From positions 62,001 through 126,000 of the forward strand of contig JACRBI010000038.1 of NCBI GenBank assembly GCA_016234495.1: a DNA stretch of 64,000 nt, in the 5' to 3' direction. A model generated the notes under the pieces. It was given only the letters and a program-made list of their open reading frames with translations. It made no database searches and was not told where the DNA came from. The first letter of the stretch is position 1. Every line of letters starts with the position of its first letter. This stretch comes from Chloroflexota bacterium. GTDB lineage: Bacteria; Chloroflexota; Anaerolineae; Anaerolineales; Villigracilaceae. Shown here piece after piece: positions 1 to 64,000 of this stretch. Position numbers and translations under genes: made by a program.

Positions 1-869
1 GCGTAGATCATTTTTGCCAGCCAGTACAATGCCGCGTCGGGGTCTGACCCGCGCACGGATTTGATGAAGGCGCTGATCGTATCGTAGTGCGCGTCGCCGT
101 CTTTATCGTACAGCACGGCCCGTCGTTGAATGGATTCCTGAGCCACATCCAGCGTGATGTGAATGACGCCATCAATGTCGGGAGACGTTGACTCCACGGC
201 GAGTTCGATTGCGTTGAGGGCGTTGCGTGCGTCGCCTGAGGAAACTTCAATTAAATGGGAGCGGGCATCCAGGTCAAGGATGATGCGTTTATTTCCGTAG
301 CCGCGCTCCTGGTCGGTGAGCGCGCGGTCAATCAGAATCCCAGTCTCGGTTTGATTCAGATTGCGAAGTTGAAAAACGCGCGAGCGGGAGATGAGCGCCT
401 TGATGACTTCAAAGTATGGATTCTCCGTCGTCGCGCCGATCAGGGTGAAGGTCCCGTTTTCGACGTGGGGGAGGAGCGCGTCCTGCTGGGCTTTGTTCCA
501 GCGATGGACTTCATCCACGAAAAGAATCGTGCGGATGTTGTGCAGGCGCCTGCGTTCCAGTGACTCGTCAATGACGACACGCAAATCTGCTTTGCCAGCG
601 AGGATGGCGGAAATGGTGGTGAAGTGACTCCTGGTGGTGTTGGCGATGACCTGTGCGAGCGTGGTCTTGCCAGTGCCGGGCGGCCCCCAAAGAATGATGG
701 ACGAAAAAAGTTTGTCGGCCTCGATGGCGCGCCGCAGAAGTTTGCCTTCGCCGACAATATGCTCCTGCCCGATGTATTCATCCAGGGTGCGCGGACGCAT
801 CCGCGCGGCAAGCGGCGCTTCGCTTTTCAGTCGCTCGTGCATGGCGTGGTCGAAGAGGTCTTGAGACAT
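1..869 (-). CDS. rarA: Replication-associated recombination protein A (AAA+ ATPase), partial
   Basis: This is the N-terminal part of a RarA/MgsA-family AAA+ ATPase, which acts at stalled replication forks; about 289 codons are present and the C-terminus lies off the left edge. The start ATG is at 869 (MSQDLFDHAM). A Walker A motif GPPGTGKTT falls at residues 62-70. A Walker B stretch LFVDEVHRWNKAQQDALLP and sensor-1 region IGATTENP follow in the order typical of RarA, and the EVHRWNKAQQDALLP wording separates it from RuvB and clamp-loader subunits. The family is about 430-450 residues long, so roughly a third is missing. A terminator at 892-920 lies just upstream and belongs to the preceding gene. 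Confidence 0.93.
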   Translation of the reverse strand, partial: MSQDLFDHAMHERLKSEAPLAARMRPRTLDEYIGQEHIVGEGKLLRRAIEADKLFSSIILWGPPGTGKTTLAQVIANTTRSHFTTISAILAGKADLRVVIDESLERRRLHNIRTILFVDEVHRWNKAQQDALLPHVENGTFTLIGATTENPYFEVIKALISRSRVFQLRNLNQTETGILIDRALTDQERGYGNKRIILDLDARSHLIEVSSGDARNALNAIELAVESTSPDIDGVIHITLDVAQESIQRRAVLYDKDGDAHYDTISAFIKSVRGSDPDAALYWLAKMIY

Positions 870-891
870 GCTGTGATTATAACAACGAAGA

Positions 892-920
892 GACCCTAAA
901 GGTTTTAATCCTTTAGGGTC
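892..920 (-). terminator. Rho-independent-type hairpin after the 945-1853 gene
   Basis: The 11-bp inverted repeat GACCCTAAAGG / CCTTTAGGGTC with a 7-base loop lies between the end of the minus-strand membrane protein gene and the start of rarA. The same stem core (CCCTAAAGG) is used in the terminator at 56694-56729. Confidence 0.6.
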
Positions 921-944
921 TGAGGTGTGAAATAAAGCAGCCTG

Positions 945-1853
945 TTACGTTTTCTTTGTTTCCTTAGTTTCCTTCTTCAAGCCGAGCATTCTATTTAGTA
1001 CATCGAACCAAAACGGTGCGCCGAGGGAGGCGGCTGACCCGGTGAGGAAAATACCGAGAACTTTGAGCCCGATGCCGGTTGCATCCTGCGGGGTGGTTTT
1101 TTCATCCCAGCCGACGGGCAGGGACAATTCATTCAGCTTTTCTTGAATGCTGCCAACGCTGAAACTTTCTTCCGGGTTGATGTTGCCTGCCTGCGCGACA
1201 ATCGCCTGACGCAAGGTGGGGTCGCGCCAAAGTTGATTGACAATGGCAATGGAGTCAACATTGAAGAACAGCGCAATGACAAACCCAATGGTCAATGCGA
1301 TCGTGGATGCATATTTTCGGTAGAGAATTGTCGCCTGCACCATGGTGGTATCGAACCAGGCTTCGACGTTCCCGCGGTATTCGGCAAGCTTATCTTCCAC
1401 TTTTGCGGTTTCCTCATCCAATTTTGGGGTAAGGTATTTCAGGGTGCGCGCAAAGACTTTGTTTTTATTATCAATATATTTAAAGCTTTCCTGCATGCTG
1501 AGATTCATGGCTGACAGGCTCATCGTTCCGGCCGGGATGTCGTTGGCGGCCTTGCCCGCGTTCAGGAAAATGTCAACTGCGGCTTTTGCGAAAATGGGAT
1601 TTGGAATATTGGTCGGATTCCGCTTTCTGCCCCAGATCGTTTTTGTCGCCAGGGATTCGATCAGCGGATGTTTGTAGAATTGTTCCACCATGGTTCGGTC
1701 TTTGAACATTTCCTGAAGCCGCTGTTCAAGAAATGTTGCGCGCCAGTTCAGCATTTCCATGATCACTTCCTGTATCTGACTGGTTGCCATGCTGATGATG
1801 AGCCAGGTCACTACCAGACCGATGGCGATTTCGAGAAGGGCGTCAAGCTGCAT
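945..1853 (-). CDS. Hypothetical membrane protein, 302 aa
   Basis: No family is recognised. The protein has an N-terminal membrane segment (about residues 8-25, IAIGLVVTWLIISMA). A charged region of about 130 residues follows with heptad-like stretches (LEQRLQEMFKD; KLDEETAKVEDKLAEY). A second membrane segment lies near residues 166-185 (TIALTIGFVIALFF) and a third hydrophobic stretch near 268-285. The tail is very lysine- and threonine-rich. The layout suggests an inner-membrane protein with a soluble domain between the first two segments. It stands alone between the EamA exporter and rarA, with a terminator after it. Confidence 0.7.
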   Translation of the reverse strand: MQLDALLEIAIGLVVTWLIISMATSQIQEVIMEMLNWRATFLEQRLQEMFKDRTMVEQFYKHPLIESLATKTIWGRKRNPTNIPNPIFAKAAVDIFLNAGKAANDIPAGTMSLSAMNLSMQESFKYIDNKNKVFARTLKYLTPKLDEETAKVEDKLAEYRGNVEAWFDTTMVQATILYRKYASTIALTIGFVIALFFNVDSIAIVNQLWRDPTLRQAIVAQAGNINPEESFSVGSIQEKLNELSLPVGWDEKTTPQDATGIGLKVLGIFLTGSAASLGAPFWFDVLNRMLGLKKETKETKKT

Positions 1854-1919
1854 GTTGGTCTCCTTGTGCTTGTGATGTGGAATGTTGCAATATCAGTATA
1901 TAGGCGTGGAAGAGAAATT

Positions 1920-2810
1920 TCAAGCGTTTGGAATTTCCTGCTCTGCGTGCAAATGTGATTGATTGACGATGTATATTCCAGCCAGCGCCACCGCTCCGCC
2001 GACCCATTGCACAGGATTGGGAATTTCACCGAGCATTGGGATGGCAAGCAGCGCGGTCAGAATGGGCTGTCCGATCAGCGTGGGCGAGACAACCGAGGCG
2101 GGCAAATGTCCGAGTGCGTAGGATATGGCGAGATAGCCGACCATTTGAGAAACGATGGCTGTCACAAAAAAGATGACCCACGTTTGAGCGGGATAGCCGC
2201 TGAATGAATTTCCCAAAACAAGATTCATGAAGAACATGGCGATCGTGGCGCTCACGCCGACCAGCCAGGTGTAGCGCAGCGGGTCTATGTGCTTTCGTCC
2301 GCGCTGGGTGGTGAGCTGGTAGGATGCGTAAAAGATGGCGGCGGTGCTTGCCATCAGGTCGCCCAGGCTGAGGGTGGGGTGGCTCAGATAGTCACTGCCC
2401 ATGACGAGGACTGCGCCTGCAAGGGCAAGAATGAGTCCGACCCAAAAAAATCCGCGCAGTTTTTCTTTTAAGAAAAAGAGCGCGAACAACGCCACCCATA
2501 ATGGTGACGTATTTCCAAGCAGGGTTGCATTTGCGGCGGTTGTAAATTTCAGCGAGGAATTCCAAAAGCCGAAGTCGAACGCGGTGAAAATTCCAGCCAG
2601 CATCGGAAAGACCAGATATTTTTTGTCGATCGGTTCAAGTTTATTTTGCTGGCGGATAAAAATTGGGGTGAGAAATATCGTGGAAATGAGCAGGCGGTAA
2701 AAACCGGTCATGGGTCCTGGGGCTTCTGCCCAGCGCACGAACATGGCCGAAAGGCTGAGCGCGCTGATCCCGGTCGCAAGCGCGATGTATGGAAAATATT
2801 TATTTTGCAT
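1920..2810 (-). CDS. EamA/DMT-family transporter
   Basis: This 296-residue, very hydrophobic protein shows the internal duplication of the EamA (drug/metabolite transporter) family, with about ten membrane segments in two halves. The first half starts YIALATGISALSLSAMFVRW. The second half has the usual GDLMASTAAIFYASYQL start and ends with LGEIPNPVQWVGGAVALAGI, the characteristic last two helices. The family exports small metabolites such as amino acids; the substrate cannot be read from sequence. Length is normal. A second, different EamA transporter lies at 61045-61935. Confidence 0.9.
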   Translation of the reverse strand: MQNKYFPYIALATGISALSLSAMFVRWAEAPGPMTGFYRLLISTIFLTPIFIRQQNKLEPIDKKYLVFPMLAGIFTAFDFGFWNSSLKFTTAANATLLGNTSPLWVALFALFFLKEKLRGFFWVGLILALAGAVLVMGSDYLSHPTLSLGDLMASTAAIFYASYQLTTQRGRKHIDPLRYTWLVGVSATIAMFFMNLVLGNSFSGYPAQTWVIFFVTAIVSQMVGYLAISYALGHLPASVVSPTLIGQPILTALLAIPMLGEIPNPVQWVGGAVALAGIYIVNQSHLHAEQEIPNA

Positions 2811-2834
2811 GATGGGATTGTACCAGCGGCGTGA

Positions 2835-3581
2835 TCAGCGGCGGGCGAGGTTGATCCTTTCAAGGGTCGGCAAAAGTTCATTGAGGCCGGCCATGCCAAA
2901 GTCCGGTTTGATGCGCTGCTCTTCATCCGCTGTGAATTGAGCGCGGCGCGTGAGCCAGATCGTCTGCATGTTCAAACTTTGAGCGCCGAAAATATCAGCC
3001 GTCAAACTGTCGCCGACCATCACTGCATCTTCGGGGTCGATGCTCCATTGCGCGAGCGCGATCTCAAACGCGCGCGGATGCGGCTTGCGGTAATAGCACG
3101 ACGCGGAAGTTAAAACAAAATCAAAATATGAGTGGATGCCAAAACCTTCGATCAACTCCTGCACATCTTTATCGTCGCCCGCGTTTGAATAAATCCCAAG
3201 TTGATAATCATGATTTTTTAGTTTTTGGATGGTATCCAGCGAATCATCTTCAAGCATCCAATTTTTTTGGGTGATGGAGTACATCGCATCCAGCGCCGAC
3301 CTGAGAACTGATTCCGCGACTTCGGCATATCCCAACTCTTTGAGCAGTTCGCGCAGCACGAAGTGATAGGTGGTTTCCTGAAAGTCCTGATCGCGTTGAT
3401 TGTAGTATTGATGCAGGCGCGTACGGAAGGTATGGCTGTCGAGTTCAATATCGAACTGCCGCAATTTTTCAGTGAGTGCCTGGTCAGCCTTTTCAAGGAT
3501 GGGCGCCCAATCTCCGCGCGAGTGCATGAGCGTGCCGCCGAGATCGAAGAGGATGTGTTGAATGGGAGAAGCGTTCATCAT
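2835..3581 (-). CDS. HAD-superfamily hydrolase
   Basis: The 248-residue protein has the HAD fold motifs in order: motif I FDLGGTLMHS near the N-terminus, motif II in YSNAG, the motif III lysine in YYRKPHPRAFEIAL, and motif IV in VMVGDSLTADIFGAQ. Motif I reads D-L-G instead of D-x-D. The nucleophile Asp is present but the usual acid/base Asp two residues later is Gly. Such variants occur in subfamily I HADs, and the change may alter or lower phosphatase activity. The cap is helical (subfamily I). It lies downstream of the CoA-transferase cluster on the same strand, 52 bp from the next gene. The substrate is unknown. Confidence 0.85.
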   Translation of the reverse strand: MMNASPIQHILFDLGGTLMHSRGDWAPILEKADQALTEKLRQFDIELDSHTFRTRLHQYYNQRDQDFQETTYHFVLRELLKELGYAEVAESVLRSALDAMYSITQKNWMLEDDSLDTIQKLKNHDYQLGIYSNAGDDKDVQELIEGFGIHSYFDFVLTSASCYYRKPHPRAFEIALAQWSIDPEDAVMVGDSLTADIFGAQSLNMQTIWLTRRAQFTADEEQRIKPDFGMAGLNELLPTLERINLARR

Positions 3582-3633
3582 GGCTTGGTATACCCTGATG
3601 AACGCTTCTCGTAAAGGGGAAGTTTGTGGGAGG

Positions 3634-4410
3634 TTATCCCGCCGATTTGAGGTAGATGCCGGTTGGGTCGAGTTCTTCGCGCAGGATTCTCAATTCCTTT
3701 TTCGTGACAGGTTCGGTCACGCGCACATGCTCCGCTGTTTTCAAATCCCAGCCTGTGTTGGCTTTTGCATCGTCGACGGTTTTGCCGGGATGCAATGCGG
3801 TCAGGATCATTTCGCCGTTTTCGTCAGGCTCGAGCATTCCAATATCCGTCACCACGCCGACCATGCCGCCGCCGCGCAGGCCTGCTTCTTCGCGCGCGCC
3901 TTTGCCGCTGATGAATCCAGCCGAGGTCATGAACTCCACTTTTTCAGGGAAGCGCCGCTTTTGATGCGGAGTCATGATGTAACAGCGATTGGCCCACGCG
4001 GCGATCTCCTGCGAGCCGCCCGAGCCGGGCAGGCGCACTTTGGGGCGGTCGTACGCGCCGATCACAGTCGCGTTGATGTTGCCGTGTTTGTCAATTTGCG
4101 CGCCGCCCATGAAGCCCACATCCACGTTGCCGCGCTGGAGGTAGTTTGCAAAAATATCGTACATGCTCACCACCGAAAGCGACCCGCTGACGAGGGTTGG
4201 GTCGCCGATGGAAAGCGGCAGGCGTTCAGGCTCTGCGCCGATCACGCCGGCTTCGTAGATCATTACGAGGTTGGGAGCGTGAGTCCGCTTGGCGAGGTTG
4301 CAGGCCAGGTTGGGTTGTCCCACGCCGACAAACACAACGTCACCGTCTTTGAGCAAACGCGCGGCGTTGACGATCATCAATTCAGCGGATGAATATTTAA
4401 TTTCGGTCAT
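3634..4410 (-). CDS. CoA transferase subunit B (glutaconate/3-oxoacid CoA-transferase type)
   Basis: This is the small subunit of a two-subunit family I CoA transferase, which moves CoA between carboxylic acids through a glutamyl-CoA thioester. The candidate catalytic Glu is in MIYEAGVIGAEP (about residue 54). The glycine-rich segments GFMGGAQIDKHGNINATVIG and LPGSGGSQEIAAWA match the subunit B family. Length (258 aa) is normal. Its partner subunit A is at 5876-6778, but an alpha/beta hydrolase and a GxxExxY gene lie between them. Usually A and B genes are adjacent. The acyl substrate cannot be told from sequence. Confidence 0.88.
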   Translation of the reverse strand: MTEIKYSSAELMIVNAARLLKDGDVVFVGVGQPNLACNLAKRTHAPNLVMIYEAGVIGAEPERLPLSIGDPTLVSGSLSVVSMYDIFANYLQRGNVDVGFMGGAQIDKHGNINATVIGAYDRPKVRLPGSGGSQEIAAWANRCYIMTPHQKRRFPEKVEFMTSAGFISGKGAREEAGLRGGGMVGVVTDIGMLEPDENGEMILTALHPGKTVDDAKANTGWDLKTAEHVRVTEPVTKKELRILREELDPTGIYLKSAG

Positions 4411-4459
4411 AATTTCTCCTGTGAAGAAAGTTCAATTCATGTTGACGATGGTCTACGGT

Positions 4460-5311
4460 CTATCGTCTATGGTCAATGTCGGATACGAAATCGCTGATGA
4501 TGGCAGCCACTTCCCGCGGACGTTCCAACGGCAGGAGGTGAGTGGATTTTTCAAGCGTTTCAATTTGAATTTTTGGATTTTTCTTTTTAACTAAATTTGC
4601 ATTCTTCTCGAGGAATGTATCTGTCTCGGCGCCGCGGATGATGAGCGTGGGCACTTTAAGGTTGGGAAGTTCACGCCATAAATCAAAGTCACGCAGGCCG
4701 GTCAGGTAGATGTGTGATTCCCATTCGGGGGAATAGATCAATTCGTAGCCGCCATCGGGTTTGGCTTTGGTGATGCCTTCGATGTAAATCTTTAAATTTT
4801 CATCGCTCATATATTTGAAAATATTGCGATTACGGTAGCCGCGAAAGACGCTATCGAGATCATCGAATGTTCGGCGGCGGCGGCGCGCGCTTGCGATCAG
4901 CGGGTGCAGTTTTTCTCCCAGACCAAGGGCGCGGACGAGATTCCATCCCAGCAAAAATGATGGCATGAACAGCACTGGATCGAGCAGGATCAATGCGCGA
5001 AATTTTGACGGGTCGCGCAGTGCGGTGCGCAGGGTGACGATCCCTCCGATGGAATGACCCACTCCAATGACAGGACCAAGTCCGCCCGTAGTGAGGAAGC
5101 GTTGCAAGTCATCAGAAAGAGGGTGCCAATCGTTGAGGTCTTCAATTTTCGCATCAGGCCATAGCGGACGAAGTTTCATCCCGAAGACATGGTGATGCGT
5201 TTTTAGAATTTCGAGCAGCGGCCGGTAACATTCTGGTGGGTAGCCATTGGCGTGTAAAAAATGTAACGGCACGCCTTCACCGCCATAATCGAAGTGTGGA
5301 ATAGTTTTCAT
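4460..5311 (-). CDS. Alpha/beta hydrolase
   Basis: The 283-residue protein has an alpha/beta-hydrolase fold. An oxyanion-hole segment LHANGYPPECYRP lies near the N-terminus and the nucleophile elbow GHSIGG near residue 100. An acidic stretch after beta-7 (LIIRGAETDTFL) and a late His in KSTHLLPLERP complete the Ser-Asp-His set. It lies between the two CoA-transferase subunit genes on the same strand. Context would allow a thioesterase or ester hydrolase feeding that CoA transferase, but this is inference only. Confidence 0.85.
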   Translation of the reverse strand: MKTIPHFDYGGEGVPLHFLHANGYPPECYRPLLEILKTHHHVFGMKLRPLWPDAKIEDLNDWHPLSDDLQRFLTTGGLGPVIGVGHSIGGIVTLRTALRDPSKFRALILLDPVLFMPSFLLGWNLVRALGLGEKLHPLIASARRRRRTFDDLDSVFRGYRNRNIFKYMSDENLKIYIEGITKAKPDGGYELIYSPEWESHIYLTGLRDFDLWRELPNLKVPTLIIRGAETDTFLEKNANLVKKKNPKIQIETLEKSTHLLPLERPREVAAIISDFVSDIDHRR

Positions 5312-5324
5312 CCGCTAATCCACA

Positions 5325-5762
5325 CTAATCTTCACTAATCTTTTTTAATTCGTTTATTTGACGGTACTTCCGGGGGTGTTTGTCTTGAGTCAATACCATG
5401 CGTTTCCATTCCAGATCTTTATGCGCGCCAAAATTGATCAATACGCCGACAGGAAAACCCGTGGCTTTCAGGTAATTGAGTATTTGCGATTCCTCGCGCG
5501 AGGTCAATTGATCTATTGCCTTGATTTCAACAAGGATTTTTTTATAGCAGATTAAATCAGCTTCGTAAAACTTTTTGAGAGCTGCGCCTTTATACTGGAT
5601 GTACAGCCTTTGTTCCGGCAGTGCTGGGATTTTTCTCGCCAGAGTTTCAATTTCCATTGCTTCTTGATATACCGCTTCAAGAAAACCTGGGCCGAGATTA
5701 TTGTAAACATCCATGGCTGCACCGATGATTGCGTACACTTCATCCTTATAAATCAATTCCAT
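5325..5762 (-). CDS. GxxExxY protein (PD-(D/E)XK-like)
   Basis: The 145-residue protein carries the family motif GPGFLEAVYQEAM (G-x-x-E-x-x-Y) and the nuclease-like core FYEADLICYKKILVEIKA, where Asp and the E-x-K lysine could form a PD-(D/E)XK site. The end LLxxGxxxGxLxNFG is seen as YLKATGFPVGVLINFG. This family is widespread, its function is not established, and it often appears as a lone cassette between unrelated genes. Here it lies 14 bp upstream of the hydrolase and splits the CoA-transferase operon. Confidence 0.9.
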   Translation of the reverse strand: MELIYKDEVYAIIGAAMDVYNNLGPGFLEAVYQEAMEIETLARKIPALPEQRLYIQYKGAALKKFYEADLICYKKILVEIKAIDQLTSREESQILNYLKATGFPVGVLINFGAHKDLEWKRMVLTQDKHPRKYRQINELKKISED

Positions 5763-5829
5763 CCTTACCTCTTTTTCGCGAATTACACAGATCTTGATGA
5801 AGGCTTAAAAATTCGCGCAGATTTGTGGA

Positions 5830-5873
5830 GACACCTGCACTGCAACGTACGCAGTACGGTGCAAGTGTTAGCG
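5830..5873. repeat. Dispersed repeat copy (reverse orientation)
   Basis: Read on the minus strand this stretch runs AACACTTGCACCG, then a GCG/GTGCAG segment, then GCAGGT, followed by GCGCGAATT. A diverged copy in the same order lies at about 60886-60960. It fills part of the 113-bp gap between the GxxExxY gene and CoA-transferase subunit A. Confidence 0.5.
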
Positions 5874-5875
5874 GA

Positions 5876-6778
5876 CTAGTATTTTCCGTAATTGATCTTC
5901 TCGCTGTACTTTGCTTTCACCTTCAAACGCTTGTGCGTCTTTGCGCCGAGTTTTTCCCAATACTGGTTTCTATCTTTCACGCCGTACACCCATTCATCAA
6001 GATATGCCTTGACTGACTCCGGCGACTCGCTGATTTTGTCCCACGCGAGATAAAACTCATTGTCGCGGTCGTAATAGCCCTGCGAGTAGGATGGGTGACT
6101 CGCGAATGGGACATGACAGACTGCGTCCACGATATTGGCGGGAATCATCGTGCGGTTCGGGTCGGACCTGATGACTGATTCGTCCACGATCTCTTCGGCG
6201 GTGAGGATGACTTTTTGCGCGGCAAACGCGGCTTCCTTTTGCTCGCCGATGATGCCCCATAAATGCGCGTTGCCGTTTTTGTCCGCGCGCTGCACGTGGA
6301 CAATCGCCACATCTGGTTTCAACGCCGGCACGACGATCACATCCTTGCCGCCGTACGGGTCAGGGATGCGTTTGATGAGCGGATTCGCCTGTTCGAGGCT
6401 TGTCGCGCCAGTTTGATTCATCGGCAGAAAAGGCAGACCCGATGCGCCAGCCTGCAAACGAGTGATCATGCCGAAGTGTGAATACTCCTCCCATTCCAGT
6501 TCGCCTTTTTCGATGGCGGAACGCACGATGCGCAGTGACCCAACTCCGGGATTCCCCATGTACGAAAAGATGACTTTCTTCGCACAACCCGCCGCCACCA
6601 TCTGGTCGTAGATCAAATCTGGTGTGGCGCGCGCGAGGGTGAGGTTCTTCCTGCCCTGACGAATGATCTCGTGCCCCGCCGCGAACGGGATGAGATGCGT
6701 GAACCCTGCGGCGTAGACAATATCGCCATCGTTCACAAATTCTGCAATTGCTTTTTTGAGTGAAATGAGTTTGGACAT
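5876..6778 (-). CDS. CoA transferase subunit A
   Basis: This 300-residue large subunit partners the protein at 3634-4410. Family features include the N-terminal VNDGDIVYAAGFTHLIPFAA, the segment GCAKKVIFSYMGNPGVGSL and the domain-end block VAIVHVQRADKNGNAHLWG. The start is placed at 6778 (MSKLISLKKAI) because a longer frame to 6865 would overlap the upstream gene with a lysine-rich low-complexity stretch, and a purine-rich site (AGAAGAAA) lies just before 6778. It abuts the stop codon of the small membrane protein gene upstream, so the two are probably cotranscribed. The family includes glutaconate, acetate and 3-oxoacid CoA transferases; the substrate is open. Confidence 0.88.
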   Translation of the reverse strand: MSKLISLKKAIAEFVNDGDIVYAAGFTHLIPFAAGHEIIRQGRKNLTLARATPDLIYDQMVAAGCAKKVIFSYMGNPGVGSLRIVRSAIEKGELEWEEYSHFGMITRLQAGASGLPFLPMNQTGATSLEQANPLIKRIPDPYGGKDVIVVPALKPDVAIVHVQRADKNGNAHLWGIIGEQKEAAFAAQKVILTAEEIVDESVIRSDPNRTMIPANIVDAVCHVPFASHPSYSQGYYDRDNEFYLAWDKISESPESVKAYLDEWVYGVKDRNQYWEKLGAKTHKRLKVKAKYSEKINYGKY

Positions 6779-6779
6779 G

Positions 6780-7064
6780 TTATTTCTTCTTTGCATCCTG
6801 TTTTGCTTTTGATTTTTCTTCTTTTTTCTTCTGCGCATCTTCGCGCGATTTTCTGATGATGGCAAACCGCCCGGCCGATGGCGGCGGAGCCTTTCCCCGC
6901 CGAAAATACCAGCCGATAAAAATCAGCAGCACCGATATGAACAGATAATCGAAATCCACCTTGTCAGCGAGGTCTGATGTGACGAAAAGCAGGAAACTCC
7001 CCGCTCCCATCACAAGAAAGAAAGTCCCCACCCGCACGATGAAAGGATCATCATTGTGTTCCAT
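6780..7064 (-). CDS. Small two-helix membrane protein
   Basis: The 94-residue protein has two membrane segments (FFLVMGAGSFLLFVTSD and FDYLFISVLLIFIGWYF) followed by a cytoplasmic tail that ends in a long lysine/glutamate-rich run. No family is recognised. The stop codon directly precedes the start region of CoA-transferase subunit A, so the genes are probably cotranscribed. Confidence 0.65.
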   Translation of the reverse strand: MEHNDDPFIVRVGTFFLVMGAGSFLLFVTSDLADKVDFDYLFISVLLIFIGWYFRRGKAPPPSAGRFAIIRKSREDAQKKKEEKSKAKQDAKKK

Positions 7065-7179
7065 GCGCTTATTTTACCTGCGGAAGGGAGAACTGAACAA
7101 GGAAACGTAAAAAAAGAGAACCTCTGCAGAAGCTCTCTCTTCTTTAACCTGTTAACTTTCCAACCTGCAAACCTGATGT

Positions 7180-8754
7180 CTACTTCACCAGTGTCCGAAT
7201 CTGCTCGTGCATGTACAGCGGAAGATAGTAATGCCCGCCGGCGTTCTTGCCGCTTGAACCGGAGCCTTTCCAGCCGCCGAAGGGTTGGAAGCCCGGCCAC
7301 GCGCCAGTCGTTGCGCCTTGCGGACGGTTCGCGTAGGTTACACCTGCTTCGATGTGGTCGAAGAACCAGTCGGTTTCTTCGGGTGAGCCATAGAAGCCGG
7401 CGGTCAGGCCGTAGTTGACGTCGTTGGCGATGCTCATCGCTTCATCGAGTGTGCTGAATTTGCCGATGGTGGTGATGGGCAGGAACATTTCATACTTCCA
7501 CAAGCGGTGACTGTACGGCAGGTCGGTGACGAAGGTGCTCTCGCAGAAGTAGCCCTTGTCGAACATGCCGCCGGTCTTCACATTGCCGCCGACGAGGAAC
7601 TTGCCGCCGCCCTGGTTAATCTCTTCGCAGAAGTTCTTGAAATCATTGTACGACGACTTGTTGATGACGGGGCCGTTGTAGGTGTTGCGGTCGGTCGGGT
7701 CGCCGATGACCAGTTTGGAGGCGGTCTCTTTCAAACGGCTGACCAATTCCTCGTAAACAGAATCAGCCACCAGCACGCGCGAAGCGGCGGAGCATTTCTG
7801 TCCCTGCAAACCAAATGCCGAGCGGACAATTCCGATCGTGGCGCGTTCCAAATCCGCATTCTCTGAAACGATGACGGGGTTCTTTCCGCCGAGTTCCAAA
7901 ATGATCGGGCGCACGTAATTGCGTTTACCGAAATCCTGGAACATCTTCATGCCGACGTCGAAGGAGCCGGTGAAAGTGAGACCGTCTATTTCGTGGCTAT
8001 CAACCAGCGCCTGCCCAAGCGTGGAGCCGGGGCCGGTCACGAAGTTCACCACGCCGTCGGGAATGCCGGCATCGCGGAAGCAATCCACCAGCAGACGCAC
8101 GATCCAGGCGGTGTCGGTGGCGGGCTTGATGACGAGCGTATTGCCGGTCACAAGCGCCGCGCCGGAAGGTCCGCCGGTCAATGCGTGCGGAAAGTTGAAC
8201 GGCGAAACGACAAGCCACACGCCGTACGGGCGCAGGATGGATACATTGCGGGCGTCATACCCAACGAGCGGGTCTTTGCCCATTTCAACCATGTAGCCTT
8301 CGTTCTTTTCCATTTGGTAGCAGGAGTAATAAATAAGGTCGGCGGTTTCCTGCACATCGCCCAATGACTCCATGCGGTTCTTGCCGACCTCCAATGCCAT
8401 TGCCGCGCCGAGGTCGAAGATTCTTTCTTCGATCAACGAAGCCGCCTTGCGCAGCAATTCCACGCGCTTCTGCCAGGGAGTGCGGCTCCACATCGGGAAT
8501 GCCGCTCGCGCCGCGGCCAGTGCCTGCTGCGCGTGCGCCGCATTTCCTTTTTGCATTTTCGCCAGCACCCAGTCCGTGTTGACGGGGGAGCGGTCGTCAA
8601 ATTTTTCATCGGCAAAAACCTCTTTGCCGTTGATGAACATGCCGTATTCCCTGCCCATATTTTGTTTGAGTTTTTCAACAGCCTTGTCGAATCCCGTGTG
8701 CAGTTCTTCGGGCGGATTGAACATGGTTGCGTAAGTCAGTTTAAAGTTTGTCAT
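7180..8754 (-). CDS. pruA: L-glutamate gamma-semialdehyde (1-pyrroline-5-carboxylate) dehydrogenase
   Basis: This 524-residue aldehyde dehydrogenase oxidises glutamate semialdehyde to glutamate with NAD+. Family motifs are present in order: GVWLVVSPFNFPHALTG, the cofactor block FTGSFDVGMKMFQDFG, the catalytic Glu in ILELGGKNPVIV and the catalytic Cys in LQGQKCSAASRVLV. The C-terminal block GATTGAWPGFQPFGGWKGSG is typical of the group 1 P5C dehydrogenases. The start at 8754 (MTNFKLTYATM) is preceded by a good AAGGAGA site; a longer frame to 8808 lacks one. No proline dehydrogenase is adjacent. The enzyme would complete the ornithine-to-glutamate route begun by the aminotransferase at 55486. 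Confidence 0.93.
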   Translation of the reverse strand: MTNFKLTYATMFNPPEELHTGFDKAVEKLKQNMGREYGMFINGKEVFADEKFDDRSPVNTDWVLAKMQKGNAAHAQQALAAARAAFPMWSRTPWQKRVELLRKAASLIEERIFDLGAAMALEVGKNRMESLGDVQETADLIYYSCYQMEKNEGYMVEMGKDPLVGYDARNVSILRPYGVWLVVSPFNFPHALTGGPSGAALVTGNTLVIKPATDTAWIVRLLVDCFRDAGIPDGVVNFVTGPGSTLGQALVDSHEIDGLTFTGSFDVGMKMFQDFGKRNYVRPIILELGGKNPVIVSENADLERATIGIVRSAFGLQGQKCSAASRVLVADSVYEELVSRLKETASKLVIGDPTDRNTYNGPVINKSSYNDFKNFCEEINQGGGKFLVGGNVKTGGMFDKGYFCESTFVTDLPYSHRLWKYEMFLPITTIGKFSTLDEAMSIANDVNYGLTAGFYGSPEETDWFFDHIEAGVTYANRPQGATTGAWPGFQPFGGWKGSGSSGKNAGGHYYLPLYMHEQIRTLVK

Positions 8755-8927
8755 ATAAGTCTCCTTGTCTGGTAGTCGTGTTGTCGTGTGGTCAATTCGT
8801 CGTGACATCTGACCATCTGGCTAAGCGACCAGATGACCATCTGACTAAAAGACTAACCGACAAATCTAGTATAGCGTAGGAGTAAGATAATTTCAATTGG
8901 ACTTGTCTTGTCTGAAAATAAGGAGAT

Positions 8928-9443
8928 ATGATGATGAAGCCCCGCCTCTTTTTCTTAACGGTTGGTCTGGTTGCTGTTTTACTGGCATCTTGCGCCCCGC
9001 AAGCGACTCAACCTCCCGCGCCGCTGACAGCGGCCACACAGCCCCCTGAAAGCACCGCCCAGCCCCAGGCTACGAACGAAGCGCCGACAGCAGTTGCCGC
9101 AGTCCCAACATCACGCGGGCCAAATCTCGAAGCCACCGACCCTGCCACGGTCAACCTCGCGTCGGGTCAATTACAGCTCGTTGAATTTTTCCGCTTTACC
9201 TGAAGTACCTGCCGCGCAATGGCGCCCATGGTTCATGGGCTTGAAGCGGAGTATTCTGGCAGAGTCAAGTTTACCTATCTCGATGCCGACGACCCCAACA
9301 CTGATTCATTCCAGCGCACACTCGGTTTTGCATATCAGCCTGAGTTTTATATTCTGGATGCTGATGGAAATGTTTTGAAGAAACTGATCGGCCATATTTC
9401 GGAGGAAGAATTCAGAGGCTTGCTGAATTCTTACTTGCAGTAA
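8928..9443 (+). CDS. Thioredoxin-fold lipoprotein with in-frame TGA at the first active-site Cys position (candidate selenoprotein)
   Basis: Read through the TGA at 9201-9203, this is a 171-residue protein. It starts with a lipoprotein signal (LTVGLVAVLLASC, lipid Cys near residue 22) and a proline/alanine/threonine-rich spacer to about residue 75. A thioredoxin domain follows: LVEFFRFT, then TGA, then STCRAMAPMVHGLEAEYSG, then VKFTYLDADDPN, ending with the cis-proline region AYQPEFYILDADG. The TGA sits where thioredoxins have the first Cys of CxxC, so decoding as selenocysteine gives U-x-x-C (residues 92-95). The frame is preserved on both sides. A strong AAGGAGA site precedes a run of three ATGs. 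The alternative is a pseudogene caused by one TGC-to-TGA change or a sequencing error. Confidence 0.75.
9224..9240 (+). promoter_or_regulatory. SECIS-like hairpin downstream of the in-frame TGA
   Basis: A perfect 7-bp stem GCCCATG / CATGGGC closes a 3-base loop GTT. The loop begins 27 bases after the TGA at 9201-9203. Bacterial SECIS elements are hairpins in the coding region just after UGA, with a G at the start of the apical loop and a loop roughly 16-37 bases from the UGA. All three points fit here. That this hairpin recruits SelB is inference. Confidence 0.55.
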
Positions 9444-9460
9444 TTTTCAATACAAGGTTA

Positions 9461-9507
9461 AAAACAAACCCGCCCACGATGTAGTTTTTCGTGGGCGAGT
9501 TTGTTTT
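9461..9507. terminator. Bidirectional terminator
   Basis: A near-perfect 19-base inverted repeat (AAAACAAAC...GCCCACGA / TCGTGGGC...GTTTGTTTT) with a T-rich end on both strands separates the convergent thioredoxin gene and MFS transporter gene. Confidence 0.8.
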
Positions 9508-9512
9508 ACTGA

Positions 9513-10880
9513 TCACTGATTCCCGTCATACTTCTTTGCGTCAGCGATGGCCTTGCTCACATTCACGAAGGGAAGCAGGATCAACCCCATGACGAAGAAG
9601 AAGATCAACGACAGGATGGCGATGCGTAAATTGCCGAACATCTGGTTGGCAAGACCGAACACCAATGGTCCGATCCATGATGTGCCGCGTTCGCTGATTT
9701 CGTAGAACGAAAAGAACTCTGCTTCCTTGCCGTTGGGAATCATCTGCGCGAACAAACTGCGGCTGATGGCTTGCGATCCGCCCATTACGAGCGCAATGAA
9801 AACGCCAAGCACAAAGAACTGCGCGGTTGCGCTCGGGCCTTTTAATCCGCCGTAGGCATAGATCACCACGCCAGACCAAATGACAAGGCTGACGACCACC
9901 GATTGCTTTGCGCCGATCCAGCCTGCAAGTTTGCCCCAGAACAATGCGCCGAAGAAGGCTACGAATTGGATCATCAAAATAACGGCGATCAATGTTGCTT
10001 GTTCAAGTTCCAGCCCGCCCTGAATCAGAGGCGCGGCGGCGAATGTCGAAGCGACTGCGATCACAGTCTGAATTCCATCGTTGTATAAAAAGTATGCGAT
10101 CAGGAATTTCAATGTTTCAGGGAAATGCTTTACTTCGCCGATCGTCTTGCGAAGCTGCTTGAAACCAATGCTGACATAGGTATCCCCGGCAGGGAGTTGG
10201 CGCGCCGCGTGACGCGGGCGCAGTCTTTGCCATGTGAGGAATGAAAATCCCAGCCACCAAATACCGGCCGAAGCGAGGTTTATGCGGACAGCCAGATCGC
10301 CGGGCACGCCCAGGTCTTCGCTGAAAGTGAAGAAAGCCAGGTTGAGCGCCAGCAAAATTCCGCCGCCCATGTAACCCATTGCCCAGCCGTACGATGAAAC
10401 GCGATCCCTTTCATCTTCACTGGCAATATCGGGCAGGTAGGCGTTGTAGAAAACCATCGCTGCGCCAAAGGCAAGGTTGGCGACAATGAACAACACGCCG
10501 CCCAGCCACCATAATCCGCCGCTGACGAGGAACATCAAAATGGTAGCCAGCGCACCGATGGTCGCAAAGATTTGCATCATGCGTTTTCGCAAATGTGAAT
10601 AATCTGCGATCGCGCCGAGAATGGGCAGGAACAAAACCTGCATCCCTACTGAAAATGAAATGCAGTAGGGGAGGAATGAGTCGGGCGCGACAGGAATTCC
10701 AAAAAACGAAACGGTTGAACTCCCCGCCGCCTCCGCCGCAGCCCGCGCCAGTGATGCCACATACGGCCCGAGGAACACTGTCCCGATCGTGGTGCTAAAT
10801 GCCGAGTTCGCCCAGTCATACATGGCCCAACCGAAAATTTCTTTCCTATCGTTTACCAGCGGTTTATCTGTAGACATCAT
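9513..10880 (-). CDS. MFS transporter, UMF1/Atg22-like family
   Basis: This 455-residue protein has about 12 membrane segments. Its N-terminus EIFGWAMYDWANSAFSTTIG is diagnostic of the UMF1 (Atg22-like) branch of the major facilitator superfamily. The loop after the second helices (DYSHLRKRMM) and the late motif GGSQAISRSLFAQMIPNGKEAEFFSFYE also match this branch. Bacterial members are putative exporters, possibly of amino acids; the substrate is not known. It is monocistronic, convergent with the thioredoxin gene. Confidence 0.9.
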   Translation of the reverse strand: MMSTDKPLVNDRKEIFGWAMYDWANSAFSTTIGTVFLGPYVASLARAAAEAAGSSTVSFFGIPVAPDSFLPYCISFSVGMQVLFLPILGAIADYSHLRKRMMQIFATIGALATILMFLVSGGLWWLGGVLFIVANLAFGAAMVFYNAYLPDIASEDERDRVSSYGWAMGYMGGGILLALNLAFFTFSEDLGVPGDLAVRINLASAGIWWLGFSFLTWQRLRPRHAARQLPAGDTYVSIGFKQLRKTIGEVKHFPETLKFLIAYFLYNDGIQTVIAVASTFAAAPLIQGGLELEQATLIAVILMIQFVAFFGALFWGKLAGWIGAKQSVVVSLVIWSGVVIYAYGGLKGPSATAQFFVLGVFIALVMGGSQAISRSLFAQMIPNGKEAEFFSFYEISERGTSWIGPLVFGLANQMFGNLRIAILSLIFFFVMGLILLPFVNVSKAIADAKKYDGNQ

Positions 10881-11044
10881 TCCTCCAAGCTGAATTTGAT
10901 TGTTAGAAAGGAAACACGCGCGAGTATAAGTAGTTTCGGGCTCAATGTAAAGAAATTGTTATCGGCCTGTGGATATAACCCCGCATCATACTTGACCCTC
11001 AACCTGCTACGGGCTAAAATGCTTGTCCTACCTTTTAAGTTTTC

Positions 11045-11137
11045 GTCATTGCGAGGAGGATGTACTTCCGACGAAGCAACCTCCACCGTTTGGGAGATTG
11101 CTTCGTCGGAAAGGGCAAGTGCCCTCCTCGCAATGAC
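11045..11137. repeat. Inverted-repeat (MITE-like) element upstream of ffh
   Basis: A 93-bp element is bounded by the perfect 15-bp inverted repeat GTCATTGCGAGGAGG (11045-11059) and CCTCCTCGCAATGAC (11123-11137). A second nested inverted repeat lies inside (TTCCGACGAAGCAA / TTGCTTCGTCGGAA). The GTCATTGCGAGG...CCTCGCAATGAC type is a dispersed repeat seen in many bacterial genomes. It ends 4-16 bp before the possible ffh starts. Confidence 0.75.
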
Positions 11138-11152
11138 ATAATGGATAACCTC

Positions 11153-12475
11153 ATGTTTGAAACTCTCACTGGACGACTCAACCAAATTTTCGATAATCTT
11201 CGCCGCCGCGGCAAACTCTCCGAAGCGGATGTGGATGCCGCCATGCGTGAAGTGCGCCTAGCATTGCTCGAAGCAGACGTGCATTTCAGCGTGGTCAAGA
11301 CTTTCATTGCGCGTGTGCGTGAGCGGGCTGTCGGCGCGGAAGTATCGAAGGCGCTGAATCCCGGTCAGCAGGTGATCAAGATTGTCAACGAAGAATTGAT
11401 CGCGTCACTGGGCGAACCTGTCGGGTTGAATCTCACTGGTCCGAAACCGCGTGTCATCATGATGGTCGGTTTGCAGGGCGCAGGTAAAACGACCGCTTCC
11501 GGTAAATTGGCGCGGTTGATGAAATCGAAAGGGGAGCGCGTTTTGCTTGTTGCAGGCGACCCGTACCGTCCCGCGGCTGTGAAGCAATTGCAACAACTCG
11601 GTGAGCGATTGGATGTTGAAGTCGAAACCGATCTGTCACTCACGCCGCCGCAGCTTGCCAAACGCGCTGTAGACAAAGCTGAAAAGGGTGGATTCGGTCT
11701 GGTGATCGTGGATACAGCCGGTCGGTCGCAGTTGGATGCGTCTCTCATGGATGAGTTAAAAGCCATCGCCGCGAATGTCAATCCAATAGACATTCTGCTC
11801 GTGGTCGATTCCATGATCGGTCAGGAGGCGTTGAACATCGCGCAGGGTTTCAAAGACGCGATGAACCTGACAGGGCTGATCCTTACAAAAATGGACGGCG
11901 ACTCGCGTGGCGGCGCGGCCATCTCCATCCGCTCGGTGACGGGGATTCCGATTAAATTTATCGGCACGGGTGAAAAACTCGACGCGCTTGAAATGTACGA
12001 TCCCTCGCGTTTGTCTTCGCGGATTCTGGGTATGGGTGACATGATCGGCTTGATCGAAAAAGCCGAAGCCGCCTATGATGGTCAGGATCTGGAGCGGCAG
12101 GCTCAGAAGATGATGAAGGGTCAGTTCTCGCTGGAGGATTGGCTCGAGCAGATGAAGCAAATGAAGAAGATGGGTCCGCTGGCGCAGATCATGGAAATGT
12201 TGCCCGGCCAAATGGGGCAGGCTGCGCGCGGCATTGACCCGACCCTTGTCGAAAAGTCATTCAAGCAATCCGAAGCCATCATCCACTCGATGACCTTGAA
12301 AGAACGCCGCGACCCGGATATTTTGAACGCTTCCCGCCGGCGGCGCATCGCTGCCGGCTGCGGCATGGAAGTGCAGGATGTGAATCGCCTGATCAAGCAG
12401 TTCCGTGAAGCGCAGAAGATGATGAAGATGTTTCAAAAAACGGGGGGGAGGGGGCTGCCGAAACTGTTTGGGTAA
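11153..12475 (+). CDS. ffh: Signal recognition particle protein Ffh
   Basis: Ffh is the SRP54 GTPase that binds signal sequences and 4.5S RNA and delivers ribosomes to FtsY at the membrane. The N-terminal helical domain starts MFETLTGRLNQIFDNLRR. The G domain has GLQGAGKTTASGKLA (G1), VDTAGRSQLD (G3) and LTKMDGDSRGGAA (G4 and family box). The methionine-rich M domain follows (MKQMKKMGPLAQIMEMLPG and MKMFQ near the end). Length (about 440 aa) is normal. The start is set at 11153; ATG 11141 is also possible. The frame stays open upstream only through the inverted-repeat element. Confidence 0.96.
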   Translation: MFETLTGRLNQIFDNLRRRGKLSEADVDAAMREVRLALLEADVHFSVVKTFIARVRERAVGAEVSKALNPGQQVIKIVNEELIASLGEPVGLNLTGPKPRVIMMVGLQGAGKTTASGKLARLMKSKGERVLLVAGDPYRPAAVKQLQQLGERLDVEVETDLSLTPPQLAKRAVDKAEKGGFGLVIVDTAGRSQLDASLMDELKAIAANVNPIDILLVVDSMIGQEALNIAQGFKDAMNLTGLILTKMDGDSRGGAAISIRSVTGIPIKFIGTGEKLDALEMYDPSRLSSRILGMGDMIGLIEKAEAAYDGQDLERQAQKMMKGQFSLEDWLEQMKQMKKMGPLAQIMEMLPGQMGQAARGIDPTLVEKSFKQSEAIIHSMTLKERRDPDILNASRRRRIAAGCGMEVQDVNRLIKQFREAQKMMKMFQKTGGRGLPKLFG

Positions 12476-12687
12476 GGCGAGTCTGACCTCAAAATGGTGG
12501 TCTGAGTTTACTAATTTTGCCGCCCTTGTGCTGTATAATTGGGAAAATTTTTCAAGGTAGACTTTTCGGGTTTGAATTTTATTGCAGAAAATCTGTGATC
12601 TGCCTTTCTGATAAAAAAATATTCGCTACTTGCCTTTTATAATTTGATTATTTCATTATTGAATTGCGGTGCAGGATCATTAGAAGT
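12476..12687 (+). promoter_or_regulatory. Intergenic region with possible promoter before the kinase operon
   Basis: This stretch is AT-rich and holds no gene. A TATAAT hexamer at 12534-12539 could be a -10 box, but there is no convincing -35 at 16-18 bases from it. Confidence 0.3.
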
Positions 12688-12804
12688 ATGGGACATAAAT
12701 CTTCTTTACCAGATCGAATAAAGTTACATCAATGGAATACCTTCCAATGTCCTAACGAGTTAGGGGAGCAGGCTATTAATTGTTTCAACAGGGTCGAAAA
12801 ATGA
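12688..12804 (+). CDS. Candidate 38-residue ORF coupled to the histidine kinase
   Basis: An ATG at 12688 opens a 38-codon frame (MGHKSSLPDRIKLHQW...) whose TGA overlaps the kinase ATG in an ATGA arrangement at 12801-12804, as in translational coupling. It has two cysteines and no membrane segment. The upstream purine stretch (AGAAG) is a weak ribosome binding site. It may be a leader peptide or chance; no family is recognised. Confidence 0.3.
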   Translation: MGHKSSLPDRIKLHQWNTFQCPNELGEQAINCFNRVEK

Positions 12805-14468
12805 TAAAGCGCTCAACTCCCACCAGACTCATTTTACTTATCATCGGCGGATTATTCGTCTCTGAAATGATCTCGATGGGGATCATTGTGATAATTGATG
12901 CGCCTTCATATCTGCAAACTGCGATCATCGATTCTTTAATTTTGACATTATTTGCGACTCCTCTGCTTTTTTATTTATCGCTACGTCCTTTATTAAAGGT
13001 AATCTCCGAGCGTGAAGCGGAAATCGCTCGACGCCAGCAAACAGAGAATCAGCTTCGGGTGCAGACCACCGCCCTTGAAACGGCGGCGAATGGGGTTGTT
13101 ATCACTGATAACGAAGGAAGGGTTATCTGGGCAAATAAGGCGTTTACCAGAATTAGCGGATATTTCATAGGTGAAATTCTAGGTAAGAAAATGAGTTTTC
13201 TAAGATCCGGAGTTCACACCCAGGCTTTCTATCAGAATTTGTGGGAGACCATTCTTTCCGGTCATGTTTGGCGCGGCGAGATTGTAAATCGCCGCAAGGA
13301 TGGTAATTACTACGTGGGTGAGATAACCATTTCGCCGGTTCTCAATTCATCCAGAGAAGTCGAAAATTTTATTGCGATCCAGCAGGATATAACGGAACGC
13401 AAGCAGGCCGAATCTGATTTGCGCAAAAGCGAGGAGAAATTCCGCAACCTGCTGGACTGGACCTATGACTGGGAAATCTGGATTGACGCACAGAATAATG
13501 TCATGTACAGTTCGCCATCATGCGAACGGGTCACAGGGTACCAGCCCGACGATTTCATTGCCAACCCCGAACTGCTTGCCAGCATTGTTCACGCTGACGA
13601 TCGTGAGATTTTTGAAGAGCACATCAAGCACGCCCATGATGAAGCCGTGGGGGCGATCAATGTAGAGTACCGCATCATAGCCTGTAATGGAAGTGAGCAT
13701 TGGATCAGCCACAATTGCCGACCGCTCTTCGGGGGCGATAGCCGATATCTGGGGCGTCGGGTCAGCAACCGCGATGTCACCGAGCAAAAACAGATTGAGA
13801 CAGAGATCAGAGAACGCAATCAAAGAGAGAAAAATCTCACAGAAACGATTCACACCATGCAGATTAATATCGCCCGCGATCTGCACGATACGATTGGGCA
13901 AAATATCAGCTACCTGAGACTGAAACTCGATCAACTTTCAGGCACGCCACAAGAATCAACGGCGAGCATTCACCCGGAAATAAAGAGCATGGCCAAGGTC
14001 GCAAACGAATCTTATGACCTCGTGCGTGGCACACTGGCTGTGTTGCAATCCGAGAATACTGTAGACCTGTTCCGCTTTTTCACCCGCTACGCAAATCAAG
14101 TTGAGGAGCGTTCAAAGATCAAGATCGATTTTGGAAGCGATGGCGAGGCGAAGGTGCTTTCGGCCAACCAGATGCGCCAGTTATTTTACATATTTCGCGA
14201 AGCGCTTGCTAATGTTGAAAAACACTCCGGAGCCACTCAGGTGTTTGTAAAATTGATTTGGGCTGAAGATGGATTTAATCTCATTGTTTTGGATAATGGC
14301 CAAGGGATGGAACCGGCAAATCTTCGAAATGACGGCCATTATGGATTAAAATTCATGCGCGAGCGGGCTGAATTATTGAATGGCTTGATCGCGATCGATT
14401 CTGAAGTTGGCGCTGGGACGAACATTACGATCTCTGTGCCCTATGTGGAAGTAGAGAGGAATTCATAA
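12801..14468 (+). CDS. Membrane PAS sensor histidine kinase, NarL type
   Basis: The 555-residue kinase has two membrane segments (about residues 6-28 and 40-60). Two PAS domains follow: the first (TTALETAANGVVITDNEG, with a PAC end NFIAIQQDITERKQAE) and the second (KFRNLLDWTYDWEIWIDAQN, PAC end GRRVSNRDVTEQKQIE). Next comes a HisKA_3 dimerisation domain with the phospho-acceptor His in NIARDLHDTIGQNISYLRLKL. The HATPase domain has FREALANVEKHSGA (N box), VLDNGQGM (G1) and GHYGLKFMRERAELL. The start is set at ATG 12801; a TTG 21 bp upstream is less likely. The partner regulator follows 18 bp downstream. Confidence 0.93.
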   Translation: MIKRSTPTRLILLIIGGLFVSEMISMGIIVIIDAPSYLQTAIIDSLILTLFATPLLFYLSLRPLLKVISEREAEIARRQQTENQLRVQTTALETAANGVVITDNEGRVIWANKAFTRISGYFIGEILGKKMSFLRSGVHTQAFYQNLWETILSGHVWRGEIVNRRKDGNYYVGEITISPVLNSSREVENFIAIQQDITERKQAESDLRKSEEKFRNLLDWTYDWEIWIDAQNNVMYSSPSCERVTGYQPDDFIANPELLASIVHADDREIFEEHIKHAHDEAVGAINVEYRIIACNGSEHWISHNCRPLFGGDSRYLGRRVSNRDVTEQKQIETEIRERNQREKNLTETIHTMQINIARDLHDTIGQNISYLRLKLDQLSGTPQESTASIHPEIKSMAKVANESYDLVRGTLAVLQSENTVDLFRFFTRYANQVEERSKIKIDFGSDGEAKVLSANQMRQLFYIFREALANVEKHSGATQVFVKLIWAEDGFNLIVLDNGQGMEPANLRNDGHYGLKFMRERAELLNGLIAIDSEVGAGTNITISVPYVEVERNS

Positions 14469-14486
14469 TTTACAGGTTACCCAATC

Positions 14487-15131
14487 ATGAAAATACTGAT
14501 CATCGATGACCATGTGCTATTCCGCGAAGGCCTGGCGGCGATCGTCCGCCCCCAGGAAGATATTGAAATTGCCGGGATGGGCGGATCGGTTCGTGAAGCA
14601 ATCGAATTAGCCAGGACGTTGAAACCAGACATCATCTTGATGGACTTCAACCTGCCTGATGGGACTGGAGCAGAAGCTGCCCGCACGATCCTCGAGGAAG
14701 TACCAGCATGCAAGATAATATTCCTGACCATGTCTGAAGATGACGACGATCTGTTTGCGGCCATCCGCAGCGGCGCCAAGGGATATTTGATGAAAAACAT
14801 CCACCCCCCAGAACTCGTGTCAGCGATACGATCTGTTCAAAGTGGGGAAAGTGCGCTATCCCAGGGCATGACCATGCGGCTGATGGAGGAGCTTTCTCGA
14901 TCTAAAAAGAGGGGACGGCCGGCTGAAAATACCCTTACCCTGAGGGAATTGGACGTGCTACGCGCAGTTGCCGCCGGTTTGACCAATCAGGAAATCGGAA
15001 ATCATCTCTTTATTTCTGAGAATACAGTCAAATTCCACGTGCATTCCTTGCTGGCAAAATTAAACCTCACAGACCGGAAAGAAGCGGCGAATTTTGCCCG
15101 CGAACATGGCTTGATTATAAAAAAGGATTAA
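14487..15131 (+). CDS. LuxR/NarL-family response regulator
   Basis: The 214-residue regulator has an N-terminal receiver domain with the acidic pair in IIDDHVLFREGLA, the phospho-acceptor Asp in DIILMDFNLPDGTG and the conserved Lys in SGAKGYLMKNI. The C-terminal LuxR helix-turn-helix reads LTLRELDVLRAVAAGLTNQEIGNH and SENTVKFHVHSLLAKL. It sits directly after its presumed cognate kinase and before a strong terminator, so the pair forms one transcription unit. Targets are not evident; the multicopper oxidase gene downstream is a possibility by proximity only. Confidence 0.95.
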   Translation: MKILIIDDHVLFREGLAAIVRPQEDIEIAGMGGSVREAIELARTLKPDIILMDFNLPDGTGAEAARTILEEVPACKIIFLTMSEDDDDLFAAIRSGAKGYLMKNIHPPELVSAIRSVQSGESALSQGMTMRLMEELSRSKKRGRPAENTLTLRELDVLRAVAAGLTNQEIGNHLFISENTVKFHVHSLLAKLNLTDRKEAANFAREHGLIIKKD

Positions 15132-15156
15132 TACCAGAGTTAATCCCCTCTCCGTC

Positions 15157-15185
15157 AAAAAGCCCATCCTTAGGATGGGCTTTTT
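15157..15185 (+). terminator. Rho-independent terminator of the kinase/regulator operon
   Basis: A perfect 13-bp stem AAAAAGCCCATCC / GGATGGGCTTTTT with a 3-base loop ends in a T run. Confidence 0.9.
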
Positions 15186-15264
15186 CTATTCTTGGCGATA
15201 GAAGCGCTTTTTTTTGTATTCTGCTATCCTTGCATCGAAAGTTACAAAAATGTAATGGGAATTT

Positions 15265-15663
15265 ATGGCAACAAGAGGCAATTTGAGTGCGAAAACTGTC
15301 GAACAAAAGAGAGTCATCGTTTGGGGACAACCTGATTTGTTGAGCTGGGCGGTTGAATTTTTTCTATCTGCCCACAAGGATTGGAATGTGATCAGTCTTT
15401 CAAATGAGTTTGGCATTGATGGTTTGTTTTCTGAAATGGAAAGCGCGCATACAGATGCGGTCATTATTTACCAGCGCGCTTGTTTAAAAAGCGCGCATCT
15501 GCTTGCAGAATTGTTGTGGAGTTACCCGGACATGGCAGTGATCACTGTCAATCCTGATAACAATTCAATGGATGTCTATAACAAAAAACAATTTTGCATT
15601 CACGAAGCGTCTGATTTTATTTCGGTTGTTGAGGGTGAGCTCCAATTGCACCCTGTTCAATAA
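15265..15663 (+). CDS. Hypothetical receiver-like protein, 132 aa
   Basis: No family is firmly recognised. The start (RVIVWGQPDLLSWAVEFFLSAHKDW) resembles the first beta strand and helix of a response-regulator receiver (compare VDDHPLVREGLRALL). Alternating hydrophobic strands follow (TDAVIIYQ; DMAVITVNP), as in a receiver fold. The acidic pocket and the phospho-acceptor Asp are not seen, so this would be a non-phosphorylatable pseudo-receiver without an output domain. It lies between the regulator and the multicopper oxidase on the same strand. Confidence 0.55.
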   Translation: MATRGNLSAKTVEQKRVIVWGQPDLLSWAVEFFLSAHKDWNVISLSNEFGIDGLFSEMESAHTDAVIIYQRACLKSAHLLAELLWSYPDMAVITVNPDNNSMDVYNKKQFCIHEASDFISVVEGELQLHPVQ

Positions 15664-15725
15664 GCAAGACAATTTTATTCAAAGTAATCGCATCATTATC
15701 GAACCATTAATAAAGGAGAATAAAA

Positions 15726-18700
15726 ATGGCAAGAAATAAATTTCTAAATGTTTTGACCTCAGCCATGGTGATTTTTTCCCTCATCTTCGGAGGAAACTAC
15801 ACCACGGTGAGCGCGAAACAAAAAGGTCCGAGGCTTCCGCAAGGCAAAGCCATGACGCCGATCCAGAGGTTTGCGCAAGTTGGGGCGCAAACTCAAGACG
15901 CGCTCACATCCTTTCAACAAGACGCGCCCCAGCGCAGAATGACACCTGCTGAACGTCAAGCTGCTGCTGACCGCGCCGCGGCGCTTGGTCAGTTGCCAGG
16001 TCTTGCGGCGCCATTGCCTGTTGTCAGGTCAGGCAAGCGCGGCCCGGCGGTTGATCCGAGCGTGACCCCGCATTACTTCGGACCATTTGCCAACTATGCC
16101 AACAGCCCAATGCCCAAAGGCGGGATTGGCAGCATCGCAGTTGATGACGGCGGTACTGGTTATTCTGCCACACCCACCGTCACCGTTTTGGATGTGTACG
16201 GTACAGGCCTGGATGCTACAGCCACAGCAACAGTCGTTGGCGGTGTCATTACCGGCATTACGGTCAACACCAGTGGCGCAGACTATACAGCGCCCATCGT
16301 TATTATTGATGATGTGACCGGTACAGGCGCCGCTGCGACCCCGGTTCTTGATCCTCTCAGCCTTACCGGCGGTATCCGCAAGTTCGTAGATGCCGTACCC
16401 GGCTTGACTCCGGCCGGCGCGAACGGACTTGGGAACTACATTCCAGTCGCCGTTCCCGATTCGACTACATATGGCCCTGATTTTGTCCTTGCCAATCCCC
16501 ACCCGGACGCAAGGCCTTCACATTATTATGAGATCGCTCTGGTTCAATATACCCAGCAGCTACACAGAGACCTGCCCCCGACCACCTTGCGCGGCTATGT
16601 CCAATTAGAGACAACGCAAGTAACGGGCGCGCATGTTCAACTGTTCTACCCGGATGGCAGCCCCATTTATTACCCCGGAACTGCCAACCCCGTTTTCGCA
16701 GTGGATCAACCCCGTTACCTGGGCCCGACGATCGTTGCTGCGAGCGACACCCCGGTTCGTATCAAATTCTATAACTTCCTGCCGACCGGTGAAGCCGGGG
16801 ATTTATTCATCCCCACCGATACCACCGTCATGGGTGCTGGCGAAGGACCGAAGACCGCCCTAGGCGCTGATTGCGATCCCATGCTTGAAGTTTGTGAAAT
16901 GTACACCCAGAATCGCGCCACCTTGCATCTGCACGGCGGTTTGGTTCCGTGGATCAGCGACGGCACGCCTCATCAGTGGATTACCCCTGCCGGCGAGACC
17001 ACTCAATACCCCAAGGGCGTCAGCGTTTCAAACGTCCCGGATATGGCAGATCCCGGTGATGGCGCTCAAACCTTCTATTACAACAACGCCCAGGGTGCGC
17101 GCCTCATGTTCTACCATGACCACGCCTACGGCATCACCCGTCTGAATGTGTATGCGGGTGAAGCTGCTGGTTACGTCATCACCGACCAGGTCGAAGCAGA
17201 CTTGATCGGCGGCACGAACCTTTCCGGCGTCAACCCTGGTTTGGGCGTATTTTTGCCCGGCGTTGGAACTCCGCTGGTAATTCAAGATAGAACCTTTGTG
17301 GATGCGACCACCATCGCGGCTCAAGACCCGACCTGGAAGTGGGGCACTGGTGCTCCGGACATTACCGGACGCAAAGAGCCCAAGACCGGCGACCTGTGGC
17401 TTCCCTCGGTTTATATGCCGATCCAGAATCCCAACGACCTCGCTGGCGCGAATGCCTATGGCCGTTGGCAATATGGTCCGTGGTTCAATCCGCCTACAGC
17501 CAATGTTGAACATGGCCCGATGCTCAACCCATACTATGATCCGGGATGTGACGGCACAGTTACCTGGTGCGAACCTCAGTTCCAGCCGGCCGTGCCAACT
17601 CCTTCCATGGGTATGGAAGCTTATATGGACACGTCCCTGGTCAACGGCGCGATCTATCCTTTCATGGAAGTAGACCCGTCCACGGTCCGCCTTCGCATTC
17701 TCAACGCGGCGAATGACCGCTTCTATAACTTGCAGATGTACGTCGCTGTTGACGCGAACGATCAGCCCTGCGATGTGGCAACCAACCCCACGCCAGCGGC
17801 TGAAGCCAGCGGCGTAACCTGTACAGAAGTCAAGATGGTGCCAGCCAATGCCACCGCCGGCTTCCCCGCCCTTTGGCCAACTGATGGCCGCGCTGGCGGC
17901 GCGCCAGATCCCGCTTTTGCTGGTCCTGAATGGATCCAGATCGGCACCGAAGGCGGATTCCTGCCTGCTCCGGTCGTGATTCCCCAGCAGCCAATTACCT
18001 GGCAGGGTAACCCCGGCTTCTTCAATGTCGGTAATGTGCTCGATCACTCCCTCCTTTTGGGTAATGCCGAACGCGCCGATGTGCTCGTTGACTTCTCTGC
18101 CTATGCCGGCAAGACCCTTATCCTTTACAACGACGCCCCGACAGCCTTCCCTGCGCTTGACCCGCGCTACGACTATTACTCGGGCAATCCCAGCCAGATG
18201 GATTCCGGCGGCGCTCCCACCACCCAGCGCGGTTACGGCCCCAATACCCGCACCGTGATGCAGATTCGCGTTAGGAACATCGCGCCGTCTGCTGCCTACG
18301 ATGTGGCCGCTCTTGAGACAGTGTGGATGAAGAATATCGCGACAGGCAAAGCCGGCGTCTTCGAAGCGGCTCACCCTGATGAACCAATCATCGTCCCGCA
18401 GGCTGCCTACAACTCTGCTTATGACGCGAACTTCCCGTCAGACGCCCCCAGCCAGTACGTTCAGATCGGCGATTGGAACAAGACCTTTACTCCGATCGGC
18501 TCAACCACCCCGGTCAATATCGTCTTCGAGACAAAAGCCATCCATGATGAAATGGGCGGTGTCTACGACACTGTCTTCGGACGCATGAGCGGTATGCTGG
18601 GTCTTGATATCCCGCAGCCGAACAGTGTAAACCAGAATATTATTCTGTCTGGCTATGCGGCCCCTCCAGTGGATGTTTTAGAAGACACAACCGCCACACA

Positions 18701-21700
18701 GATCGGCGTTCTGGGTGATGGCACTCAGATCTGGAAGATCATGCACAATGGCGTGGATACACACCCGATCCATTGGCACATGTTCAACCTGCAATTGATC
18801 AACCGCGTCGGTTGGGACGGACTCCTCATGCCGCCGGACGCCAACGAACTGGGTTGGAAGGAAACCATCCGCATCAATCCTTTGGAAGATACTATTGTCG
18901 CGATGCGCCCGAAGAAGGCCAAGCAGCCCTTTGAAGTACCAAACAGCATCCGCCCGATTGACCCGACCAAACCCATTGGCGTTGCCTTGGATCGAGGTAT
19001 GCAAGGCATTCTGACACCCGGAAAAGTACAGACCAACGCTCTCAATCATGTGATCAATTATGGCTGGGAATATGTCTGGCACTGCCACATCTTAAGCCAT
19101 GAAGAAATGGACATGATGCACTCAATGGCAGTTGCAGTGAAACCGACTGCGCCCTCCGGCCTGACTGTGACTGGAAGCACGCCAACAACCGTAAGTTTGC
19201 AATGGATGGATAACTCTACCAACGAGACTGAATTCACCTTGCTAAGAACCGGCTCCGGTGGAACGACAAGCATTGTTGTTCCCTCCACATCCGGGCCGAT
19301 CACCGGTGGCTTTGTAACCTACACTGATATCGTACCCGCTGGTTCAGCCAACACCTATCAAGTCATGGCCACCAACATTGTTGGCGACACCTTTATTTAC
19401 GATACTGCCCCGGGCGCGAAGAACTTCCCTGTCAAGAATGTCAGCTCCGGCCCATCAAACAGCACCGCGGGCTCTCTGGCAGTCATGTCGATCACGCGTG
19501 AGGCCCTGGCGGTGAATCCCACCAATGCCGCAAGCGTAAACTTCACAGTGACATTCTCTGAACCTGTGGCTGCTCTTACTGCTGGTGACCTGGCTTTGAC
19601 CAGCGTTGGCACAATTGCCACAGACCTTCCAGCGCCATCTATTACTTCAGTCACTGCGGGACCGTCTGCCACATACACTGTCACGGTTGATACCGGCACT
19701 GGCAGCGGCACGCTCCGCCTTGACCTGGTCAACCCCGCCCTCGGTGGACCCTTCAACACAGGTGAATTCTATACAATCGAGAAGGTCGCACCGGCCGTTC
19801 TTTCAATCGCTCGTGCCTCTGCCAACCCCAGCAGCGGAGCAGGCGTCAATTACACCGTGACCTTCGATAAGGCCGTAACCGGCGTGGACGCAGCCGACTT
19901 CGGTTTTGCCACCACTGGTGATTTTGGCCTGACCACTCCTGCTGTGACCAAGATTACCGGCACCGGCGCAGTCTACACAGTGACCGTTGGTGGATACAAG
20001 ACCAACGCTGGCACGCTCGGACTCAATCTGGTTGACAATGACACCATCAAAGATGCTGCCTTGATCTCGCTAGGCGGTCCTCTCGGTGCAGCCGACGGCA
20101 GTTTCACCGGCGAAATTTACACGGTTGATAACGTTGCGCCGACTGTTGTCTCCAGTGTGCGCGCATCTGGCAACCCGACCAGCACGCCTACTGTGGCCTT
20201 TACAGTGACTTTCTCTGAGGTCGTGACTGGCGTAGACAGGTTTGACTTCAGTTTGAGCCCAACGGTCGCCGGCGCTTCGATTACGAGCGTGGGTGGCACC
20301 GGTGCAACCCGCACAGTTACCGTCAACACAGGGACTGGCAGCGGCACTCTCCGCCTGAATGTGTTGGATAACGACACGATCGTGGACGGATATTTCAACC
20401 AGTTGAACGGCACCACAACAGGTACCACCTTCACTGCTGGCGAAAGCTATACCGTTGATAAGGTCCCGCCGACGGTTGTATCGATCGTTCGCTCCTCCAC
20501 CAACCCGAGCGGCGCAACCACTGTCAACTTTATAGTAACCTTCTCCAAGATCGTGACCGGTGTGGATAGATTTGACTTCAACCTGGTCAATGGCGGAACA
20601 ACTGTCATCGGCGCTGATATTGTCAGCGTGGGAGGCACGGGCGCTGTCCGTACCGTTACCGTCGATACAGGCACTGGCTCAGGCACGCTGCGTCTGGACC
20701 TGATTGATAATGACACGATTAAGAGCGAAACACTCATCGCACTGGGTGGGGCTGGATTGGTCAACGGCGATTTCGCACTCGGCGAATCGTATACGATCGA
20801 CAAGGAGCCCCCGACGGTGGTTTCGATCAACCGCTCCTCAACGAGCCCGTCGGCCGCTTCAAGCGTGAACTACATTGTCACGTTCTCGAAATCGGTGATC
20901 GGTGTTGACATCGCAGACTTTAGCCTGCTCAATGCAGAAACAACTGTTACTGGCGCCTCCGTCACTTCTGTGACAGGCACCGGGCTGACCCGTACCGTGA
21001 CCGTCAATTCAGGCACCGACTCCGGCACGCTACGTCTGGATCTGGTTGACAACGACACCATCATGGACGCAACCGGCAATCCTTTGGGTGGCGCAGGCGG
21101 CATCTTGGATGGCAGCTTCACGGGTCAAGTCTACACGTTCGATAAGACTGCCCCGACCGTAGTCTCGATCAACCGCTCTTCAACCGACCCGTCCGGTGCG
21201 TCTACCGTGAACTATACAGTTACCTTCTCCGAAGTAGTGATAGGCGTGGATAAGTTTGACTTCAGCCTTACCAACGCCGGAACAACAGTCATTGGCGCCT
21301 CCGTCACATCTGTGGGTGGCACAGGCCTGACCCGCACCGTGACCGTCAATACAGGCACAGGCTCCGGCACACTGCGTTTGGATTTGGTCGATAACAATAC
21401 CATCAAGGATTCGCTTCTGAATGTTTTGGGCGGCCCGGCTGGCAACCCGGTTGGTGACTTCACCGGCGAGATGTACACGATCGTCAAGAACCCGCCGTAC
21501 GTCGTCTCGATTACCCGCGCCAATACGAATCCCACCAGGGAAAACCAGGTGAACTTCATAGTGACGTTCTCTGAATCAGTAACGGGTGTGGATGCGGCGG
21601 ACTTTAGCGTGGTCAATGCCGGAACAACCGTCACAGGCGCAGTTGTCAGGACGGTTTCTGGAACAGGCGCCACCCGCACGATCAGGGTCGACCCGACCGG

Positions 21701-22202
21701 TACTGTTGATCCGCTGGCTGAGTTCGGTACGCTGCGCCTCGACCTGATCGACAACGATACCATCAAGAATACCGCGCTCACCCCGTTGGGCGGATCTCTC
21801 GGCGAGCCAAACGGCAGCTTCACGACCGGCCAGTTCTATACGATTGATAAGAAGGCTCCGACCGTGCTCTCGATCACCCGCGTCAACGCAGACCCAACCG
21901 CCGCGGCGACCGTAACCTTCCTGGTGACCTTCTCTGAAGGTGTGACCGGCGTGGATCGCACTGATTTCACTCTGGCCAATGCTGGCACGACTGTTGTCGG
22001 CGCTACAATCGCCAGTGTCGGCGGCGTCAATGGAACGAACACTCGCACGGTTATCGTGAATACGGGCACCGGAGCGGGCACGCTGCGCCTTGACCTGATC
22101 GATAACGACAGCATTCGCGACACAGCCCTGAACCGTCTCGGCGGAACAGGCGCGGGCACTGGCAACTTCACCACAGGAGACTTCTATACCTTTGTTCGCT
22201 AG
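15726..22202 (+). CDS. Giant secreted multicopper oxidase with FnIII-like domain and eight Ig-like repeats
   Basis: The 2158-residue protein starts with a Sec-type signal peptide (residues 1-30, ending TVSA). Four copper motifs of the multicopper oxidase family are in order: TLHLHGG (about 399), FYHDHAYG (about 461), THPIHWHMF (about 1012) and WHCHILSHEEMDMMHSM (about 1117). The HCH motif with a Met five residues after the last His would form a type 1 site, and all ligands appear present. A glycine-rich beta segment (residues 138-210) precedes the oxidase. A fibronectin III-like domain (about 1138-1240) follows. Eight tandem repeats of about 106-122 residues then run to the end, each with P-T-V-V-S-I-x-R, V-x-F-x-V-T-F-S and G-T-L-R-L-D-L-x-D-N-D motifs. 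There is no membrane anchor. Oxidases of this type act on metals (Mn, Fe) or phenols; the substrate is unknown. SD AAAGGAG precedes the start. Confidence 0.92.
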   Translation: MARNKFLNVLTSAMVIFSLIFGGNYTTVSAKQKGPRLPQGKAMTPIQRFAQVGAQTQDALTSFQQDAPQRRMTPAERQAAADRAAALGQLPGLAAPLPVVRSGKRGPAVDPSVTPHYFGPFANYANSPMPKGGIGSIAVDDGGTGYSATPTVTVLDVYGTGLDATATATVVGGVITGITVNTSGADYTAPIVIIDDVTGTGAAATPVLDPLSLTGGIRKFVDAVPGLTPAGANGLGNYIPVAVPDSTTYGPDFVLANPHPDARPSHYYEIALVQYTQQLHRDLPPTTLRGYVQLETTQVTGAHVQLFYPDGSPIYYPGTANPVFAVDQPRYLGPTIVAASDTPVRIKFYNFLPTGEAGDLFIPTDTTVMGAGEGPKTALGADCDPMLEVCEMYTQNRATLHLHGGLVPWISDGTPHQWITPAGETTQYPKGVSVSNVPDMADPGDGAQTFYYNNAQGARLMFYHDHAYGITRLNVYAGEAAGYVITDQVEADLIGGTNLSGVNPGLGVFLPGVGTPLVIQDRTFVDATTIAAQDPTWKWGTGAPDITGRKEPKTGDLWLPSVYMPIQNPNDLAGANAYGRWQYGPWFNPPTANVEHGPMLNPYYDPGCDGTVTWCEPQFQPAVPTPSMGMEAYMDTSLVNGAIYPFMEVDPSTVRLRILNAANDRFYNLQMYVAVDANDQPCDVATNPTPAAEASGVTCTEVKMVPANATAGFPALWPTDGRAGGAPDPAFAGPEWIQIGTEGGFLPAPVVIPQQPITWQGNPGFFNVGNVLDHSLLLGNAERADVLVDFSAYAGKTLILYNDAPTAFPALDPRYDYYSGNPSQMDSGGAPTTQRGYGPNTRTVMQIRVRNIAPSAAYDVAALETVWMKNIATGKAGVFEAAHPDEPIIVPQAAYNSAYDANFPSDAPSQYVQIGDWNKTFTPIGSTTPVNIVFETKAIHDEMGGVYDTVFGRMSGMLGLDIPQPNSVNQNIILSGYAAPPVDVLEDTTATQIGVLGDGTQIWKIMHNGVDTHPIHWHMFNLQLINRVGWDGLLMPPDANELGWKETIRINPLEDTIVAMRPKKAKQPFEVPNSIRPIDPTKPIGVALDRGMQGILTPGKVQTNALNHVINYGWEYVWHCHILSHEEMDMMHSMAVAVKPTAPSGLTVTGSTPTTVSLQWMDNSTNETEFTLLRTGSGGTTSIVVPSTSGPITGGFVTYTDIVPAGSANTYQVMATNIVGDTFIYDTAPGAKNFPVKNVSSGPSNSTAGSLAVMSITREALAVNPTNAASVNFTVTFSEPVAALTAGDLALTSVGTIATDLPAPSITSVTAGPSATYTVTVDTGTGSGTLRLDLVNPALGGPFNTGEFYTIEKVAPAVLSIARASANPSSGAGVNYTVTFDKAVTGVDAADFGFATTGDFGLTTPAVTKITGTGAVYTVTVGGYKTNAGTLGLNLVDNDTIKDAALISLGGPLGAADGSFTGEIYTVDNVAPTVVSSVRASGNPTSTPTVAFTVTFSEVVTGVDRFDFSLSPTVAGASITSVGGTGATRTVTVNTGTGSGTLRLNVLDNDTIVDGYFNQLNGTTTGTTFTAGESYTVDKVPPTVVSIVRSSTNPSGATTVNFIVTFSKIVTGVDRFDFNLVNGGTTVIGADIVSVGGTGAVRTVTVDTGTGSGTLRLDLIDNDTIKSETLIALGGAGLVNGDFALGESYTIDKEPPTVVSINRSSTSPSAASSVNYIVTFSKSVIGVDIADFSLLNAETTVTGASVTSVTGTGLTRTVTVNSGTDSGTLRLDLVDNDTIMDATGNPLGGAGGILDGSFTGQVYTFDKTAPTVVSINRSSTDPSGASTVNYTVTFSEVVIGVDKFDFSLTNAGTTVIGASVTSVGGTGLTRTVTVNTGTGSGTLRLDLVDNNTIKDSLLNVLGGPAGNPVGDFTGEMYTIVKNPPYVVSITRANTNPTRENQVNFIVTFSESVTGVDAADFSVVNAGTTVTGAVVRTVSGTGATRTIRVDPTGTVDPLAEFGTLRLDLIDNDTIKNTALTPLGGSLGEPNGSFTTGQFYTIDKKAPTVLSITRVNADPTAAATVTFLVTFSEGVTGVDRTDFTLANAGTTVVGATIASVGGVNGTNTRTVIVNTGTGAGTLRLDLIDNDSIRDTALNRLGGTGAGTGNFTTGDFYTFVR
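19470..22200 (+). repeat. Tandem intragenic repeats (eight units of about 320-365 bp)
   Basis: Units start near 19470, 19789, 20137, 20466, 20808, 21150, 21490 and 21855. Units 4 to 6 are the most alike (P-P-T-V-V-S-I-x-R-S-S-T; ACAGGCACTGGCTCAGGCAC-type DNA in the second half), which points to recent duplication or gene conversion in the centre of the array. Confidence 0.85.
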
Positions 22203-22241
22203 TTCGATTTTGAACCTGGGGTTTTGTTTTCAGGTGTAATA

Positions 22242-22286
22242 AAAATAGTATCCGAGTTCTCAGACAGGGGATTCGGATACTATTTT
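22242..22286 (+). terminator. Terminator after the multicopper oxidase gene
   Basis: The 14-bp perfect inverted repeat AAAATAGTATCCGA / TCGGATACTATTTT closes a 17-base loop and ends in a T run. The 210 bases from here to the next gene carry no gene; a short imperfect hairpin (AGTCCTAAA / TTTAGACT) lies near 22330-22350 in the leader of the exopolysaccharide operon. Confidence 0.8.
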
Positions 22287-22499
22287 CTGATTTATTTTTA
22301 TCTTTGCAGAAACCGCTCCTGCGACCAAAGTCCTAAATTTTTTAGACTAAGGTCAGGGTAGATTCTCCATCTTTGTCCATGTCGCCCAGGTTGATTGTAG
22401 GATATTATTTTTACATTTACCGTATAACGCTTAAGTGAATCTGGTAACCCACTTTAGAGTAATCTGGATTTTTTCTCCAACGTATGCCAGGAGACAGAT

Positions 22500-23975
22500 A
22501 TGAACTGGACTTTTGTTGATACTCAAAAAAAGCATAGTGTAGAGCTGTTTGAAATGAGGACCAAACCGTTGATCGATCATCGCGGCCGCATGTTTGGCGT
22601 CACGCTCTTTAGCGATTTGAGCGCTCTCATCCTGGCTGTTCTTTCCGTCCATTGGGGATTATCCTTGGCTGCTTTGTATAGCGGCAGCGGCGTAAGTGAA
22701 ATTGACCATGTTTTGTTTGTAATGATTTGTTTATCACTATTCATGGCCACTAACCTGTATCCCGGCATCGGCCTTAACCCTGCCATGGAAATGAAAACTG
22801 TCACGCAGTTGACCGTGCTTGGGTTTCTGATCGTGTTCAGTTTTGACATGATCCGCGTTCCGTCGTGGTCAATCGACAAATTGATGTTGATCCTGATCAG
22901 TGGATTATCTGCCCCCTTCATATTGGGCATGCGCTGGTTGACGCGAATCATCGCTGTGAAGCTGGGTGTGTGGGGGGAACCTGTTGTTGTGATAGCCGGC
23001 AGGGACAGAGTCTCGGACATGACAAATTACTTTAACTATCGCCGCCGGCTTGGTTTTTTGCCAGTACTGGGTGTCACCGAAAAGGCCGGAAGCCACGCTT
23101 CTTCTGCGGTGCAGATCATGGAGGTGGAAGACCTGCTGAAACTGCCGCATGGATATTTTTTCAACAAGGGCATCCACACCGTGCTTGTGAGCACCCAGAT
23201 TGGTTCTGAATTATCCCGCTCAAAAATTAATCACGACCTGCTCCAAAAGTTCAAGCGCATGATCTTTGTCTCAGATATGGATTGGCTGGAAGGCGTCTCG
23301 ATCGCTTATCATGACTTTGAAGGCATGATCGGGATGGAGGCGCAGCAAAACTTCCTTGCGCCGATACATATTTTTCTGAAACGCGCCATGGATATCCTTC
23401 TGGCTGGCATGCTGATGGTCTTGCTCCTGCCTGTTTTCTTTCTAACCGCCTTGTTGATCCGCCTGGATTCGCCCGGGCCGGCAATTTACAAACAGGAGCG
23501 TATCGGCAGGAATGGCCGCAGGATCCGTATTCAAAAATTCCGCAGTATGCAGGTCGGCGCCGATCAAATTCTGGCTGATTACCTTGCCGCCAATCCGCAG
23601 GCCCGCAGGGAATGGGACGAGACTCAGAAGCTGCGTGACGATCCGCGCATCACGCGTGTGGGGAAGTGGTTGCGCAAACTCAGCGTGGATGAAATACCCC
23701 AGTTGTTCAACATCCTGGTTGGCGATATGAGTTTGGTCGGTCCCCGCCCGATCGTAGAAAATGAGGTGAAGCGCTACAAGGATAATTTTGATGTCTATAG
23801 CACAGTCCGCCCTGGCATTACTGGAATGTGGCAGGTTTCTGGTCGTAACAATACCACCTATGACGAGCGGGTGATGTATGATGTCTATTATGTCCGCAAC
23901 TGGTCTGTCTGGCTTGATGTTTATATCCTGTTCCGTACGATTTGGGTTGTTTTGGGCAGGCATGGAGCGTATTAA
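22500..23975 (+). CDS. Polyprenyl-phosphate sugar phosphotransferase (WbaP/exopolysaccharide initiating enzyme)
   Basis: The 491-residue enzyme would transfer a sugar-1-phosphate to undecaprenyl phosphate and so start exopolysaccharide repeat units. The N-terminal half has four membrane segments followed by a Rossmann-like domain (GEPVVVIAGRDRVSDM). The C-terminal bacterial sugar transferase domain begins with membrane segment LKRAMDILLAGMLMVLLLPVFF and has the family motifs DSPGPAIYKQERIGRNGR, KFRSM, LRKLSVDEIPQLFNIL, SLVGPRP and VRPGITGMWQVSGRN. The start has a good AGGAGA site. It is the first gene of a plus-strand run continuing to 38200. The sugar cannot be inferred. Confidence 0.93.
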   Translation: MNWTFVDTQKKHSVELFEMRTKPLIDHRGRMFGVTLFSDLSALILAVLSVHWGLSLAALYSGSGVSEIDHVLFVMICLSLFMATNLYPGIGLNPAMEMKTVTQLTVLGFLIVFSFDMIRVPSWSIDKLMLILISGLSAPFILGMRWLTRIIAVKLGVWGEPVVVIAGRDRVSDMTNYFNYRRRLGFLPVLGVTEKAGSHASSAVQIMEVEDLLKLPHGYFFNKGIHTVLVSTQIGSELSRSKINHDLLQKFKRMIFVSDMDWLEGVSIAYHDFEGMIGMEAQQNFLAPIHIFLKRAMDILLAGMLMVLLLPVFFLTALLIRLDSPGPAIYKQERIGRNGRRIRIQKFRSMQVGADQILADYLAANPQARREWDETQKLRDDPRITRVGKWLRKLSVDEIPQLFNILVGDMSLVGPRPIVENEVKRYKDNFDVYSTVRPGITGMWQVSGRNNTTYDERVMYDVYYVRNWSVWLDVYILFRTIWVVLGRHGAY

Positions 23976-23984
23976 AGGCTATTC

Positions 23985-25352
23985 ATGATAAAAACTCCCG
24001 CCCGTTTTGCGGTTTATGAAACAACCATTGCCGTAAAACGACTCATTGAAAAATTGCTCAACCATCGAAAGGTCGTGCGCAACGGCGCTTTCGGCCTGTT
24101 GGATTTTTTTGCATCCTCCTTTTTAACGTTGATAGTCACTCCCTTGCTGGTATACAAATTAGGAGTTGAACAATTTGGTTTATGGAGCGTCAGCAATGCG
24201 CTTCTGGGAATGCTGGGTATTTTTAATTTTGGCCTGGCTCCCACCATCATAAAATACGTTGCCGAATATTGGTCGAAAAAGGATGTCGAAGGAACGGCAG
24301 GTATTATTTCCGCTGCGCTGGTTTTGAACCTGACTCTGGCTGTGTTGATCAGCCTTCTGCTTTTTGTTTTTTCGCCTTTATTATCCGGCTTGTTTTTAAA
24401 GGAAACCGTCACAGATGCCCAAATCCAAGAGGTGATTCGTATTACGATCTGGGGCTTTGCACCGATGACGATCCGTAATGCCATGTTGGCGGTTTCAAAG
24501 GGTTTTCAGGATTTCAAAGTTGTCACACTTTTTGGAATATGGACAAACTTATTCCTGAATGGGTTCGCCATTCTGATCGCGGTAGTTGACGGGGATGTGT
24601 ATAAAATGACAGTCTCGATGGTGGTCATTTTGTGGGGATCATGTTTTGCGGCGATCATCGTGACCGGAAACAAAATCCGCGCGATGAAAATCCCGCCTCA
24701 TTACCTAAAGATCAGGCTGAGATTCATAAAGGAGATTTACCAGTTCTCGGTCTTTGTCGGCCTGACCAGTGTCGGCAGTGTGGTATTTAGTTTTGCCGAC
24801 CGCCTGGCAGTCGGCGCTCTGCTTGGCCTGACAGCCGTCAGTTATTACACCATTGCGATTGGTGTTGCCAATAAATTCCTTGCCGTTTCAACGGCTGTGA
24901 CGCAAGCCTTGGTGCCTGCCTTCAGCGCCTGGAAGCAGGAGTTGAAGGCCTCTGAAATTTCCCAAAAACTGACAACTGCGATTGCAGCCGTATCCATCCC
25001 CATCCTTGGGGCTGCAAGCCTGCTTCTTTTCTTTTCCCGCCCGTTGATGGTTCTATGGTTGGGCGAGTCAGTCGGGACGGCTGTTTTACCGAGCCTGCGG
25101 ATTCTGGTGGTAATATATGCCAGCGTGTCATGCATTGCGCCGGCCTATCAAGCCGCAAATGCGCTTGGGTATCCGTGGATCAATACCGCAGGATCTTTGT
25201 TAATGGGTTCATTTACCATCATACTAATTATTATCCTTGGCGGAAAACTCGGCCTGCCCGGAGCCGCGCTGGCGAACGGGGCGATCGGCGTTTTATTTAT
25301 CATTCCTGTTTACGTTTATCGTAACCTTCGAACTGGCCAGTCCCTCAGATGA
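23985..25352 (+). CDS. Polysaccharide flippase (Wzx-like, MATE/MVF fold)
   Basis: The 455-residue protein has about 12-14 membrane segments. It starts like O-antigen/teichoic-acid translocases (RNGAFGLLDFFASSFLTLIVTPLLVYKLGVEQFGLW). A central repeat begins VGLTSVGSVVFSFADRLAVGALLG and the protein ends PGAALANGAIGVLFIIPVYVY. It would flip the undecaprenyl-linked repeat unit across the membrane. It follows the initiating transferase by 9 bp. Confidence 0.9.
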   Translation: MIKTPARFAVYETTIAVKRLIEKLLNHRKVVRNGAFGLLDFFASSFLTLIVTPLLVYKLGVEQFGLWSVSNALLGMLGIFNFGLAPTIIKYVAEYWSKKDVEGTAGIISAALVLNLTLAVLISLLLFVFSPLLSGLFLKETVTDAQIQEVIRITIWGFAPMTIRNAMLAVSKGFQDFKVVTLFGIWTNLFLNGFAILIAVVDGDVYKMTVSMVVILWGSCFAAIIVTGNKIRAMKIPPHYLKIRLRFIKEIYQFSVFVGLTSVGSVVFSFADRLAVGALLGLTAVSYYTIAIGVANKFLAVSTAVTQALVPAFSAWKQELKASEISQKLTTAIAAVSIPILGAASLLLFFSRPLMVLWLGESVGTAVLPSLRILVVIYASVSCIAPAYQAANALGYPWINTAGSLLMGSFTIILIIILGGKLGLPGAALANGAIGVLFIIPVYVYRNLRTGQSLR

Positions 25353-25390
25353 GGCGCGTCTTGCAGGGAGCCGGTGACACTTAAGAGGCA

Positions 25391-26110
25391 ATGGTCATGA
25401 ATGTGGTTTCGGTTGGCAAAAAAATTTTAAATCAGGTCAGGTCCAGAATAAACCAGAAACATGACAACTATCTTCGACAAATAACAGGCGTGATTCATGT
25501 GGGGGCGAACTCAGGCCAGGAGCGCGAAGTTTATGATAAACATGGGCTGCATGTGATCTGGGTCGAACCCATCCCCGAGGTGTTTGAAAAATTAAAAACC
25601 AATATCGAAGGCTTATCCAAACAGCGGGCTTTTCAATATCTCGTCACCGACCGCGATGGCGGAGATTACGATTTTCATGTTGCAAATAACAACGGGGCTT
25701 CTTCGTCAATTCTGGACTTGAAATATCACAGGGAAGTCTGGCCAAATATTGACTATGTCGGCATCCTTGCGTTGAAGAGCGTGACGCTGGCATCTCTATG
25801 TGAAAAAGAAATGATCGACCTTTCCCAATGCCAAGCATTAATCATGGATACGCAAGGCAGTGAGCTGATGGTCTTGAAGGGCGGCATCTCACTATTACCC
25901 TTTTTCAAATATATCAAAACCGAAGTGCCGGATTTTGAGGCTTATGCAGGCTGTTGCCAACTGGCGGATATCAGCTCGTTCATGGAAGAGCAGGGATATG
26001 AGGAGTATTCAAGGCATAAATTTGTTTCCCGCCCGAACGGGGGGAATTACTACGATGTTGTTTATAGAAGGAAGATTTGGCCGAGTGAGCAGCCGTATGG
26101 AAAGCTATAA
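25391..26110 (+). CDS. FkbM-family methyltransferase
   Basis: The 239-residue protein carries the FkbM-type motif I GVIHVGANSGQEREVYDKHG. WVEPIPEVFEKLKTNI (SAM-binding acidic loop), LIMDTQGSELMVLKGG (the D-x-x-G-x-E-x-x-V-L-x-G block) and FKYIKTEVPDFEAYAG follow. Members are SAM-dependent O-methyltransferases, often acting on glycans in exopolysaccharide clusters. Length is normal. Confidence 0.9.
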   Translation: MVMNVVSVGKKILNQVRSRINQKHDNYLRQITGVIHVGANSGQEREVYDKHGLHVIWVEPIPEVFEKLKTNIEGLSKQRAFQYLVTDRDGGDYDFHVANNNGASSSILDLKYHREVWPNIDYVGILALKSVTLASLCEKEMIDLSQCQALIMDTQGSELMVLKGGISLLPFFKYIKTEVPDFEAYAGCCQLADISSFMEEQGYEEYSRHKFVSRPNGGNYYDVVYRRKIWPSEQPYGKL

Positions 26111-27125
26111 ACAAACCCCAATGGAGATCAATTGCCCTGTCTGTTTCGCCGGCGCGTCCCGTCTTTTATGGAACACAGGAAGCAGGCAAGCCGCTCAACA
26201 TTACATCTTACAGGAAAAATATCCCGAAAGATTTACAGATTTGGTGGCACACATTGAGCGTCTTTGGGGAAAGAACACTTGTGAAGTGGTTCGGTGCGAT
26301 GCTTGCGGGTTTTGTTACAGCGTTCCCTTCGTTGCGGGCGATGCAAGATTTTACGAACTTGCTTATCTGCGTTCCGGATACCCGGTGTGGAAATGGGAAT
26401 TCCAGGTCACCCTTAATGCCTTAAAAGATTCAGCCCGGCCGGGCATGAAATTAATGGAAATTGGTGCCGGTGACGGCGCATTTGTGCGGCAGGTTGCAGA
26501 AAAACTGTTGCTACGGGAGAATATCCTGTGTACGGAATACTCCGCGTTCGGGAAGCGCCAGATAGAGAAGCTTGGAATTCAATGTCTTTCAGAGGATGTC
26601 AGAAACCTCTCGCAGCCCGGGATGAAATCCAGCATGGATTTCATCTGTATGTTCCAGGTGCTGGAGCATATGGACGGCCTGGACGACCTCTTTCAAAAAC
26701 TGAACTGGCTTTTGAAGGCAGACGGTAGCCTTTTTATCGCCGTTCCAAATTCTGAGAGGATCGCTTTTAACGAATTAAACGGCGCTTTGTTGGACATGCC
26801 GCCCAATCACATTGGGCGCTGGAATAAAAAATGTTTTATAGAAATCGGAATGCGAAATGGCTTTTCGATCGCCGGGCATGAGATCGAAAAGTTTGGTTTC
26901 TTTTCCGCGCTAAAACAATTCACAAATTATCGCCTGTTGAAAAGGTCCCAGAAGGCCGGAAGTTTTGAGAACCTGCTCTTTCGGCCGAGGAATCGATTTT
27001 TCCTTCGAGTGATGCAGGTATTGGGATTGACGATTCATTTGATACCAGCTGCAATTGTGCTTGTAAAAACGAAGCCCAGAACTGGAGATTCCCAGTGGGT
27101 GCATTTGACCAAGGTGGAGCCATGA
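26097..27125 (+). CDS. Class I SAM-dependent methyltransferase with N-terminal Cys-pair
   Basis: The protein (about 342 aa) starts with a probable zinc-binding module: INCPVC, then VVRCDACGFCYSVPF. The methyltransferase domain follows with MKLMEIGAGDGAFVRQVAEKL (motif I), ILCTEYSAFG and FICMFQVLEHMDGLDDLFQKL (motif IV/post I). The C-terminal third is tail-like and basic. The start is placed at ATG 26097, overlapping the previous gene by 14 bp; ATG 26121 is an alternative, and the open frame extends upstream to 25935 within the FkbM gene. The substrate is probably a sugar of the exopolysaccharide. Confidence 0.82.
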   Translation: MESYKQTPMEINCPVCFAGASRLLWNTGSRQAAQHYILQEKYPERFTDLVAHIERLWGKNTCEVVRCDACGFCYSVPFVAGDARFYELAYLRSGYPVWKWEFQVTLNALKDSARPGMKLMEIGAGDGAFVRQVAEKLLLRENILCTEYSAFGKRQIEKLGIQCLSEDVRNLSQPGMKSSMDFICMFQVLEHMDGLDDLFQKLNWLLKADGSLFIAVPNSERIAFNELNGALLDMPPNHIGRWNKKCFIEIGMRNGFSIAGHEIEKFGFFSALKQFTNYRLLKRSQKAGSFENLLFRPRNRFFLRVMQVLGLTIHLIPAAIVLVKTKPRTGDSQWVHLTKVEP

Positions 27126-27159
27126 AGACAGTGCGCGCTTCCTGTATAATTGCATTGTC

Positions 27160-28086
27160 ATGGGAAACCAAATAATCTGCCCCGCCTGCAAGAGTCGGCA
27201 CATAAAGCATCTCGGCCCGGTGCCCACTACCAATATTTTTGCAGGGCAATCGCTGCCTGAGTTGATTCCAGGAGGCAGTTTATTTAACTGCCATGAATGC
27301 GAATTGAGATTTAAATTCCCGCAGATCCAACCGGCCGAACTGAAAACCTTATACTCTTTGACCGGTCTTGATCATTGGCAATCTGATTCAAGCGCCCGGG
27401 CTGAGTGGGGAGTCGCAAGGGACTGGATACTTGCAACACCGATTAAATTTGACCTGCTTGATGTTGGGTGCTTCGACGGCAGATTTTTTTCCACGCTGCC
27501 GCCAGCATTCAAATTCTCTGGTGTCGAAATAAATCCGCAGGCGGCTGAGCAGGCGCGCCAAAAAGGCATAGAAATTATAGGGACTGATTTTCAAGCGATT
27601 GAAGGGTTACCTTCAGATGCTTTTGATGTAGTCACTGCATTTGATGTGGTGGAGCATATAACCGACCCGGCCGGGTTTTTGAAGCAGGCTGTCCGTGTGG
27701 TTCGCCCCGGCGGATTAATCATTATTTCCACTGGAAATGCCTTGTCACTGCCGCTAAGGCTGTTGGGCAGCCGTCACTATTTTGTGGTGAATGCGGAACA
27801 TGTGTCCTTCATCAGCCCCCAATGGTGCAAAAGACTTGCCGGCGAAATTGGTGTGACCTTGATTGCTGAGAGAAGGTTCTCTCATGCGATATTTAATAAC
27901 ATTTACCTGCGAATCAAGCAAATTGCATTGAACATAATGTACCGGTTTTTTCTACCCTTCTTTGTCGGGCTGAGGCGGCAGGGTTTAAGCGACAAGAATG
28001 TGAATCTACACCCGGAACTGGCACTCCTGCCCCCCAATTGGATGACTGCGAAAGACCACTTCATAGTAAAATTTCAAAAGCAGTGA
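27160..28086 (+). CDS. Class I SAM-dependent methyltransferase with N-terminal zinc-ribbon-like motif
   Basis: The 308-residue protein begins ICPACKSRHIKHLG and has a second Cys pair in FNCHECELRFKFPQ, so it probably binds zinc. The methyltransferase core has FDLLDVGCFDGRFFSTL (motif I), FSGVEINPQAAEQA and FDVVTAFDVVEHITDP, followed by VRPGGLIIISTGN. It resembles its neighbour at 26097 in layout but is not a close copy. No clear ribosome binding site is seen before the ATG. Confidence 0.85.
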   Translation: MGNQIICPACKSRHIKHLGPVPTTNIFAGQSLPELIPGGSLFNCHECELRFKFPQIQPAELKTLYSLTGLDHWQSDSSARAEWGVARDWILATPIKFDLLDVGCFDGRFFSTLPPAFKFSGVEINPQAAEQARQKGIEIIGTDFQAIEGLPSDAFDVVTAFDVVEHITDPAGFLKQAVRVVRPGGLIIISTGNALSLPLRLLGSRHYFVVNAEHVSFISPQWCKRLAGEIGVTLIAERRFSHAIFNNIYLRIKQIALNIMYRFFLPFFVGLRRQGLSDKNVNLHPELALLPPNWMTAKDHFIVKFQKQ

Positions 28087-28122
28087 CCATTCGATCCAGG
28101 CAACTTGATTAGGTAAACGATT

Positions 28123-29193
28123 ATGAAAATTTTAGTGACGGGCAGCAGCGGTTTGATCGGTTCTGAGGCAGTGGAGTATTTTGACGCTCGGGGGAATCAG
28201 ATCGTTGGCATTGATAACAACATGCGCCGGGAATTTTTCGGACCAAAAGGCGATACCACCTGGAATCTCGAGCGGCTAAAACGGCATACCCGTTATTTTT
28301 CGCATCAAGACCTGGATATCCGTGACAGGGAGGCGATATTTAATTTGTTTCGCGATCAGCGCTTTGACGTCATAGTACATTGCGCTGCGCAGCCTTCGCA
28401 TGACAAAGCCTGCGAAATCCCCATTTTGGATTTTGAGGTAAACGCCCTTGGAACAGTCAACCTTCTTGAAGCAACAAGGCTGTTTTGCCCGGAGGCCGTG
28501 TTTTTACACATGAGCACAAACAAGGTCTACGGCGATGCGCCGAATGAAATTCCCCTCGTTGAAACAGAAACGCGCTATGAATATGCGCGAGCCGAAGACT
28601 TCAATGGAATCAATGAGGAATGCCGCATAGACCGTTCTCTGCACTCGCTTTTTGGAGCATCCAAGGCGGCTGGAGATATTGTCGCTCAGGAATATGGCCG
28701 TTATTTTGGGATGAAGGTCGGAATATTTCGCGGCGGATGCCTGACCGGGCCTTCCCATTCAGGGGTCGAGCTTCATGGCTTCCTGTCGTATCTGGTTCAT
28801 GTGGCAGTGACCGGCAAGCCGTATACGATCTTTGGCTATCAAGGTAAGCAGGTGCGCGACCAGATCCATAGCCGTGATGTGATCCTGGCTATGGAAGCCT
28901 TCATAAAAAATCCTCGTCCGGGCGAAGTCTATAACCTTGGCGGCGGGCGCGGAAATTCCATCTCGGTGCTGGAGTGCATCCAGTTAATTCAGGAAATTGG
29001 CGGATATAAAGTCAATTGGACTTACGTGGACAGGAATCGAGTCGGCGACCACATCTGTTATATTTCCGATCTGAGCAAGTTCAAAAAGCATTTCCCGGAA
29101 TGGTCCATCACGCGTTCACTGGGCAATATCATTGATGAAATGATCAAGTTCGAAGTGCAGCGGCAGCCAACGGTCACGCCGGACCGGGTTTAA
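28123..29193 (+). CDS. NAD-dependent epimerase/dehydratase (CDP-paratose 2-epimerase-like)
   Basis: This 356-residue short-chain dehydrogenase/epimerase has the Rossmann motif [16 protein letters not shown] (G-x-x-G-x-x-G) and the loop [19 protein letters not shown], which is characteristic of CDP-paratose 2-epimerase (tyvelose) relatives. Active-site elements are in [12 protein letters not shown] and the late YxxxK equivalent region around [20 protein letters not shown]. The C-terminal block [12 protein letters not shown] is a sugar-binding feature. It would supply an unusual NDP-sugar for the exopolysaccharide; the exact sugar is inferred from family only. Confidence 0.85.
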
Positions 29194-29220
29194 ATCCACA
29201 TTATTCCATTTTTTGGAGAA

Positions 29221-30561
29221 GTGACTTTGACGATCCGTTTTGATACTGACAGGCAGGTTCCGCAACATATATTAACCAATACAGTGCAGCGGTCTACGCT
29301 TGGCTGGGTGGATTTGCTCGTGTTTTTTGTTGGGTTGTCAAATGCTGTTTATATCAACGTGGGAGGGAATTTATATCTGGCCGAAGCTTTGCTTTTGATT
29401 CTGCTGCCTTACCTGCTGTATGCCCGCAAAGGACTTTTGCACTTTGGGCTTGTAAAGTGGCTGCTGGTTTTTGGGTTGGCATGGTTATTAAACCAGGCGA
29501 TAACAGATTTTTACCGCAGCACATCGACACAGGATATGTTGAAGGGCTGGGCGTTGATCGGGATCTTTCTGACAAATTTTCTATCCCTTTATCTGCTGGT
29601 GTTTCCCAAACCCCGTCGCATTGCCATTGGATTACTGGGACATGCGCTTGGGCTTGCTCTCCAACTGTTTATTCAACCGACCTCGCATATGGTGGTGAAT
29701 GCGTGGAAGTTTGGGGCAGGATATGCATTAACTTTGCTGGCATCAGTTGTGATCTTTTTTTTCTACAATAAAAAGCCACTCAATATTGCGTGGTGGAATA
29801 TTGTATTGGTGATGCTTGCCTTGTTCTCATTTTATGTCCGCTCGCGCTCGTTGGGCGGGACTACATTACTGGCTGCTTTTGTAGTGTGGTTTCGATATAC
29901 CCGTGCCGGGCAAAGACTGGCTTCACGGTTTACCCGTTCGATGAATATTGCTTTAAGTTTCCTTCTGCTGCTCTCTGTTGTTTGGGGCATTATTCAACTC
30001 TATGGGTTTGCAGCCGGGCAGGGCTACCTCGGAGAAGCTGCGCGGGTCATAAACCAATCACAATCTTCGGGAGATTTTGGCATTTTACTTGGCGGCCGGC
30101 GGGAATGGCTGCCCGCCATGTATGCTGTTACCGATTCACCGCTCCTCGGTTATGGATCCTACGCGCGCAATACAGAGTACGGCCAGTATCTTTATGAATT
30201 GAACCGCCTGGGTTATGTCGTAAACAATGAGCAAATGGACGCGTACCTTGCTTCAAGGAATTTCATCCCCACTCATTCGCATCTTCTCCAAGGGTTGGTT
30301 TGGGCTGGCCTTGCTGGAGGCGTCTTCTGGATTTTTGCGTTGATCTTCATTGCCCGCTCGTTAATCTCAGCTTATCGTTTTCCCAATGGGCTTTTTATAG
30401 CCACGATATTCATGGGCTTTTATGGCATTTGGAACGTCCTGTTTTCCCCCTTTAGTAATAGTTTAAGGCTGCAATGGGCTTTTGTACTGATCACCCTGTT
30501 ATTCGCGCACATAAGCCTGCCTGCGCCCGCAGTTGAATCCCTCCGAACCACAGACCAGTGA
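29221..30561 (+). CDS. O-antigen polymerase/ligase-like membrane protein (Wzy-like)
   Basis: The 446-residue protein has about 10-12 membrane segments and one larger outward loop (about residues 270-350, from GRREWLPAMYAVTDSPLLGYG to TRNFIPTHSHLLQG-like ASRNFIPTHSHLLQG). The G-R-x-x-W and P-L-L-G-Y-G blocks and the H-S-H loop motif are typical of Wzy/WaaL family members. It would polymerise repeat units on the outer face of the membrane. The start is GTG at 29221, behind TTGGAGA; a TTG two codons later is possible. Confidence 0.82.
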   Translation: MTLTIRFDTDRQVPQHILTNTVQRSTLGWVDLLVFFVGLSNAVYINVGGNLYLAEALLLILLPYLLYARKGLLHFGLVKWLLVFGLAWLLNQAITDFYRSTSTQDMLKGWALIGIFLTNFLSLYLLVFPKPRRIAIGLLGHALGLALQLFIQPTSHMVVNAWKFGAGYALTLLASVVIFFFYNKKPLNIAWWNIVLVMLALFSFYVRSRSLGGTTLLAAFVVWFRYTRAGQRLASRFTRSMNIALSFLLLLSVVWGIIQLYGFAAGQGYLGEAARVINQSQSSGDFGILLGGRREWLPAMYAVTDSPLLGYGSYARNTEYGQYLYELNRLGYVVNNEQMDAYLASRNFIPTHSHLLQGLVWAGLAGGVFWIFALIFIARSLISAYRFPNGLFIATIFMGFYGIWNVLFSPFSNSLRLQWAFVLITLLFAHISLPAPAVESLRTTDQ

Positions 30562-30562
30562 A

Positions 30563-31723
30563 ATGAAGGTGCTTCTCATCGATCCAGTTGGAACTGGACA
30601 TCATCTTGAATATGCTGTATTACTCGCCTCGGGATTGAAAGCTCTTGGGATACAGGTTTGTTTTGCAGGGCCATCCTCCTTGCTGGATGCTCTTACTTCG
30701 GATTCGATGATACAGGATGGAATCCCCCTTGATGAAATCAGTTTTGGTTCCAATTATTTTGCCAATGAGAGAACGCGGTTCCGTTTCTTTCAAAACTCCA
30801 TGACCGCGTGCAGAAAGACCGGCGCGGAGATCTGCCATTTCCTTTATATTGATCGTTATTTGACCTCAGCCTTGTATGGCGGAGTCTTACGCAACAAAAC
30901 ATCCTCCATCTATGCAACGCTTCATACAGTATATTTTTTACCTGAGTTCACCCCGAGCAGGGCGCACGTACTAAAGGGGCAGGTGGATTTTTGGAGTCTT
31001 CGCTTGTTGGTATCAAATGGCATGCGCATCATGTTGCACTCGGAGAAGATTACATCCTCATTAAAAATCCTTACCGGACAGCAAAAATTTGATTATGTCC
31101 CATATCCGGTGGCAGAATTTTTCGTCACTGGGGAAGAAAGAGGAATTTTTCGGGCTCACATTCGCGCAAGGTGGGGACTATCGGCCGGCGAGGTGCTTTT
31201 GCTGGTTTTTGGCGGAACTCGTCACGATAAAGGTGCAGACCTAGCCATAAAAATGCTCTCCCTGCTACCTTCACAATTTCATATTTTAATTGCCGGCAAA
31301 GGGACATTTTTCCCCCAGGCATATTTGGAGGAATTGGCTTCTTATCATGGAGTACTTAACCGGGTTCATTTCGATAACAGAATTATCCCGGAGAGCGAGA
31401 GGCCTGACTATTTTTGCGGCTGCGATATATTTTTGATGCCCTATCGGAAAAATTTCTCAGGCCAAAGCGGACCGCTGACCGTTGCTGCCGCGCTGGGGAC
31501 AAAGATAGTGTCGCCGGATCTCCCCGTCCTAGCCGAGACGATCTCGAACCATAATTTGGGCTGGCTCTATCCGGTAGAGGATGTGGAGCAGATGGCGGCG
31601 ACAGTACTAGAGGCTGCAAACTCCCCAGTTTTGAAGCCTCCTCAAAAATTCATCACAAACCACTCCACTCTGGCTTTTTCGAAAGCTGTCGCAGAGAGTT
31701 ACTCAAAGGCAAAAAATAAATGA
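30563..31723 (+). CDS. Glycosyltransferase family 4-like protein
   Basis: The 386-residue GT-B type transferase starts MKVLLIDPVGTGHHLEYA and has in its C-terminal half VLLLVFGGTRHDKGADLAIKML, then FHILIAGKGTF and CDIFLMPYRKNFSGQSGPLTVAAALGTKIV, the donor-binding region. The canonical E-x7-E motif is not clear; G-Q-S-G-P occupies its place. The ATG at 30563 follows the TGA of the polymerase gene by 1 base, so the two are probably coupled; a longer frame to 30533 exists. Confidence 0.82.
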   Translation: MKVLLIDPVGTGHHLEYAVLLASGLKALGIQVCFAGPSSLLDALTSDSMIQDGIPLDEISFGSNYFANERTRFRFFQNSMTACRKTGAEICHFLYIDRYLTSALYGGVLRNKTSSIYATLHTVYFLPEFTPSRAHVLKGQVDFWSLRLLVSNGMRIMLHSEKITSSLKILTGQQKFDYVPYPVAEFFVTGEERGIFRAHIRARWGLSAGEVLLLVFGGTRHDKGADLAIKMLSLLPSQFHILIAGKGTFFPQAYLEELASYHGVLNRVHFDNRIIPESERPDYFCGCDIFLMPYRKNFSGQSGPLTVAAALGTKIVSPDLPVLAETISNHNLGWLYPVEDVEQMAATVLEAANSPVLKPPQKFITNHSTLAFSKAVAESYSKAKNK

Positions 31724-32385
31724 GAAACGAATCGAGGAATAACCTTGCAAGCAGCCATTATGACCAGTCTTATTTTTCCTGGCAGAGTGACATTGGCGAA
31801 TTTGGCGGCTGGGCAAATGCTCCATTGTTCAGCAGATTTATAAGGCCTAGTGATGCAGTGCTGGATTTTGGCTGCGGCGGCGGGTGGCTGTTAAAAAATA
31901 TCTCTTGCCAGCGCAGGCTTGGGGTAGAGGTAAACCCTGTTGCGGCAGATGCGGCACGGAAGAATGGCGTTGAGATATTTGGCGCAGCCAGAGATGTGCC
32001 TGATTTGGCTGCTGATGTTGTTATTTCCAACCATGCGCTTGAACATGTTCTGCACCCCTTACACGAATTAATTTCCCTAAGGCCGAAATTACAGCCCGGC
32101 GGATTGGCTGTTTTTATTGTGCCATGTGAAAATATTCGCGGCAAATACTTTCCCAACGATATTAACCATCATCTTTATACTTGGAATCCTATGAACCTTG
32201 GGAATTTGTTTACAGAGGCTGGATATTTGGTTGTGGAATCCAGACCGTTGATGCACAAGTGGCCTGTAAAGTTCCGGTTGCTTGCGCGTGCGGCCGGCCG
32301 TCGGGTATTTGACTTTGCCAGTTGGGTCTATGCCCATCTGAACCGCTCTTCTTTTCAGGTGAGGATTATTGCATGTGCCCAATGA
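31720..32385 (+). CDS. Class I SAM-dependent methyltransferase
   Basis: The 221-residue methyltransferase has motif I VLDFGCGGGWLLKNI, the acidic loop LGVEVNPVAADAARKNGVE, and VVISNHALEHVLHPLHEL, then LQPGGLAVFIVPCE. It overlaps the preceding glycosyltransferase by 4 bp (ATGA), so they are translationally coupled. It is probably a sugar or glycan methyltransferase in the exopolysaccharide pathway. Confidence 0.87.
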   Translation: MRNESRNNLASSHYDQSYFSWQSDIGEFGGWANAPLFSRFIRPSDAVLDFGCGGGWLLKNISCQRRLGVEVNPVAADAARKNGVEIFGAARDVPDLAADVVISNHALEHVLHPLHELISLRPKLQPGGLAVFIVPCENIRGKYFPNDINHHLYTWNPMNLGNLFTEAGYLVVESRPLMHKWPVKFRLLARAAGRRVFDFASWVYAHLNRSSFQVRIIACAQ

Positions 32386-32422
32386 TGTTGGCCGCCGTCT
32401 TTCAGATCATATGTGAGGCGCT

Positions 32423-33592
32423 GTGAAGATAGTCAACTGGCAGTATTCCATGAGCACTCATCAGTTCCATATGTGGAAAGCATTTCGGGAAATGTCCCGC
32501 TGTGAATTTACGCTTGTGCTTGAAAGTCAAAAGGAGATTCAGACAAAAGAAGTTAGCCTCGGAGAGTTGCAGGAACTGGGGAAGATAATCTTCCCTGCCG
32601 GTTTTCGGTGGATTGCAGGGCTGGCTATTATGAAACAAAACCCTGATGCCATACACGTGTTCACCGGGTTTAGGAATGTATGGTATTTTTTTCCTTTAAT
32701 TTGCTATGCCCTTTTTCATAACATCAAAGTGGCTGTAATGAACGAACCTTATTCGATCCATCCTGTTGGCTATTTTCAGGAGGAGGCAAGCTGGCAGACT
32801 CGTTTGAAGGTAGGCACGAGACCATATCTTTACCGCGGCATGGCGCGATTACTGACATATGCTGAACAACAGGTGCCGCCCTGTATCCTGCCATTGTCTT
32901 TGATCGCCATGGAGCAGTTTAAACAGGGCGGCTTTGATTCGAAAACAATGTATCCGTTTGGATATTTCGTCCCGGGGCAGCCTGTAAATCACATGAGGCT
33001 ACACCAGAAAACACATCAACTGCGCCTGATTTTTGTCGGCTCCTTGCTTTTGAGAAAAGGCTTGGATCTTGCCGTCCAGTCAATTGAGGATTTGAATCGC
33101 GCTGGCTTTGATATTACCCTGGATGTTTACGGGCATGGTTCACCAGAGAAATTTTTTTCCTTACCTTCCACCTGTGTCTTCTACAAAGGTGCACTTCTGC
33201 CGAAGAATGTGCAAGCTGTGATGTCGCATTATGATATGCTCATCTTGCCCAGCCGGCATGATGGCTGGGGTGTTGTTGTAAATGAGGCATTGTTGCAGGG
33301 TGTGCCTGTCATTGTCAGTGACCGGGTGGGGGCAAAATGTCTGATTGAAAAAAGCGGCGCCGGTGTAGTTTTTAGTTTGGAAGATGGTGGGGACCTGACC
33401 ATTAAATTGAGCGCACTTTTTCAAAAGCCCGAATTGATCACTAAAATGCGGCAAATGGCTCTTCTGGTTGGAAGTGCAATTTCTCCTGAAGAGGGCGCGA
33501 AATATTTGTTGAATGTTTTTCAACACCATTTTTTTTCCGAAGGGCAGCGGCCGTCTGCTTTGTGGGCAACAGGCCGCATAAATGAACAATGA
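32423..33592 (+). CDS. Glycosyltransferase family 4 protein
   Basis: The 389-residue GT-B enzyme has LRLIFVGSLLLRKGLDLAVQSI at the start of the C-terminal domain, the ITLDVYGHGSPE strand, YDMLILPSRHDGWGVVVNEALLQGVPVIVSDRVGAKCLI containing the E-x7-E-type donor motif, and GAGVVFSLEDGGDL. These are standard GT4 features. It is the second glycosyltransferase of the cluster. Confidence 0.88.
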   Translation: MKIVNWQYSMSTHQFHMWKAFREMSRCEFTLVLESQKEIQTKEVSLGELQELGKIIFPAGFRWIAGLAIMKQNPDAIHVFTGFRNVWYFFPLICYALFHNIKVAVMNEPYSIHPVGYFQEEASWQTRLKVGTRPYLYRGMARLLTYAEQQVPPCILPLSLIAMEQFKQGGFDSKTMYPFGYFVPGQPVNHMRLHQKTHQLRLIFVGSLLLRKGLDLAVQSIEDLNRAGFDITLDVYGHGSPEKFFSLPSTCVFYKGALLPKNVQAVMSHYDMLILPSRHDGWGVVVNEALLQGVPVIVSDRVGAKCLIEKSGAGVVFSLEDGGDLTIKLSALFQKPELITKMRQMALLVGSAISPEEGAKYLLNVFQHHFFSEGQRPSALWATGRINEQ

Positions 33593-33607
33593 ATATTGGG
33601 AACTTAA

Positions 33608-34642
33608 TTGACGATGTCATTTTTATTGCGGAAAGCCTTTAAGTCTATTGCAGATCCTCTGGGGGGGGGCGACTTTTTTCGCAAGGGTTTTGTCGCGTTG
33701 AACCGCTTCGGCGAACATGCCCGCTCTGCCATGTACGGTGCGGTTGATCCATCGAGTACGATCATTCTGGCTGGGTCGGGGCGGAGCGGCACAACCTGGC
33801 TCGGTAATTTGATTTCCACCATGGCGAAAGCACAGCCAATTTTCGAGCCTTTAGCGCCGAGCCGGAATCCAATAGTCAGGGATTTAACAGGATGGGAACT
33901 TCCTCCCATTGACGTTTCCTATATCCGGGCCTTTTATCTTGCTGAAAATGACCCTTCTGAATCTTGGAAAGCTCACTGGGCGGATATATTAACTGGCAGG
34001 TATAGAACATACTGGACTGACGCCGACCGCCAATCTTATTTTCCTGATTGTTATCTGGTAAAGGAAGTTTGGGCGAACCTGATGCTGGGTTTTGTCTATT
34101 GGAACTTTCAGCCAAAAATCGTTCATTTGGTGCGCCATCCATGTGCAGTGATCGCGTCTCGTCTTCTTGTTCCGTGGCAAGCAGGCGTGGAAGATATCCT
34201 AAGCCAGGAGGAACTTGTCGAAACATATCTGCGCCCCTGGGTCGGGTTGATCGAAAAAGAAAAGGACCTATTAGGCGCACATGCGGTCTGGTGGGCTGTT
34301 GAGAATATGGTCGCTTCCAAGCAACTCGCATCCTGTCCGCATCAATTTATCTTTTACGAAGAAACAGTTACCCAGCCGGTAAAGATTGGTAACCAACTAT
34401 CTGAATGGTTGGGCAGGGGAGAGGCGCCGCTAAACCTTGAGAGACTTGCCCAAAAACCAAGCAGAATGACTCAAAAAGGAGTAAACAGTATAAAGACGGA
34501 TAAGGTGTTATCTCAATGGCAGGCTGCCTTATCCATTGAAGAACAAAAGCGAATTCTCCGCTGGGCACACACATTGGACTTGAATTGGTATGGCTTCGAC
34601 CCAATGCCCAATACCCTGGGGCGGAAAAAAGAGAAGGAATAG
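33608..34642 (+). CDS. Sulfotransferase family protein
   Basis: The 344-residue enzyme carries the 5'-phosphosulfate loop ILAGSGRSGTTWLGNLIS, which binds PAPS. The 3'-phosphate motif KIVHLVRHPCAVIASRLL follows; the Arg and Ser of R-x-x-x-x-x-x-x-S are present. The C-terminal SRMTQKGVNSIKTDKVLSQWQ matches the region that closes over PAPS. It probably sulfates a carbohydrate of the exopolysaccharide. A nine-G tract lies at codons 19-21, near the start, and could make expression slip-prone. An APS kinase/PAPS supply gene is not in the window. Confidence 0.88.
   Translation: MTMSFLLRKAFKSIADPLGGGDFFRKGFVALNRFGEHARSAMYGAVDPSSTIILAGSGRSGTTWLGNLISTMAKAQPIFEPLAPSRNPIVRDLTGWELPPIDVSYIRAFYLAENDPSESWKAHWADILTGRYRTYWTDADRQSYFPDCYLVKEVWANLMLGFVYWNFQPKIVHLVRHPCAVIASRLLVPWQAGVEDILSQEELVETYLRPWVGLIEKEKDLLGAHAVWWAVENMVASKQLASCPHQFIFYEETVTQPVKIGNQLSEWLGRGEAPLNLERLAQKPSRMTQKGVNSIKTDKVLSQWQAALSIEEQKRILRWAHTLDLNWYGFDPMPNTLGRKKEKE
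33661..33669 (+). repeat. Nine-base poly-G tract in the sulfotransferase gene
   Basis: The run G9 encodes three glycines at residues 19-21. Homopolymer runs of this length near a start codon are typical sites of slipped-strand frameshifting. Confidence 0.7.
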
Positions 34643-34645
34643 CGA

Positions 34646-35704
34646 ATGAATATTTTTATGGTTGGTACTTTCCCGCCACCTGTAAACGGCATGGCTGTTA
34701 TCACCCAAGCTTTTTTTGAATGCCTGCAGGCGGATGAATTCGATGTTAAGAAGATAGACACATCCCCAATCGATTCCTCCCGAAGCATTCTTTCAAGAAT
34801 TTCGCGCTTACGCCCCTTCTTATCCTTTTGGATTCAGTTGTTGAAAAACAATCTATCTGATGCGGTCGTTTATATTTCCCTGTCTGATGGCTGGGGACAA
34901 CTCTACGACCTAATAACATGTATACTTTGCCGCATGATGAGGCAGAGACTTGTTTTACATCACCACAACATGAATTATCTGGAAAATAAGCGAACGCTCT
35001 CGGCGCTTCTTTTCCAAGCCGCAGGCGTGGATACAATTCATATTGCCTTATGCATGAAGATGAAAAATAAATTGCAGGATTTGTACGGCTGTAAATCAGT
35101 TTCCTTGCTCTCAAATTTTGGTTTTTTGCATCCCGTTCTTCAGCGAAGGAACAGGGATGCCCTTAGAACGATCGGATATATCAGCAACATTACCCGTGAA
35201 AAAGGCGGTTGGCAGATGATTCGGCTGGCTGAAAAACTACATGAAAATGGATGGGACATTAAATGCAGGATAGCAGGTCCCTGCCATGACCGTGAACTGG
35301 TCGCCGCACTGACGAAGGCTCATGCGGAGGGAGTCCTGGAGTGGCTCGGCCCGGTCTACGGTCCTGAAAAATCAGTATTTTGGAATTCGCTGGATGTAAT
35401 TATTTTTCCGACAGAGTACGTAAACGAAGCAGAACCATTGGTGATATGGGAGGCGCTGTTGGCTGGCGTTCCCGTGATCGCCTATGACAGGGGATGTATT
35501 TCTGGGCAGGTTTGCGACGCTGGTAAAATCATCCCGCGCAGTGCCAGGTTTGTCGAATCTGCACAGAAGGAAATTAAATCCTGGGCGGCCGATTCAGATG
35601 TTTACCGGCGCCATGTTCGAAATGCGACCAAAAGGAGCGAATCTGCCGGAAGGATGGCGGAAGATCAATGGCGGCAATTTACCGCGAATCTAAAAAAATG
35701 GTGA
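34646..35704 (+). CDS. Glycosyltransferase family 4 protein
   Basis: The 352-residue GT-B enzyme starts IFMVGTFPPPVNGMAVITQAF, an N-terminal motif of family 4 glycosyltransferases. The C-terminal domain has RTIGYISNITREKGGWQMIRLAE, CRIAGPCHDREL, VLEWLGPVYGPEKSVFWNSLDVIIFPTEYVNEAEPLVIWEAL (donor site with E-P-L-V-x-x-E) and GVPVIAYDRG. It begins 3 bp after the sulfotransferase stop codon. Confidence 0.88.
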   Translation: MNIFMVGTFPPPVNGMAVITQAFFECLQADEFDVKKIDTSPIDSSRSILSRISRLRPFLSFWIQLLKNNLSDAVVYISLSDGWGQLYDLITCILCRMMRQRLVLHHHNMNYLENKRTLSALLFQAAGVDTIHIALCMKMKNKLQDLYGCKSVSLLSNFGFLHPVLQRRNRDALRTIGYISNITREKGGWQMIRLAEKLHENGWDIKCRIAGPCHDRELVAALTKAHAEGVLEWLGPVYGPEKSVFWNSLDVIIFPTEYVNEAEPLVIWEALLAGVPVIAYDRGCISGQVCDAGKIIPRSARFVESAQKEIKSWAADSDVYRRHVRNATKRSESAGRMAEDQWRQFTANLKKW

Positions 35705-35720
35705 TATTGACCGGAGCAAA

Positions 35721-36656
35721 ATGCAGATGAAATCCAAGAGGCCGATTCTCGTGACAGGTTCACATGCCTCAGGGACGACCTGGGTTGGGCGCATGATCGC
35801 CTACGCTCCCCGGGTCGCTTATTTATACGAGCCGTTTAAAACAGGAATGGACAGGACGATCTGCAAAGCGGATTTCCCATATTGGTTTCCTTATGTTTGC
35901 ATTGAAAATGAAGCAGCATTCATATTTCCTGTGCAGGACATGCTGAATTATCGCGCCCGTTTTTCGCAGGGTATAGAGACAGCTCGAACGGTAAAGCAGT
36001 ATGCCCGTCAGGTTCGGACATTGTTCCAGTTTGCAAATTTCCGATTGCTTAACTTCCGCCCACTGATTAAAGACCCCATCGCTGTGTTTTCTACAGAATG
36101 GCTGGCCGAAAGGTTTGACGCAATCCCTATTATCCTAATTCGCCACCCGGCGGCGTTTGCAGGAAGTTTGAAAAATAATAATTGGGCAGATCACCCTTTT
36201 GACCACTTTACCGCACAGCCATTATTAATACGGGATTATTTATCCCCGTTTTCAAAAGAAATTGAACTGTTTACACGTGAAAAGCAGGACGTCATTGATC
36301 AGGCGGCCTTGCTATGGAAAATGATCCACCATGTAATTTCCGTCTACCGTGAAAAGCACCCGGATTGGCTTTTTATCCGGCATGAGGATATTTCCCGTGA
36401 CCCCGTTAATCAGTACCGGATGATTTTCAATAAATTGGAGATCCCCTTCACTATTCAAGTCGAGGAAAATATTAAGCGTTACAGCGAAACCGAAAATAAA
36501 AGGGCGCTCATAAGCAACCGTTTTTCAGCATTGCGGCGAAACAGCACTCAGAATGTGAAGAGTTGGAAAAACCGCCTGACTCAAGCTGAAATTGAGCGGG
36601 TTAGGGAAAAGGTTCAGGAAGTTTCAGAGCTGTTTTATTTAAACGAGGAATGGTAG
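35721..36656 (+). CDS. Sulfotransferase family protein (second)
   Basis: The 311-residue protein has the phosphosulfate loop ILVTGSHASGTTWVGRMIA and a 3'-phosphate region IPIILIRHPAAFAGSLKNN with the expected Arg and Ser. The late segment FSALRRNSTQNVKSWKNRLT matches the PAPS-closing loop. It is clearly different from the sulfotransferase at 33608, so the glycan may be sulfated at two positions. Confidence 0.85.
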   Translation: MQMKSKRPILVTGSHASGTTWVGRMIAYAPRVAYLYEPFKTGMDRTICKADFPYWFPYVCIENEAAFIFPVQDMLNYRARFSQGIETARTVKQYARQVRTLFQFANFRLLNFRPLIKDPIAVFSTEWLAERFDAIPIILIRHPAAFAGSLKNNNWADHPFDHFTAQPLLIRDYLSPFSKEIELFTREKQDVIDQAALLWKMIHHVISVYREKHPDWLFIRHEDISRDPVNQYRMIFNKLEIPFTIQVEENIKRYSETENKRALISNRFSALRRNSTQNVKSWKNRLTQAEIERVREKVQEVSELFYLNEEW

Positions 36657-36967
36657 GTTGGTAACAAAGCGAACCTTCAAAATTCAACCTTTTATGCTCT
36701 CACCGCTCCATACAATTCCACGCTCGTATGGATGGCGAGATAATGGATATGCTTCACGCGGCTTTCCTTTAGCTTTTCCGCCAGCGGGAGCGCCTCCGCC
36801 GTGGACTAAAAATATGGATTTCGCGCTCTGCTTCACAGGGAGGCATACTCAACCAGCAGATCTTGTCCGGCGTGCGAAGTGCCGTTCTCCAAAGTTTACC
36901 AGTCGGTATGATATGTTATGGCAATCCGGCAAAGCCCATTCGACCCCGGCTGCACCCCTCTTAATTC
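36657..36967. other. Intergenic gap with probable decayed gene
   Basis: The 311-bp gap between the second sulfotransferase and the last glycosyltransferase has no intact gene. A plus-strand frame at 36658-37005 has poor protein character and overlaps the next gene. The minus strand holds the remnant listed at 36692-36805. Confidence 0.6.
36692..36805 (-). pseudogene. Possible remnant of a glycosyltransferase
   Basis: On the minus strand a 37-codon stretch following a TAG reads STAEALPLAEKLKESRVKHI, then HYLAIHTSVELYGAVRA, then TAA. The A-E-x-L-K-E-x-x-V-K-H-I-H...A-x-H block resembles the segment KERGVKHIHAHFAxHP of certain family 4 glycosyltransferases. No flanking homology in any frame was recognised, so this would be a short relic. 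Confidence 0.25.
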
Positions 36968-38200
36968 ATGCGCATCCTCATCGTCGGCCTCAACTTCCCA
37001 CCTGAACTTATCAGCACCGGCAAATATACTGGAGAACTAGCCGCCTACCTCGCAGCTAGTGGACATGCTGTCCGCGTCATCACCACGCCGCCATACTATC
37101 CTCATTGGAAAATTCGGGATGGTTATCACGCCTGGCGATATACGAAAGAAGCCTGGCAGGGAGTTGAGATTCAACGCTGCCCATTATGGGTGCCGCGCAA
37201 ACCCACTGGATTCACTCGCCTGATTCACCTGGCTTCATTCGCCCTCTCAAGCCTCCCCGCGCTCGCCGCTCAGTTAAGTTGGAAACCGTCTGTCGTGATC
37301 TGCGTTGCGCCTGCGTTGATGAGTGCGCCTTTCGCGTTGGTTTTTGCCCGTTTGAGCGGGGCGCAGGCGTGGATCCATGTTCAGGATTTTGAGCTGGATG
37401 CGGCGTTAAAATTGGGGATATTTCCTGTTGGCAAGAGACTGGCAGATTTTGCTGCACGTTTTGAGTCCTCCTTCCTAAATAGTTTCGACCATCTCTCCAC
37501 CATATCTCAGCGCATGTTGACTCGTTTGCATGAAAAAGGGATTTCCCCCCATAAAACCAGCCTGTTTCCAAATTGGGTCGACACAAACCTGATTTACCCA
37601 CTTATGGCGGAAAACCCGCTGCGGACCATGCTTGGCATCCCCGATGAAAAATTGATCGTCCTCTACGCTGGAACGATGGGAAAAAAACAAGGATTGGAAA
37701 ACCTGTTGATCGCCGCCCGCCGCTTGCGCGATCAAACCCAAATTCAATTTATCCTGTGCGGCGATGGCGCGGTCCGCGCAGAACTTGAAGCTGCCGCGCA
37801 AGGTTTACCCAACGTTCGCTTCCTGCCAGTTCAACCCATCGAAAAATTAAATCAATTGCTGAATCTTGCCGATATTCACGTTCTACCTCAAAGAGCGAAC
37901 GCCGCGGATCTGGTCATGCCATCCAAGCTCAGCGGCATGTTGGCCAGCGGTAAGGCTGTCATTGCAACCGCCGACCCGCAGACCGAGTTGGGTCAAATTG
38001 TAGGCGAGGTAGGTTGCCTCATTCAACCAGACAACGCTGACGTGCTTGCCGCTGCCATTCTTGACCTGGCTGCCTCAACTAAAAAGAGAATCGAATTGGG
38101 GAAAAAAGGGCGGGAATATGCCGTCAGTCACTGGGGCTCAACAACAGTGCTGACTCAATTTGAAAACTGCCTGCGGGAATTGGCAGGCCGCAAGCATTAA
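36968..38200 (+). CDS. Glycosyltransferase, WcaI family
   Basis: The 410-residue enzyme matches the WcaI (colanic acid) branch of GT4. The N-terminal ILIVGLNFPPELISTGKYTGELAAYLAASGHAV and TTPPYYPHWKIRDGYHAWRY blocks are diagnostic, as is WIHVQDFELDAALKLGIF. The C-terminal domain has LIVLYAGTMGKKQGLENLLIAARRL, LCGDGAVRAELE and DIHVLPQRANAADLVMPSKLSGMLASGKAVIATA. It is the last gene of the exopolysaccharide run left of the integrated element. It has no clear ribosome binding site. Confidence 0.9.
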   Translation: MRILIVGLNFPPELISTGKYTGELAAYLAASGHAVRVITTPPYYPHWKIRDGYHAWRYTKEAWQGVEIQRCPLWVPRKPTGFTRLIHLASFALSSLPALAAQLSWKPSVVICVAPALMSAPFALVFARLSGAQAWIHVQDFELDAALKLGIFPVGKRLADFAARFESSFLNSFDHLSTISQRMLTRLHEKGISPHKTSLFPNWVDTNLIYPLMAENPLRTMLGIPDEKLIVLYAGTMGKKQGLENLLIAARRLRDQTQIQFILCGDGAVRAELEAAAQGLPNVRFLPVQPIEKLNQLLNLADIHVLPQRANAADLVMPSKLSGMLASGKAVIATADPQTELGQIVGEVGCLIQPDNADVLAAAILDLAASTKKRIELGKKGREYAVSHWGSTTVLTQFENCLRELAGRKH

Positions 38201-38421
38201 AACTTCTCTTTGGCTGACTGCTCCAAAATAAAGAATCCCATCTCGAGCATTCGCTTCACCTCTGACCTGTGAACAGGTCGGTCGTTCTCGAGCTTTTCCA
38301 GCAGCCTCAACAGCGCACCGCGCACTCCGCTTGCGCGGTGTGCCCAAACTGAATCAGCTGAGATTCTCTCAAGCCGGGCAAACAGCAACCAAATCAGGTC
38401 AAGAGACGGGGTTTCATCCAT
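38197..38421 (-). CDS. Small hypothetical protein, 74 aa
   Basis: No family is recognised. The protein is helical and soluble, with evenly spaced hydrophobic residues (LDLIWLLFARLERI; VRGALLRLLEKLEN), consistent with a small protein-binding helical bundle. It lies directly downstream of the tRNA-Arg gene on the same strand and converges with the WcaI-like gene, overlapping it by 4 bp. Coding status is likely but unproven. Confidence 0.5.
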   Translation of the reverse strand: MDETPSLDLIWLLFARLERISADSVWAHRASGVRGALLRLLEKLENDRPVHRSEVKRMLEMGFFILEQSAKEKF

Positions 38422-38435
38422 GTTAAGAAAAAAAG

Positions 38436-38508
38436 TGCCCCAGCCAGGAGTCGAACCCGGAACCTACTGATCCGAAGTCAGGCGCTCTATCCATTGAGCT
38501 ACTGGGGC
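38436..38508 (-). tRNA. tRNA-Arg (anticodon TCG)
   Basis: The 73-base gene folds as a full cloverleaf: acceptor GCCCCAG/CTGGGGC, D stem GCTC/GAGC, anticodon loop CTTCGGA (anticodon TCG) with a mismatch at 27-43, T stem CCGGG/CCTGG and loop TTCGACT, discriminator A. CCA is not encoded. Bases 1-38 and 30 bp of 5' flank lie in the 68-bp direct repeat bounding the integrated element, so this gene is the rebuilt target at the element's left end. A TATAAT -10 box lies about 12 bases upstream of the tRNA 5' end, inside the repeat. Confidence 0.95.
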
Positions 38509-38538
38509 GTACCCGAAATTATACACGATTGCAAGCGG
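38471..38538. repeat. attL: 68-bp direct repeat, left copy
   Basis: It runs from base 38 of the tRNA (end of the anticodon loop) through the tRNA 5' end to 30 bp upstream, including the -10 box. It is identical to 48162-48229. Confidence 0.92.
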
Positions 38539-38595
38539 CTAGTACACGCGGGCATAATGCGAATAAAACGGCTATATATGGCGGTATGAAGGGAT

Positions 38596-39555
38596 GTGAA
38601 CCGCATGACGAAAACGGACTTGAATAAAATAATACAAAGTAGAGCGCCTGACTCTTTGTCACAGGATGTTTACTTACCTACACTTGCGGCGGCTTTTCTG
38701 CTTGACCGTAAAGCGCAAAACTTGACGAAGAAGACGCTAGACTTTTACCGCGTAAATTTAGAGACGGTTATAAGCTGGCTTGACACCCAAGCCGTGAAGA
38801 CTGTGACCGAATTGACGCCCGAAACGCTGCGGGCGTTTTTTATTGCCATGTCCGAACAAGGACACAAGGCGGGCGGCGTGCTTGCGTTTTATAGAACCGT
38901 GCGGGTCTTCCTGCGGTGGTATGCAATGGAATTTGAACCGCTTGAATGGCGCGATCCTTTGCGAAAGGTAAAACCGCCAAAGGTGGACATTGAACCGCTT
39001 GAACCCGTGTCCATGGATACGGTCCGCGCATTATTGGACACTTGCAAGCGGGGCAAATTCACAGGCGAACGGGACCGCGCTATTCTGTTATTCCTGCTTG
39101 ACGCTGGCGTTCGTGCGGGTGAACTGCTGGCTTTGGATCGTCAAGACACGGACATTCTCACGGGTGACGTTCTTATTCGTAAGTCAAAGTCACGCAAGCC
39201 GCGGACGGTGTTTATCGGGCGAACGGCACGGCGGGCGCTGCGGTCCTATCTGAAAATGCGTGAGGACATGGCGCGGGCTTTATTCGTCACGGATGAAGGC
39301 GAACGGCTGCGAATGGCTGGGCTTCGTCAAATTATGGTGAGACGATCAAGGCTGGCGGGCGTGCCTGTCCCGTCCTTGCATAGTTTTAGACGTGCCTTCG
39401 CTTTGACCATGAACCGCGCGGGTGTTGACCTGTTGACCATTGCGCGGCTGCTGGGGCATTCGGACCTGTCAATACTTGAAAGATATATCAAACACACGGG
39501 CGAAGACTTGCGCGGATCGCATGAACGCGGCTCACCTGTTGACGGTGTGCTGTGA
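38596..39555 (+). CDS. Tyrosine recombinase (integrase), left
   Basis: The 319-residue protein has an N-terminal SAM-like core-binding domain (LAAAFLLDRKAQNLTKKTLDFYRVNLETVISWL) and a C-terminal catalytic domain. The active-site set is present: Arg in DAGVRAGELLAL, a Lys in the beta hairpin (IRKSKSRKPRTVFI), H-x-x-R in LHSFRRAFALTM, His in LLGHSDLSI and the nucleophile Tyr in LERYIKHTGE. It lies 57 bp inside attL and is the likely integrase. The start is GTG at 38596 or ATG at 38605. Confidence 0.93.
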   Translation: MNRMTKTDLNKIIQSRAPDSLSQDVYLPTLAAAFLLDRKAQNLTKKTLDFYRVNLETVISWLDTQAVKTVTELTPETLRAFFIAMSEQGHKAGGVLAFYRTVRVFLRWYAMEFEPLEWRDPLRKVKPPKVDIEPLEPVSMDTVRALLDTCKRGKFTGERDRAILLFLLDAGVRAGELLALDRQDTDILTGDVLIRKSKSRKPRTVFIGRTARRALRSYLKMREDMARALFVTDEGERLRMAGLRQIMVRRSRLAGVPVPSLHSFRRAFALTMNRAGVDLLTIARLLGHSDLSILERYIKHTGEDLRGSHERGSPVDGVL

Positions 39556-39587
39556 GGATATTTTAAGCTTGAGGAAAATAAACGGGG

Positions 39588-39615
39588 TTGACTATTTAAA
39601 CGCTTATGCTATACT
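39588..39615 (+). promoter_or_regulatory. Promoter of the left element operon
   Basis: TTGACT (39588-39593) and TATACT (39610-39615) are separated by 16 bases, downstream of the integrase stop and upstream of the genes from 39727. Confidence 0.6.
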
Positions 39616-39658
39616 ACAGGCAAGAACAACAACTAAATAACCAAGTCCGACAGATACT

Positions 39659-39695
39659 AACGGGACACAAAGCCTCATGGCCTTTGTGTCCCGTT
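39659..39695 (+). promoter_or_regulatory. Strong leader hairpin (attenuator-like)
   Basis: A perfect 14-bp stem AACGGGACACAAAG / CTTTGTGTCCCGTT lies in the 5' leader between the promoter and the first gene of the left operon. It is not followed by a long T run, so it may be a partial terminator or an mRNA-protecting structure. Confidence 0.5.
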
Positions 39696-39726
39696 TCCGT
39701 TTAATTCGAATTTGAAAGGATGACCA

Positions 39727-39915
39727 ATGACCAATAAAAGACAGAACCCGCCCACGATTGCGATGCGTTTGAATGACGCCGATAAAAAAGCCTTGCGGAT
39801 CGTGGCGGCGAATATGGGCAAGTCGCAAACCGAGGCCGTGCGTGTCCTGGTACGCGAACGACTGGCATCATTCTCACTGGCTACCATGCCAAAGACCGCG
39901 AACATGAAGCGGTAA
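39727..39915 (+). CDS. Small ribbon-helix-helix-like protein
   Basis: The 62-residue protein reads TIAMRLNDADKKALRIVAANMGKSQTEAVRVLVRERL. This gives a beta strand with alternating residues followed by two helices, the pattern of CopG/Arc-type DNA-binding proteins. It is first in the left operon of the element and may regulate it or act as an accessory (excision or partition) factor. The ribosome binding site AAAGGA is good. Confidence 0.6.
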   Translation: MTNKRQNPPTIAMRLNDADKKALRIVAANMGKSQTEAVRVLVRERLASFSLATMPKTANMKR

Positions 39916-39966
39916 TTAAATGCAAAGTCCGCCTGGCCTGGCGGATTTTGCGGGAGAAAGGAACAA

Positions 39967-40434
39967 ATGGATAAACCGAATATAGCACGAAATGGCAGGA
40001 AACGCAAACATGAAATTTTGGGGACGCCGATTCGAGTCAGTGGGCGGATAGTTGGGCAGGTCATCCCGCCCAATTACGTCAAAGACATTACCAACCGCCA
40101 CATGCTGACAACTCCCCCAGCGATCGCAAATGACATCCAAGCCTTGACGGATGCGGAGCGGGCAGGCGCTATTTACTGTGTCTTCACGAACATTAACACG
40201 GGCATAGTTTACACGGCGTCCATTGCTGAAATATTCGAGCGGGGGCGGCATGTGAATTTTGGATATGGCGACCAGTACGCGCTAGGGCTAGGTCACTGGA
40301 CTCAATCTCAAGCCCCTGGGTATGCAACCCCGACAGAAGAACCAGAAGTAAAACCGCTGAAATATAAGAGCCGCGTCACGAAAGGCGCAGTGTTCAACGG
40401 CGTGCAGCTACCATTGTTCGGGGGGCGGCGATGA
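39967..40434 (+). CDS. Hypothetical element protein, 155 aa
   Basis: No family is recognised. The N-terminus is basic and short of hydrophobics (KPNIARNGRKRKHEILG). A beta-rich middle follows (AIYCVFTNINTGIVYTASIAEIF). It overlaps the next gene by 4 bp (ATGA), so it is coupled to the primase-like protein and may act with it. Confidence 0.55.
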   Translation: MDKPNIARNGRKRKHEILGTPIRVSGRIVGQVIPPNYVKDITNRHMLTTPPAIANDIQALTDAERAGAIYCVFTNINTGIVYTASIAEIFERGRHVNFGYGDQYALGLGHWTQSQAPGYATPTEEPEVKPLKYKSRVTKGAVFNGVQLPLFGGRR

Positions 40435-42146
40435 CTACAAATACTATCAATGCCCACGATATTACTGCGGAAGAATTTGAAATACAACGTCTTTTAGGAA
40501 GGCGCATAACTCCCGAAGTCATAGCTACTTTTCAAATCGAATCACGCTTAAACGGCTGGCAATATCCCACCCCTGGCGGGGGCTTACGCTGGAAAAACTT
40601 TGATAGTGGCGCGACTCCGAAATACCAATGGCTTGATGGTAAAAGCGAGAGTGCAGGATCGTTGTATTACGCTGATGACCTGAAAGACCAAATAGCCATG
40701 AGCGGTGGCGTTTGTTGGTATGTTTCAGGCGAACCCGATGTTTGGGCAATGCGAAGCGCATTAATTCCGCACGTTTTCAGCGGCTTTACTGAAAAGGTAA
40801 TTAACCCGAACTTTTCTGACTTCCTGCACAGTATGGGTGTAAAGCGTTTGTATATTGCCCCTGACTTGGACGAAACAGGCGCGGCGTTTGCCTGTAAAGT
40901 AGCAGCAGCTTTGCTTGGAACAGGGATCGAGCTAGACTGTCGGCAACTTCCTGCTGAACTTGGAGAACACGGCGATATTGGCAAGGCTTGGATAAAAGAC
41001 AATTCCCAAACCCCTTTTATCTACTATTTGCTTGGCTTGCCCCGATGGTATCCCGAACCTGAAAAGCCAAAGGTACAAACCCCGCTTGTTGTTTCAACTG
41101 GTGAATGGAGCGACATTCCCGCCGACTATCGCAAAAAAATAATGGATGCTTGCGGCGTGACCAAAATAAAGCCCGATGGTTTTTCAAATCTTGTGCTTTG
41201 TCGGATTCACAATGAAGAAAAACCATCCGCGCATTTTCACGAAACAAAGGGCTTGTATTGTTTCCACGAAATGAAATGGTACAAATGGATTGAAGTCGGC
41301 GCGGTATTGGGAATTGAACCATTCAAGCAGGAAAAGCCGACCGTCATTCTTGCAAGCCCACAACTGGCAGTAGAAGCGCAACGAGAACTTATCCGCTTGG
41401 GATTTACTGCCTTGTGTCGGCTTCTTGACGAACTATACCAGCAAGGCTTGGCAGGCGGCGAAGTGCTGACCGTGAAGGAAATAGACGCTACTTGTCCGAA
41501 CCTATCCCCCTGGACTATACGTCAAGCAGTAAAGCAAGCCAAAGGAAAAGGGTATTTTTTGAGGGAAATTCCCCCCTCAAATGCTGGAAGATATGGGGAG
41601 GGAAAAACCCTCAAAAAATCCGAAAAGAAAAAAAACAGCAAGTCGAAGGGAAGACCCGCAAAACGTATACAGGTACCTGACCTGACAAGGCTTTACGCTG
41701 CTCTGAACGTGCAGCCTGAAACGTGGCAAACGGACTTACCTGCATACAGTCGGCAAAACGCGGCTCAATATCGTGCTGAAGTCATGGCGGCAAAGATAAG
41801 ACACAAGGCGGGCGAATATTACATAAAGCAATTGACGAAGCCGATGGGTATTTCTCCAAAGACCCTACGAACTTACTGCAAGCGGGCGAACATCGAGGTC
41901 ACTCCCCGATTCGATAAGAGGTTAATGAGGACAGCGGATGACATTCAATCATTGCCAGAAGATGCTAGGGAACTGGCAGAATGGCGACGGGAAGGAAAAT
42001 TCAAAGGCGCGGTGTGGTTGGAAACGCTGGACGGAAAATATAAATTTGCGCCAACACAAGAAGGCGCGGCGAGGGCTGGGCGTGACGGACGGGCTTTCAG
42101 ACTGGTCAAGCAATTGGCCAATCATTACAAGGCAAGCAAGCCGTGA
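40431..42146 (+). CDS. Primase-like protein with Toprim followed by CHC2-type zinc finger
   Basis: The 571-residue protein has a Toprim-like region at about residues 75-175, with the acidic motif VSGEPDVWAM and the D-x-D motif YIAPDLDETG. A CHC2-like zinc finger follows at about 255-285: LCRIHNEEKPSAHFHE, then YCFHEMKW, with Cys/His ligands. In DnaG-type primases the zinc finger comes first, so the order is permuted here. The C-terminal part has two helix-turn-helix-like stretches (DATCPNLSPWTIRQAVKQA; LTKPMGISPKTLRTYCKRA) separated by a lysine/serine-rich linker. It probably primes or initiates replication of the element. No helicase motif is seen. Confidence 0.7.
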   Translation: MTTNTINAHDITAEEFEIQRLLGRRITPEVIATFQIESRLNGWQYPTPGGGLRWKNFDSGATPKYQWLDGKSESAGSLYYADDLKDQIAMSGGVCWYVSGEPDVWAMRSALIPHVFSGFTEKVINPNFSDFLHSMGVKRLYIAPDLDETGAAFACKVAAALLGTGIELDCRQLPAELGEHGDIGKAWIKDNSQTPFIYYLLGLPRWYPEPEKPKVQTPLVVSTGEWSDIPADYRKKIMDACGVTKIKPDGFSNLVLCRIHNEEKPSAHFHETKGLYCFHEMKWYKWIEVGAVLGIEPFKQEKPTVILASPQLAVEAQRELIRLGFTALCRLLDELYQQGLAGGEVLTVKEIDATCPNLSPWTIRQAVKQAKGKGYFLREIPPSNAGRYGEGKTLKKSEKKKNSKSKGRPAKRIQVPDLTRLYAALNVQPETWQTDLPAYSRQNAAQYRAEVMAAKIRHKAGEYYIKQLTKPMGISPKTLRTYCKRANIEVTPRFDKRLMRTADDIQSLPEDARELAEWRREGKFKGAVWLETLDGKYKFAPTQEGAARAGRDGRAFRLVKQLANHYKASKP

Positions 42147-42294
42147 ATTTGTTACGGTGTCTATCGTCTCGAGTTGTTATTGGCAGTCTCACGGAAAGAG
42201 AACGAGAACTCTTATTCTCGAACACGATAAAAGGCAGAAAAAGAAGGTTACAGCGGACGCGGTTTCGCTGACTGAAATAAACAGGAGATAAGTT

Positions 42295-42831
42295 ATGAAC
42301 GTACTCAAAGAACTGGAAAAGGTAAATGCAAAGATAGCCGAGGTCGAGAAGCGGCGCGAAGATGTGAAGAAGGCGCAACGGATTGCACGGCTGGCGATCG
42401 AGGAACGAGCCGCGGAGTTGGGCGCTCAACTGTTGAACGGTGATGCCTACGCCGAAAGTATCAAGTTTCTTTCAGGCGAACGGGTGCGGCTTGAAGGGCT
42501 GGAAGTAGCCGAAAAGCACGCAGCCGCGACACTTGCAGAACTAGAAGCAGAGCGCAACAGCCACGTCAGAACGCTGGCGATCGAAGCGTACGAGAAAGAG
42601 GTAGCCGAAGCGAGAAAGAAACTTCTCACTGCTGCAGCAGCGCTGTTTGACGTGTCTTCGGCATTGGCAAGTATCCGCCTTGTCCCGCCTGCTGGTTACG
42701 TTTCAGACGGCGGGGAATTGGTGCGCAACTTCTGGTTTCACCTCCGCGACTTGGGTATCACTGGCAAGCTCTCAGACCTTGAGCCGCGCTTTCCTGAATT
42801 CATGAGCCAGGCAAGAAAGGCGGCGAAATGA
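42295..42831 (+). CDS. Coiled-coil protein
   Basis: The 178-residue protein is almost wholly predicted coiled coil over residues 1-120 (KELEKVNAKIAEVEKRREDVKKAQ; RLEGLEVAEKHAAATLAELEAERN). No enzymatic motif is seen. It lies in the left operon and overlaps the next gene by 4 bp. Confidence 0.6.
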   Translation: MNVLKELEKVNAKIAEVEKRREDVKKAQRIARLAIEERAAELGAQLLNGDAYAESIKFLSGERVRLEGLEVAEKHAAATLAELEAERNSHVRTLAIEAYEKEVAEARKKLLTAAAALFDVSSALASIRLVPPAGYVSDGGELVRNFWFHLRDLGITGKLSDLEPRFPEFMSQARKAAK

Positions 42832-43214
42832 CAGACGAAACCTACACATCACAAGAAGTTGTGAAAACGGTAAGCGCCGCAATACAAAGCGTCTTTGACG
42901 CCGAGGGTGCATCCCTGCCCGATGAAAGCGAACCAGACCATAAAGACTTTCAAGCCGCCTTGCTTGAAGGGGTGCAGGATGGAAACATAAACATCGAGCA
43001 CATACTTGCAACGGCGCGAAAAGTGGCGAAGAATCGAGCCGCAATTCAGGAAGCCCGCAAGGAAGAAGAACGCAAAGCAACGGGCAGGACGTTGCTTCAA
43101 TGGGCACATGGCGAAAGACCAAAGACCCAATTGACAACCGCGAACGCCCAGCAGGATACCACACGCGGCAGGACATTTCTTGAACGCGCTCATAAAAACA
43201 ACGGAGGTAAATAA
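42828..43214 (+). CDS. Hypothetical element protein, 128 aa
   Basis: The protein is acidic in the first half (FDAEGASLPDESEPDHKD) and basic and helical in the second (RKVAKNRAAIQEARKEEERKATG). Q-W-A-H-G-E-R and F-L-E-R-A-H repeats appear near the end (TLLQWAHGERP; TFLERAHKN). No family is recognised. Confidence 0.5.
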   Translation: MTDETYTSQEVVKTVSAAIQSVFDAEGASLPDESEPDHKDFQAALLEGVQDGNINIEHILATARKVAKNRAAIQEARKEEERKATGRTLLQWAHGERPKTQLTTANAQQDTTRGRTFLERAHKNNGGK

Positions 43215-43215
43215 A

Positions 43216-44034
43216 ATGCCAAGTGATGCTGAATGGGAAGGACTGCCCGCGCCGAAGTGGAACAACCCGCCGAAGCCGCCCAAGCCGCCGAGACCACAGA
43301 GAACAAAGAATGGGCATGTACAAGAACAGCCACAAGTTGGATTCTCACTGCCCGCTTGGAGCATGGATATTCCCGAAAATGTCAATCTTCCTGGCGGCAT
43401 TGAGGTTATGACGCCAGGCGGCTCTGTCGGTGTGCCTGCTACCAATGTTTCTTTTCCTGTCCCTCGATGGGCTAATCGCGGCTTGAAAATTTTGAAAGGC
43501 GCATTGAACCAACCGACAATCGGCAGCGAGTTATGGGATAACAGGAACATGCCGATTTACACTCCGCATTTTGGAGTGAGCGCAAGCGGTTTCGGTTTCA
43601 GCATTCCATCGTACCAACTGAATCCATTTGCCAACCCCGACAAGACGAGCATCGGCACGAATGTATCTAATAAACATGTAGGCGCAACAAACATACCTAC
43701 CAGGTGGGTGAGAACGGCGGACGGGTATCAGGCGATCCCCTGGCAGCCTGGGATGTTGACGGGCACATTCTTTAGCGGGGGGAATGCGGCGCTGAACCCG
43801 CCGAGTGGCGAAGACTACTCGTGGACGGGAAACACCCGAAATGCGAATAACGATTACGCGCTTGTGACTCCTCCGCCGACTACTACTACAACGGGTGGCG
43901 GTGGTGGTGCAGGTGGTGGATACACAGGCGGCGGTTATCGAGGCGGTGGCGGTGGGGGCGGAGGTGGAGGCGGATATAACCAGCGTGTTCCATCGTGGCT
44001 AGTCAACCTTTATAACTGGGACTTCAAAGGATAA
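43216..44034 (+). CDS. Proline- and glycine-rich element protein
   Basis: The 272-residue protein has an N-terminal proline-rich run (WNNPPKPPKPPRP), a low-complexity middle with little charge, and a glycine-rich tail with two glycine stretches (TTTTTGGGGGAGGGYTGGG; a run of about 11 glycines) before VPSWLVNLYNWDFKG. The start is ATG 43216 behind a strong GGAGG site; an upstream frame to 43180 has none. The composition is that of a structural or surface polypeptide. Its last base is the first base of the next gene's start codon. Confidence 0.6.
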   Translation: MPSDAEWEGLPAPKWNNPPKPPKPPRPQRTKNGHVQEQPQVGFSLPAWSMDIPENVNLPGGIEVMTPGGSVGVPATNVSFPVPRWANRGLKILKGALNQPTIGSELWDNRNMPIYTPHFGVSASGFGFSIPSYQLNPFANPDKTSIGTNVSNKHVGATNIPTRWVRTADGYQAIPWQPGMLTGTFFSGGNAALNPPSGEDYSWTGNTRNANNDYALVTPPPTTTTTGGGGGAGGGYTGGGYRGGGGGGGGGGGYNQRVPSWLVNLYNWDFKG

Positions 44035-44444
44035 TGCCTATGCCTGCTATCACGGACAATTTCAAGAACAAGAAGAAAGCCAATAAGACCACCTGGCGCA
44101 AAGGTATGCCTTCGCCCAATCCTGCTGGCCGCTCGAAGGAAGGGCAAAGCTGGAAAAGCATCATTGCCGATGTTTCAAACATGAAGGGTAAGGATATCCT
44201 TTCCCTTGTGGGCAGGTCTAGCGAATTGGGAAGGGCGTTTCTGAAACTCCCGCAAGACGTGCAGGTGAAATATCTCGTTGTTGCGCGGGTTATTTCTGTT
44301 CTTGCAACCGAACCTAACGCGGGGCTGTTCAATGCGCTAATGGACAGGGCGGAGGGGAAGGTAGCCGAAAGAGTCCAAATTGACGGCGGTCTTGAAGTGG
44401 ACGGGCTTTCTGAAATGTTGGAGAAAGTGTACGGGAAGCAATAG
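44034..44444 (+). CDS. DUF5681-type protein
   Basis: The 136-residue protein has the DUF5681 signature near its start: TWRKGMPSPNPAGRSKEGQSW, matching the usual W-x-x-G-x-S-x-N-P-x-G-R pattern. The rest is helical. The family is of unknown function and is common in phage-like and integrated elements, often near terminase genes. It is the last gene of the left operon and is followed by a terminator. Confidence 0.75.
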   Translation: MPMPAITDNFKNKKKANKTTWRKGMPSPNPAGRSKEGQSWKSIIADVSNMKGKDILSLVGRSSELGRAFLKLPQDVQVKYLVVARVISVLATEPNAGLFNALMDRAEGKVAERVQIDGGLEVDGLSEMLEKVYGKQ

Positions 44445-44472
44445 CCGCATTAACACGGATCCGCGCAAAACA

Positions 44473-44501
44473 AAAACGCCCTGAATATTTCGGGGCGTTT
44501 T
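44473..44501. terminator. Bidirectional terminator between left operon and repressor
   Basis: The 9-bp stem AAAACGCCC / GGGCGTTTT with T- and A-rich ends separates the DUF5681 gene from the convergent repressor gene. Confidence 0.8.
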
Positions 44502-44515
44502 GCTTGGTACAGGAG

Positions 44516-44779
44516 CTATTTTTTTTTCGGCTTCTTTGGGGCGGGCGTTTCGTCAGGGACGTACTCAAATAACTCGCCTGGCTTGATGCCGAAGTATTTG
44601 CACAAGGCATTAATAACGGGAACGTCAAAACGATTCACGCTGTTATTTTCCCACTTGTAGAGAGACTGCCTTGAAACATTGGTTGCCTCGGCAACTTCTT
44701 GAAGTGAAATGTTGCGGCGTTCTTTTATACGCTTTTCAGCAAGCAAGGCGGCGAAACGATTGTTTACTGTCACATTCAT
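44516..44779 (-). CDS. XRE-family transcriptional regulator (element repressor)
   Basis: The 87-residue protein has a Cro/C1-type helix-turn-helix: ISLQEVAEATNVSRQSLYKWENNSVNRFDVPVINALCKYFGI. It ends in a lysine-rich tail. The start ATG at 44779 is preceded by GGAG; a longer frame to 44899 lies in the regulatory region. It is the only minus-strand gene of the element. Its promoter overlaps a cluster of four operator-like repeats and faces a rightward promoter, as in phage lysogeny switches. Confidence 0.88.
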   Translation of the reverse strand: MNVTVNNRFAALLAEKRIKERRNISLQEVAEATNVSRQSLYKWENNSVNRFDVPVINALCKYFGIKPGELFEYVPDETPAPKKPKKK

Positions 44780-44790
44780 AATTTTACTCC

Positions 44791-44879
44791 ATGTAGCACT
44801 AGAATAACATGCTTGACGATTTGTTGCACTAGGTTTACAATTGTCATTATACTTTGTAGTACAACAATTGTAATACAAA
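44791..44879. promoter_or_regulatory. Divergent control region with four operator copies
   Basis: Four copies of a TTGT-W-R-Y-AC-W-A motif lie at 44791-44802, 44821-44832, 44854-44865 and 44868-44879. A rightward promoter (TTGACG at 44813-44818, TACAAT at 44836-44841, spacer 17) overlaps copy 2. A leftward promoter for the repressor (TTACAA from 44873 to 44868, TATAAT from 44851 to 44846, spacer 16) overlaps copies 3 and 4. Confidence 0.6.
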
Positions 44880-44899
44880 AGCAACAAGGACATTAACAA

Positions 44900-45094
44900 A
44901 TTTATAACCGTTTACCGTGAACCGCGTGACATAAAGCGCGGCGGTGGTAACGCGGAGAGGGATTAGCGCGGGGGCGGGCTGGCGCAAGGGGCGCATAAAA
45001 AGCAATGACCGCCGAACTGTGGAAGCAATTCGGCGGCATGTGTCACTACTTGAACGGAGGTGACATGGTTATTTTACTTCAAAGAAGGTGACGA
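44900..45094 (+). promoter_or_regulatory. Leader of the right operon with hairpin and micro-ORF
   Basis: The region carries a stem CCGCCGAA / TTCGGCGG (about 45009-45036) and an 8-codon ORF (45065-45091, MVILLQRR, preceded by GGAGG) ending 3 bp before the next start. No larger gene is seen. Confidence 0.35.
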
Positions 45095-45427
45095 ATGGCA
45101 AAGAAAGTAAACGTGTTGTTTTTACTGCTTGGTTTGGTGGCTGGACTCTACATGACGGCTACCGCAAAGGGCGACCGCGTTGAAGAAGTACCAACGAACA
45201 CGGCACAGACGGCGCGGATCGCAACCGCTGAAACCTGCAAAGTTTATACAGGCGTTGACGCTGGGACTGTGAACCTGCGAAGCTGTGCGGGGACTTCTTG
45301 CGGCGTCCTGGACATAGTGACCGAAGGCGACCGCTTGACGATTATCACGGCGGGCGCTTGGGCGAACGTCACAACTGAAGACGGCGTGACGGGCTGGATA
45401 AATTCGATTTACTGCAAAGGAAAATAA
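45095..45427 (+). CDS. Secreted bacterial SH3-domain protein
   Basis: The 110-residue protein has an N-terminal signal or anchor segment (VNVLFLLLGLVAGLYMTATA). An SH3b domain follows (GTVNLRSCAGTSCGVLDIVTEGDRL; WANVTTEDGVTGWINSIYC). Such domains bind peptidoglycan or proteins outside the cell. It is first in the right operon of the element, behind AGAAGG. Three or four cysteines could form disulfides. Confidence 0.75.
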   Translation: MAKKVNVLFLLLGLVAGLYMTATAKGDRVEEVPTNTAQTARIATAETCKVYTGVDAGTVNLRSCAGTSCGVLDIVTEGDRLTIITAGAWANVTTEDGVTGWINSIYCKGK

Positions 45428-45430
45428 ACC

Positions 45431-45664
45431 ATGAACATTTCTAAAACGCAAGAGGAATACGAAGCATTCCTAGCGCGGAGCCTTCCGAAAATCAAGAGCG
45501 AAACGGGGCGCAAGATGGTGGAGTACACAAGCCTTGTGCTTGAAAACTTGCCAGAGACAGTCAGTATATTTGATGCACTGATAAAGGACGGGCACAAGCA
45601 GGAAGTCATAAGCCTTATGGGCATTTTGGGAACTTTGCTAGAGGAAAGGACGAATGAGCCATGA
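45431..45664 (+). CDS. Small hypothetical protein, 77 aa
   Basis: The helical, soluble 77-residue protein (TQEEYEAFLARSLPKIKSETG; VLENLPETVSIFDALIKDG) overlaps the next gene by 4 bp and starts 4 bp after the SH3 protein gene. No family is recognised. Confidence 0.5.
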   Translation: MNISKTQEEYEAFLARSLPKIKSETGRKMVEYTSLVLENLPETVSIFDALIKDGHKQEVISLMGILGTLLEERTNEP

Positions 45665-46443
45665 CCAAGAAAATCGGTCTTTTACTTGTGACCATTCTGG
45701 GCGGTGCGCTGCTTGTGTATTCCGCGACTCGAAGCCTGGACTTTATTTCGTTGACCTTACCCGCTGACCGTCAAGTCCTTGCATACTTCGGGCTTGCCGC
45801 GCTTGACGGCGGGCTTGTGGCCTGGCTGTTATCTTACCTGTACGGATCTCGGGGAAGCTGGCAACGTGCGATAAGTATTCTGATGGTGCTTGTTGACGTG
45901 GCGGGAGCTATTGCGATGTTCACCCTGGACACACTGTACAACACTGGTAAGGCAGGCATGACCAAAGCCATGACCCCCGAAGCGATAACAAACGCGGTGC
46001 TTGCGCTATCAGGCATTATCGCGCTGAATATTTTTGCAACCATAGCACACCATATAACCGACCCTGACAAACTGCGTGAACAAGCCGAAGAAGAAGCCTT
46101 CGCAAAAGTTGAAGATGCGACATTGAAACAAATTTCAAGGAACGCGGACGGCTTGGCGGCACAACTAGCGCCTATTATGGCGGCGGACTGGCAGGCGCAA
46201 ACACACGCGCGGTATATGTCCTATGTCGGCACGGGCAAACTTCCTGCTATTGACGCGACCGCGCAAGATGTGCAACCGCTGGCCATTGTGCAACCGCAAA
46301 CGCGGCAGGAAAAGAAATTCGATCTTGCCGCGATATGGGCTGGCCTGTTTGGCGCGAAGGCAGACGAAAGCGTCATGCCCATTATGAGCGAAGTCAAGCC
46401 AACCGAAGACGGCAAGTCTTTTACAGACGCGCCGAACCAATAG
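45661..46443 (+). CDS. Four-helix membrane protein
   Basis: The 260-residue protein has four membrane segments in its first 135 residues (LLLVTILGGALLVYSA; YFGLAALDGGLVAWLLSYLYG; ISILMVLVDVAGAIAMFTLD; AVLALSGIIALNIFATIAHH). A cytoplasmic tail of about 120 residues follows, with acidic and glutamine-rich stretches. No family is recognised. Its end overlaps the next frame by about 109 bp. Confidence 0.6.
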   Translation: MTKKIGLLLVTILGGALLVYSATRSLDFISLTLPADRQVLAYFGLAALDGGLVAWLLSYLYGSRGSWQRAISILMVLVDVAGAIAMFTLDTLYNTGKAGMTKAMTPEAITNAVLALSGIIALNIFATIAHHITDPDKLREQAEEEAFAKVEDATLKQISRNADGLAAQLAPIMAADWQAQTHARYMSYVGTGKLPAIDATAQDVQPLAIVQPQTRQEKKFDLAAIWAGLFGAKADESVMPIMSEVKPTEDGKSFTDAPNQ

Positions 46444-46718
46444 CGGCGCGAACCTGTGCGCGGTGCGGAAATTTTTACGATGGTGCTTTACATGGGCGTT
46501 ACTGTGGGAACTCATGCAAACAAAAAGCATACCGTGAACGCAAGCAATACAAGCAAAGCACTCCTGTGAACGGGAACGCCCGAACGTCAAACGAATTGCG
46601 AACCTGTGCGCGTTGTGGTGTGCAATTTGAAGGCGTATTGCACGGGCGGTATTGTTCGGGGGCGTGCAGGCAGGCGGCATACAGGGAACGCAAAGCACGA
46701 AAGGCGGTGACGATATGA
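46335..46718 (+). CDS. Tandem Cys-rich (zinc-finger-like) protein
   Basis: The 127-residue frame contains two copies of R-T-C-A-R-C-G-x-x-F-x-G-x-L-H-G-R-Y-C-x-x-x-C-x-Q-x-A-Y-R-E-R-K, about 50 residues apart, each with a C-x-x-C and a Y-C-x3-C pair that could bind zinc. The listed start (46335) lies deep in the previous gene. A start near 46440 (ATA overlapping the previous TAG) would remove the basic, unconserved first 35 residues, but it lacks a standard start codon. The true start is undecided. Confidence 0.55.
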   Translation: MGWPVWREGRRKRHAHYERSQANRRRQVFYRRAEPIAARTCARCGNFYDGALHGRYCGNSCKQKAYRERKQYKQSTPVNGNARTSNELRTCARCGVQFEGVLHGRYCSGACRQAAYRERKARKAVTI

Positions 46719-46939
46719 CCGAAGACACGGTGACGACTTTTTTTATAGGCCGAAACTTCAAAGCCTGGGTGGCTGTTCAAAACGGCATTGTGCTTGACGT
46801 TGATATCGTTGAATACAAACTTACTCCCGCCGAACGTCACGAAGTCATATGCCGATACAGGCAGGCGAACCGTAAAAAGATGAGCAAACAAAGCCGCCTG
46901 CTTTTTCGCGGCGCTGAACTGCTTGAAGGCGAACCTTAA
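46715..46939 (+). CDS. Small hypothetical protein, 74 aa
   Basis: The protein starts MTEDTVTTFFIGRNFKAWVAVQNG at an ATGA overlap with the Cys-rich gene and ends in a basic tail (ERHEVICRYRQANRKKM). No family is recognised. It is the last gene of the right operon before the second recombinase. Confidence 0.5.
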   Translation: MTEDTVTTFFIGRNFKAWVAVQNGIVLDVDIVEYKLTPAERHEVICRYRQANRKKMSKQSRLLFRGAELLEGEP

Positions 46940-47020
46940 AAAAACTAGCTTGTTTTGAATTTGGGTGATGGAAAACGACACAGACGGGCGGCGCGAGTCC
47001 CTACGGGCTTCCTGTTGCGA

Positions 47021-47053
47021 TTTAGGGCATGTCTAGCAAGGACATGCCCTAAA
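47021..47053. promoter_or_regulatory. Perfect 13-bp hairpin between right operon and second recombinase
   Basis: TTTAGGGCATGTC and GACATGCCCTAAA are perfect complements with a 7-base loop. No T run follows, so it may be a terminator of weak type or a protein-binding dyad controlling the recombinase gene. Confidence 0.5.
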
Positions 47054-47117
47054 TTCCCTCCTGTTATTGGGTGCGAGAATAAACCTTCTAAAGACTAAAA
47101 CGAAAGGATAAAACAAC

Positions 47118-48068
47118 ATGAACAAATTGACTGTAACCAACAAAAATGATGTTAGCCGCATTGACCAAAACGCGGCGGCAATATATTTAACTTCGCTGAA
47201 CAGTGAAGCAGGTCGGCGAACCATGCGGCAAGCGTTGAACTTATGCGCGGGTTTGTTATCCAGTGATGCAAACGCCTTAACCTTTGCGTGGCATGAAGTC
47301 CGCTTTCAGCATATGACCGCACTCCGAACCCGCTTGACCGAGGTTTATAAACCTGCAACGGTAAACAAAATGCTTGCGGCGTTGCGTGGTGTTTTGAAGT
47401 CGGCCTGGCTATCGGGGCAAATGAATGCCGAGGATTTCCACAAAGCCGCGAGTGTCAAAAGCGTCAAAGGCGAATCGTTACCCGCTGGGCGCGAATTGAC
47501 GAGCGGCGAAATAACCGCGCTGATGTCTGACTGTGAAGCAGACATAACGAACGCGGGCGCAAGGGATGCGGCCATCATTGGGCTGATGTATTCTTGCGGC
47601 TTACGGCGTGAAGAAGTTGTGACGCTCGACCTGGCGGACTATGACGCCGAGGGGCGGCTCGTTGTGCGCGGCAAGGGCAACAAGGAACGAACCGCCTGGC
47701 TGACAGACGGCGCGGCTCGCGCTGTGGCTGACTGGCTGACCGTTCGCGGCGCTAATCCTGGCGCGTTGTTTGTGGCTGTCAATAAGTCGGGGCGAATTAT
47801 GAACTACAAGAACATGACGCCGAAGACCATTTACTCCATGCTTGCGAAGCGTGCGACTGAAGCGGGCGTTAAGTCCTTCAGCCCTCACGATATGCGCAGA
47901 ACCTTTGTAAGTGACTTGCTTGACGCAGGCGCGGATATTACGACCGTTTCAAAAATGGCGGGACATGCAAACGTCACAACAACGGCACGCTACGATCGAA
48001 GACCCGAAGAAGCAAAGCGCAAGGCAGCAAGCCTGTTGCACGTGCCTTACATGGGGCGCGGTGCGTAA
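47118..48068 (+). CDS. Tyrosine recombinase, right
   Basis: The 316-residue protein has a core-binding domain (AAIYLTSLNSEAGRRTMRQALN; TEVYKPATVNKMLAALRGVLKSA) and a catalytic domain. The domain has Arg in YSCGLRREEVVTLDL, Lys in GKGNKERTAWL, H-x-x-R in SPHDMRRTFVSDLL, His in MAGHANVTTT and Tyr in ARYDRRPEE. It differs from the left recombinase and is not a duplicate. It lies 93 bp inside attR. It could act in excision, resolve dimers or invert DNA. Confidence 0.92.
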   Translation: MNKLTVTNKNDVSRIDQNAAAIYLTSLNSEAGRRTMRQALNLCAGLLSSDANALTFAWHEVRFQHMTALRTRLTEVYKPATVNKMLAALRGVLKSAWLSGQMNAEDFHKAASVKSVKGESLPAGRELTSGEITALMSDCEADITNAGARDAAIIGLMYSCGLRREEVVTLDLADYDAEGRLVVRGKGNKERTAWLTDGAARAVADWLTVRGANPGALFVAVNKSGRIMNYKNMTPKTIYSMLAKRATEAGVKSFSPHDMRRTFVSDLLDAGADITTVSKMAGHANVTTTARYDRRPEEAKRKAASLLHVPYMGRGA

Positions 48069-48078
48069 AAATAGAACG

Positions 48079-48099
48079 GCGGACTCTTGAAAAGTCCGC
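48079..48099 (+). terminator. Hairpin after the right recombinase
   Basis: The 7-bp stem GCGGACT / AGTCCGC lies 11 bp after the recombinase stop codon and is followed by TTGT. Confidence 0.5.
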
Positions 48100-48161
48100 T
48101 TGTATCAACTCAAAATATAAAGCTATATATAGTGCTGGGGCGTGCTTTTGAACTCGCCTTT

Positions 48162-48229
48162 TCCGAAGTCAGGCGCTCTATCCATTGAGCTACTGGGGCG
48201 TACCCGAAATTATACACGATTGCAAGCGG
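48162..48229. repeat. attR: 68-bp direct repeat, right copy
   Basis: It is identical to 38471-38538. It holds the first 38 bases of the tRNA-Arg on the minus strand plus 30 bp of upstream sequence, but not the 3' half, so it is a truncated tRNA copy and marks the right end of the element. Confidence 0.92.
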
Positions 48230-48561
48230 TATGAATATAAGGGGCTGCATGGGTCTTGGCCACATTTTCCTCCACTGCGGATGCTTCTGCTGGAAGGTAA
48301 CTTGAATGAATTCATGGTAAGATATTTAAGGTTTCATTGCGAAAAAACATTGCCGTACGCCGATGAGTGCGGAAATACAATTGATATTCCCAGTTAAAAA
48401 GCAAACTAGCAGCAAGCCCCGCAAGCAAAATAAATATACCTCACCCAGATTAGGGCGTGCCTGGAGTGTATTGCAGAAATGCAGCTTGGGCACGATTGAA
48501 TCCCGGCTGAGAATCAGCATAACCTCAAAGATAATTAAACTTATTCGGCAAGAGTCGTAAT
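48230..48561. other. Intergenic region between attR and the acylation cassette
   Basis: No gene can be supported in these 332 bp. Short open frames exist on both strands, but none has protein-like composition. The stretch probably holds the original upstream flank of the tRNA gene and the promoter of the acylation genes. Confidence 0.5.
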
Positions 48562-48690
48562 ATGAAGAAAATATTTGACATTGTATTTACTCGCGAAAAC
48601 CTGCTGGCAATTCTGCTTTGCTTGATCCTGATTGCGATTGTTATTTTTACTGCAGACACATCGCCAACCTGGATATATCAGGGGTTTTGA
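48562..48690 (+). CDS. DltX-like membrane microprotein (candidate acyl carrier of the MBOAT system)
   Basis: An ATG at 48562 opens a 42-codon frame reading MKKIFDIVFTRENLLAILL, then a hydrophobic stretch (about residues 14-34), then TADTSPTWIYQGF. The TGA overlaps the MBOAT ATG (TGATG), so the genes are coupled. The layout is a positive N-terminus, one membrane helix and an outward C-terminal hexapeptide W-I-Y-Q-G-F with a central Tyr. It matches DltX, whose C-terminal F-x-Y-x-x-F-type hexapeptide carries the acyl group from DltB to DltD on its Tyr. Homology is inferred from this layout and motif only. Confidence 0.7.
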   Translation: MKKIFDIVFTRENLLAILLCLILIAIVIFTADTSPTWIYQGF

Positions 48691-50102
48691 TGTCGATATT
48701 ACAGCTTGCCATTCTTACAATTTTTGCCGTCATCATTGGCCAATGGAAAAAGGCGCGGTTGCTGGGATTACTTGGCACCAGTGCTTTTGTTCTTTATTGG
48801 TTACAACCGCCTCAAGCAATGGTAAATATGACTTTCTGGTTTCCGACAGCGACGCTGGCTGTGACTGTGCTTGCGTGGTCGCTCACTGCTTCCGCCGAAG
48901 CGCGCAGCTGGAAGCGGAATTGGCAGGCGGCATTGGTGTTAACTGGCGTTATCCTTCTTGTGGATATGAATCGTTATTTCCAAATCGAACAGGTCTTTAT
49001 AACGATGACTCCAAGGCTGCAATGGGCAGCCGCGGCAGTTGCGATTGTTGCAGCCCTTGTTTTATTGATGCCGCTTTTGGGGAAATTTCAGCATCTTTAC
49101 TATGCAATTGCAGCAAGCGGCCTGGTTGCCTTGCTGGCTCTTATCAAAACACCGTCAGCTTTGGAGAGGCTCATTGGTGTGGTATCAACCCTCAGGGGGA
49201 ATGAGGCGATGGAATTGGTTCCGCTTTCATGGCTGGGTTTTTCGTACGTCTCCTTCCGTTTGTTGCATACCATACTGGACCGAAAAGCAGGACGTTTTCC
49301 CTCTGTCCCGTTGGCAGAGTACGTCAATTATGTGATTTTCTTTCCGTCATTTACGGCAGGACCAATCGACCGTTTTGAGCATTTTTCCAATGAATTGAAC
49401 TCGCCTGCATTGCTGGATCGCCAGGGCTGGATGGATGCGGGGGAGCGCATCTTTGCCGGTATGTTCAAAAAATTTGTGCTTGCTGATGCGCTGGCATGGA
49501 TTGCCCTAAATGATGAGTTTGCCCGGCAATTGCAAACTTCAGGATGGATGTGGATGTTCCTGTATGCGTATTCCCTGCGGATATTTTTTGACTTCAGCGG
49601 TTATACCGATATCGCAATTGGGCTTGGGAGATTAATGGGTGTGCGGCTGCCGGAAAACTTTGCTGCTCCTTATCTTAAGCCCAACCTGACCCAATTTTGG
49701 AATTCATGGCACATGACCTTGACCCAGTGGTTCCGCGCATATTATTTCAACCCGCTGACACGCGCCATCCGCTCTTCAAAGCTCCCTTTGCCGCAACCGT
49801 TGATTGTTTTTGTGGCTCAAGTCAGCACCATGGTTTTGATCGGTTTATGGCATGGAGTGAGCGCGAGTTTTTTGCTTTGGGGTTTATGGCACGGGATTGG
49901 ATTATTTATTCAGAACCGCTGGAGTGATTTTGCGCAGACACGCATGTCCGCTCTCGCCCAGTTTGGGGTTGGTCAATCAGTTGTTAAATATGCAGGCATA
50001 TTTGTGACTTTTAATTTTGTTTCACTCGGTTGGCTATTTTTTATTCTGCCGACACCTGCGCTGGCGTGGCAGGCGGCATTAAAATTGTTCGGAATTGCAT
50101 AA
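48690..50102 (+). CDS. MBOAT-family O-acyltransferase
   Basis: The 470-residue protein has about 11-12 membrane segments and the MBOAT core. It contains YVNYVIFFPSFTAGPIDRFEHF, then YSLRIFFDFSGYTDIAIGLGRLMG, then FWNSWHMTLTQWFRAYYFNPL with a conserved His, and LIGLWHGVSASFLLWGLWHG with the invariant His. This is the AlgI/DltB/PatA type, which moves acyl groups from a cytoplasmic donor to the outside. The start is set at 48690 because of the overlap with the microprotein; a frame to 48618 is not supported. Its own C-terminus lacks the Tyr hexapeptide found on the microprotein. Confidence 0.92.
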   Translation: MSILQLAILTIFAVIIGQWKKARLLGLLGTSAFVLYWLQPPQAMVNMTFWFPTATLAVTVLAWSLTASAEARSWKRNWQAALVLTGVILLVDMNRYFQIEQVFITMTPRLQWAAAAVAIVAALVLLMPLLGKFQHLYYAIAASGLVALLALIKTPSALERLIGVVSTLRGNEAMELVPLSWLGFSYVSFRLLHTILDRKAGRFPSVPLAEYVNYVIFFPSFTAGPIDRFEHFSNELNSPALLDRQGWMDAGERIFAGMFKKFVLADALAWIALNDEFARQLQTSGWMWMFLYAYSLRIFFDFSGYTDIAIGLGRLMGVRLPENFAAPYLKPNLTQFWNSWHMTLTQWFRAYYFNPLTRAIRSSKLPLPQPLIVFVAQVSTMVLIGLWHGVSASFLLWGLWHGIGLFIQNRWSDFAQTRMSALAQFGVGQSVVKYAGIFVTFNFVSLGWLFFILPTPALAWQAALKLFGIA

Positions 50103-50103
50103 A

Positions 50104-51201
50104 ATGGACGTCCATCCCCTTCGAATTCTTATAAAAGCCTTATTCCTGTTTGTGGCTTTAAATATTATTTATGCTTTAATTGACCCGCCCATCTCTCAAG
50201 TATCGGCATATAACACTATTTTCCCCGGGCGGGTGCGTATGCCCTTCGGGAACGATGTCGACCCTTTTGCGGTGATGGTTGACGATGTGGATGTGATGTT
50301 CGCTTCGCATTCTGTCTCTCACAAAAAGACAACCAAAGAATATCGAGTCGTGCTGATTGGAGATTCGTCCATCTGGGGCGAAAACCTTGCTGCTCATGAG
50401 TCGATTTCAGTACTGTGGAATGCGAAAGACATTCAGTGCGGAGACAGGTCTGTAAAAATTTATAATCTTGCCTACCCACACCCGTCCGTCATAAAGGATT
50501 TGGTTATTCTCGATAAGGCTATGGAGTATGACCCTGACCTTGTCGTTTGGTTTGTAACTCTGAACACCCTGATTCCCCGTCGTTTAAGTCCTTTCCTGGC
50601 AGCCAATCATGAACGGGCTGTGCGCGTTCTGGATACTTATGATATTCCCTTCGTGCAGGAAGATGCGCTGTTAGCCAGCGAAACCACTTTTTTTCAAAAA
50701 ACATTGGTTGGCCAAAGGTCGCTCCTTGCCCGCCTGATAAAACTTCAAGCGCTCGGGGTGGTTTGGGCTGCAACTAGCGCAGACATGAAAACTCCGCTTG
50801 CAAGCGGCTCTGTGTTGTCGCCGGATATTGATGGCGATGACCGGTATCGCGGAATGAAGCCGGCGCCCGATTTAAATAAAATGATGCTTTTTGACGCAAT
50901 CAAGGCAGGGCACGATATCGCAGGCTCAACCCCCATAATCATTTTTAATGAACCGATGTTTATAGCAGATGGAGTGAATAAAGATATCCGCTATAATGAC
51001 TTCTACCCCCGCTGGGCGTATGACCAATTCCGCGAGTCTCTTCATGCCGCAGCTCTTACCTCCCAGTGGAATTACCTGGATTTATGGAATGCAATTCCTT
51101 CAGAATATTTTTCAGATACCCCCTTGCATCTCTCTGCTCAAGGCGAGCAGCTGCTGATTGAAGAAATTGATCCGGTTCTAAATTCATTTGCATGCAACTA
51201 A
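50104..51201 (+). CDS. SGNH-like (DltD/AlgX-type) acyltransferase partner
   Basis: The 365-residue protein has one N-terminal membrane segment (LIKALFLFVALNIIYALID) and an outward domain with SGNH blocks: nucleophile Ser in VVLIGDSSIWGENL, YNLAYPHPS (block II), and the catalytic D-x-x-H in FSDTPLHLSAQGEQLL. Such proteins complete the transfer of acyl groups from the MBOAT system to an envelope polymer. It starts 1 bp after the MBOAT stop. The substrate is probably the exopolysaccharide of the neighbouring locus (inference). Confidence 0.82.
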   Translation: MDVHPLRILIKALFLFVALNIIYALIDPPISQVSAYNTIFPGRVRMPFGNDVDPFAVMVDDVDVMFASHSVSHKKTTKEYRVVLIGDSSIWGENLAAHESISVLWNAKDIQCGDRSVKIYNLAYPHPSVIKDLVILDKAMEYDPDLVVWFVTLNTLIPRRLSPFLAANHERAVRVLDTYDIPFVQEDALLASETTFFQKTLVGQRSLLARLIKLQALGVVWAATSADMKTPLASGSVLSPDIDGDDRYRGMKPAPDLNKMMLFDAIKAGHDIAGSTPIIIFNEPMFIADGVNKDIRYNDFYPRWAYDQFRESLHAAALTSQWNYLDLWNAIPSEYFSDTPLHLSAQGEQLLIEEIDPVLNSFACN

Positions 51202-51217
51202 AAAAGGATGACTATTC

Positions 51218-52192
51218 ATGGCAGATATTAAAGCATTCAGCGAAAGGGTGATCGGCAATCTTGAGAAGGTGATCGTCGGCAAGCGGCAGTCCATTGAACT
51301 GATTGTGATCGGTTTGCTCTGTCAGGGACATGTGTTGATCGAGGATGTGCCCGGTGTCGGCAAGACCATGCTGGCGCGCAGCCTCGCGCGTTCGCTGGAT
51401 TGCACATTCAACCGCATCCAGTTTACGCCGGACATGCTCCCCAGCGATGTGACCGGGGTGTCCATTTACAACCAGCAGAAGAATAAATTTGAATTCCGCC
51501 CGGGGCCGGTCGTCGGGCAGATCATCCTTGCCGATGAAATTAATCGCGCCACGCCCAAGACGCAGGCGGCGTTGCTTGAAGCCATGGAAGAGCGCCAGGT
51601 GACCGTGGACGGTATGACCCATATTTTGCCGAAGCCTTTCATGGTGCTGGCAACTCAAAACCCGATTGAGTACGAGGGAACATTCCCACTGCCCGAAGCC
51701 CAACTGGATCGCTTCCTGCTGCGCCTGCGATTGGGGTATCCATCCATGCAGGATGAGATTCGCGTGTTGGATGACCAGCAGATTCAACATCCGCTTGAGG
51801 CGTTGAAATCCATTGTAAAGTTGAAAGAGATTTTGCAGGCAGTTGACGATGTGAAACGAATCTACGTTTCCCCGGCCATTAAAAAATATATTGTTGAATT
51901 GACCACCCGCACCCGCCAAATCGCGGATGTGTACCTCGGCGCAAGCCCGCGCGGAAGCCTGTCACTTGCGCGAGCCTCGCAGGCGCGTGCTGCTCTGATG
52001 GGGCGGGACTTTGTCCTGCCGGATGATGTGCAGGCTTTGGCTGTGGCCGTGCTCGCGCACCGCATCATCGTCAGCCCGGCGGCGCGATTGAGTGACCTGA
52101 GTTCAGACCGCATCATTCAGGAAGTCGTCCACGCCATGCCGGTACCCGGCGGCGACTTTGCTCCCGACCTCGAACGGAAGAAGACAAAATGA
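51218..52192 (+). CDS. MoxR-family AAA+ ATPase
   Basis: The 324-residue ATPase has Walker [17 protein letters not shown], Walker [23 protein letters not shown], sensor 1 [24 protein letters not shown], and a C-terminal lid with [18 protein letters not shown]. MoxR proteins act as chaperones that mature metal- or peptide-loaded partners and are typically encoded with a DUF58 protein, as here. The start has AAAGGA. It overlaps the DUF58 gene by 4 bp. Confidence 0.95.
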
Positions 52193-53502
52193 AAGCTGGG
52201 CGAATCCTGCTCGCCCTGTTGTTTGTGATCGGTTCTGTGGGAGTGCTGATTAACGGAGCCGCCATCTACACGCGGTTCCTTTACCTCGGTGTGTTGCTGG
52301 CGGTCGCCAGTTGGTTGTGGACTCGTTGGGCAGTTGTCGGCTTGCGCGTGACCAGAAATGCGCGCACCCAGCGCGCCAATGTCGGCGATGTCTTCGAAGA
52401 AAAATTTGAAGTGGCAAATAACAGCCGCGTGCTCGTACCGTGGATCGAAATAATCAACCAGTCTGCGATTCCATTCGCTGCCGGCTCGCGCCTGTTTACC
52501 TATGTGAAGGGACGCCAAAAACAGTCTTATCTTGCCCGTACCTGGCTCACGCGCCGCGGCGGATTCCCGCTCGGACCGACGCGCATCTCCAGCGGCGACC
52601 CGTTCGGTTTTTTCAGCGCCAGCAAAGAGGTTGCGCCTTCCCAAACTCTGGTCGTCTTCCCGGTTATTTTTGAAATAAAATCATTCCTGTTTCCGCCCGG
52701 CCTTTTGCCCGGCGGACAGGTCATCCGCAGGAAGTCAGCGGACATCACCCCGCACGCAGCGGGCGTGCGCGAGTACGTTCATGGCGACGCGATGAAACGC
52801 ATCCACTGGCCGACCAGCGCGCGCCGCAATCAATTAATGGTCAAGGAATTTGAGCAGGATCCGCAGGCTGAAATATGGCTGTATCTTGATTCGCACAAAG
52901 ATGTGCATTACTCGAAGCCGCATCAGGTGGAGGAAATTCCGGTCGAAGCGATGATGTTGAAAAAGCGGCCAAAATTTAAATTGCCGCCGTCCACGCTCGA
53001 ATATTCCATCAGCATCACGGCTTCACTCGCGCATTACTTTATCGGCCAGCGCCGTGCGGTGGGGTATGTCAGCGCTGGGCAAACATTCAATGTGCTTTCC
53101 GCCGAACACAGCGAAAGGCAGGAAGCCAAGATTTTGGAAACGCTGGCTTTCGTGGAAGCCAACGGCGGGCTTTCGATTGCCGCGCTGGTTGCAGTGCAGG
53201 CTTCTCAATTGCCGCAAGGCTCAAGCGTCATCCTCGTTACGCCGTCCGTGCGGCCTGATCTCATTCACGCGGTGGATGATCTGCAAAGAAGATTCTTGCG
53301 CCCCGTTGTTGTGCTGCTCGACGCAGAAACATTCGGCGGTGTGCGCGGCACAGACAAACTCATCATTTCCCTGCGCGAGCGGCGCGTGCCAGTCGTTGTC
53401 ATCCAATGCGACGCCGACCTGACGCAGGCTCTTTCAATCATCCCGACGACAATCAATACAAAGGATATGAGCCCATGGCAAGCCCCCGTATTGTCACACT
53501 AG
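52189..53502 (+). CDS. DUF58-domain protein
   Basis: The 437-residue protein has two N-terminal membrane segments ([37 protein letters not shown]), a CARDB-like stretch, and the DUF58 signature [32 protein letters not shown]. The von Willebrand A-like fold of the C-terminal half has lost a clear MIDAS. It is the usual partner of MoxR; its role is unknown. Confidence 0.92.
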
Positions 53503-54395
53503 ATTTGAATTTTCAAAATAAGACGCAGGCCATTGCGTCTTATTTGATTCGACATGAGGATGGCGCGGTGCTGATCGAAAGCGGACCCGGCTCGACTCTT
53601 TCTTCACTCGAAGCTGGTCTTGCGAAAGAGGGTTTATCTCCCCGCCACATTACCCACGTCCTGCTGACGCACATTCACCTTGACCATGCCGGGGCGGCGG
53701 GCTGGCTGTCACGTCAGGGCGCGCAGATATTCGTCCACCCGAATGGCGCGGCTCACATGCTCAACCCGGAAAAACTCATCGCCAGCGCCACGCGCATCTA
53801 CGGGGATAGGATGAATCAACTTTGGGGTGAGTTCCTGCCCGTTGCGGAGAATCAACTCACAGTCCCGAATGACGCGCAGGCGATCCACATCGGCAATTTG
53901 GAATTTATCCCGATCAATACGCCAGGCCATGCGGAACATCATTATTCCTATCTATTTGAAGATCTATGTTTCAGCGGTGACGTGGGCGGCGTGCGGATTC
54001 CGGGCTACCCATATTTGCGAGCGCCGATGCCCCCACCTGAATTGCATTTTGGCCGCTGGCGCGAGAGCCTTGCGCGGCTGCGTGCATTGAAATTTTCGCA
54101 CATTGCGCCGACCCACTTTGGGATCTTTGATGACGCTGACTGGCAGTTATCTCAATTGCAAAAAATTCTCGATGCCACGGAAAAGTGGCTCGAAGAGATC
54201 ATGCACGCCGACCCGCCCGTGGACGAGTTGCGCGCGAAGTTTGAAGATTGGATGAATGCGCAAAGCCGCGCTCAAAATTTAAGCGAAGATGTGATTCGCG
54301 CCTACGACCTTGCAAATCCGCTTGGCATGTCTGCGGATGGGTTGATGAGGTATTGGAAAAAGGTGCGGATGGCAAATGTCACGCATAATGCGTGA
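53475..54395 (+). CDS. Metallo-beta-lactamase-fold hydrolase
   Basis: The 306-residue enzyme has the metal motif VLLTHIHLDHAGAAGW (H-x-H-x-D-H), a second His in INTPGHAEHHYSYL, Asp in LCFSGDVGGVRIPG and the last His in HIAPTHFGIFDD. The full set of a di-metal site is therefore present. The set suits a glyoxalase-II-like or thioesterase-like hydrolase; the substrate is open. The start 53475 lies inside the DUF58 gene end, behind AAGGA; a longer frame to 53406 is a shadow. Confidence 0.9.
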   Translation: MASPRIVTLDLNFQNKTQAIASYLIRHEDGAVLIESGPGSTLSSLEAGLAKEGLSPRHITHVLLTHIHLDHAGAAGWLSRQGAQIFVHPNGAAHMLNPEKLIASATRIYGDRMNQLWGEFLPVAENQLTVPNDAQAIHIGNLEFIPINTPGHAEHHYSYLFEDLCFSGDVGGVRIPGYPYLRAPMPPPELHFGRWRESLARLRALKFSHIAPTHFGIFDDADWQLSQLQKILDATEKWLEEIMHADPPVDELRAKFEDWMNAQSRAQNLSEDVIRAYDLANPLGMSADGLMRYWKKVRMANVTHNA

Positions 54396-54453
54396 TGCTT
54401 GAAACATGCCGGAATGGGATATTAAAGTTATACTCAGCTTTAAGGAGACTTTT

Positions 54454-55380
54454 ATGAAAGATTTTCTCGCGATCTCAGATTATTCATCTGATGAAATTCA
54501 AGACCTGCTCGACCTGGCGGTAAAACTCAAAAAGCAATACTTCAAAAAAGGCAACAAACCGATTTTCAAAGGCAAGGTGCTGGGGATGATCTTCCAGAAG
54601 CCGAGCCTGCGCACGCGCATTTCGTTCGATATGGCCATGCGTCACTGTGGCGGCGACGCGCTGTATCTTTCACCTGCCGAAATTGGTCTGGGCAAACGCG
54701 AATCCATTGCGGATGTAGCGCGAGTTTTATCGGGCTATGTGCAAGGACTCATGGCGCGTGTCTTCGAGCATGATCATGTGCTGGAACTGGCGACCTGGGC
54801 TGAGATTCCCGTCGTGAACGGCTTGAGCGATTACAACCATCCCTGTCAGGGCTTGGCTGACGCGCTGACCATCATCGAGAAGTTCGGCAAAAATTCGAAA
54901 GGCTTGAATGTCAGTTATGTCGGTGATGGGAACAATGTGACGACTTCGCTCATGCACGTCTCGGCTCTGCTCGGCTGGAACTTCACTGTTGCAACTCCCG
55001 AAGGCTATGATACAAATCCGAAGGCGGTTGAGATCGCGCAACAGATCGCAAAGAAGACTAAGAGCAAATTGACCTTTTTGCGCGACCCGCACGAAGCGGT
55101 CAAAGGTGCGCATGTCATCTACACCGACACATGGACTTCGATGGGGCAGGAGGAGGAAACCGCCAAGCGCGAGAAGGTCTTCCCGCCGTATCAAGTCAAT
55201 GCCAAACTGGTGGGCGAGGCGGACAAGGACGTGATCGTCATGCATTGCCTGCCCGCGCACCGCAACCACGAATTGACCGACGATGTTGCGGACGGTCCGC
55301 ACTCGGTGATCTTCCCACAGGCGCATAATCGTCTGCACGCGCAGAAGGCGATTTTGGCGCGCTTGTTTGATGTGGCGTAA
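54454..55380 (+). CDS. argF: Ornithine carbamoyltransferase
   Basis: The 308-residue enzyme makes citrulline from ornithine and carbamoyl phosphate. Carbamoyl-phosphate motifs are PSLRTRISFDMAMRHCGG and GLSDYNHPCQGLADALT. The ornithine and catalytic part has YTDTWTSMGQEEE and VMHCLPAHRNHELTDDV, with the catalytic Cys in HCLPA. The S-L-R-T-R loop replaces the usual S-T-R-T-R. The start at 54454 follows TAAGGAGA. It precedes an ornithine aminotransferase, so the neighbours use ornithine in opposite directions. Confidence 0.94.
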   Translation: MKDFLAISDYSSDEIQDLLDLAVKLKKQYFKKGNKPIFKGKVLGMIFQKPSLRTRISFDMAMRHCGGDALYLSPAEIGLGKRESIADVARVLSGYVQGLMARVFEHDHVLELATWAEIPVVNGLSDYNHPCQGLADALTIIEKFGKNSKGLNVSYVGDGNNVTTSLMHVSALLGWNFTVATPEGYDTNPKAVEIAQQIAKKTKSKLTFLRDPHEAVKGAHVIYTDTWTSMGQEEETAKREKVFPPYQVNAKLVGEADKDVIVMHCLPAHRNHELTDDVADGPHSVIFPQAHNRLHAQKAILARLFDVA

Positions 55381-55401
55381 AAACCATTAACCACGAAGGG
55401 A

Positions 55402-55460
55402 CACCAAGTGTCACAAAGGTTTTAAAGAATTTCCTTTGTGTTCCTTTGTGACACTTGGTG
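55402..55460. repeat. Intergenic inverted repeat (possible terminator or REP-like hairpin)
   Basis: CACCAAGTGTCACAAAGG (55402-55419) and CCTTTGTGACACTTGGTG (55443-55460) are a perfect 18-bp inverted repeat, with a partial direct copy of CCTTTGTG in the loop. No T run follows. Confidence 0.7.
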
Positions 55461-55485
55461 GTTGAATCTCTTAAAAGGACAATAA

Positions 55486-56688
55486 ATGAATACACAAGAC
55501 TTTATCAAGATGGAAGAACAGTACGGCGCGCATAATTATCACCCTTTGGATGTGGTCATCGAAAAGGCTGAGGGCGTATGGGTCTATGATGTTGAAGGCA
55601 GGAAATACCTCGATTGTTTGAGCGCGTACTCCGCGGTCAATCAGGGACACGTTCACCCGCAAATTTTGCAGGCATTGCTCGACCAGGCAAAACGCGTCAC
55701 GCTCACATCGCGCGCGTTCCGCAACGACCAGCTGCCTCTGCTTTACAAGGAACTCTCCGAAATGACCGGCTACGAAATGTCGCTGCCGATGAACAGCGGC
55801 GCAGAGGCTGTTGAAACCGCCGTCAAACTTGCGCGCAAGTGGGCGTATCAGGTCAAGAAAGTTCCGCGCCATCAAGCCGAGATCATCGTCGCGGCCGGGA
55901 ATTTTCACGGGCGCACCGTGACCATTGTTTCATTTTCAACTGAGCCGTCCTACCGCGACGACTTCGGCCCGTTCACGCCGGGCTTCGTCACTGTCACATA
56001 CGGCGACGCAGATGCGATCGAAAAAGCCATCACGCCCAACACCGCCGCCGTGATGCTCGAACCGATTCAAGGCGAGGCGGGCGTTGTCATTCCGCCGGCT
56101 GGATATTTGAAGAAGGTCGCTGATATTTGCAAAAAGAATAACGTGCTTTTTATTGCGGATGAAATTCAAACGGGTCTGGCCCGGACGGGGAAGCTGTTCG
56201 CTGCTCATCATGAAGATGTCCGCGCTGACGTAACCATCATCGGCAAGGCTCTGGCTGGCGGCTTTTATCCTGTTTCGGCGGTGCTGGCAGACAAGCCCAT
56301 TCTCGGCTTGTTCACGCCCGGCGAGCACGGATCAACTTTCGGCGGCAACCCTCTCGCCGCGGCAGTATCCCGCGCGGCCTTAAGAGTGATCCGCGAAGAG
56401 AAACTCGCAGAAAGGTCACAGCAGTTGGGCGAGTACTTTGTCGAACAGTTGAGTGAGATTCCCAGTCCGCATATTAAAGAAGTGCGCGGGCGCGGATTGT
56501 TGATCGGCGTGGAGCTCAAGCCCGAGGCGAAAGGCGCGCGCCGTTTCTGCGAGGCTTTGCAAACGAAAGGCATCCTCGCAAAAGAGACGCACGACAATGT
56601 CATCCGTTTTGCTCCGCCGCTTGTGATTGATAAGGAAACCATTGATTGGGCGCTTCCGTCAATTCGTGAAGTGCTTAATATGCAATAA
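55486..56688 (+). CDS. rocD: Ornithine aminotransferase
   Basis: This 400-residue PLP enzyme of class III transfers the delta-amino group of ornithine to 2-oxoglutarate, giving glutamate semialdehyde. Signature parts are YAVNQGH-like [34 protein letters not shown] (PLP phosphate), [43 protein letters not shown] (catalytic Asp) and the Schiff-base Lys in [17 protein letters not shown]. The product could go to the P5C dehydrogenase at 7180. It is followed by a terminator. Confidence 0.95.
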
Positions 56689-56693
56689 TTTTG

Positions 56694-56729
56694 AAACCCT
56701 AAAGGTTTTGGAAACCTTTAGGGTTTTTT
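56694..56729 (+). terminator. Rho-independent terminator after rocD
   Basis: A perfect 15-bp stem AAACCCTAAAGGTTT / AAACCTTTAGGGTTT with a 3-base loop TGG is followed by TTT. It lies just 14 bp before the alanine dehydrogenase start. Confidence 0.92.
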
Positions 56730-56742
56730 ATGGAGGCATATC

Positions 56743-57825
56743 ATGTATATTGGAATACCGAAAGAAAGCAGACCCTTTGAGTATCGAGTGGGGCTTTCCC
56801 CGGCCGGGGTGGAGATCCTCTCGCAGAACGGGCACCAGATTTTCGTCGAGCATGGAGCCGGGGTGACGGCTGGTTTCAGCGACGAAGATTACGAGAAGGC
56901 TGGCGCGCGCCTCGTCTATTCGACCGAAGAAGCCTTTGGCCGCGCTGACTTGTTGCTGAAAGTTGCGCGTCCGATTCAGGAGGAATTGAACTGGCTGCGC
57001 CCCGGCACAATGCTGGCGGGCTTCCTGCACCTGGCTTCAACCCAGCAGGACAAGATCGACATCCTGCTCGAGAAGAAGATCACGTCAATTGCGTACGAGC
57101 AGATCAAAGCGGCGGATGGATCGCTGCCGGTCTTGCGTCCTTTCAGCCAGATCGGCGGCGTGATGGCGGCGCAGATCGCAGCCCGCCTGCTTCAAAATAA
57201 TTGGGGCGGAAAGGGAATTTTGATGGGCGGCGCGCCGGGCGTTCCCCCGGCTGAGATCGTCATTTTGGGCGCAGGCGTGGTCGGCACATCAGCGACGCAA
57301 ATGTGCCTCGGCATGGGCGCGCACGTCACGGTCATTGACCATAACCTTGGCGCGCTCCAAAAGATTTGGGACCGCTTCCCGAACATCGTCACGAAGATGT
57401 CCACCAAGCGCAACCTTGAGCGCTCTGTCATGTACGCGGATGTAGTGATCGGCGCGGTGCTTTCGCCGGGACAGCGCACGCCGATTTTGTTGACGCGTGA
57501 ATTGGTGCGCTCGATGAAGCCGCGCTCTGTCATCATGGACATCAGCATTGACGAGGGCGGTTGTGTTGAAACATCCCGCCCCACCACACATGAACATCCG
57601 ATTTTTATCGAGGAAGGCATTTTGCATTACTGCGTGCCGAACATCCCCGGGGCAGTGGCGCGCACAGCCACACATGCCTTTGTCAATTCGGCATTGCCGT
57701 ATATTTCAGAAATCGCCGCGCTTGGGCCGGATGCGGTCTTGAACGACCCGTCAATTGAGCCTGCTATAAATACCCATGACGGCAAACTTCATAACCTGGT
57801 ACGCCTGAACGCGCAGGAGCTGTAA
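56743..57825 (+). CDS. ald: Alanine dehydrogenase
   Basis: The 360-residue enzyme interconverts alanine with pyruvate and ammonia using NAD. The N-terminal IGIPKESRPFEYRVGLSPAG, the catalytic His region MLAGFLHLASTQQ and the NAD site ILGAGVVGTSATQMCLGMGAHVTVID match the AlaDH/PNT family. VVIGAVLSPGQRTPILLTREL is a further AlaDH feature. Length is close to the usual 370. A transhydrogenase subunit is less likely because of its size and the lone gene. The start follows GGAGG. Confidence 0.9.
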   Translation: MYIGIPKESRPFEYRVGLSPAGVEILSQNGHQIFVEHGAGVTAGFSDEDYEKAGARLVYSTEEAFGRADLLLKVARPIQEELNWLRPGTMLAGFLHLASTQQDKIDILLEKKITSIAYEQIKAADGSLPVLRPFSQIGGVMAAQIAARLLQNNWGGKGILMGGAPGVPPAEIVILGAGVVGTSATQMCLGMGAHVTVIDHNLGALQKIWDRFPNIVTKMSTKRNLERSVMYADVVIGAVLSPGQRTPILLTRELVRSMKPRSVIMDISIDEGGCVETSRPTTHEHPIFIEEGILHYCVPNIPGAVARTATHAFVNSALPYISEIAALGPDAVLNDPSIEPAINTHDGKLHNLVRLNAQEL

Positions 57826-57826
57826 G

Positions 57827-59137
57827 ATGGTTGCGACAAGCATTTATCAATCACGAGTGACGACAGCCCAGGAGGCTGTGAAGGTTATCAAGTCGGGCAA
57901 TCGCGTCTTCCTTACCGGTAACGTGTCGGTGCCCCAGACACTTCTTGCGGCTTTGGTGGAATATGCGCCAAATGTGACCGATGTCGAGATCTGTCAGGCA
58001 TTGACAGTCGGTTCGGCAGATTATGTGCATCCCCGCATGGCGAAACATTTACGGGTTAACTCCATGTTTATCAGCGCTAATATCCGCCAGGCAGTGCAAA
58101 CCGGACGCGCCGATTTTACGCCCGTGCTGCTGTCCGAATTTCCCTTGCTGTTCAAGCGCGGCGTCCTGCCTTTGGATGTCGCGATCATCCACGTCTCGCC
58201 GCCGGACGAGCATGGCTTTTGCAGTTTGGGCGTCGAGGTGGGGCTGACCAAAACAGCGGCTGAGTCAGCCAAGGTAATCATCGCAGAGGTGAACGATAAA
58301 ATGCCGCGCACCTTGGGCGACTCGTTCATCCATGTCAGCCGCCTGACGCATATTGTGCCGGTGAATTATCCGATCCCGGAACATGTCATGGCGACTGAAG
58401 GCAACTCGGATATTGTTGAAAAGATCGCCGGCTATATTGCGGCATTGATTCCCGACGGCGCGACCATGCAGCTTGGCATTGGCGCGATTCCCGACGCCGT
58501 GCTGAAATACCTTTTTGATAAAAGGGATTTGGGAATTCACACCGAGTTATTCTCCGAAGGCGTGATAGACCTTGTCAACGCAGGCGTGCTGACCAATGCG
58601 CGCAAATCACTGCACCCCGGCAAGATCGTCTCCGGGTTTATCCTTGGTTCAAAAAGATTGTACGATTGGGTGGACGACAACCCGATGATTGAACTCCACC
58701 GTTCGGAATACGTAAACGATCCCTTTGTGATCGCGCAGAACGACCGCATGGTGGCGGTCAACTCGGCAATTGAAGTTGACCTGACCGGGCAGGTCTGCGC
58801 CGACAGCATCGGCCCCAAGTTATACAGCGGCGTCGGCGGTCAGTTGGATTTCATCTACGGCGCTTCGCGTTCGAAAGGCGGCGTGCCCATCATTGCCCTG
58901 CCCAGCACAGCGACCTTGCGCGATGGGACAGTGGTCAGCAAGATCGCGGCCATGCTGAAACAGGGAGCGGGAGTTGTAACCAGCCGCAACCATGTCCGCT
59001 TTGTGGTGACCGAGCACGGCGTCGCAGATTTATACGGCAGAACCATTCGCCAGCGTGCGCAGGCGCTCATCAATGTCGCCGATCCGCAATTCCGCGAGGG
59101 ATTGACTCAGCAGGCGAAGGAATTGCATTACCTGTAA
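57827..59137 (+). CDS. Acetyl-CoA hydrolase/transferase family (4-hydroxybutyrate CoA-transferase-like)
   Basis: The 436-residue enzyme moves or releases CoA from short acids. It has VFLTGNVSVPQTLLAAL, the block MQLGIGAIPDAVLKYL, the glutamate-containing HTELFSEGVIDLVNAGVLT, GVGGQLDFIYGASRSKGG and the end FVVTEHGVADLYGRTIRQRAQALI, all typical of the AcH/4HB-CoA transferase group. The ATG is 1 bp after the alanine dehydrogenase stop, so the two are coupled. It is unrelated in sequence to the two-subunit transferase of the left end. Confidence 0.9.
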   Translation: MVATSIYQSRVTTAQEAVKVIKSGNRVFLTGNVSVPQTLLAALVEYAPNVTDVEICQALTVGSADYVHPRMAKHLRVNSMFISANIRQAVQTGRADFTPVLLSEFPLLFKRGVLPLDVAIIHVSPPDEHGFCSLGVEVGLTKTAAESAKVIIAEVNDKMPRTLGDSFIHVSRLTHIVPVNYPIPEHVMATEGNSDIVEKIAGYIAALIPDGATMQLGIGAIPDAVLKYLFDKRDLGIHTELFSEGVIDLVNAGVLTNARKSLHPGKIVSGFILGSKRLYDWVDDNPMIELHRSEYVNDPFVIAQNDRMVAVNSAIEVDLTGQVCADSIGPKLYSGVGGQLDFIYGASRSKGGVPIIALPSTATLRDGTVVSKIAAMLKQGAGVVTSRNHVRFVVTEHGVADLYGRTIRQRAQALINVADPQFREGLTQQAKELHYL

Positions 59138-59156
59138 GGCTTTTGGGTTATGATAC

Positions 59157-59191
59157 CTGCCGCAGGCGCGTAACCCTGCGGCAGTTTTTTT
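59157..59191 (+). terminator. Rho-independent terminator after the CoA-transferase
   Basis: The 10-bp stem CTGCCGCAGG / CCTGCGGCAG with an 8-base loop is followed by seven T. Confidence 0.93.
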
Positions 59192-59226
59192 GTTAATTAG
59201 GCCAATACCAAAGTTGAGGAAACAAC

Positions 59227-60708
59227 ATGAGAAGAGCAAAGATCGTTGCGACCATCGGCCCTGCCTCTGATTCAGAGCAGGTTTTAGAGTCGCTGATTAA
59301 GGCGGGGATGAATGTAGCCCGTTTGAATTTTTCACACGGCACGCACGCCCAGCATCAGGCGCGTGTGGCGGCAATCCGCGCGGCTGCCAAAAAACTAGGA
59401 AAGCCGGTTGGAATTTTGCAGGACCTTCAAGGACCGAAAATCCGCGTTGGGAAATTATCCGTGCCGCTGCAATTGTCAGTTGGCGAAGAGGTTTGTTTGT
59501 ATGCAACACAGGATGAAGCGCCGAAGACGGGAAATCAACTTCTGCCCGTGGATTTTCGCGAACTGTTCGATTCAGTCCAGACGGGTGACAGGCTCCTGCT
59601 CGATGACGGACGTCTTGCGCTGGAAGTCCTCTCTGCCGCAGGGCGCATTGTCCATGCGAAGGTTTTGGTGGGCGGGGCGCTTTCATCGCACAAGGGAATC
59701 AACCTGCCGGGCATCAAACTCCGCATTGCAGGCTTCACCGAAAAAGATAAAACCGACCTTGCATTCGGCATCTCGCAGGGCGTGGACGCGGTGGCGATTT
59801 CGTTTGTCCGCAGCGCAGAGGATGTAAAGGCGGTCCGCGCCGCGCTGGAAGAATTTTCGGTTGGCAAACACATGCCACTGCTGATCGCAAAGCTTGAAAA
59901 GCCTGAAGCGTTGGATGAATTGGAAGCCATCCTCGATGTGGTGGACGGCGTGATGGTCGCGCGCGGCGACCTCGGCGTGGAACTTCCACCGGAACGCGTG
60001 CCCTCGCTGCAAAAGCACATCATCCATTCCGCGAATGCGCGCGCCAAACTGGTGATCACGGCCACGCAAATGCTCGAGTCCATGATTCAGAATCCGCTGC
60101 CCACGCGCGCCGAAGCGTCAGATGTAGCGAATGCCATCTTCGACGGCACTGATGCGGTCATGCTATCGGCTGAAACTGCCTCTGGAGAATATCCCGCTGA
60201 AGCCGTGGCGATGATGTCGCGCATCGTCAAGGAAGCCGAAGCCAACTTCCGCGAGTGGGGCAGCCGCCAGGATCGCAGGCTTGGGCTTGGCGAAAGCGAC
60301 GCCGCTTCGATGGCGTTTGCCGCGAAAGTTCTCGCGGAAGACCCCGAAGTACGCGCGGTATCTGTGTTCACCATGCAGGGACGTTCCGCCTGGCTGATGT
60401 CGAAAGCCCGTCCGTCAAAACGAATTCTGGCGTTTACGCCGGAACAGGAAACATATAATCAACTCGCGTTTTTGTGGGGCGTTCAACCGTATCTCACAAA
60501 ATATGCCAACACGATGGATGAAATGATCGCCGATGTGGATGCGGCTCTGCTGCAATCAGGCATCCAGGCTGGCCAGCAGGTGGTGCTTATCTGCGGATAT
60601 CCTGTCGGGGCACAGCGCGCGCCAAATATGGCATTGCTCCACACCGTCGGCAGTGATGCGAAGATCGGTCTCGCCCGCAAATTGGCGGAAGGCAATGTGA
60701 AGAAATAA
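59227..60708 (+). CDS. pyk: Pyruvate kinase
   Basis: The 493-residue enzyme converts phosphoenolpyruvate and ADP to pyruvate and ATP. It begins RRAKIVATIGPASDSEQVLESLIKAGMNVARLNFSHG (active-site R-x-N-x-S-H). Next come LQDLQGPKIRVG, the metal and catalytic block LIAKLEKPEALDELEAIL, VMVARGDLGVELPPERVP, TATQMLESMIQNPLPTRAEASDVANAI and AVMLSAETASGEYP. A C-terminal domain follows. The catalytic Lys and the Glu/Asp metal ligands are present. The start follows GAGGAAA. It is monocistronic, with terminators on both sides. Confidence 0.97.
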   Translation: MRRAKIVATIGPASDSEQVLESLIKAGMNVARLNFSHGTHAQHQARVAAIRAAAKKLGKPVGILQDLQGPKIRVGKLSVPLQLSVGEEVCLYATQDEAPKTGNQLLPVDFRELFDSVQTGDRLLLDDGRLALEVLSAAGRIVHAKVLVGGALSSHKGINLPGIKLRIAGFTEKDKTDLAFGISQGVDAVAISFVRSAEDVKAVRAALEEFSVGKHMPLLIAKLEKPEALDELEAILDVVDGVMVARGDLGVELPPERVPSLQKHIIHSANARAKLVITATQMLESMIQNPLPTRAEASDVANAIFDGTDAVMLSAETASGEYPAEAVAMMSRIVKEAEANFREWGSRQDRRLGLGESDAASMAFAAKVLAEDPEVRAVSVFTMQGRSAWLMSKARPSKRILAFTPEQETYNQLAFLWGVQPYLTKYANTMDEMIADVDAALLQSGIQAGQQVVLICGYPVGAQRAPNMALLHTVGSDAKIGLARKLAEGNVKK

Positions 60709-60757
60709 TTTTTTGGAGATTTCCACGCTGTGGGATTTTCACCCTCATTAAATTTAC

Positions 60758-60798
60758 AAGCGGATGCAGTTGACTCCTCAATTGCATCCGCTTCTTTA
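60758..60798 (+). terminator. Terminator after pyk
   Basis: The stem AAGCGGATGCA / TGCATCCGCTT, extended inward by TTGA/TCAA, is followed by a T-rich stretch. Confidence 0.85.
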
Positions 60799-60885
60799 TT
60801 TAACTGACAGTTGATTCTGTGCCGCGACATTTTGATTTTTTTTAATTTAATAGAGCAATCCCGTTTGTGATGCTTTTTAACGCGA

Positions 60886-60960
60886 ACACTTGCACCGAAC
60901 GCAGCGCGGTGCAGAGCAGGTCAGTGTGGCGCGAATTGGGCGAATTTCGCAAAAAAATTC
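60886..60960. repeat. Dispersed repeat copy
   Basis: GAACACTTGCACCG, a GCGCGGTGCAG segment, GCAGGT and GCGCGAATT occur in the same order as in the minus-strand copy at 5830-5873 and its flank. AATTCGCG-type hairpins follow to about 61000. The 60799-61044 gap holds no gene. Confidence 0.5.
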
Positions 60961-61044
60961 GCGGCATTCGATCTTTTCGCGGAATTCGCGTTGAGGTTTT
61001 TGCTTTGTTTAATTGTTAATTTGCAACATGTCGCCGGTGAATTC

Positions 61045-61935
61045 TCATTCCCGCGTGGCGATTAAAATCCCAACCCCGATCAACGCGCCGCCGGCCAGGA
61101 ATAGCGGAGTGATTTTTTCAGCGAGGAAAAACCATCCGAGCAGCATACCAACTACCGGCTGGGCAAAGAACGTCAATGATGCGACGGCGGCGGGTAATTC
61201 AGCGAAGGCATAATTCCAAAGGAACATCGCAATCGCAGTCGAGATGATCCCTAAAAATAATATCCCGCCGATGATGCCGATTGTGATCTCGCCGATGCCG
61301 GTCTTTTGTATTTCAAAAATCCCAAATAATAAACTTGAAGGCAGCCCGCCCAACAGCATGATCGTGCTGGATGCCAGCAGGTCGCCGGACTTTGAAACTT
61401 TGCGCACCAGCACCGAGTACAAAGCCCATGTGAGCGCTGCTGAGAGCAGGCTCATGTTGCCCCAAAATAAGGTCGGCGAGATTTCCGCATTGCGCGGGTC
61501 AATAACGGCGATGACGCCAAGCGTTGAGACTGCCAGCGCGAGGATGCGTCTTGCGGTGGTGCGCTCGCCCAGCAAAAACGGCGCGAAAAGCAAAACGAAG
61601 GCTGGCGTGGCTGAGGTCACGAGTGAGCCGTTGGATGCGGTCGAGAGTTTTGTGCCCACGAATTGAAACCCGAGCGAGATGCCGTAGCCGACAAAGCCAA
61701 CCCAAAAACTTTTCCAGAAAAATTCCCTGCTGATCGGTGATTTATTTTTTCGAAAATAAATCACCATGCCCAAAGACAGCGCGCCTAAAATATAACGGGT
61801 GGACAGCAGTGCGAAGGGAGGAATCACCTCAAGCACGATCTTGCTGACGACATACATGCCGCCCCAAATGGATGCGGCGGCGAGACCTGCGAACAATCCT
61901 GCGAGTGTGTGATGTTTTTGCAAAGTGCTGTGCAT
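61045..61935 (-). CDS. EamA/DMT-family transporter
   Basis: The 296-residue membrane protein has the duplicated EamA fold: the first half starts GLFAGLAAASIWGGMYVVSKIVLEVIPPFALLSTRYI, the second GNMSLLSAALTWALYSVLVRKVS. It ends FFLAEKITPLFLAGGALIGVGILIATRE. Ten membrane segments are likely. The substrate is unknown. It is distinct from the EamA protein at 1920-2810. Confidence 0.9.
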   Translation of the reverse strand: MHSTLQKHHTLAGLFAGLAAASIWGGMYVVSKIVLEVIPPFALLSTRYILGALSLGMVIYFRKNKSPISREFFWKSFWVGFVGYGISLGFQFVGTKLSTASNGSLVTSATPAFVLLFAPFLLGERTTARRILALAVSTLGVIAVIDPRNAEISPTLFWGNMSLLSAALTWALYSVLVRKVSKSGDLLASSTIMLLGGLPSSLLFGIFEIQKTGIGEITIGIIGGILFLGIISTAIAMFLWNYAFAELPAAVASLTFFAQPVVGMLLGWFFLAEKITPLFLAGGALIGVGILIATRE

Positions 61936-61956
61936 AGTCCCCCGATTATATCGAAG

Positions 61957-62406
61957 TTAATGACTCGCGATCCGTAATTGAGGGGATTTGAACAGTTCGC
62001 GCAGCAATAAAATTCCGCCAACACCGACGGCGATCAACGCCAGTGTGAAAGCGATCAGCGCAGTCAGCACGATTGTCCACGGCCAGCCGGCCGGTTCAAT
62101 TTCACCTGAGGCGAGTCCTGTGGCTTCCGCAAGCGCCTGGGCGCCAACCAGCAAGCCGACCGCGATGCCAAGCCCCCAGCCAATGAGCTTCCAGTGGATG
62201 TGTGCCCGAAGCGCCGCCCAAATGAGCAGCCCTCCGCCAGCCAGCGCAAACAGGAATAACTCGGCGGGCATGAGGTAGTCGAAGCGGAAGACGCCGTCCG
62301 CCATGAAAGCGGCTACAGCGAAAAAGATCGGCGCAAGGAGTGGCAACCAAACGAGCGCGGTTCCTGCAATTGCAAGGATTTTGGTGAGAACATCCTTCTT
62401 TTCCAT
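61957..62406 (-). CDS. Membrane protein, 149 aa
   Basis: The protein has four membrane segments (ILAIAGTALVWLPLLAPIFFAVAAFM; YLMPAELFLFALAGGGLLIWAAL; LIGWGLGIAVGLLVGAQALAEA; WTIVLTALIAFTLALIAVGVGGILLL). No family is recognised. The start is set at 62406 (MEKKDVLTKI) behind GGGAG; a longer frame to 62451 lacks one. It is followed by the EamA transporter on the same strand. Confidence 0.7.
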   Translation of the reverse strand: MEKKDVLTKILAIAGTALVWLPLLAPIFFAVAAFMADGVFRFDYLMPAELFLFALAGGGLLIWAALRAHIHWKLIGWGLGIAVGLLVGAQALAEATGLASGEIEPAGWPWTIVLTALIAFTLALIAVGVGGILLLRELFKSPQLRIASH

Positions 62407-62495
62407 CGTATGCTCCCGGACGCTACTGGTGTGAGTAACGTCCCTATTCATACTTTACAACACTTTGAAAGGATTACAAGTTGCTTTTGTGCTCT

Positions 62496-62897
62496 TTATT
62501 CAAACCCCCGTCCATCTTTTCTTAATTTCTTGGTCTCGCCCCGCTTCTTTTTCGCCTTTAACCTTGCTTCTTTTGATGCCTTTGTCGGTTTGGTTTTGTG
62601 GCGCAGCTTCGGTTTTTCGCTGGCTTTCCGCACCAATTCATACAACCGCTCGATGGCGTCCTCACGATTTTTTTCCTGCGTGCGGAATCTGCCCGCTTCG
62701 ACGATCAGCACGCCTGCATCGGTCATGCGTTTGCCTGCGAGTTTGATCAGGCGCGTTTTGACATCCGCCGCGAGTGACGGGGAGTTGATCACGTCAAAGC
62801 GTAATTGAACCGCCGTTGCAACCTTGTTGACGTTTTGCCCGCCGGGTCCGCTGGCGCGGATATATTCGAATGAGATTTCTTGTTCAAGTGATTTCAT
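62496..62897 (-). CDS. arfB: Alternative ribosome-rescue peptidyl-tRNA hydrolase ArfB
   Basis: The 133-residue protein has the release-factor motif ASGPGGQNVNKVATAVQLRF, with the catalytic GGQ near residue 21. A long basic tail follows (RHKTKPTKASKEARLKAKKKRGETKKL) that enters the mRNA channel of stalled ribosomes. Length and tail fit ArfB (YaeJ), which rescues non-stop ribosomes, and not RF1/RF2. The start is set at 62897 (MKSLEQEISFEYIR). Confidence 0.93.
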   Translation of the reverse strand: MKSLEQEISFEYIRASGPGGQNVNKVATAVQLRFDVINSPSLAADVKTRLIKLAGKRMTDAGVLIVEAGRFRTQEKNREDAIERLYELVRKASEKPKLRHKTKPTKASKEARLKAKKKRGETKKLRKDGRGFE

Positions 62898-62990
62898 TCG
62901 CTGGATTATAAGTTGCGCAGGTGAAAAGATAAAGCGTGGAAATGCTATTCGCAAATCCACGCTTTTCAAATTGTAACTTGTGGTCTGACT

Positions 62991-64000
62991 TTAGAACATC
63001 AAAGCGTTGACCCTGTCGATCGCATCAGGAGCAGGTCTCAGGTCCGCTTCGGTGAGGCGGTTTAGAGGCGTGTCCACCAGATTGTAGATCGAGGTCAGAT
63101 TCGGCTTGGATGTATCCAGATAGAGCAGGCCGGTCAGCATCCAATTATTGTCCTGCGCTTCTTCCATCACGCGCAAAGCGTCGTAGCGGTTGGATGGGTC
63201 GTAGCCCTTTTCGAGATTCTTCAAGATCACAACCGAGCCATCGTGCATGGATACTTCACGGACTTCGCCATCTGCCATTTCGTTTTCAAGCATGATCTCG
63301 CTGCGCGGCGCGATGTAGGAAATTTCATGCAGAGGCTCTTCGTGATCCTTGCCCCACGTGTACGAGTGGTAGGCGTTCACCTGATTGTTGAATGTCACGC
63401 ACGGGCTGATGATGTCCAGCACAGCGATGCCGTCATGCGCGAGCGCAACTTTGAGCAATTCTTTAACCTGCTTTGGATTGCCTGCGAATGAACGCGCCAC
63501 TAAAGTCGCGTTTGAAACGAGCGCTTCCATGCAGATGTCAACGGGCATGTAATCATTTTTGCCCTGCTTCTTAAGGCTCAGACCTTTTTCAGCCGTTGCG
63601 GAAAACTGTCCTTTGGTCAGCCCGTACACGCCGTTATTTTCAACGATGTACACCATGTTCACATTGCGGCGCATGATGTGCTTGAACTGTCCCATGCCGA
63701 TGCTGGCCGAGTCGCCGTCACCTGAAACGCCGACGCCTTTGAGGCGGTAATCGCCAAAGAGCGCGCCTGTTGCGATGGAGGGCATACGTCCGTGCAGGCT
63801 GTTGAATCCGAATGAGCGGTTGAGAAAATAAGTTGGCGATTTCGAGGAACAACCGATACCGCTGAATTTGACGACATTTTCAGGAACGATGTTCATTTCA
63901 TACAAGGCGGTCACGATCTGATTCGAGATCGAGTTATGTCCGCAGCCCTGACAGAGAGTGCTCGGGGCGCCGCGATAATCATTTTTTGAAAGGCCGGCGA
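62991..64000 (-). CDS. korB: 2-oxoacid:ferredoxin oxidoreductase beta subunit, partial
   Basis: The TPP-binding beta subunit of a 2-oxoacid (2-oxoglutarate or 2-ketoisovalerate type) ferredoxin oxidoreductase is cut by the right edge at its N-terminus. The frame continues beyond 63914 as YRGAPSTLCQGCGHNSISNQ. The Cys-rich C-x-G-C-G-H and TPP motif GVSGDGDSASIGMGQFKHIM, then NGVYGLTKGQFSAT, match the beta family. The specificity is not decided here. The gene belongs to a minus-strand unit whose alpha subunit should lie just past the edge. Confidence 0.9.
   Translation of the reverse strand, partial: AGLSKNDYRGAPSTLCQGCGHNSISNQIVTALYEMNIVPENVVKFSGIGCSSKSPTYFLNRSFGFNSLHGRMPSIATGALFGDYRLKGVGVSGDGDSASIGMGQFKHIMRRNVNMVYIVENNGVYGLTKGQFSATAEKGLSLKKQGKNDYMPVDICMEALVSNATLVARSFAGNPKQVKELLKVALAHDGIAVLDIISPCVTFNNQVNAYHSYTWGKDHEEPLHEISYIAPRSEIMLENEMADGEVREVSMHDGSVVILKNLEKGYDPSNRYDALRVMEEAQDNNWMLTGLLYLDTSKPNLTSIYNLVDTPLNRLTEADLRPAPDAIDRVNALMF

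Follow-up and report, generated by a model that had tools for sequence, protein, structure and literature searches.

Our study revealed a three-gene module on the forward strand of a 64-kb stretch of Chloroflexota DNA (hereafter the window), in which a short membrane protein precedes a membrane-bound O-acyltransferase (MBOAT) and an SGNH-fold protein (Table 1). The microprotein frame opens with the ATG at 48562, translates to MKKIFDIVFTRENLLAILLCLILIAIVIFTADTSPTWIYQGF (42 aa) and closes with the TGA at 48688–48690, which is shared with the MBOAT ATG at 48690 in a TGATG overlap. The ATG of the 365 aa SGNH-like protein follows 1 bp past the MBOAT stop. Because K2, K3 and R11 stand before the single hydrophobic stretch of the microprotein, as read from its sequence, an N-in/C-out topology is expected. 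The original prediction had described this 42-codon frame with one helix, a WIYQGF end and the TGATG overlap, all of which the sequence and its conservation confirm. It had also placed a one-helix SGNH-like protein 1 bp after the MBOAT, in agreement with the coordinates and with an AF2 model containing one N-terminal helix (residues 5–26).

Table 1. Features of the microprotein–MBOAT–SGNH locus, in window coordinates
Feature	Position	Strand	Basis
Integrated mobile element, upstream and outside the shuttle system	38471..48229	.	68-bp perfect direct repeat, tRNA-Arg, recombinases
DltX-like 42-aa microprotein with a single membrane helix, ending in W-I-Y-Q-G-F	48562..48690	+	ORF, conservation, pN/pS
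WIYQGF hexapeptide codons	48670..48687	+	Tyr39 at 48676–48678, predicted acyl-carrying residue by analogy with DltX and PatA (PMC12148441)
DltB-like 470-aa MBOAT lacking a shuttle motif at its C-terminus	48690..50102	+	PF03062, DltB model, structure
SGNH-fold protein, one N-terminal helix, DltD-like by fold	50104..51201	+	Foldseek, conserved residues

Upstream of the module lies a 9.7-kb mobile element that encodes two phage-integrase-family recombinases and is bounded by a perfect direct repeat of 68 bp (D1) at a tRNA-Arg gene (38435–38508). The element separates the microprotein from a glycosyltransferase/sulfotransferase cluster. An exopolysaccharide locus, as had been proposed, is hinted at only if the element is discounted, since the cluster then adjoins the module; however, 25/111 relatives adjoin prfB instead, a group that includes the window's neighbours in the tree.

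The 42-codon frame is a conserved protein-coding gene. A profile search found the microprotein upstream of the MBOAT in 102 of 111 homologous family loci, scored as a match on the same strand within 2.5 kb; it was absent from five, and four were interrupted by a contig end or gap. The profile was made from 27 copies picked by tail, which biases it towards similar tails, and the 102 include one locus (L121) whose tail is masked by an N run. Tyr occupies position −4 in all 96 readable distinct C-termini (1/97 tails is unreadable owing to a scaffold gap), unlike position −7, which is free. Relatives thus conserve both the frame and its Y-x-x-F end, which was the check put forward for this gene. 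Diversity at codon positions 1, 2 and 3 was 0.31, 0.18 and 0.56, and a pN/pS of 0.12–0.27 across 111 unique 32-codon tails, a set that excluded tails without aromatic-x-Y-x-x-[FY], indicates purifying selection. Conservation and pN/pS together reject the reading of a spurious ORF. An [FWY]xYxx[FWY] end other than WIYQGF was seen in only 4 of 7445 ORFs (25–80 aa, 60 loci), all four being variant microproteins. At the five loci lacking a microprotein the MBOAT is also without the motif; three of these genomes hold another copy elsewhere, and in the other two there was no further copy among those listed.

Of 400 Chloroflexota genomes, 34 gave strong matches to the microprotein (E up to 2e-13), and every one of them belongs to the window's class. 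A further 13 of the 47 matching genomes gave weak matches only (19–22 bits), all but one in far longer frames, and these were attributed to chance. The best 80 of 430 relatives from one contig scan were all titled as Chloroflexi/Chloroflexota or Anaerolineae groups, including one ‘Candidatus Aquidulcis’. Searching a plasmid collection with the microprotein of the window gave the Leptolinea copy alone (E 8), and a PDB search with the microprotein profile returned nothing relevant. The 42-residue membrane protein is conserved in Anaerolineae and easy to overlook. In the Leptolinea record, the sole annotated record examined, the homologue is labelled ‘hypothetical protein’.

The MBOAT scored 61.3 bits against Pfam PF03062 and 220.6 bits against the TIGR04091 DltB model, the latter under the cut-off of 375. 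Its predicted structure best matched DltB (6bug, Z 29.8 over 377 residues), it grouped with DltB in a small tree (branch support 99/97), and His341 and His388 are invariant in 60/60 sequences. The enzyme ends in KLFGIA. Among 191 homologous split-type MBOAT frames, none of the 183 complete readable C-termini (116 distinct) carries an aromatic/aliphatic-x-Y-x-x-[FY] motif, which rejects an overlooked fused motif and upholds the claim that the shuttle is separate from the MBOAT. Every fused-type MBOAT met in the loci that were fetched (9 distinct genes over 10 rows) ends in Y-x-x-F and lacks an upstream microprotein; an eleventh row, L166, was excluded as a piece of a split-type MBOAT with a frameshift. 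On the fused side of the tree Tyr stands at −4 in 18/18 rows, whereas on the opposite side the motif occurs in 0/2 DltB rows and 0/35 split-type rows. The window genome also encodes two fused-type MBOATs, ending in FVYFKF (L001) and FLYVQF (L002).

Any likeness of the partner protein to DltD appears to lie in the fold alone. Its match to Pfam Lipase_GDSL_2 (14.6 bits) is under the cut-off of 32.9, and the SGNH label was therefore given on the basis of fold search. The best Foldseek matches of the model were DltD structures (3bma, 7dxm and 6pfx; E 3.8e-6, TM about 0.4), while in structure comparison VIA gave Z 14.5 over 272 residues, level with TesA and CgnD. The DltD family PF04914 had no match in the window SGNH protein, against 345 bits for the S. 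aureus DltD control. Ser88 (within GDS), Asp326 and His342 are invariant in 57/57 SGNH sequences. An Asp three residues before the His is usual in SGNH enzymes; here that residue is not Asp in 54/57 sequences, the window among them. The D-x-x-H first reported for this protein was off by one, as the window reads D338-T-P-L-H342, and position 338 is Asp in only 12/57 aligned sequences (window included) and Asn in 41/57.

The microprotein has both hallmarks of the DltX family, one helix on a reading of the sequence and a C-terminal Tyr hexapeptide. However, Pfam DltX (PF12459) matched none of the window, contig C34 and Leptolinea microproteins, whereas the S. aureus and Listeria DltX controls scored 53 and 56 bits, and an hhalign comparison with a DltX profile of three rows gave a probability of 3.2, with the likeness confined to the last seven residues. 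Homology to DltX is therefore unsupported. Schultz et al. 2023 is reportedly the primary paper on the DltX shuttle.

Relatives of the module are commonly accompanied by a carrier protein (ACP) and a fatty acyl-AMP ligase (FAAL)-like protein. In the 83 loci for which 5 kb or more of downstream sequence was retrieved, the FAAL-like protein is encoded in 55 and the ACP in 56, the gene order of the cassette being microprotein–MBOAT–SGNH–(SGNH2)–ACP–FAAL. Neither the ACP nor the ligase of the cassette has a match in the 64-kb window, and so the claim that no carrier protein is nearby holds within it; it does not hold beyond, as full cassettes occur elsewhere, including a paralogue in the window's own genome, on contig C34. 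The best model for the C34 ligase was NF006624 (FAAL; 348 bits, cut-off 600), followed by the long-chain-fatty-acid-CoA ligase PRK07768 (339 bits), with no listed model over its cut-off. In the PDB it matched best to 3kxw and to 3pbk, an entry labelled fatty acyl-adenylate ligase. By family match, it would thus be a FAAL and not an acyl-CoA or D-alanine ligase. The C34 ACP scored 17.8 bits against TIGR01688 dltC (cut-off 52.35) and higher on other ACP models, none over cut-off.

At the genome level, a cassette FAAL was found in 88/94 genomes with a split-type MBOAT versus 24/58 others (Fisher p 1.3e-12, kinship ignored); one more (G010) has a FAAL divided between two contigs. For 25 of the 28 loci without a local FAAL, a cassette FAAL lies elsewhere in the genome, modestly above the base rate of 112/152, and two genomes (G018 and G009) have none anywhere. 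Because the excess is slight and these two genomes stand against it, the counts lean only a little towards supply in trans, and the window copy, an orphan, may borrow acyl-ACP in this way, likely from the ACP/FAAL of C34. In the tree, the window MBOAT clusters with five prfB-linked relatives, each with ACP and FAAL; its nearest relatives by identity, L210 and L211 (61 and 60 %, outside the tree), are both orphans. Nine FAAL loci were sampled from the 24 genomes with FAAL and no split-type MBOAT. In one (L176) a fused-motif MBOAT adjoins ACP and FAAL, seven (L177–L183) have ACP and FAAL with no MBOAT within the fetched stretch, and L184 was cut. Donor genes are therefore not bound to the microprotein alone, and a strict rule that a separate microprotein implies a carrier-protein donor was rejected.

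Compared with known systems, the module shares with DltX–DltB–DltD a separate one-helix microprotein ending in aromatic-x-Tyr-x-x-Phe, an MBOAT that groups with DltB in the tree and has no fused motif, and an SGNH partner; the full cassette also shares with that system, which includes DltA and DltC, a carrier protein and an AMP-forming ligase. It differs in that the ligase is FAAL-like rather than DltA, the ACP is not DltC by model score, the microprotein falls outside Pfam DltX, the SGNH protein lacks a DltD sequence match, and the cassette has its own gene order and an Anaerolineae host. PatA/PatB and other fused MBOAT/SGNH O-acetyltransferases likewise combine MBOAT and SGNH proteins with a Tyr hexapeptide as the predicted carrier; here, however, the hexapeptide is on a separate protein, missing from the window MBOAT C-terminus unlike in the PatA and AlgI type, and a carrier protein is part of the full cassette. 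An actinobacterial fused MBOAT from Nonomuraea (L201) is similarly linked to a probable carrier protein, followed by a large NRPS-like gene (labels by sequence reading), but carries the motif itself and ends in FLYYRY.

We consider, with a probability of roughly two in three, that a Dlt-like but non-D-alanylating machine for envelope acylation has the 42-residue protein as its tyrosine acyl-shuttle subunit. Its probable task, by analogy, is to relay acyl groups from an enzyme in the membrane to one at the surface, the part that DltX plays for D-alanine; acyl-Tyr chemistry is described as demonstrated for PatA and reported for DltX in PMC12148441. Computation shows that the gene is real and conserved, and shows its operon composition and partner families; acyl transfer, the Tyr ester, in-trans use, and acceptor and acyl identity are what we infer, and the route would run as follows. 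The FAAL would activate a carboxylic acid and load it onto the phosphopantetheine of the dedicated ACP. The DltB-like MBOAT (His388) would then move the acyl group from the ACP onto Tyr39, in the outward-facing C-terminal tail of the microprotein. This tail would in turn pass it on to Ser88 of the SGNH protein, the DltD-like partner, for esterification of a hydroxyl of a surface polymer or glycolipid. The window copy, lacking ACP and FAAL, would draw on those of contig C34. More tentatively, and at somewhat less than even odds, this may be an undescribed class-wide Dlt-like pathway, in which a Tyr microprotein ferries fatty or other non-amino acyl groups from a dedicated acyl-ACP through the membrane to lipidate a surface polymer, and accessory modules like that of the window share one ACP/ligase in trans.

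The same shuttle might instead use another donor, with orphans taking acetyl-CoA, another acyl-CoA or acyl-AcpP from fatty acid synthesis, as a PatAB-like O-acetyltransferase with its motif on a separate protein. The absence of a cassette ACP or FAAL match from the window, the orphan state of L210 and L211, and the retention of microprotein, MBOAT and SGNH protein in G018 and G009 without a cassette FAAL all fit this, as does the use of acyl-CoA by other MBOAT/SGNH pathways (PMC12148441). We nevertheless find it unlikely, as the window MBOAT clusters with ACP- and FAAL-bearing relatives on the DltB side of the tree, DltB receiving its donor from a carrier protein (PMC12148441), and the genome retains a full cassette. 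Less probable still is a structural or regulatory MBOAT subunit that carries no acyl group and whose conserved tail only docks the SGNH protein. Conservation by itself would suit docking as well as chemistry, and five loci do without a detectable microprotein, but the Tyr is invariant while −7 varies, the motif is split between the tails of fused-type MBOATs and of split-type microproteins, and the equivalent Tyr position is acylated in PatA (PMC12148441).

Ordinary D-alanylation, with dltA and dltC elsewhere in the genome, would accommodate the DltB model and structure matches of the MBOAT and the DltD-like fold of its partner, but we regard it as extremely improbable, and it was rejected on the failure of the DltA, DltC, DltX and DltD model scores. 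In the window genome (98 % complete) no gene exceeds the DltA cut-off (TIGR01734; best 89.3 bits, cut-off 559.85), the ligase of the cassette resembles FAAL, its ACP falls well below the dltC cut-off, and Pfam DltX and DltD have no match. The original prediction had named a dltA/dltC pair as one finding that would overturn it, and its placement of the shuttle outside the Dlt pathway stands. From the FAAL and ACP in relatives' loci and the lack of a DltA over cut-off, the cassette is therefore Dlt-like and non-D-alanine, with its own shuttle microprotein.

In the literature collection searched, no paper joined Anaerolineae or fatty acyl-AMP ligase with MBOAT; the combinations of FAAL, ACP and membrane-bound O-acyltransferase and of ACP, MBOAT and SGNH were likewise absent, and one paper contained both Chloroflexi and DltB. 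MBOAT/SGNH pathways other than Dlt are described, in a 2025 PatAB paper (PMC12148441), as having neither a carrier protein nor a microprotein like DltX. The cassette appears to be an exception to that description, as those of Anaerolineae mostly hold both, together with a different ligase. If the tyrosine-shuttle reading is true, a separate shuttle is no peculiarity of D-alanylation, and the whole DltB branch of MBOATs may be a split-shuttle, carrier-fed branch. The system suggests a likely role for a short gene labelled ‘hypothetical protein’ in the Leptolinea record, and offers a way to put surface acylation among Anaerolineae to the test.

Re-reading of the sequence placed the 42-codon frame (48562-48690, DltX-like, one helix, ending WIYQGF) and its TGATG overlap with the MBOAT start where the original prediction had put them, together with the MBOAT and SGNH-like genes, and comparison with relatives shows this frame to be a gene. 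The MBOAT found matches (E up to 1e-30) in 119 of the 152 genomes searched from the window's family. Listed matches scoring above 300 bits, 111 in 94 genomes, were treated as homologous loci and all fetched; the listing itself extended down to far lower scores. Among the weaker matches, which were left out, those whose C-termini were read (e.g. L001, L002 and L045) carry the Tyr motif fused to the MBOAT; another, G143:C284, is possibly part of a split-type gene, the type whose MBOAT lacks the motif and usually goes with a separate microprotein. A profile search detected the microprotein upstream of the MBOAT in 102 of the 111 loci (in one, L121, the tail is hidden by a run of N); four loci were cut or gapped and not judgeable, and at five (L136, L142, L144, L148 and L149) it was not detected despite a split-type MBOAT and SGNH gene. 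Three of these five genomes have a copy at another locus, which might be shared. A second, largely overlapping set of 80 loci from named assemblies had the microprotein in 76, including L247 with a gapped tail, and lacked it in four (L256, L277, L282 and L286, likewise with split-type MBOAT and SGNH genes but no detectable microprotein).

The 97 distinct tails include 96 that are readable, all of which have Tyr at position -4, a count biased towards similar tails because the profile was made from copies chosen by tail; position -1 holds Phe in 94 of them and Tyr in the other two, and the hexapeptide varies around the Tyr (WIYLGF, WIYQNF, WIYQGY and FLYEGF). Codon variation lies mostly at position 3, with pN/pS of 0.12-0.27 across four distance bins. 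Strong matches (E up to 2e-13) were found in 34 of 400 Chloroflexota genomes, all of the window's class and from six families; weak matches in 13 further genomes, with nothing stronger there, were rejected as chance-like. On one short contig (L094/L220) prfB, a microprotein, an SGNH-like gene, a second microprotein and an MBOAT stand in tandem, a duplication of the shuttle gene. Two other frames resemble the microprotein and have WIYQGF, with no MBOAT found after them: L189:1556-1672, where the match runs across a stop codon, and L196:1201-1317. A plasmid of Leptolinea sp. HRD-7, a named Anaerolineae strain, encodes the microprotein and MBOAT (L198:8757-10356), both annotated 'hypothetical protein', and within the 19-kb stretch read SGNH, ACP and FAAL (fatty acyl-AMP ligase-like protein) were unmatched. 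By reading, many loci have a similar short lipoprotein-like gene upstream of the microprotein or MBOAT.

Features at the window locus and in related loci (window positions unless a locus is named)
Feature	Position	Basis or remark
MBOAT	48690-50102	sequence reading
SGNH-like protein	50104-51201	sequence reading
68-bp perfect direct repeat	38471-38538 and 48162-48229	brackets 9.7-kb element
tRNA-Arg(TCG)	38435-38508	site of repeat
Phage-integrase-family recombinase genes, two	38596-39555 and 47118-48068	inside 9.7-kb element
Short lipoprotein-like gene	L035:11106-11486; also upstream of MBOAT in L136, L142, L146, L149	reading

The motif of the predicted shuttle is lacking from the split-type MBOATs themselves. 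After removal of six cut frames and two with N near the end from 191 split-type frames, none of the remaining 183 (116 distinct) has a C-terminal shuttle motif, whereas the fused-type MBOATs of the fetched loci (10 rows, nine distinct genes, after exclusion of L166, part of a split-type gene with a frameshift) all end Y-x-x-F and have no microprotein upstream. The window genome encodes two of each type. A tree of 55 MBOATs unites the 35 split-type rows in one group (100/100) beside two DltB, and a 99/97 branch separates these 37 rows from 18 fused ones, under a midpoint root only and with a small sample (two DltB, nine fused from Anaerolineae loci and nine from other organisms; every third row only of alignment A4). 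L045_2106 and L176, which both end NLYAKF, count among the fused rows. For the MBOAT, an AF2 model (pLDDT 90.5) was closest to DltB (6bug, Z 29.8; 8jem, 29.6), followed by PORCN (24.4). The SGNH model (pLDDT 91.9) had DltD as its top Foldseek hits, and a second structural comparison placed DltD (Z 14.5) level with TesA and CgnD. The D-x-x-H ascribed to this protein was a misreading: the window has D-T-P-L-H, i.e. D-x-x-x-H, and just 12 of the 57 sequences aligned have that Asp, while Ser88, Asp326 and His342 are invariant (57/57).

The system was predicted to lie outside the Dlt pathway, and indeed no gene of the window genome reaches the DltA model cut-off. The accompanying claim that no carrier protein is nearby holds for the 64-kb window, where neither cassette ACP nor FAAL was matched, but not for the genome, as contig C34 encodes, in one direction, a microprotein (38 aa, ending SPTWIYQGF), MBOAT, SGNH protein, second SGNH-like lipoprotein, ACP and AMP-forming ligase. 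The ligase best fits a fatty acyl-AMP ligase model (NF006624, 348 bits), with a fatty-acid-CoA ligase model close behind (339 bits) and both below cut-off, and a fatty acyl-adenylate ligase is among its best PDB matches. Near this cassette lie remnants of a duplicated ligase (L035:3885-4599), fragments that share 73-78 % identity with a portion of the FAAL. Of the 101 loci for which at least 1.2 kb of downstream sequence was fetched, 93 have an SGNH gene there; in the 83 with at least 5 kb, FAAL is present in 55 and ACP in 56. Cassette FAAL occurs in 88 of 94 genomes with the MBOAT vs 24 of 58 others (Fisher p 1.3e-12, uncorrected for kinship); G010, one of the six outside the 88, has a FAAL broken across two contigs. 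The donor genes also occur away from the microprotein: nine FAAL loci from genomes lacking a split-type MBOAT comprise one with a fused MBOAT, seven with no MBOAT and one that is cut. At L176:4453-8917 an ACP, a fused-motif MBOAT (ending NLYAKF) and a cassette-type FAAL lie together, a fused counterpart drawing on the same donor genes. In L177-L183 ACP and FAAL persist by themselves, with no MBOAT or microprotein within the fetched stretch, and adjoin prfB in L177, L178 and L181. By eye, a Nonomuraea locus (L201:4758-9604) has a fused MBOAT ending FLYYRY, after which come a 76-aa probable carrier protein and a 1011-aa protein resembling part of an NRPS.

The window copy is an orphan, with neither ACP nor FAAL matched in the window. 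In the tree its MBOAT groups with five prfB-linked relatives (L212, L215, L221, L224 and L238), each of which has ACP and FAAL. The relatives nearest to it in identity, L210 and L211, are outside the tree and are orphans as well, and their genomes (G138 and G149) also have a second, full cassette (L104 and L044). Among the 28 orphan loci with sufficient sequence, 25 (26 counting G010) have a cassette FAAL elsewhere in their genome, and the genomes G018 and G009 have none; against a base rate of 112/152 genomes this is compatible with supply in trans but is little proof of it. Carrier-protein matches in the window genome number just two, both in short frames, one on C34 and one on C18, the latter presumably the fatty-acid synthase ACP. 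The proposed exopolysaccharide setting is only weakly supported. Window 38471-48229 is a complete-looking integrated element, of whose other genes six of nine scanned had no Pfam match at E 0.001, and subtracting its length would leave the microprotein start ~670 bp past a glycosyltransferase, the last gene in a series for glycosyltransferases, methyltransferase, epimerase and sulfotransferase. Because this series would then adjoin, a polysaccharide acceptor is plausible for the window copy; relatives, however, occupy other neighbourhoods, 25 of 111 loci adjoining prfB.

Acyl-Tyr transfer has been demonstrated in PatA and reported for DltX, according to PMC12148441. The invariant Tyr, the exchange of fused and separate motifs and the DltB branch suggest that it would extend to the microprotein. 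The latter would resemble DltX in how it works, though not demonstrably in descent: a Pfam scan does not place it in Pfam DltX, and in a profile comparison likeness is confined to the last seven residues. As far as one open-access literature collection goes, the cassette is undescribed. MBOAT/SGNH pathways other than Dlt are said, in PMC12148441, to have neither a carrier nor a DltX-like microprotein, a statement to which the present cassette is an apparent exception.
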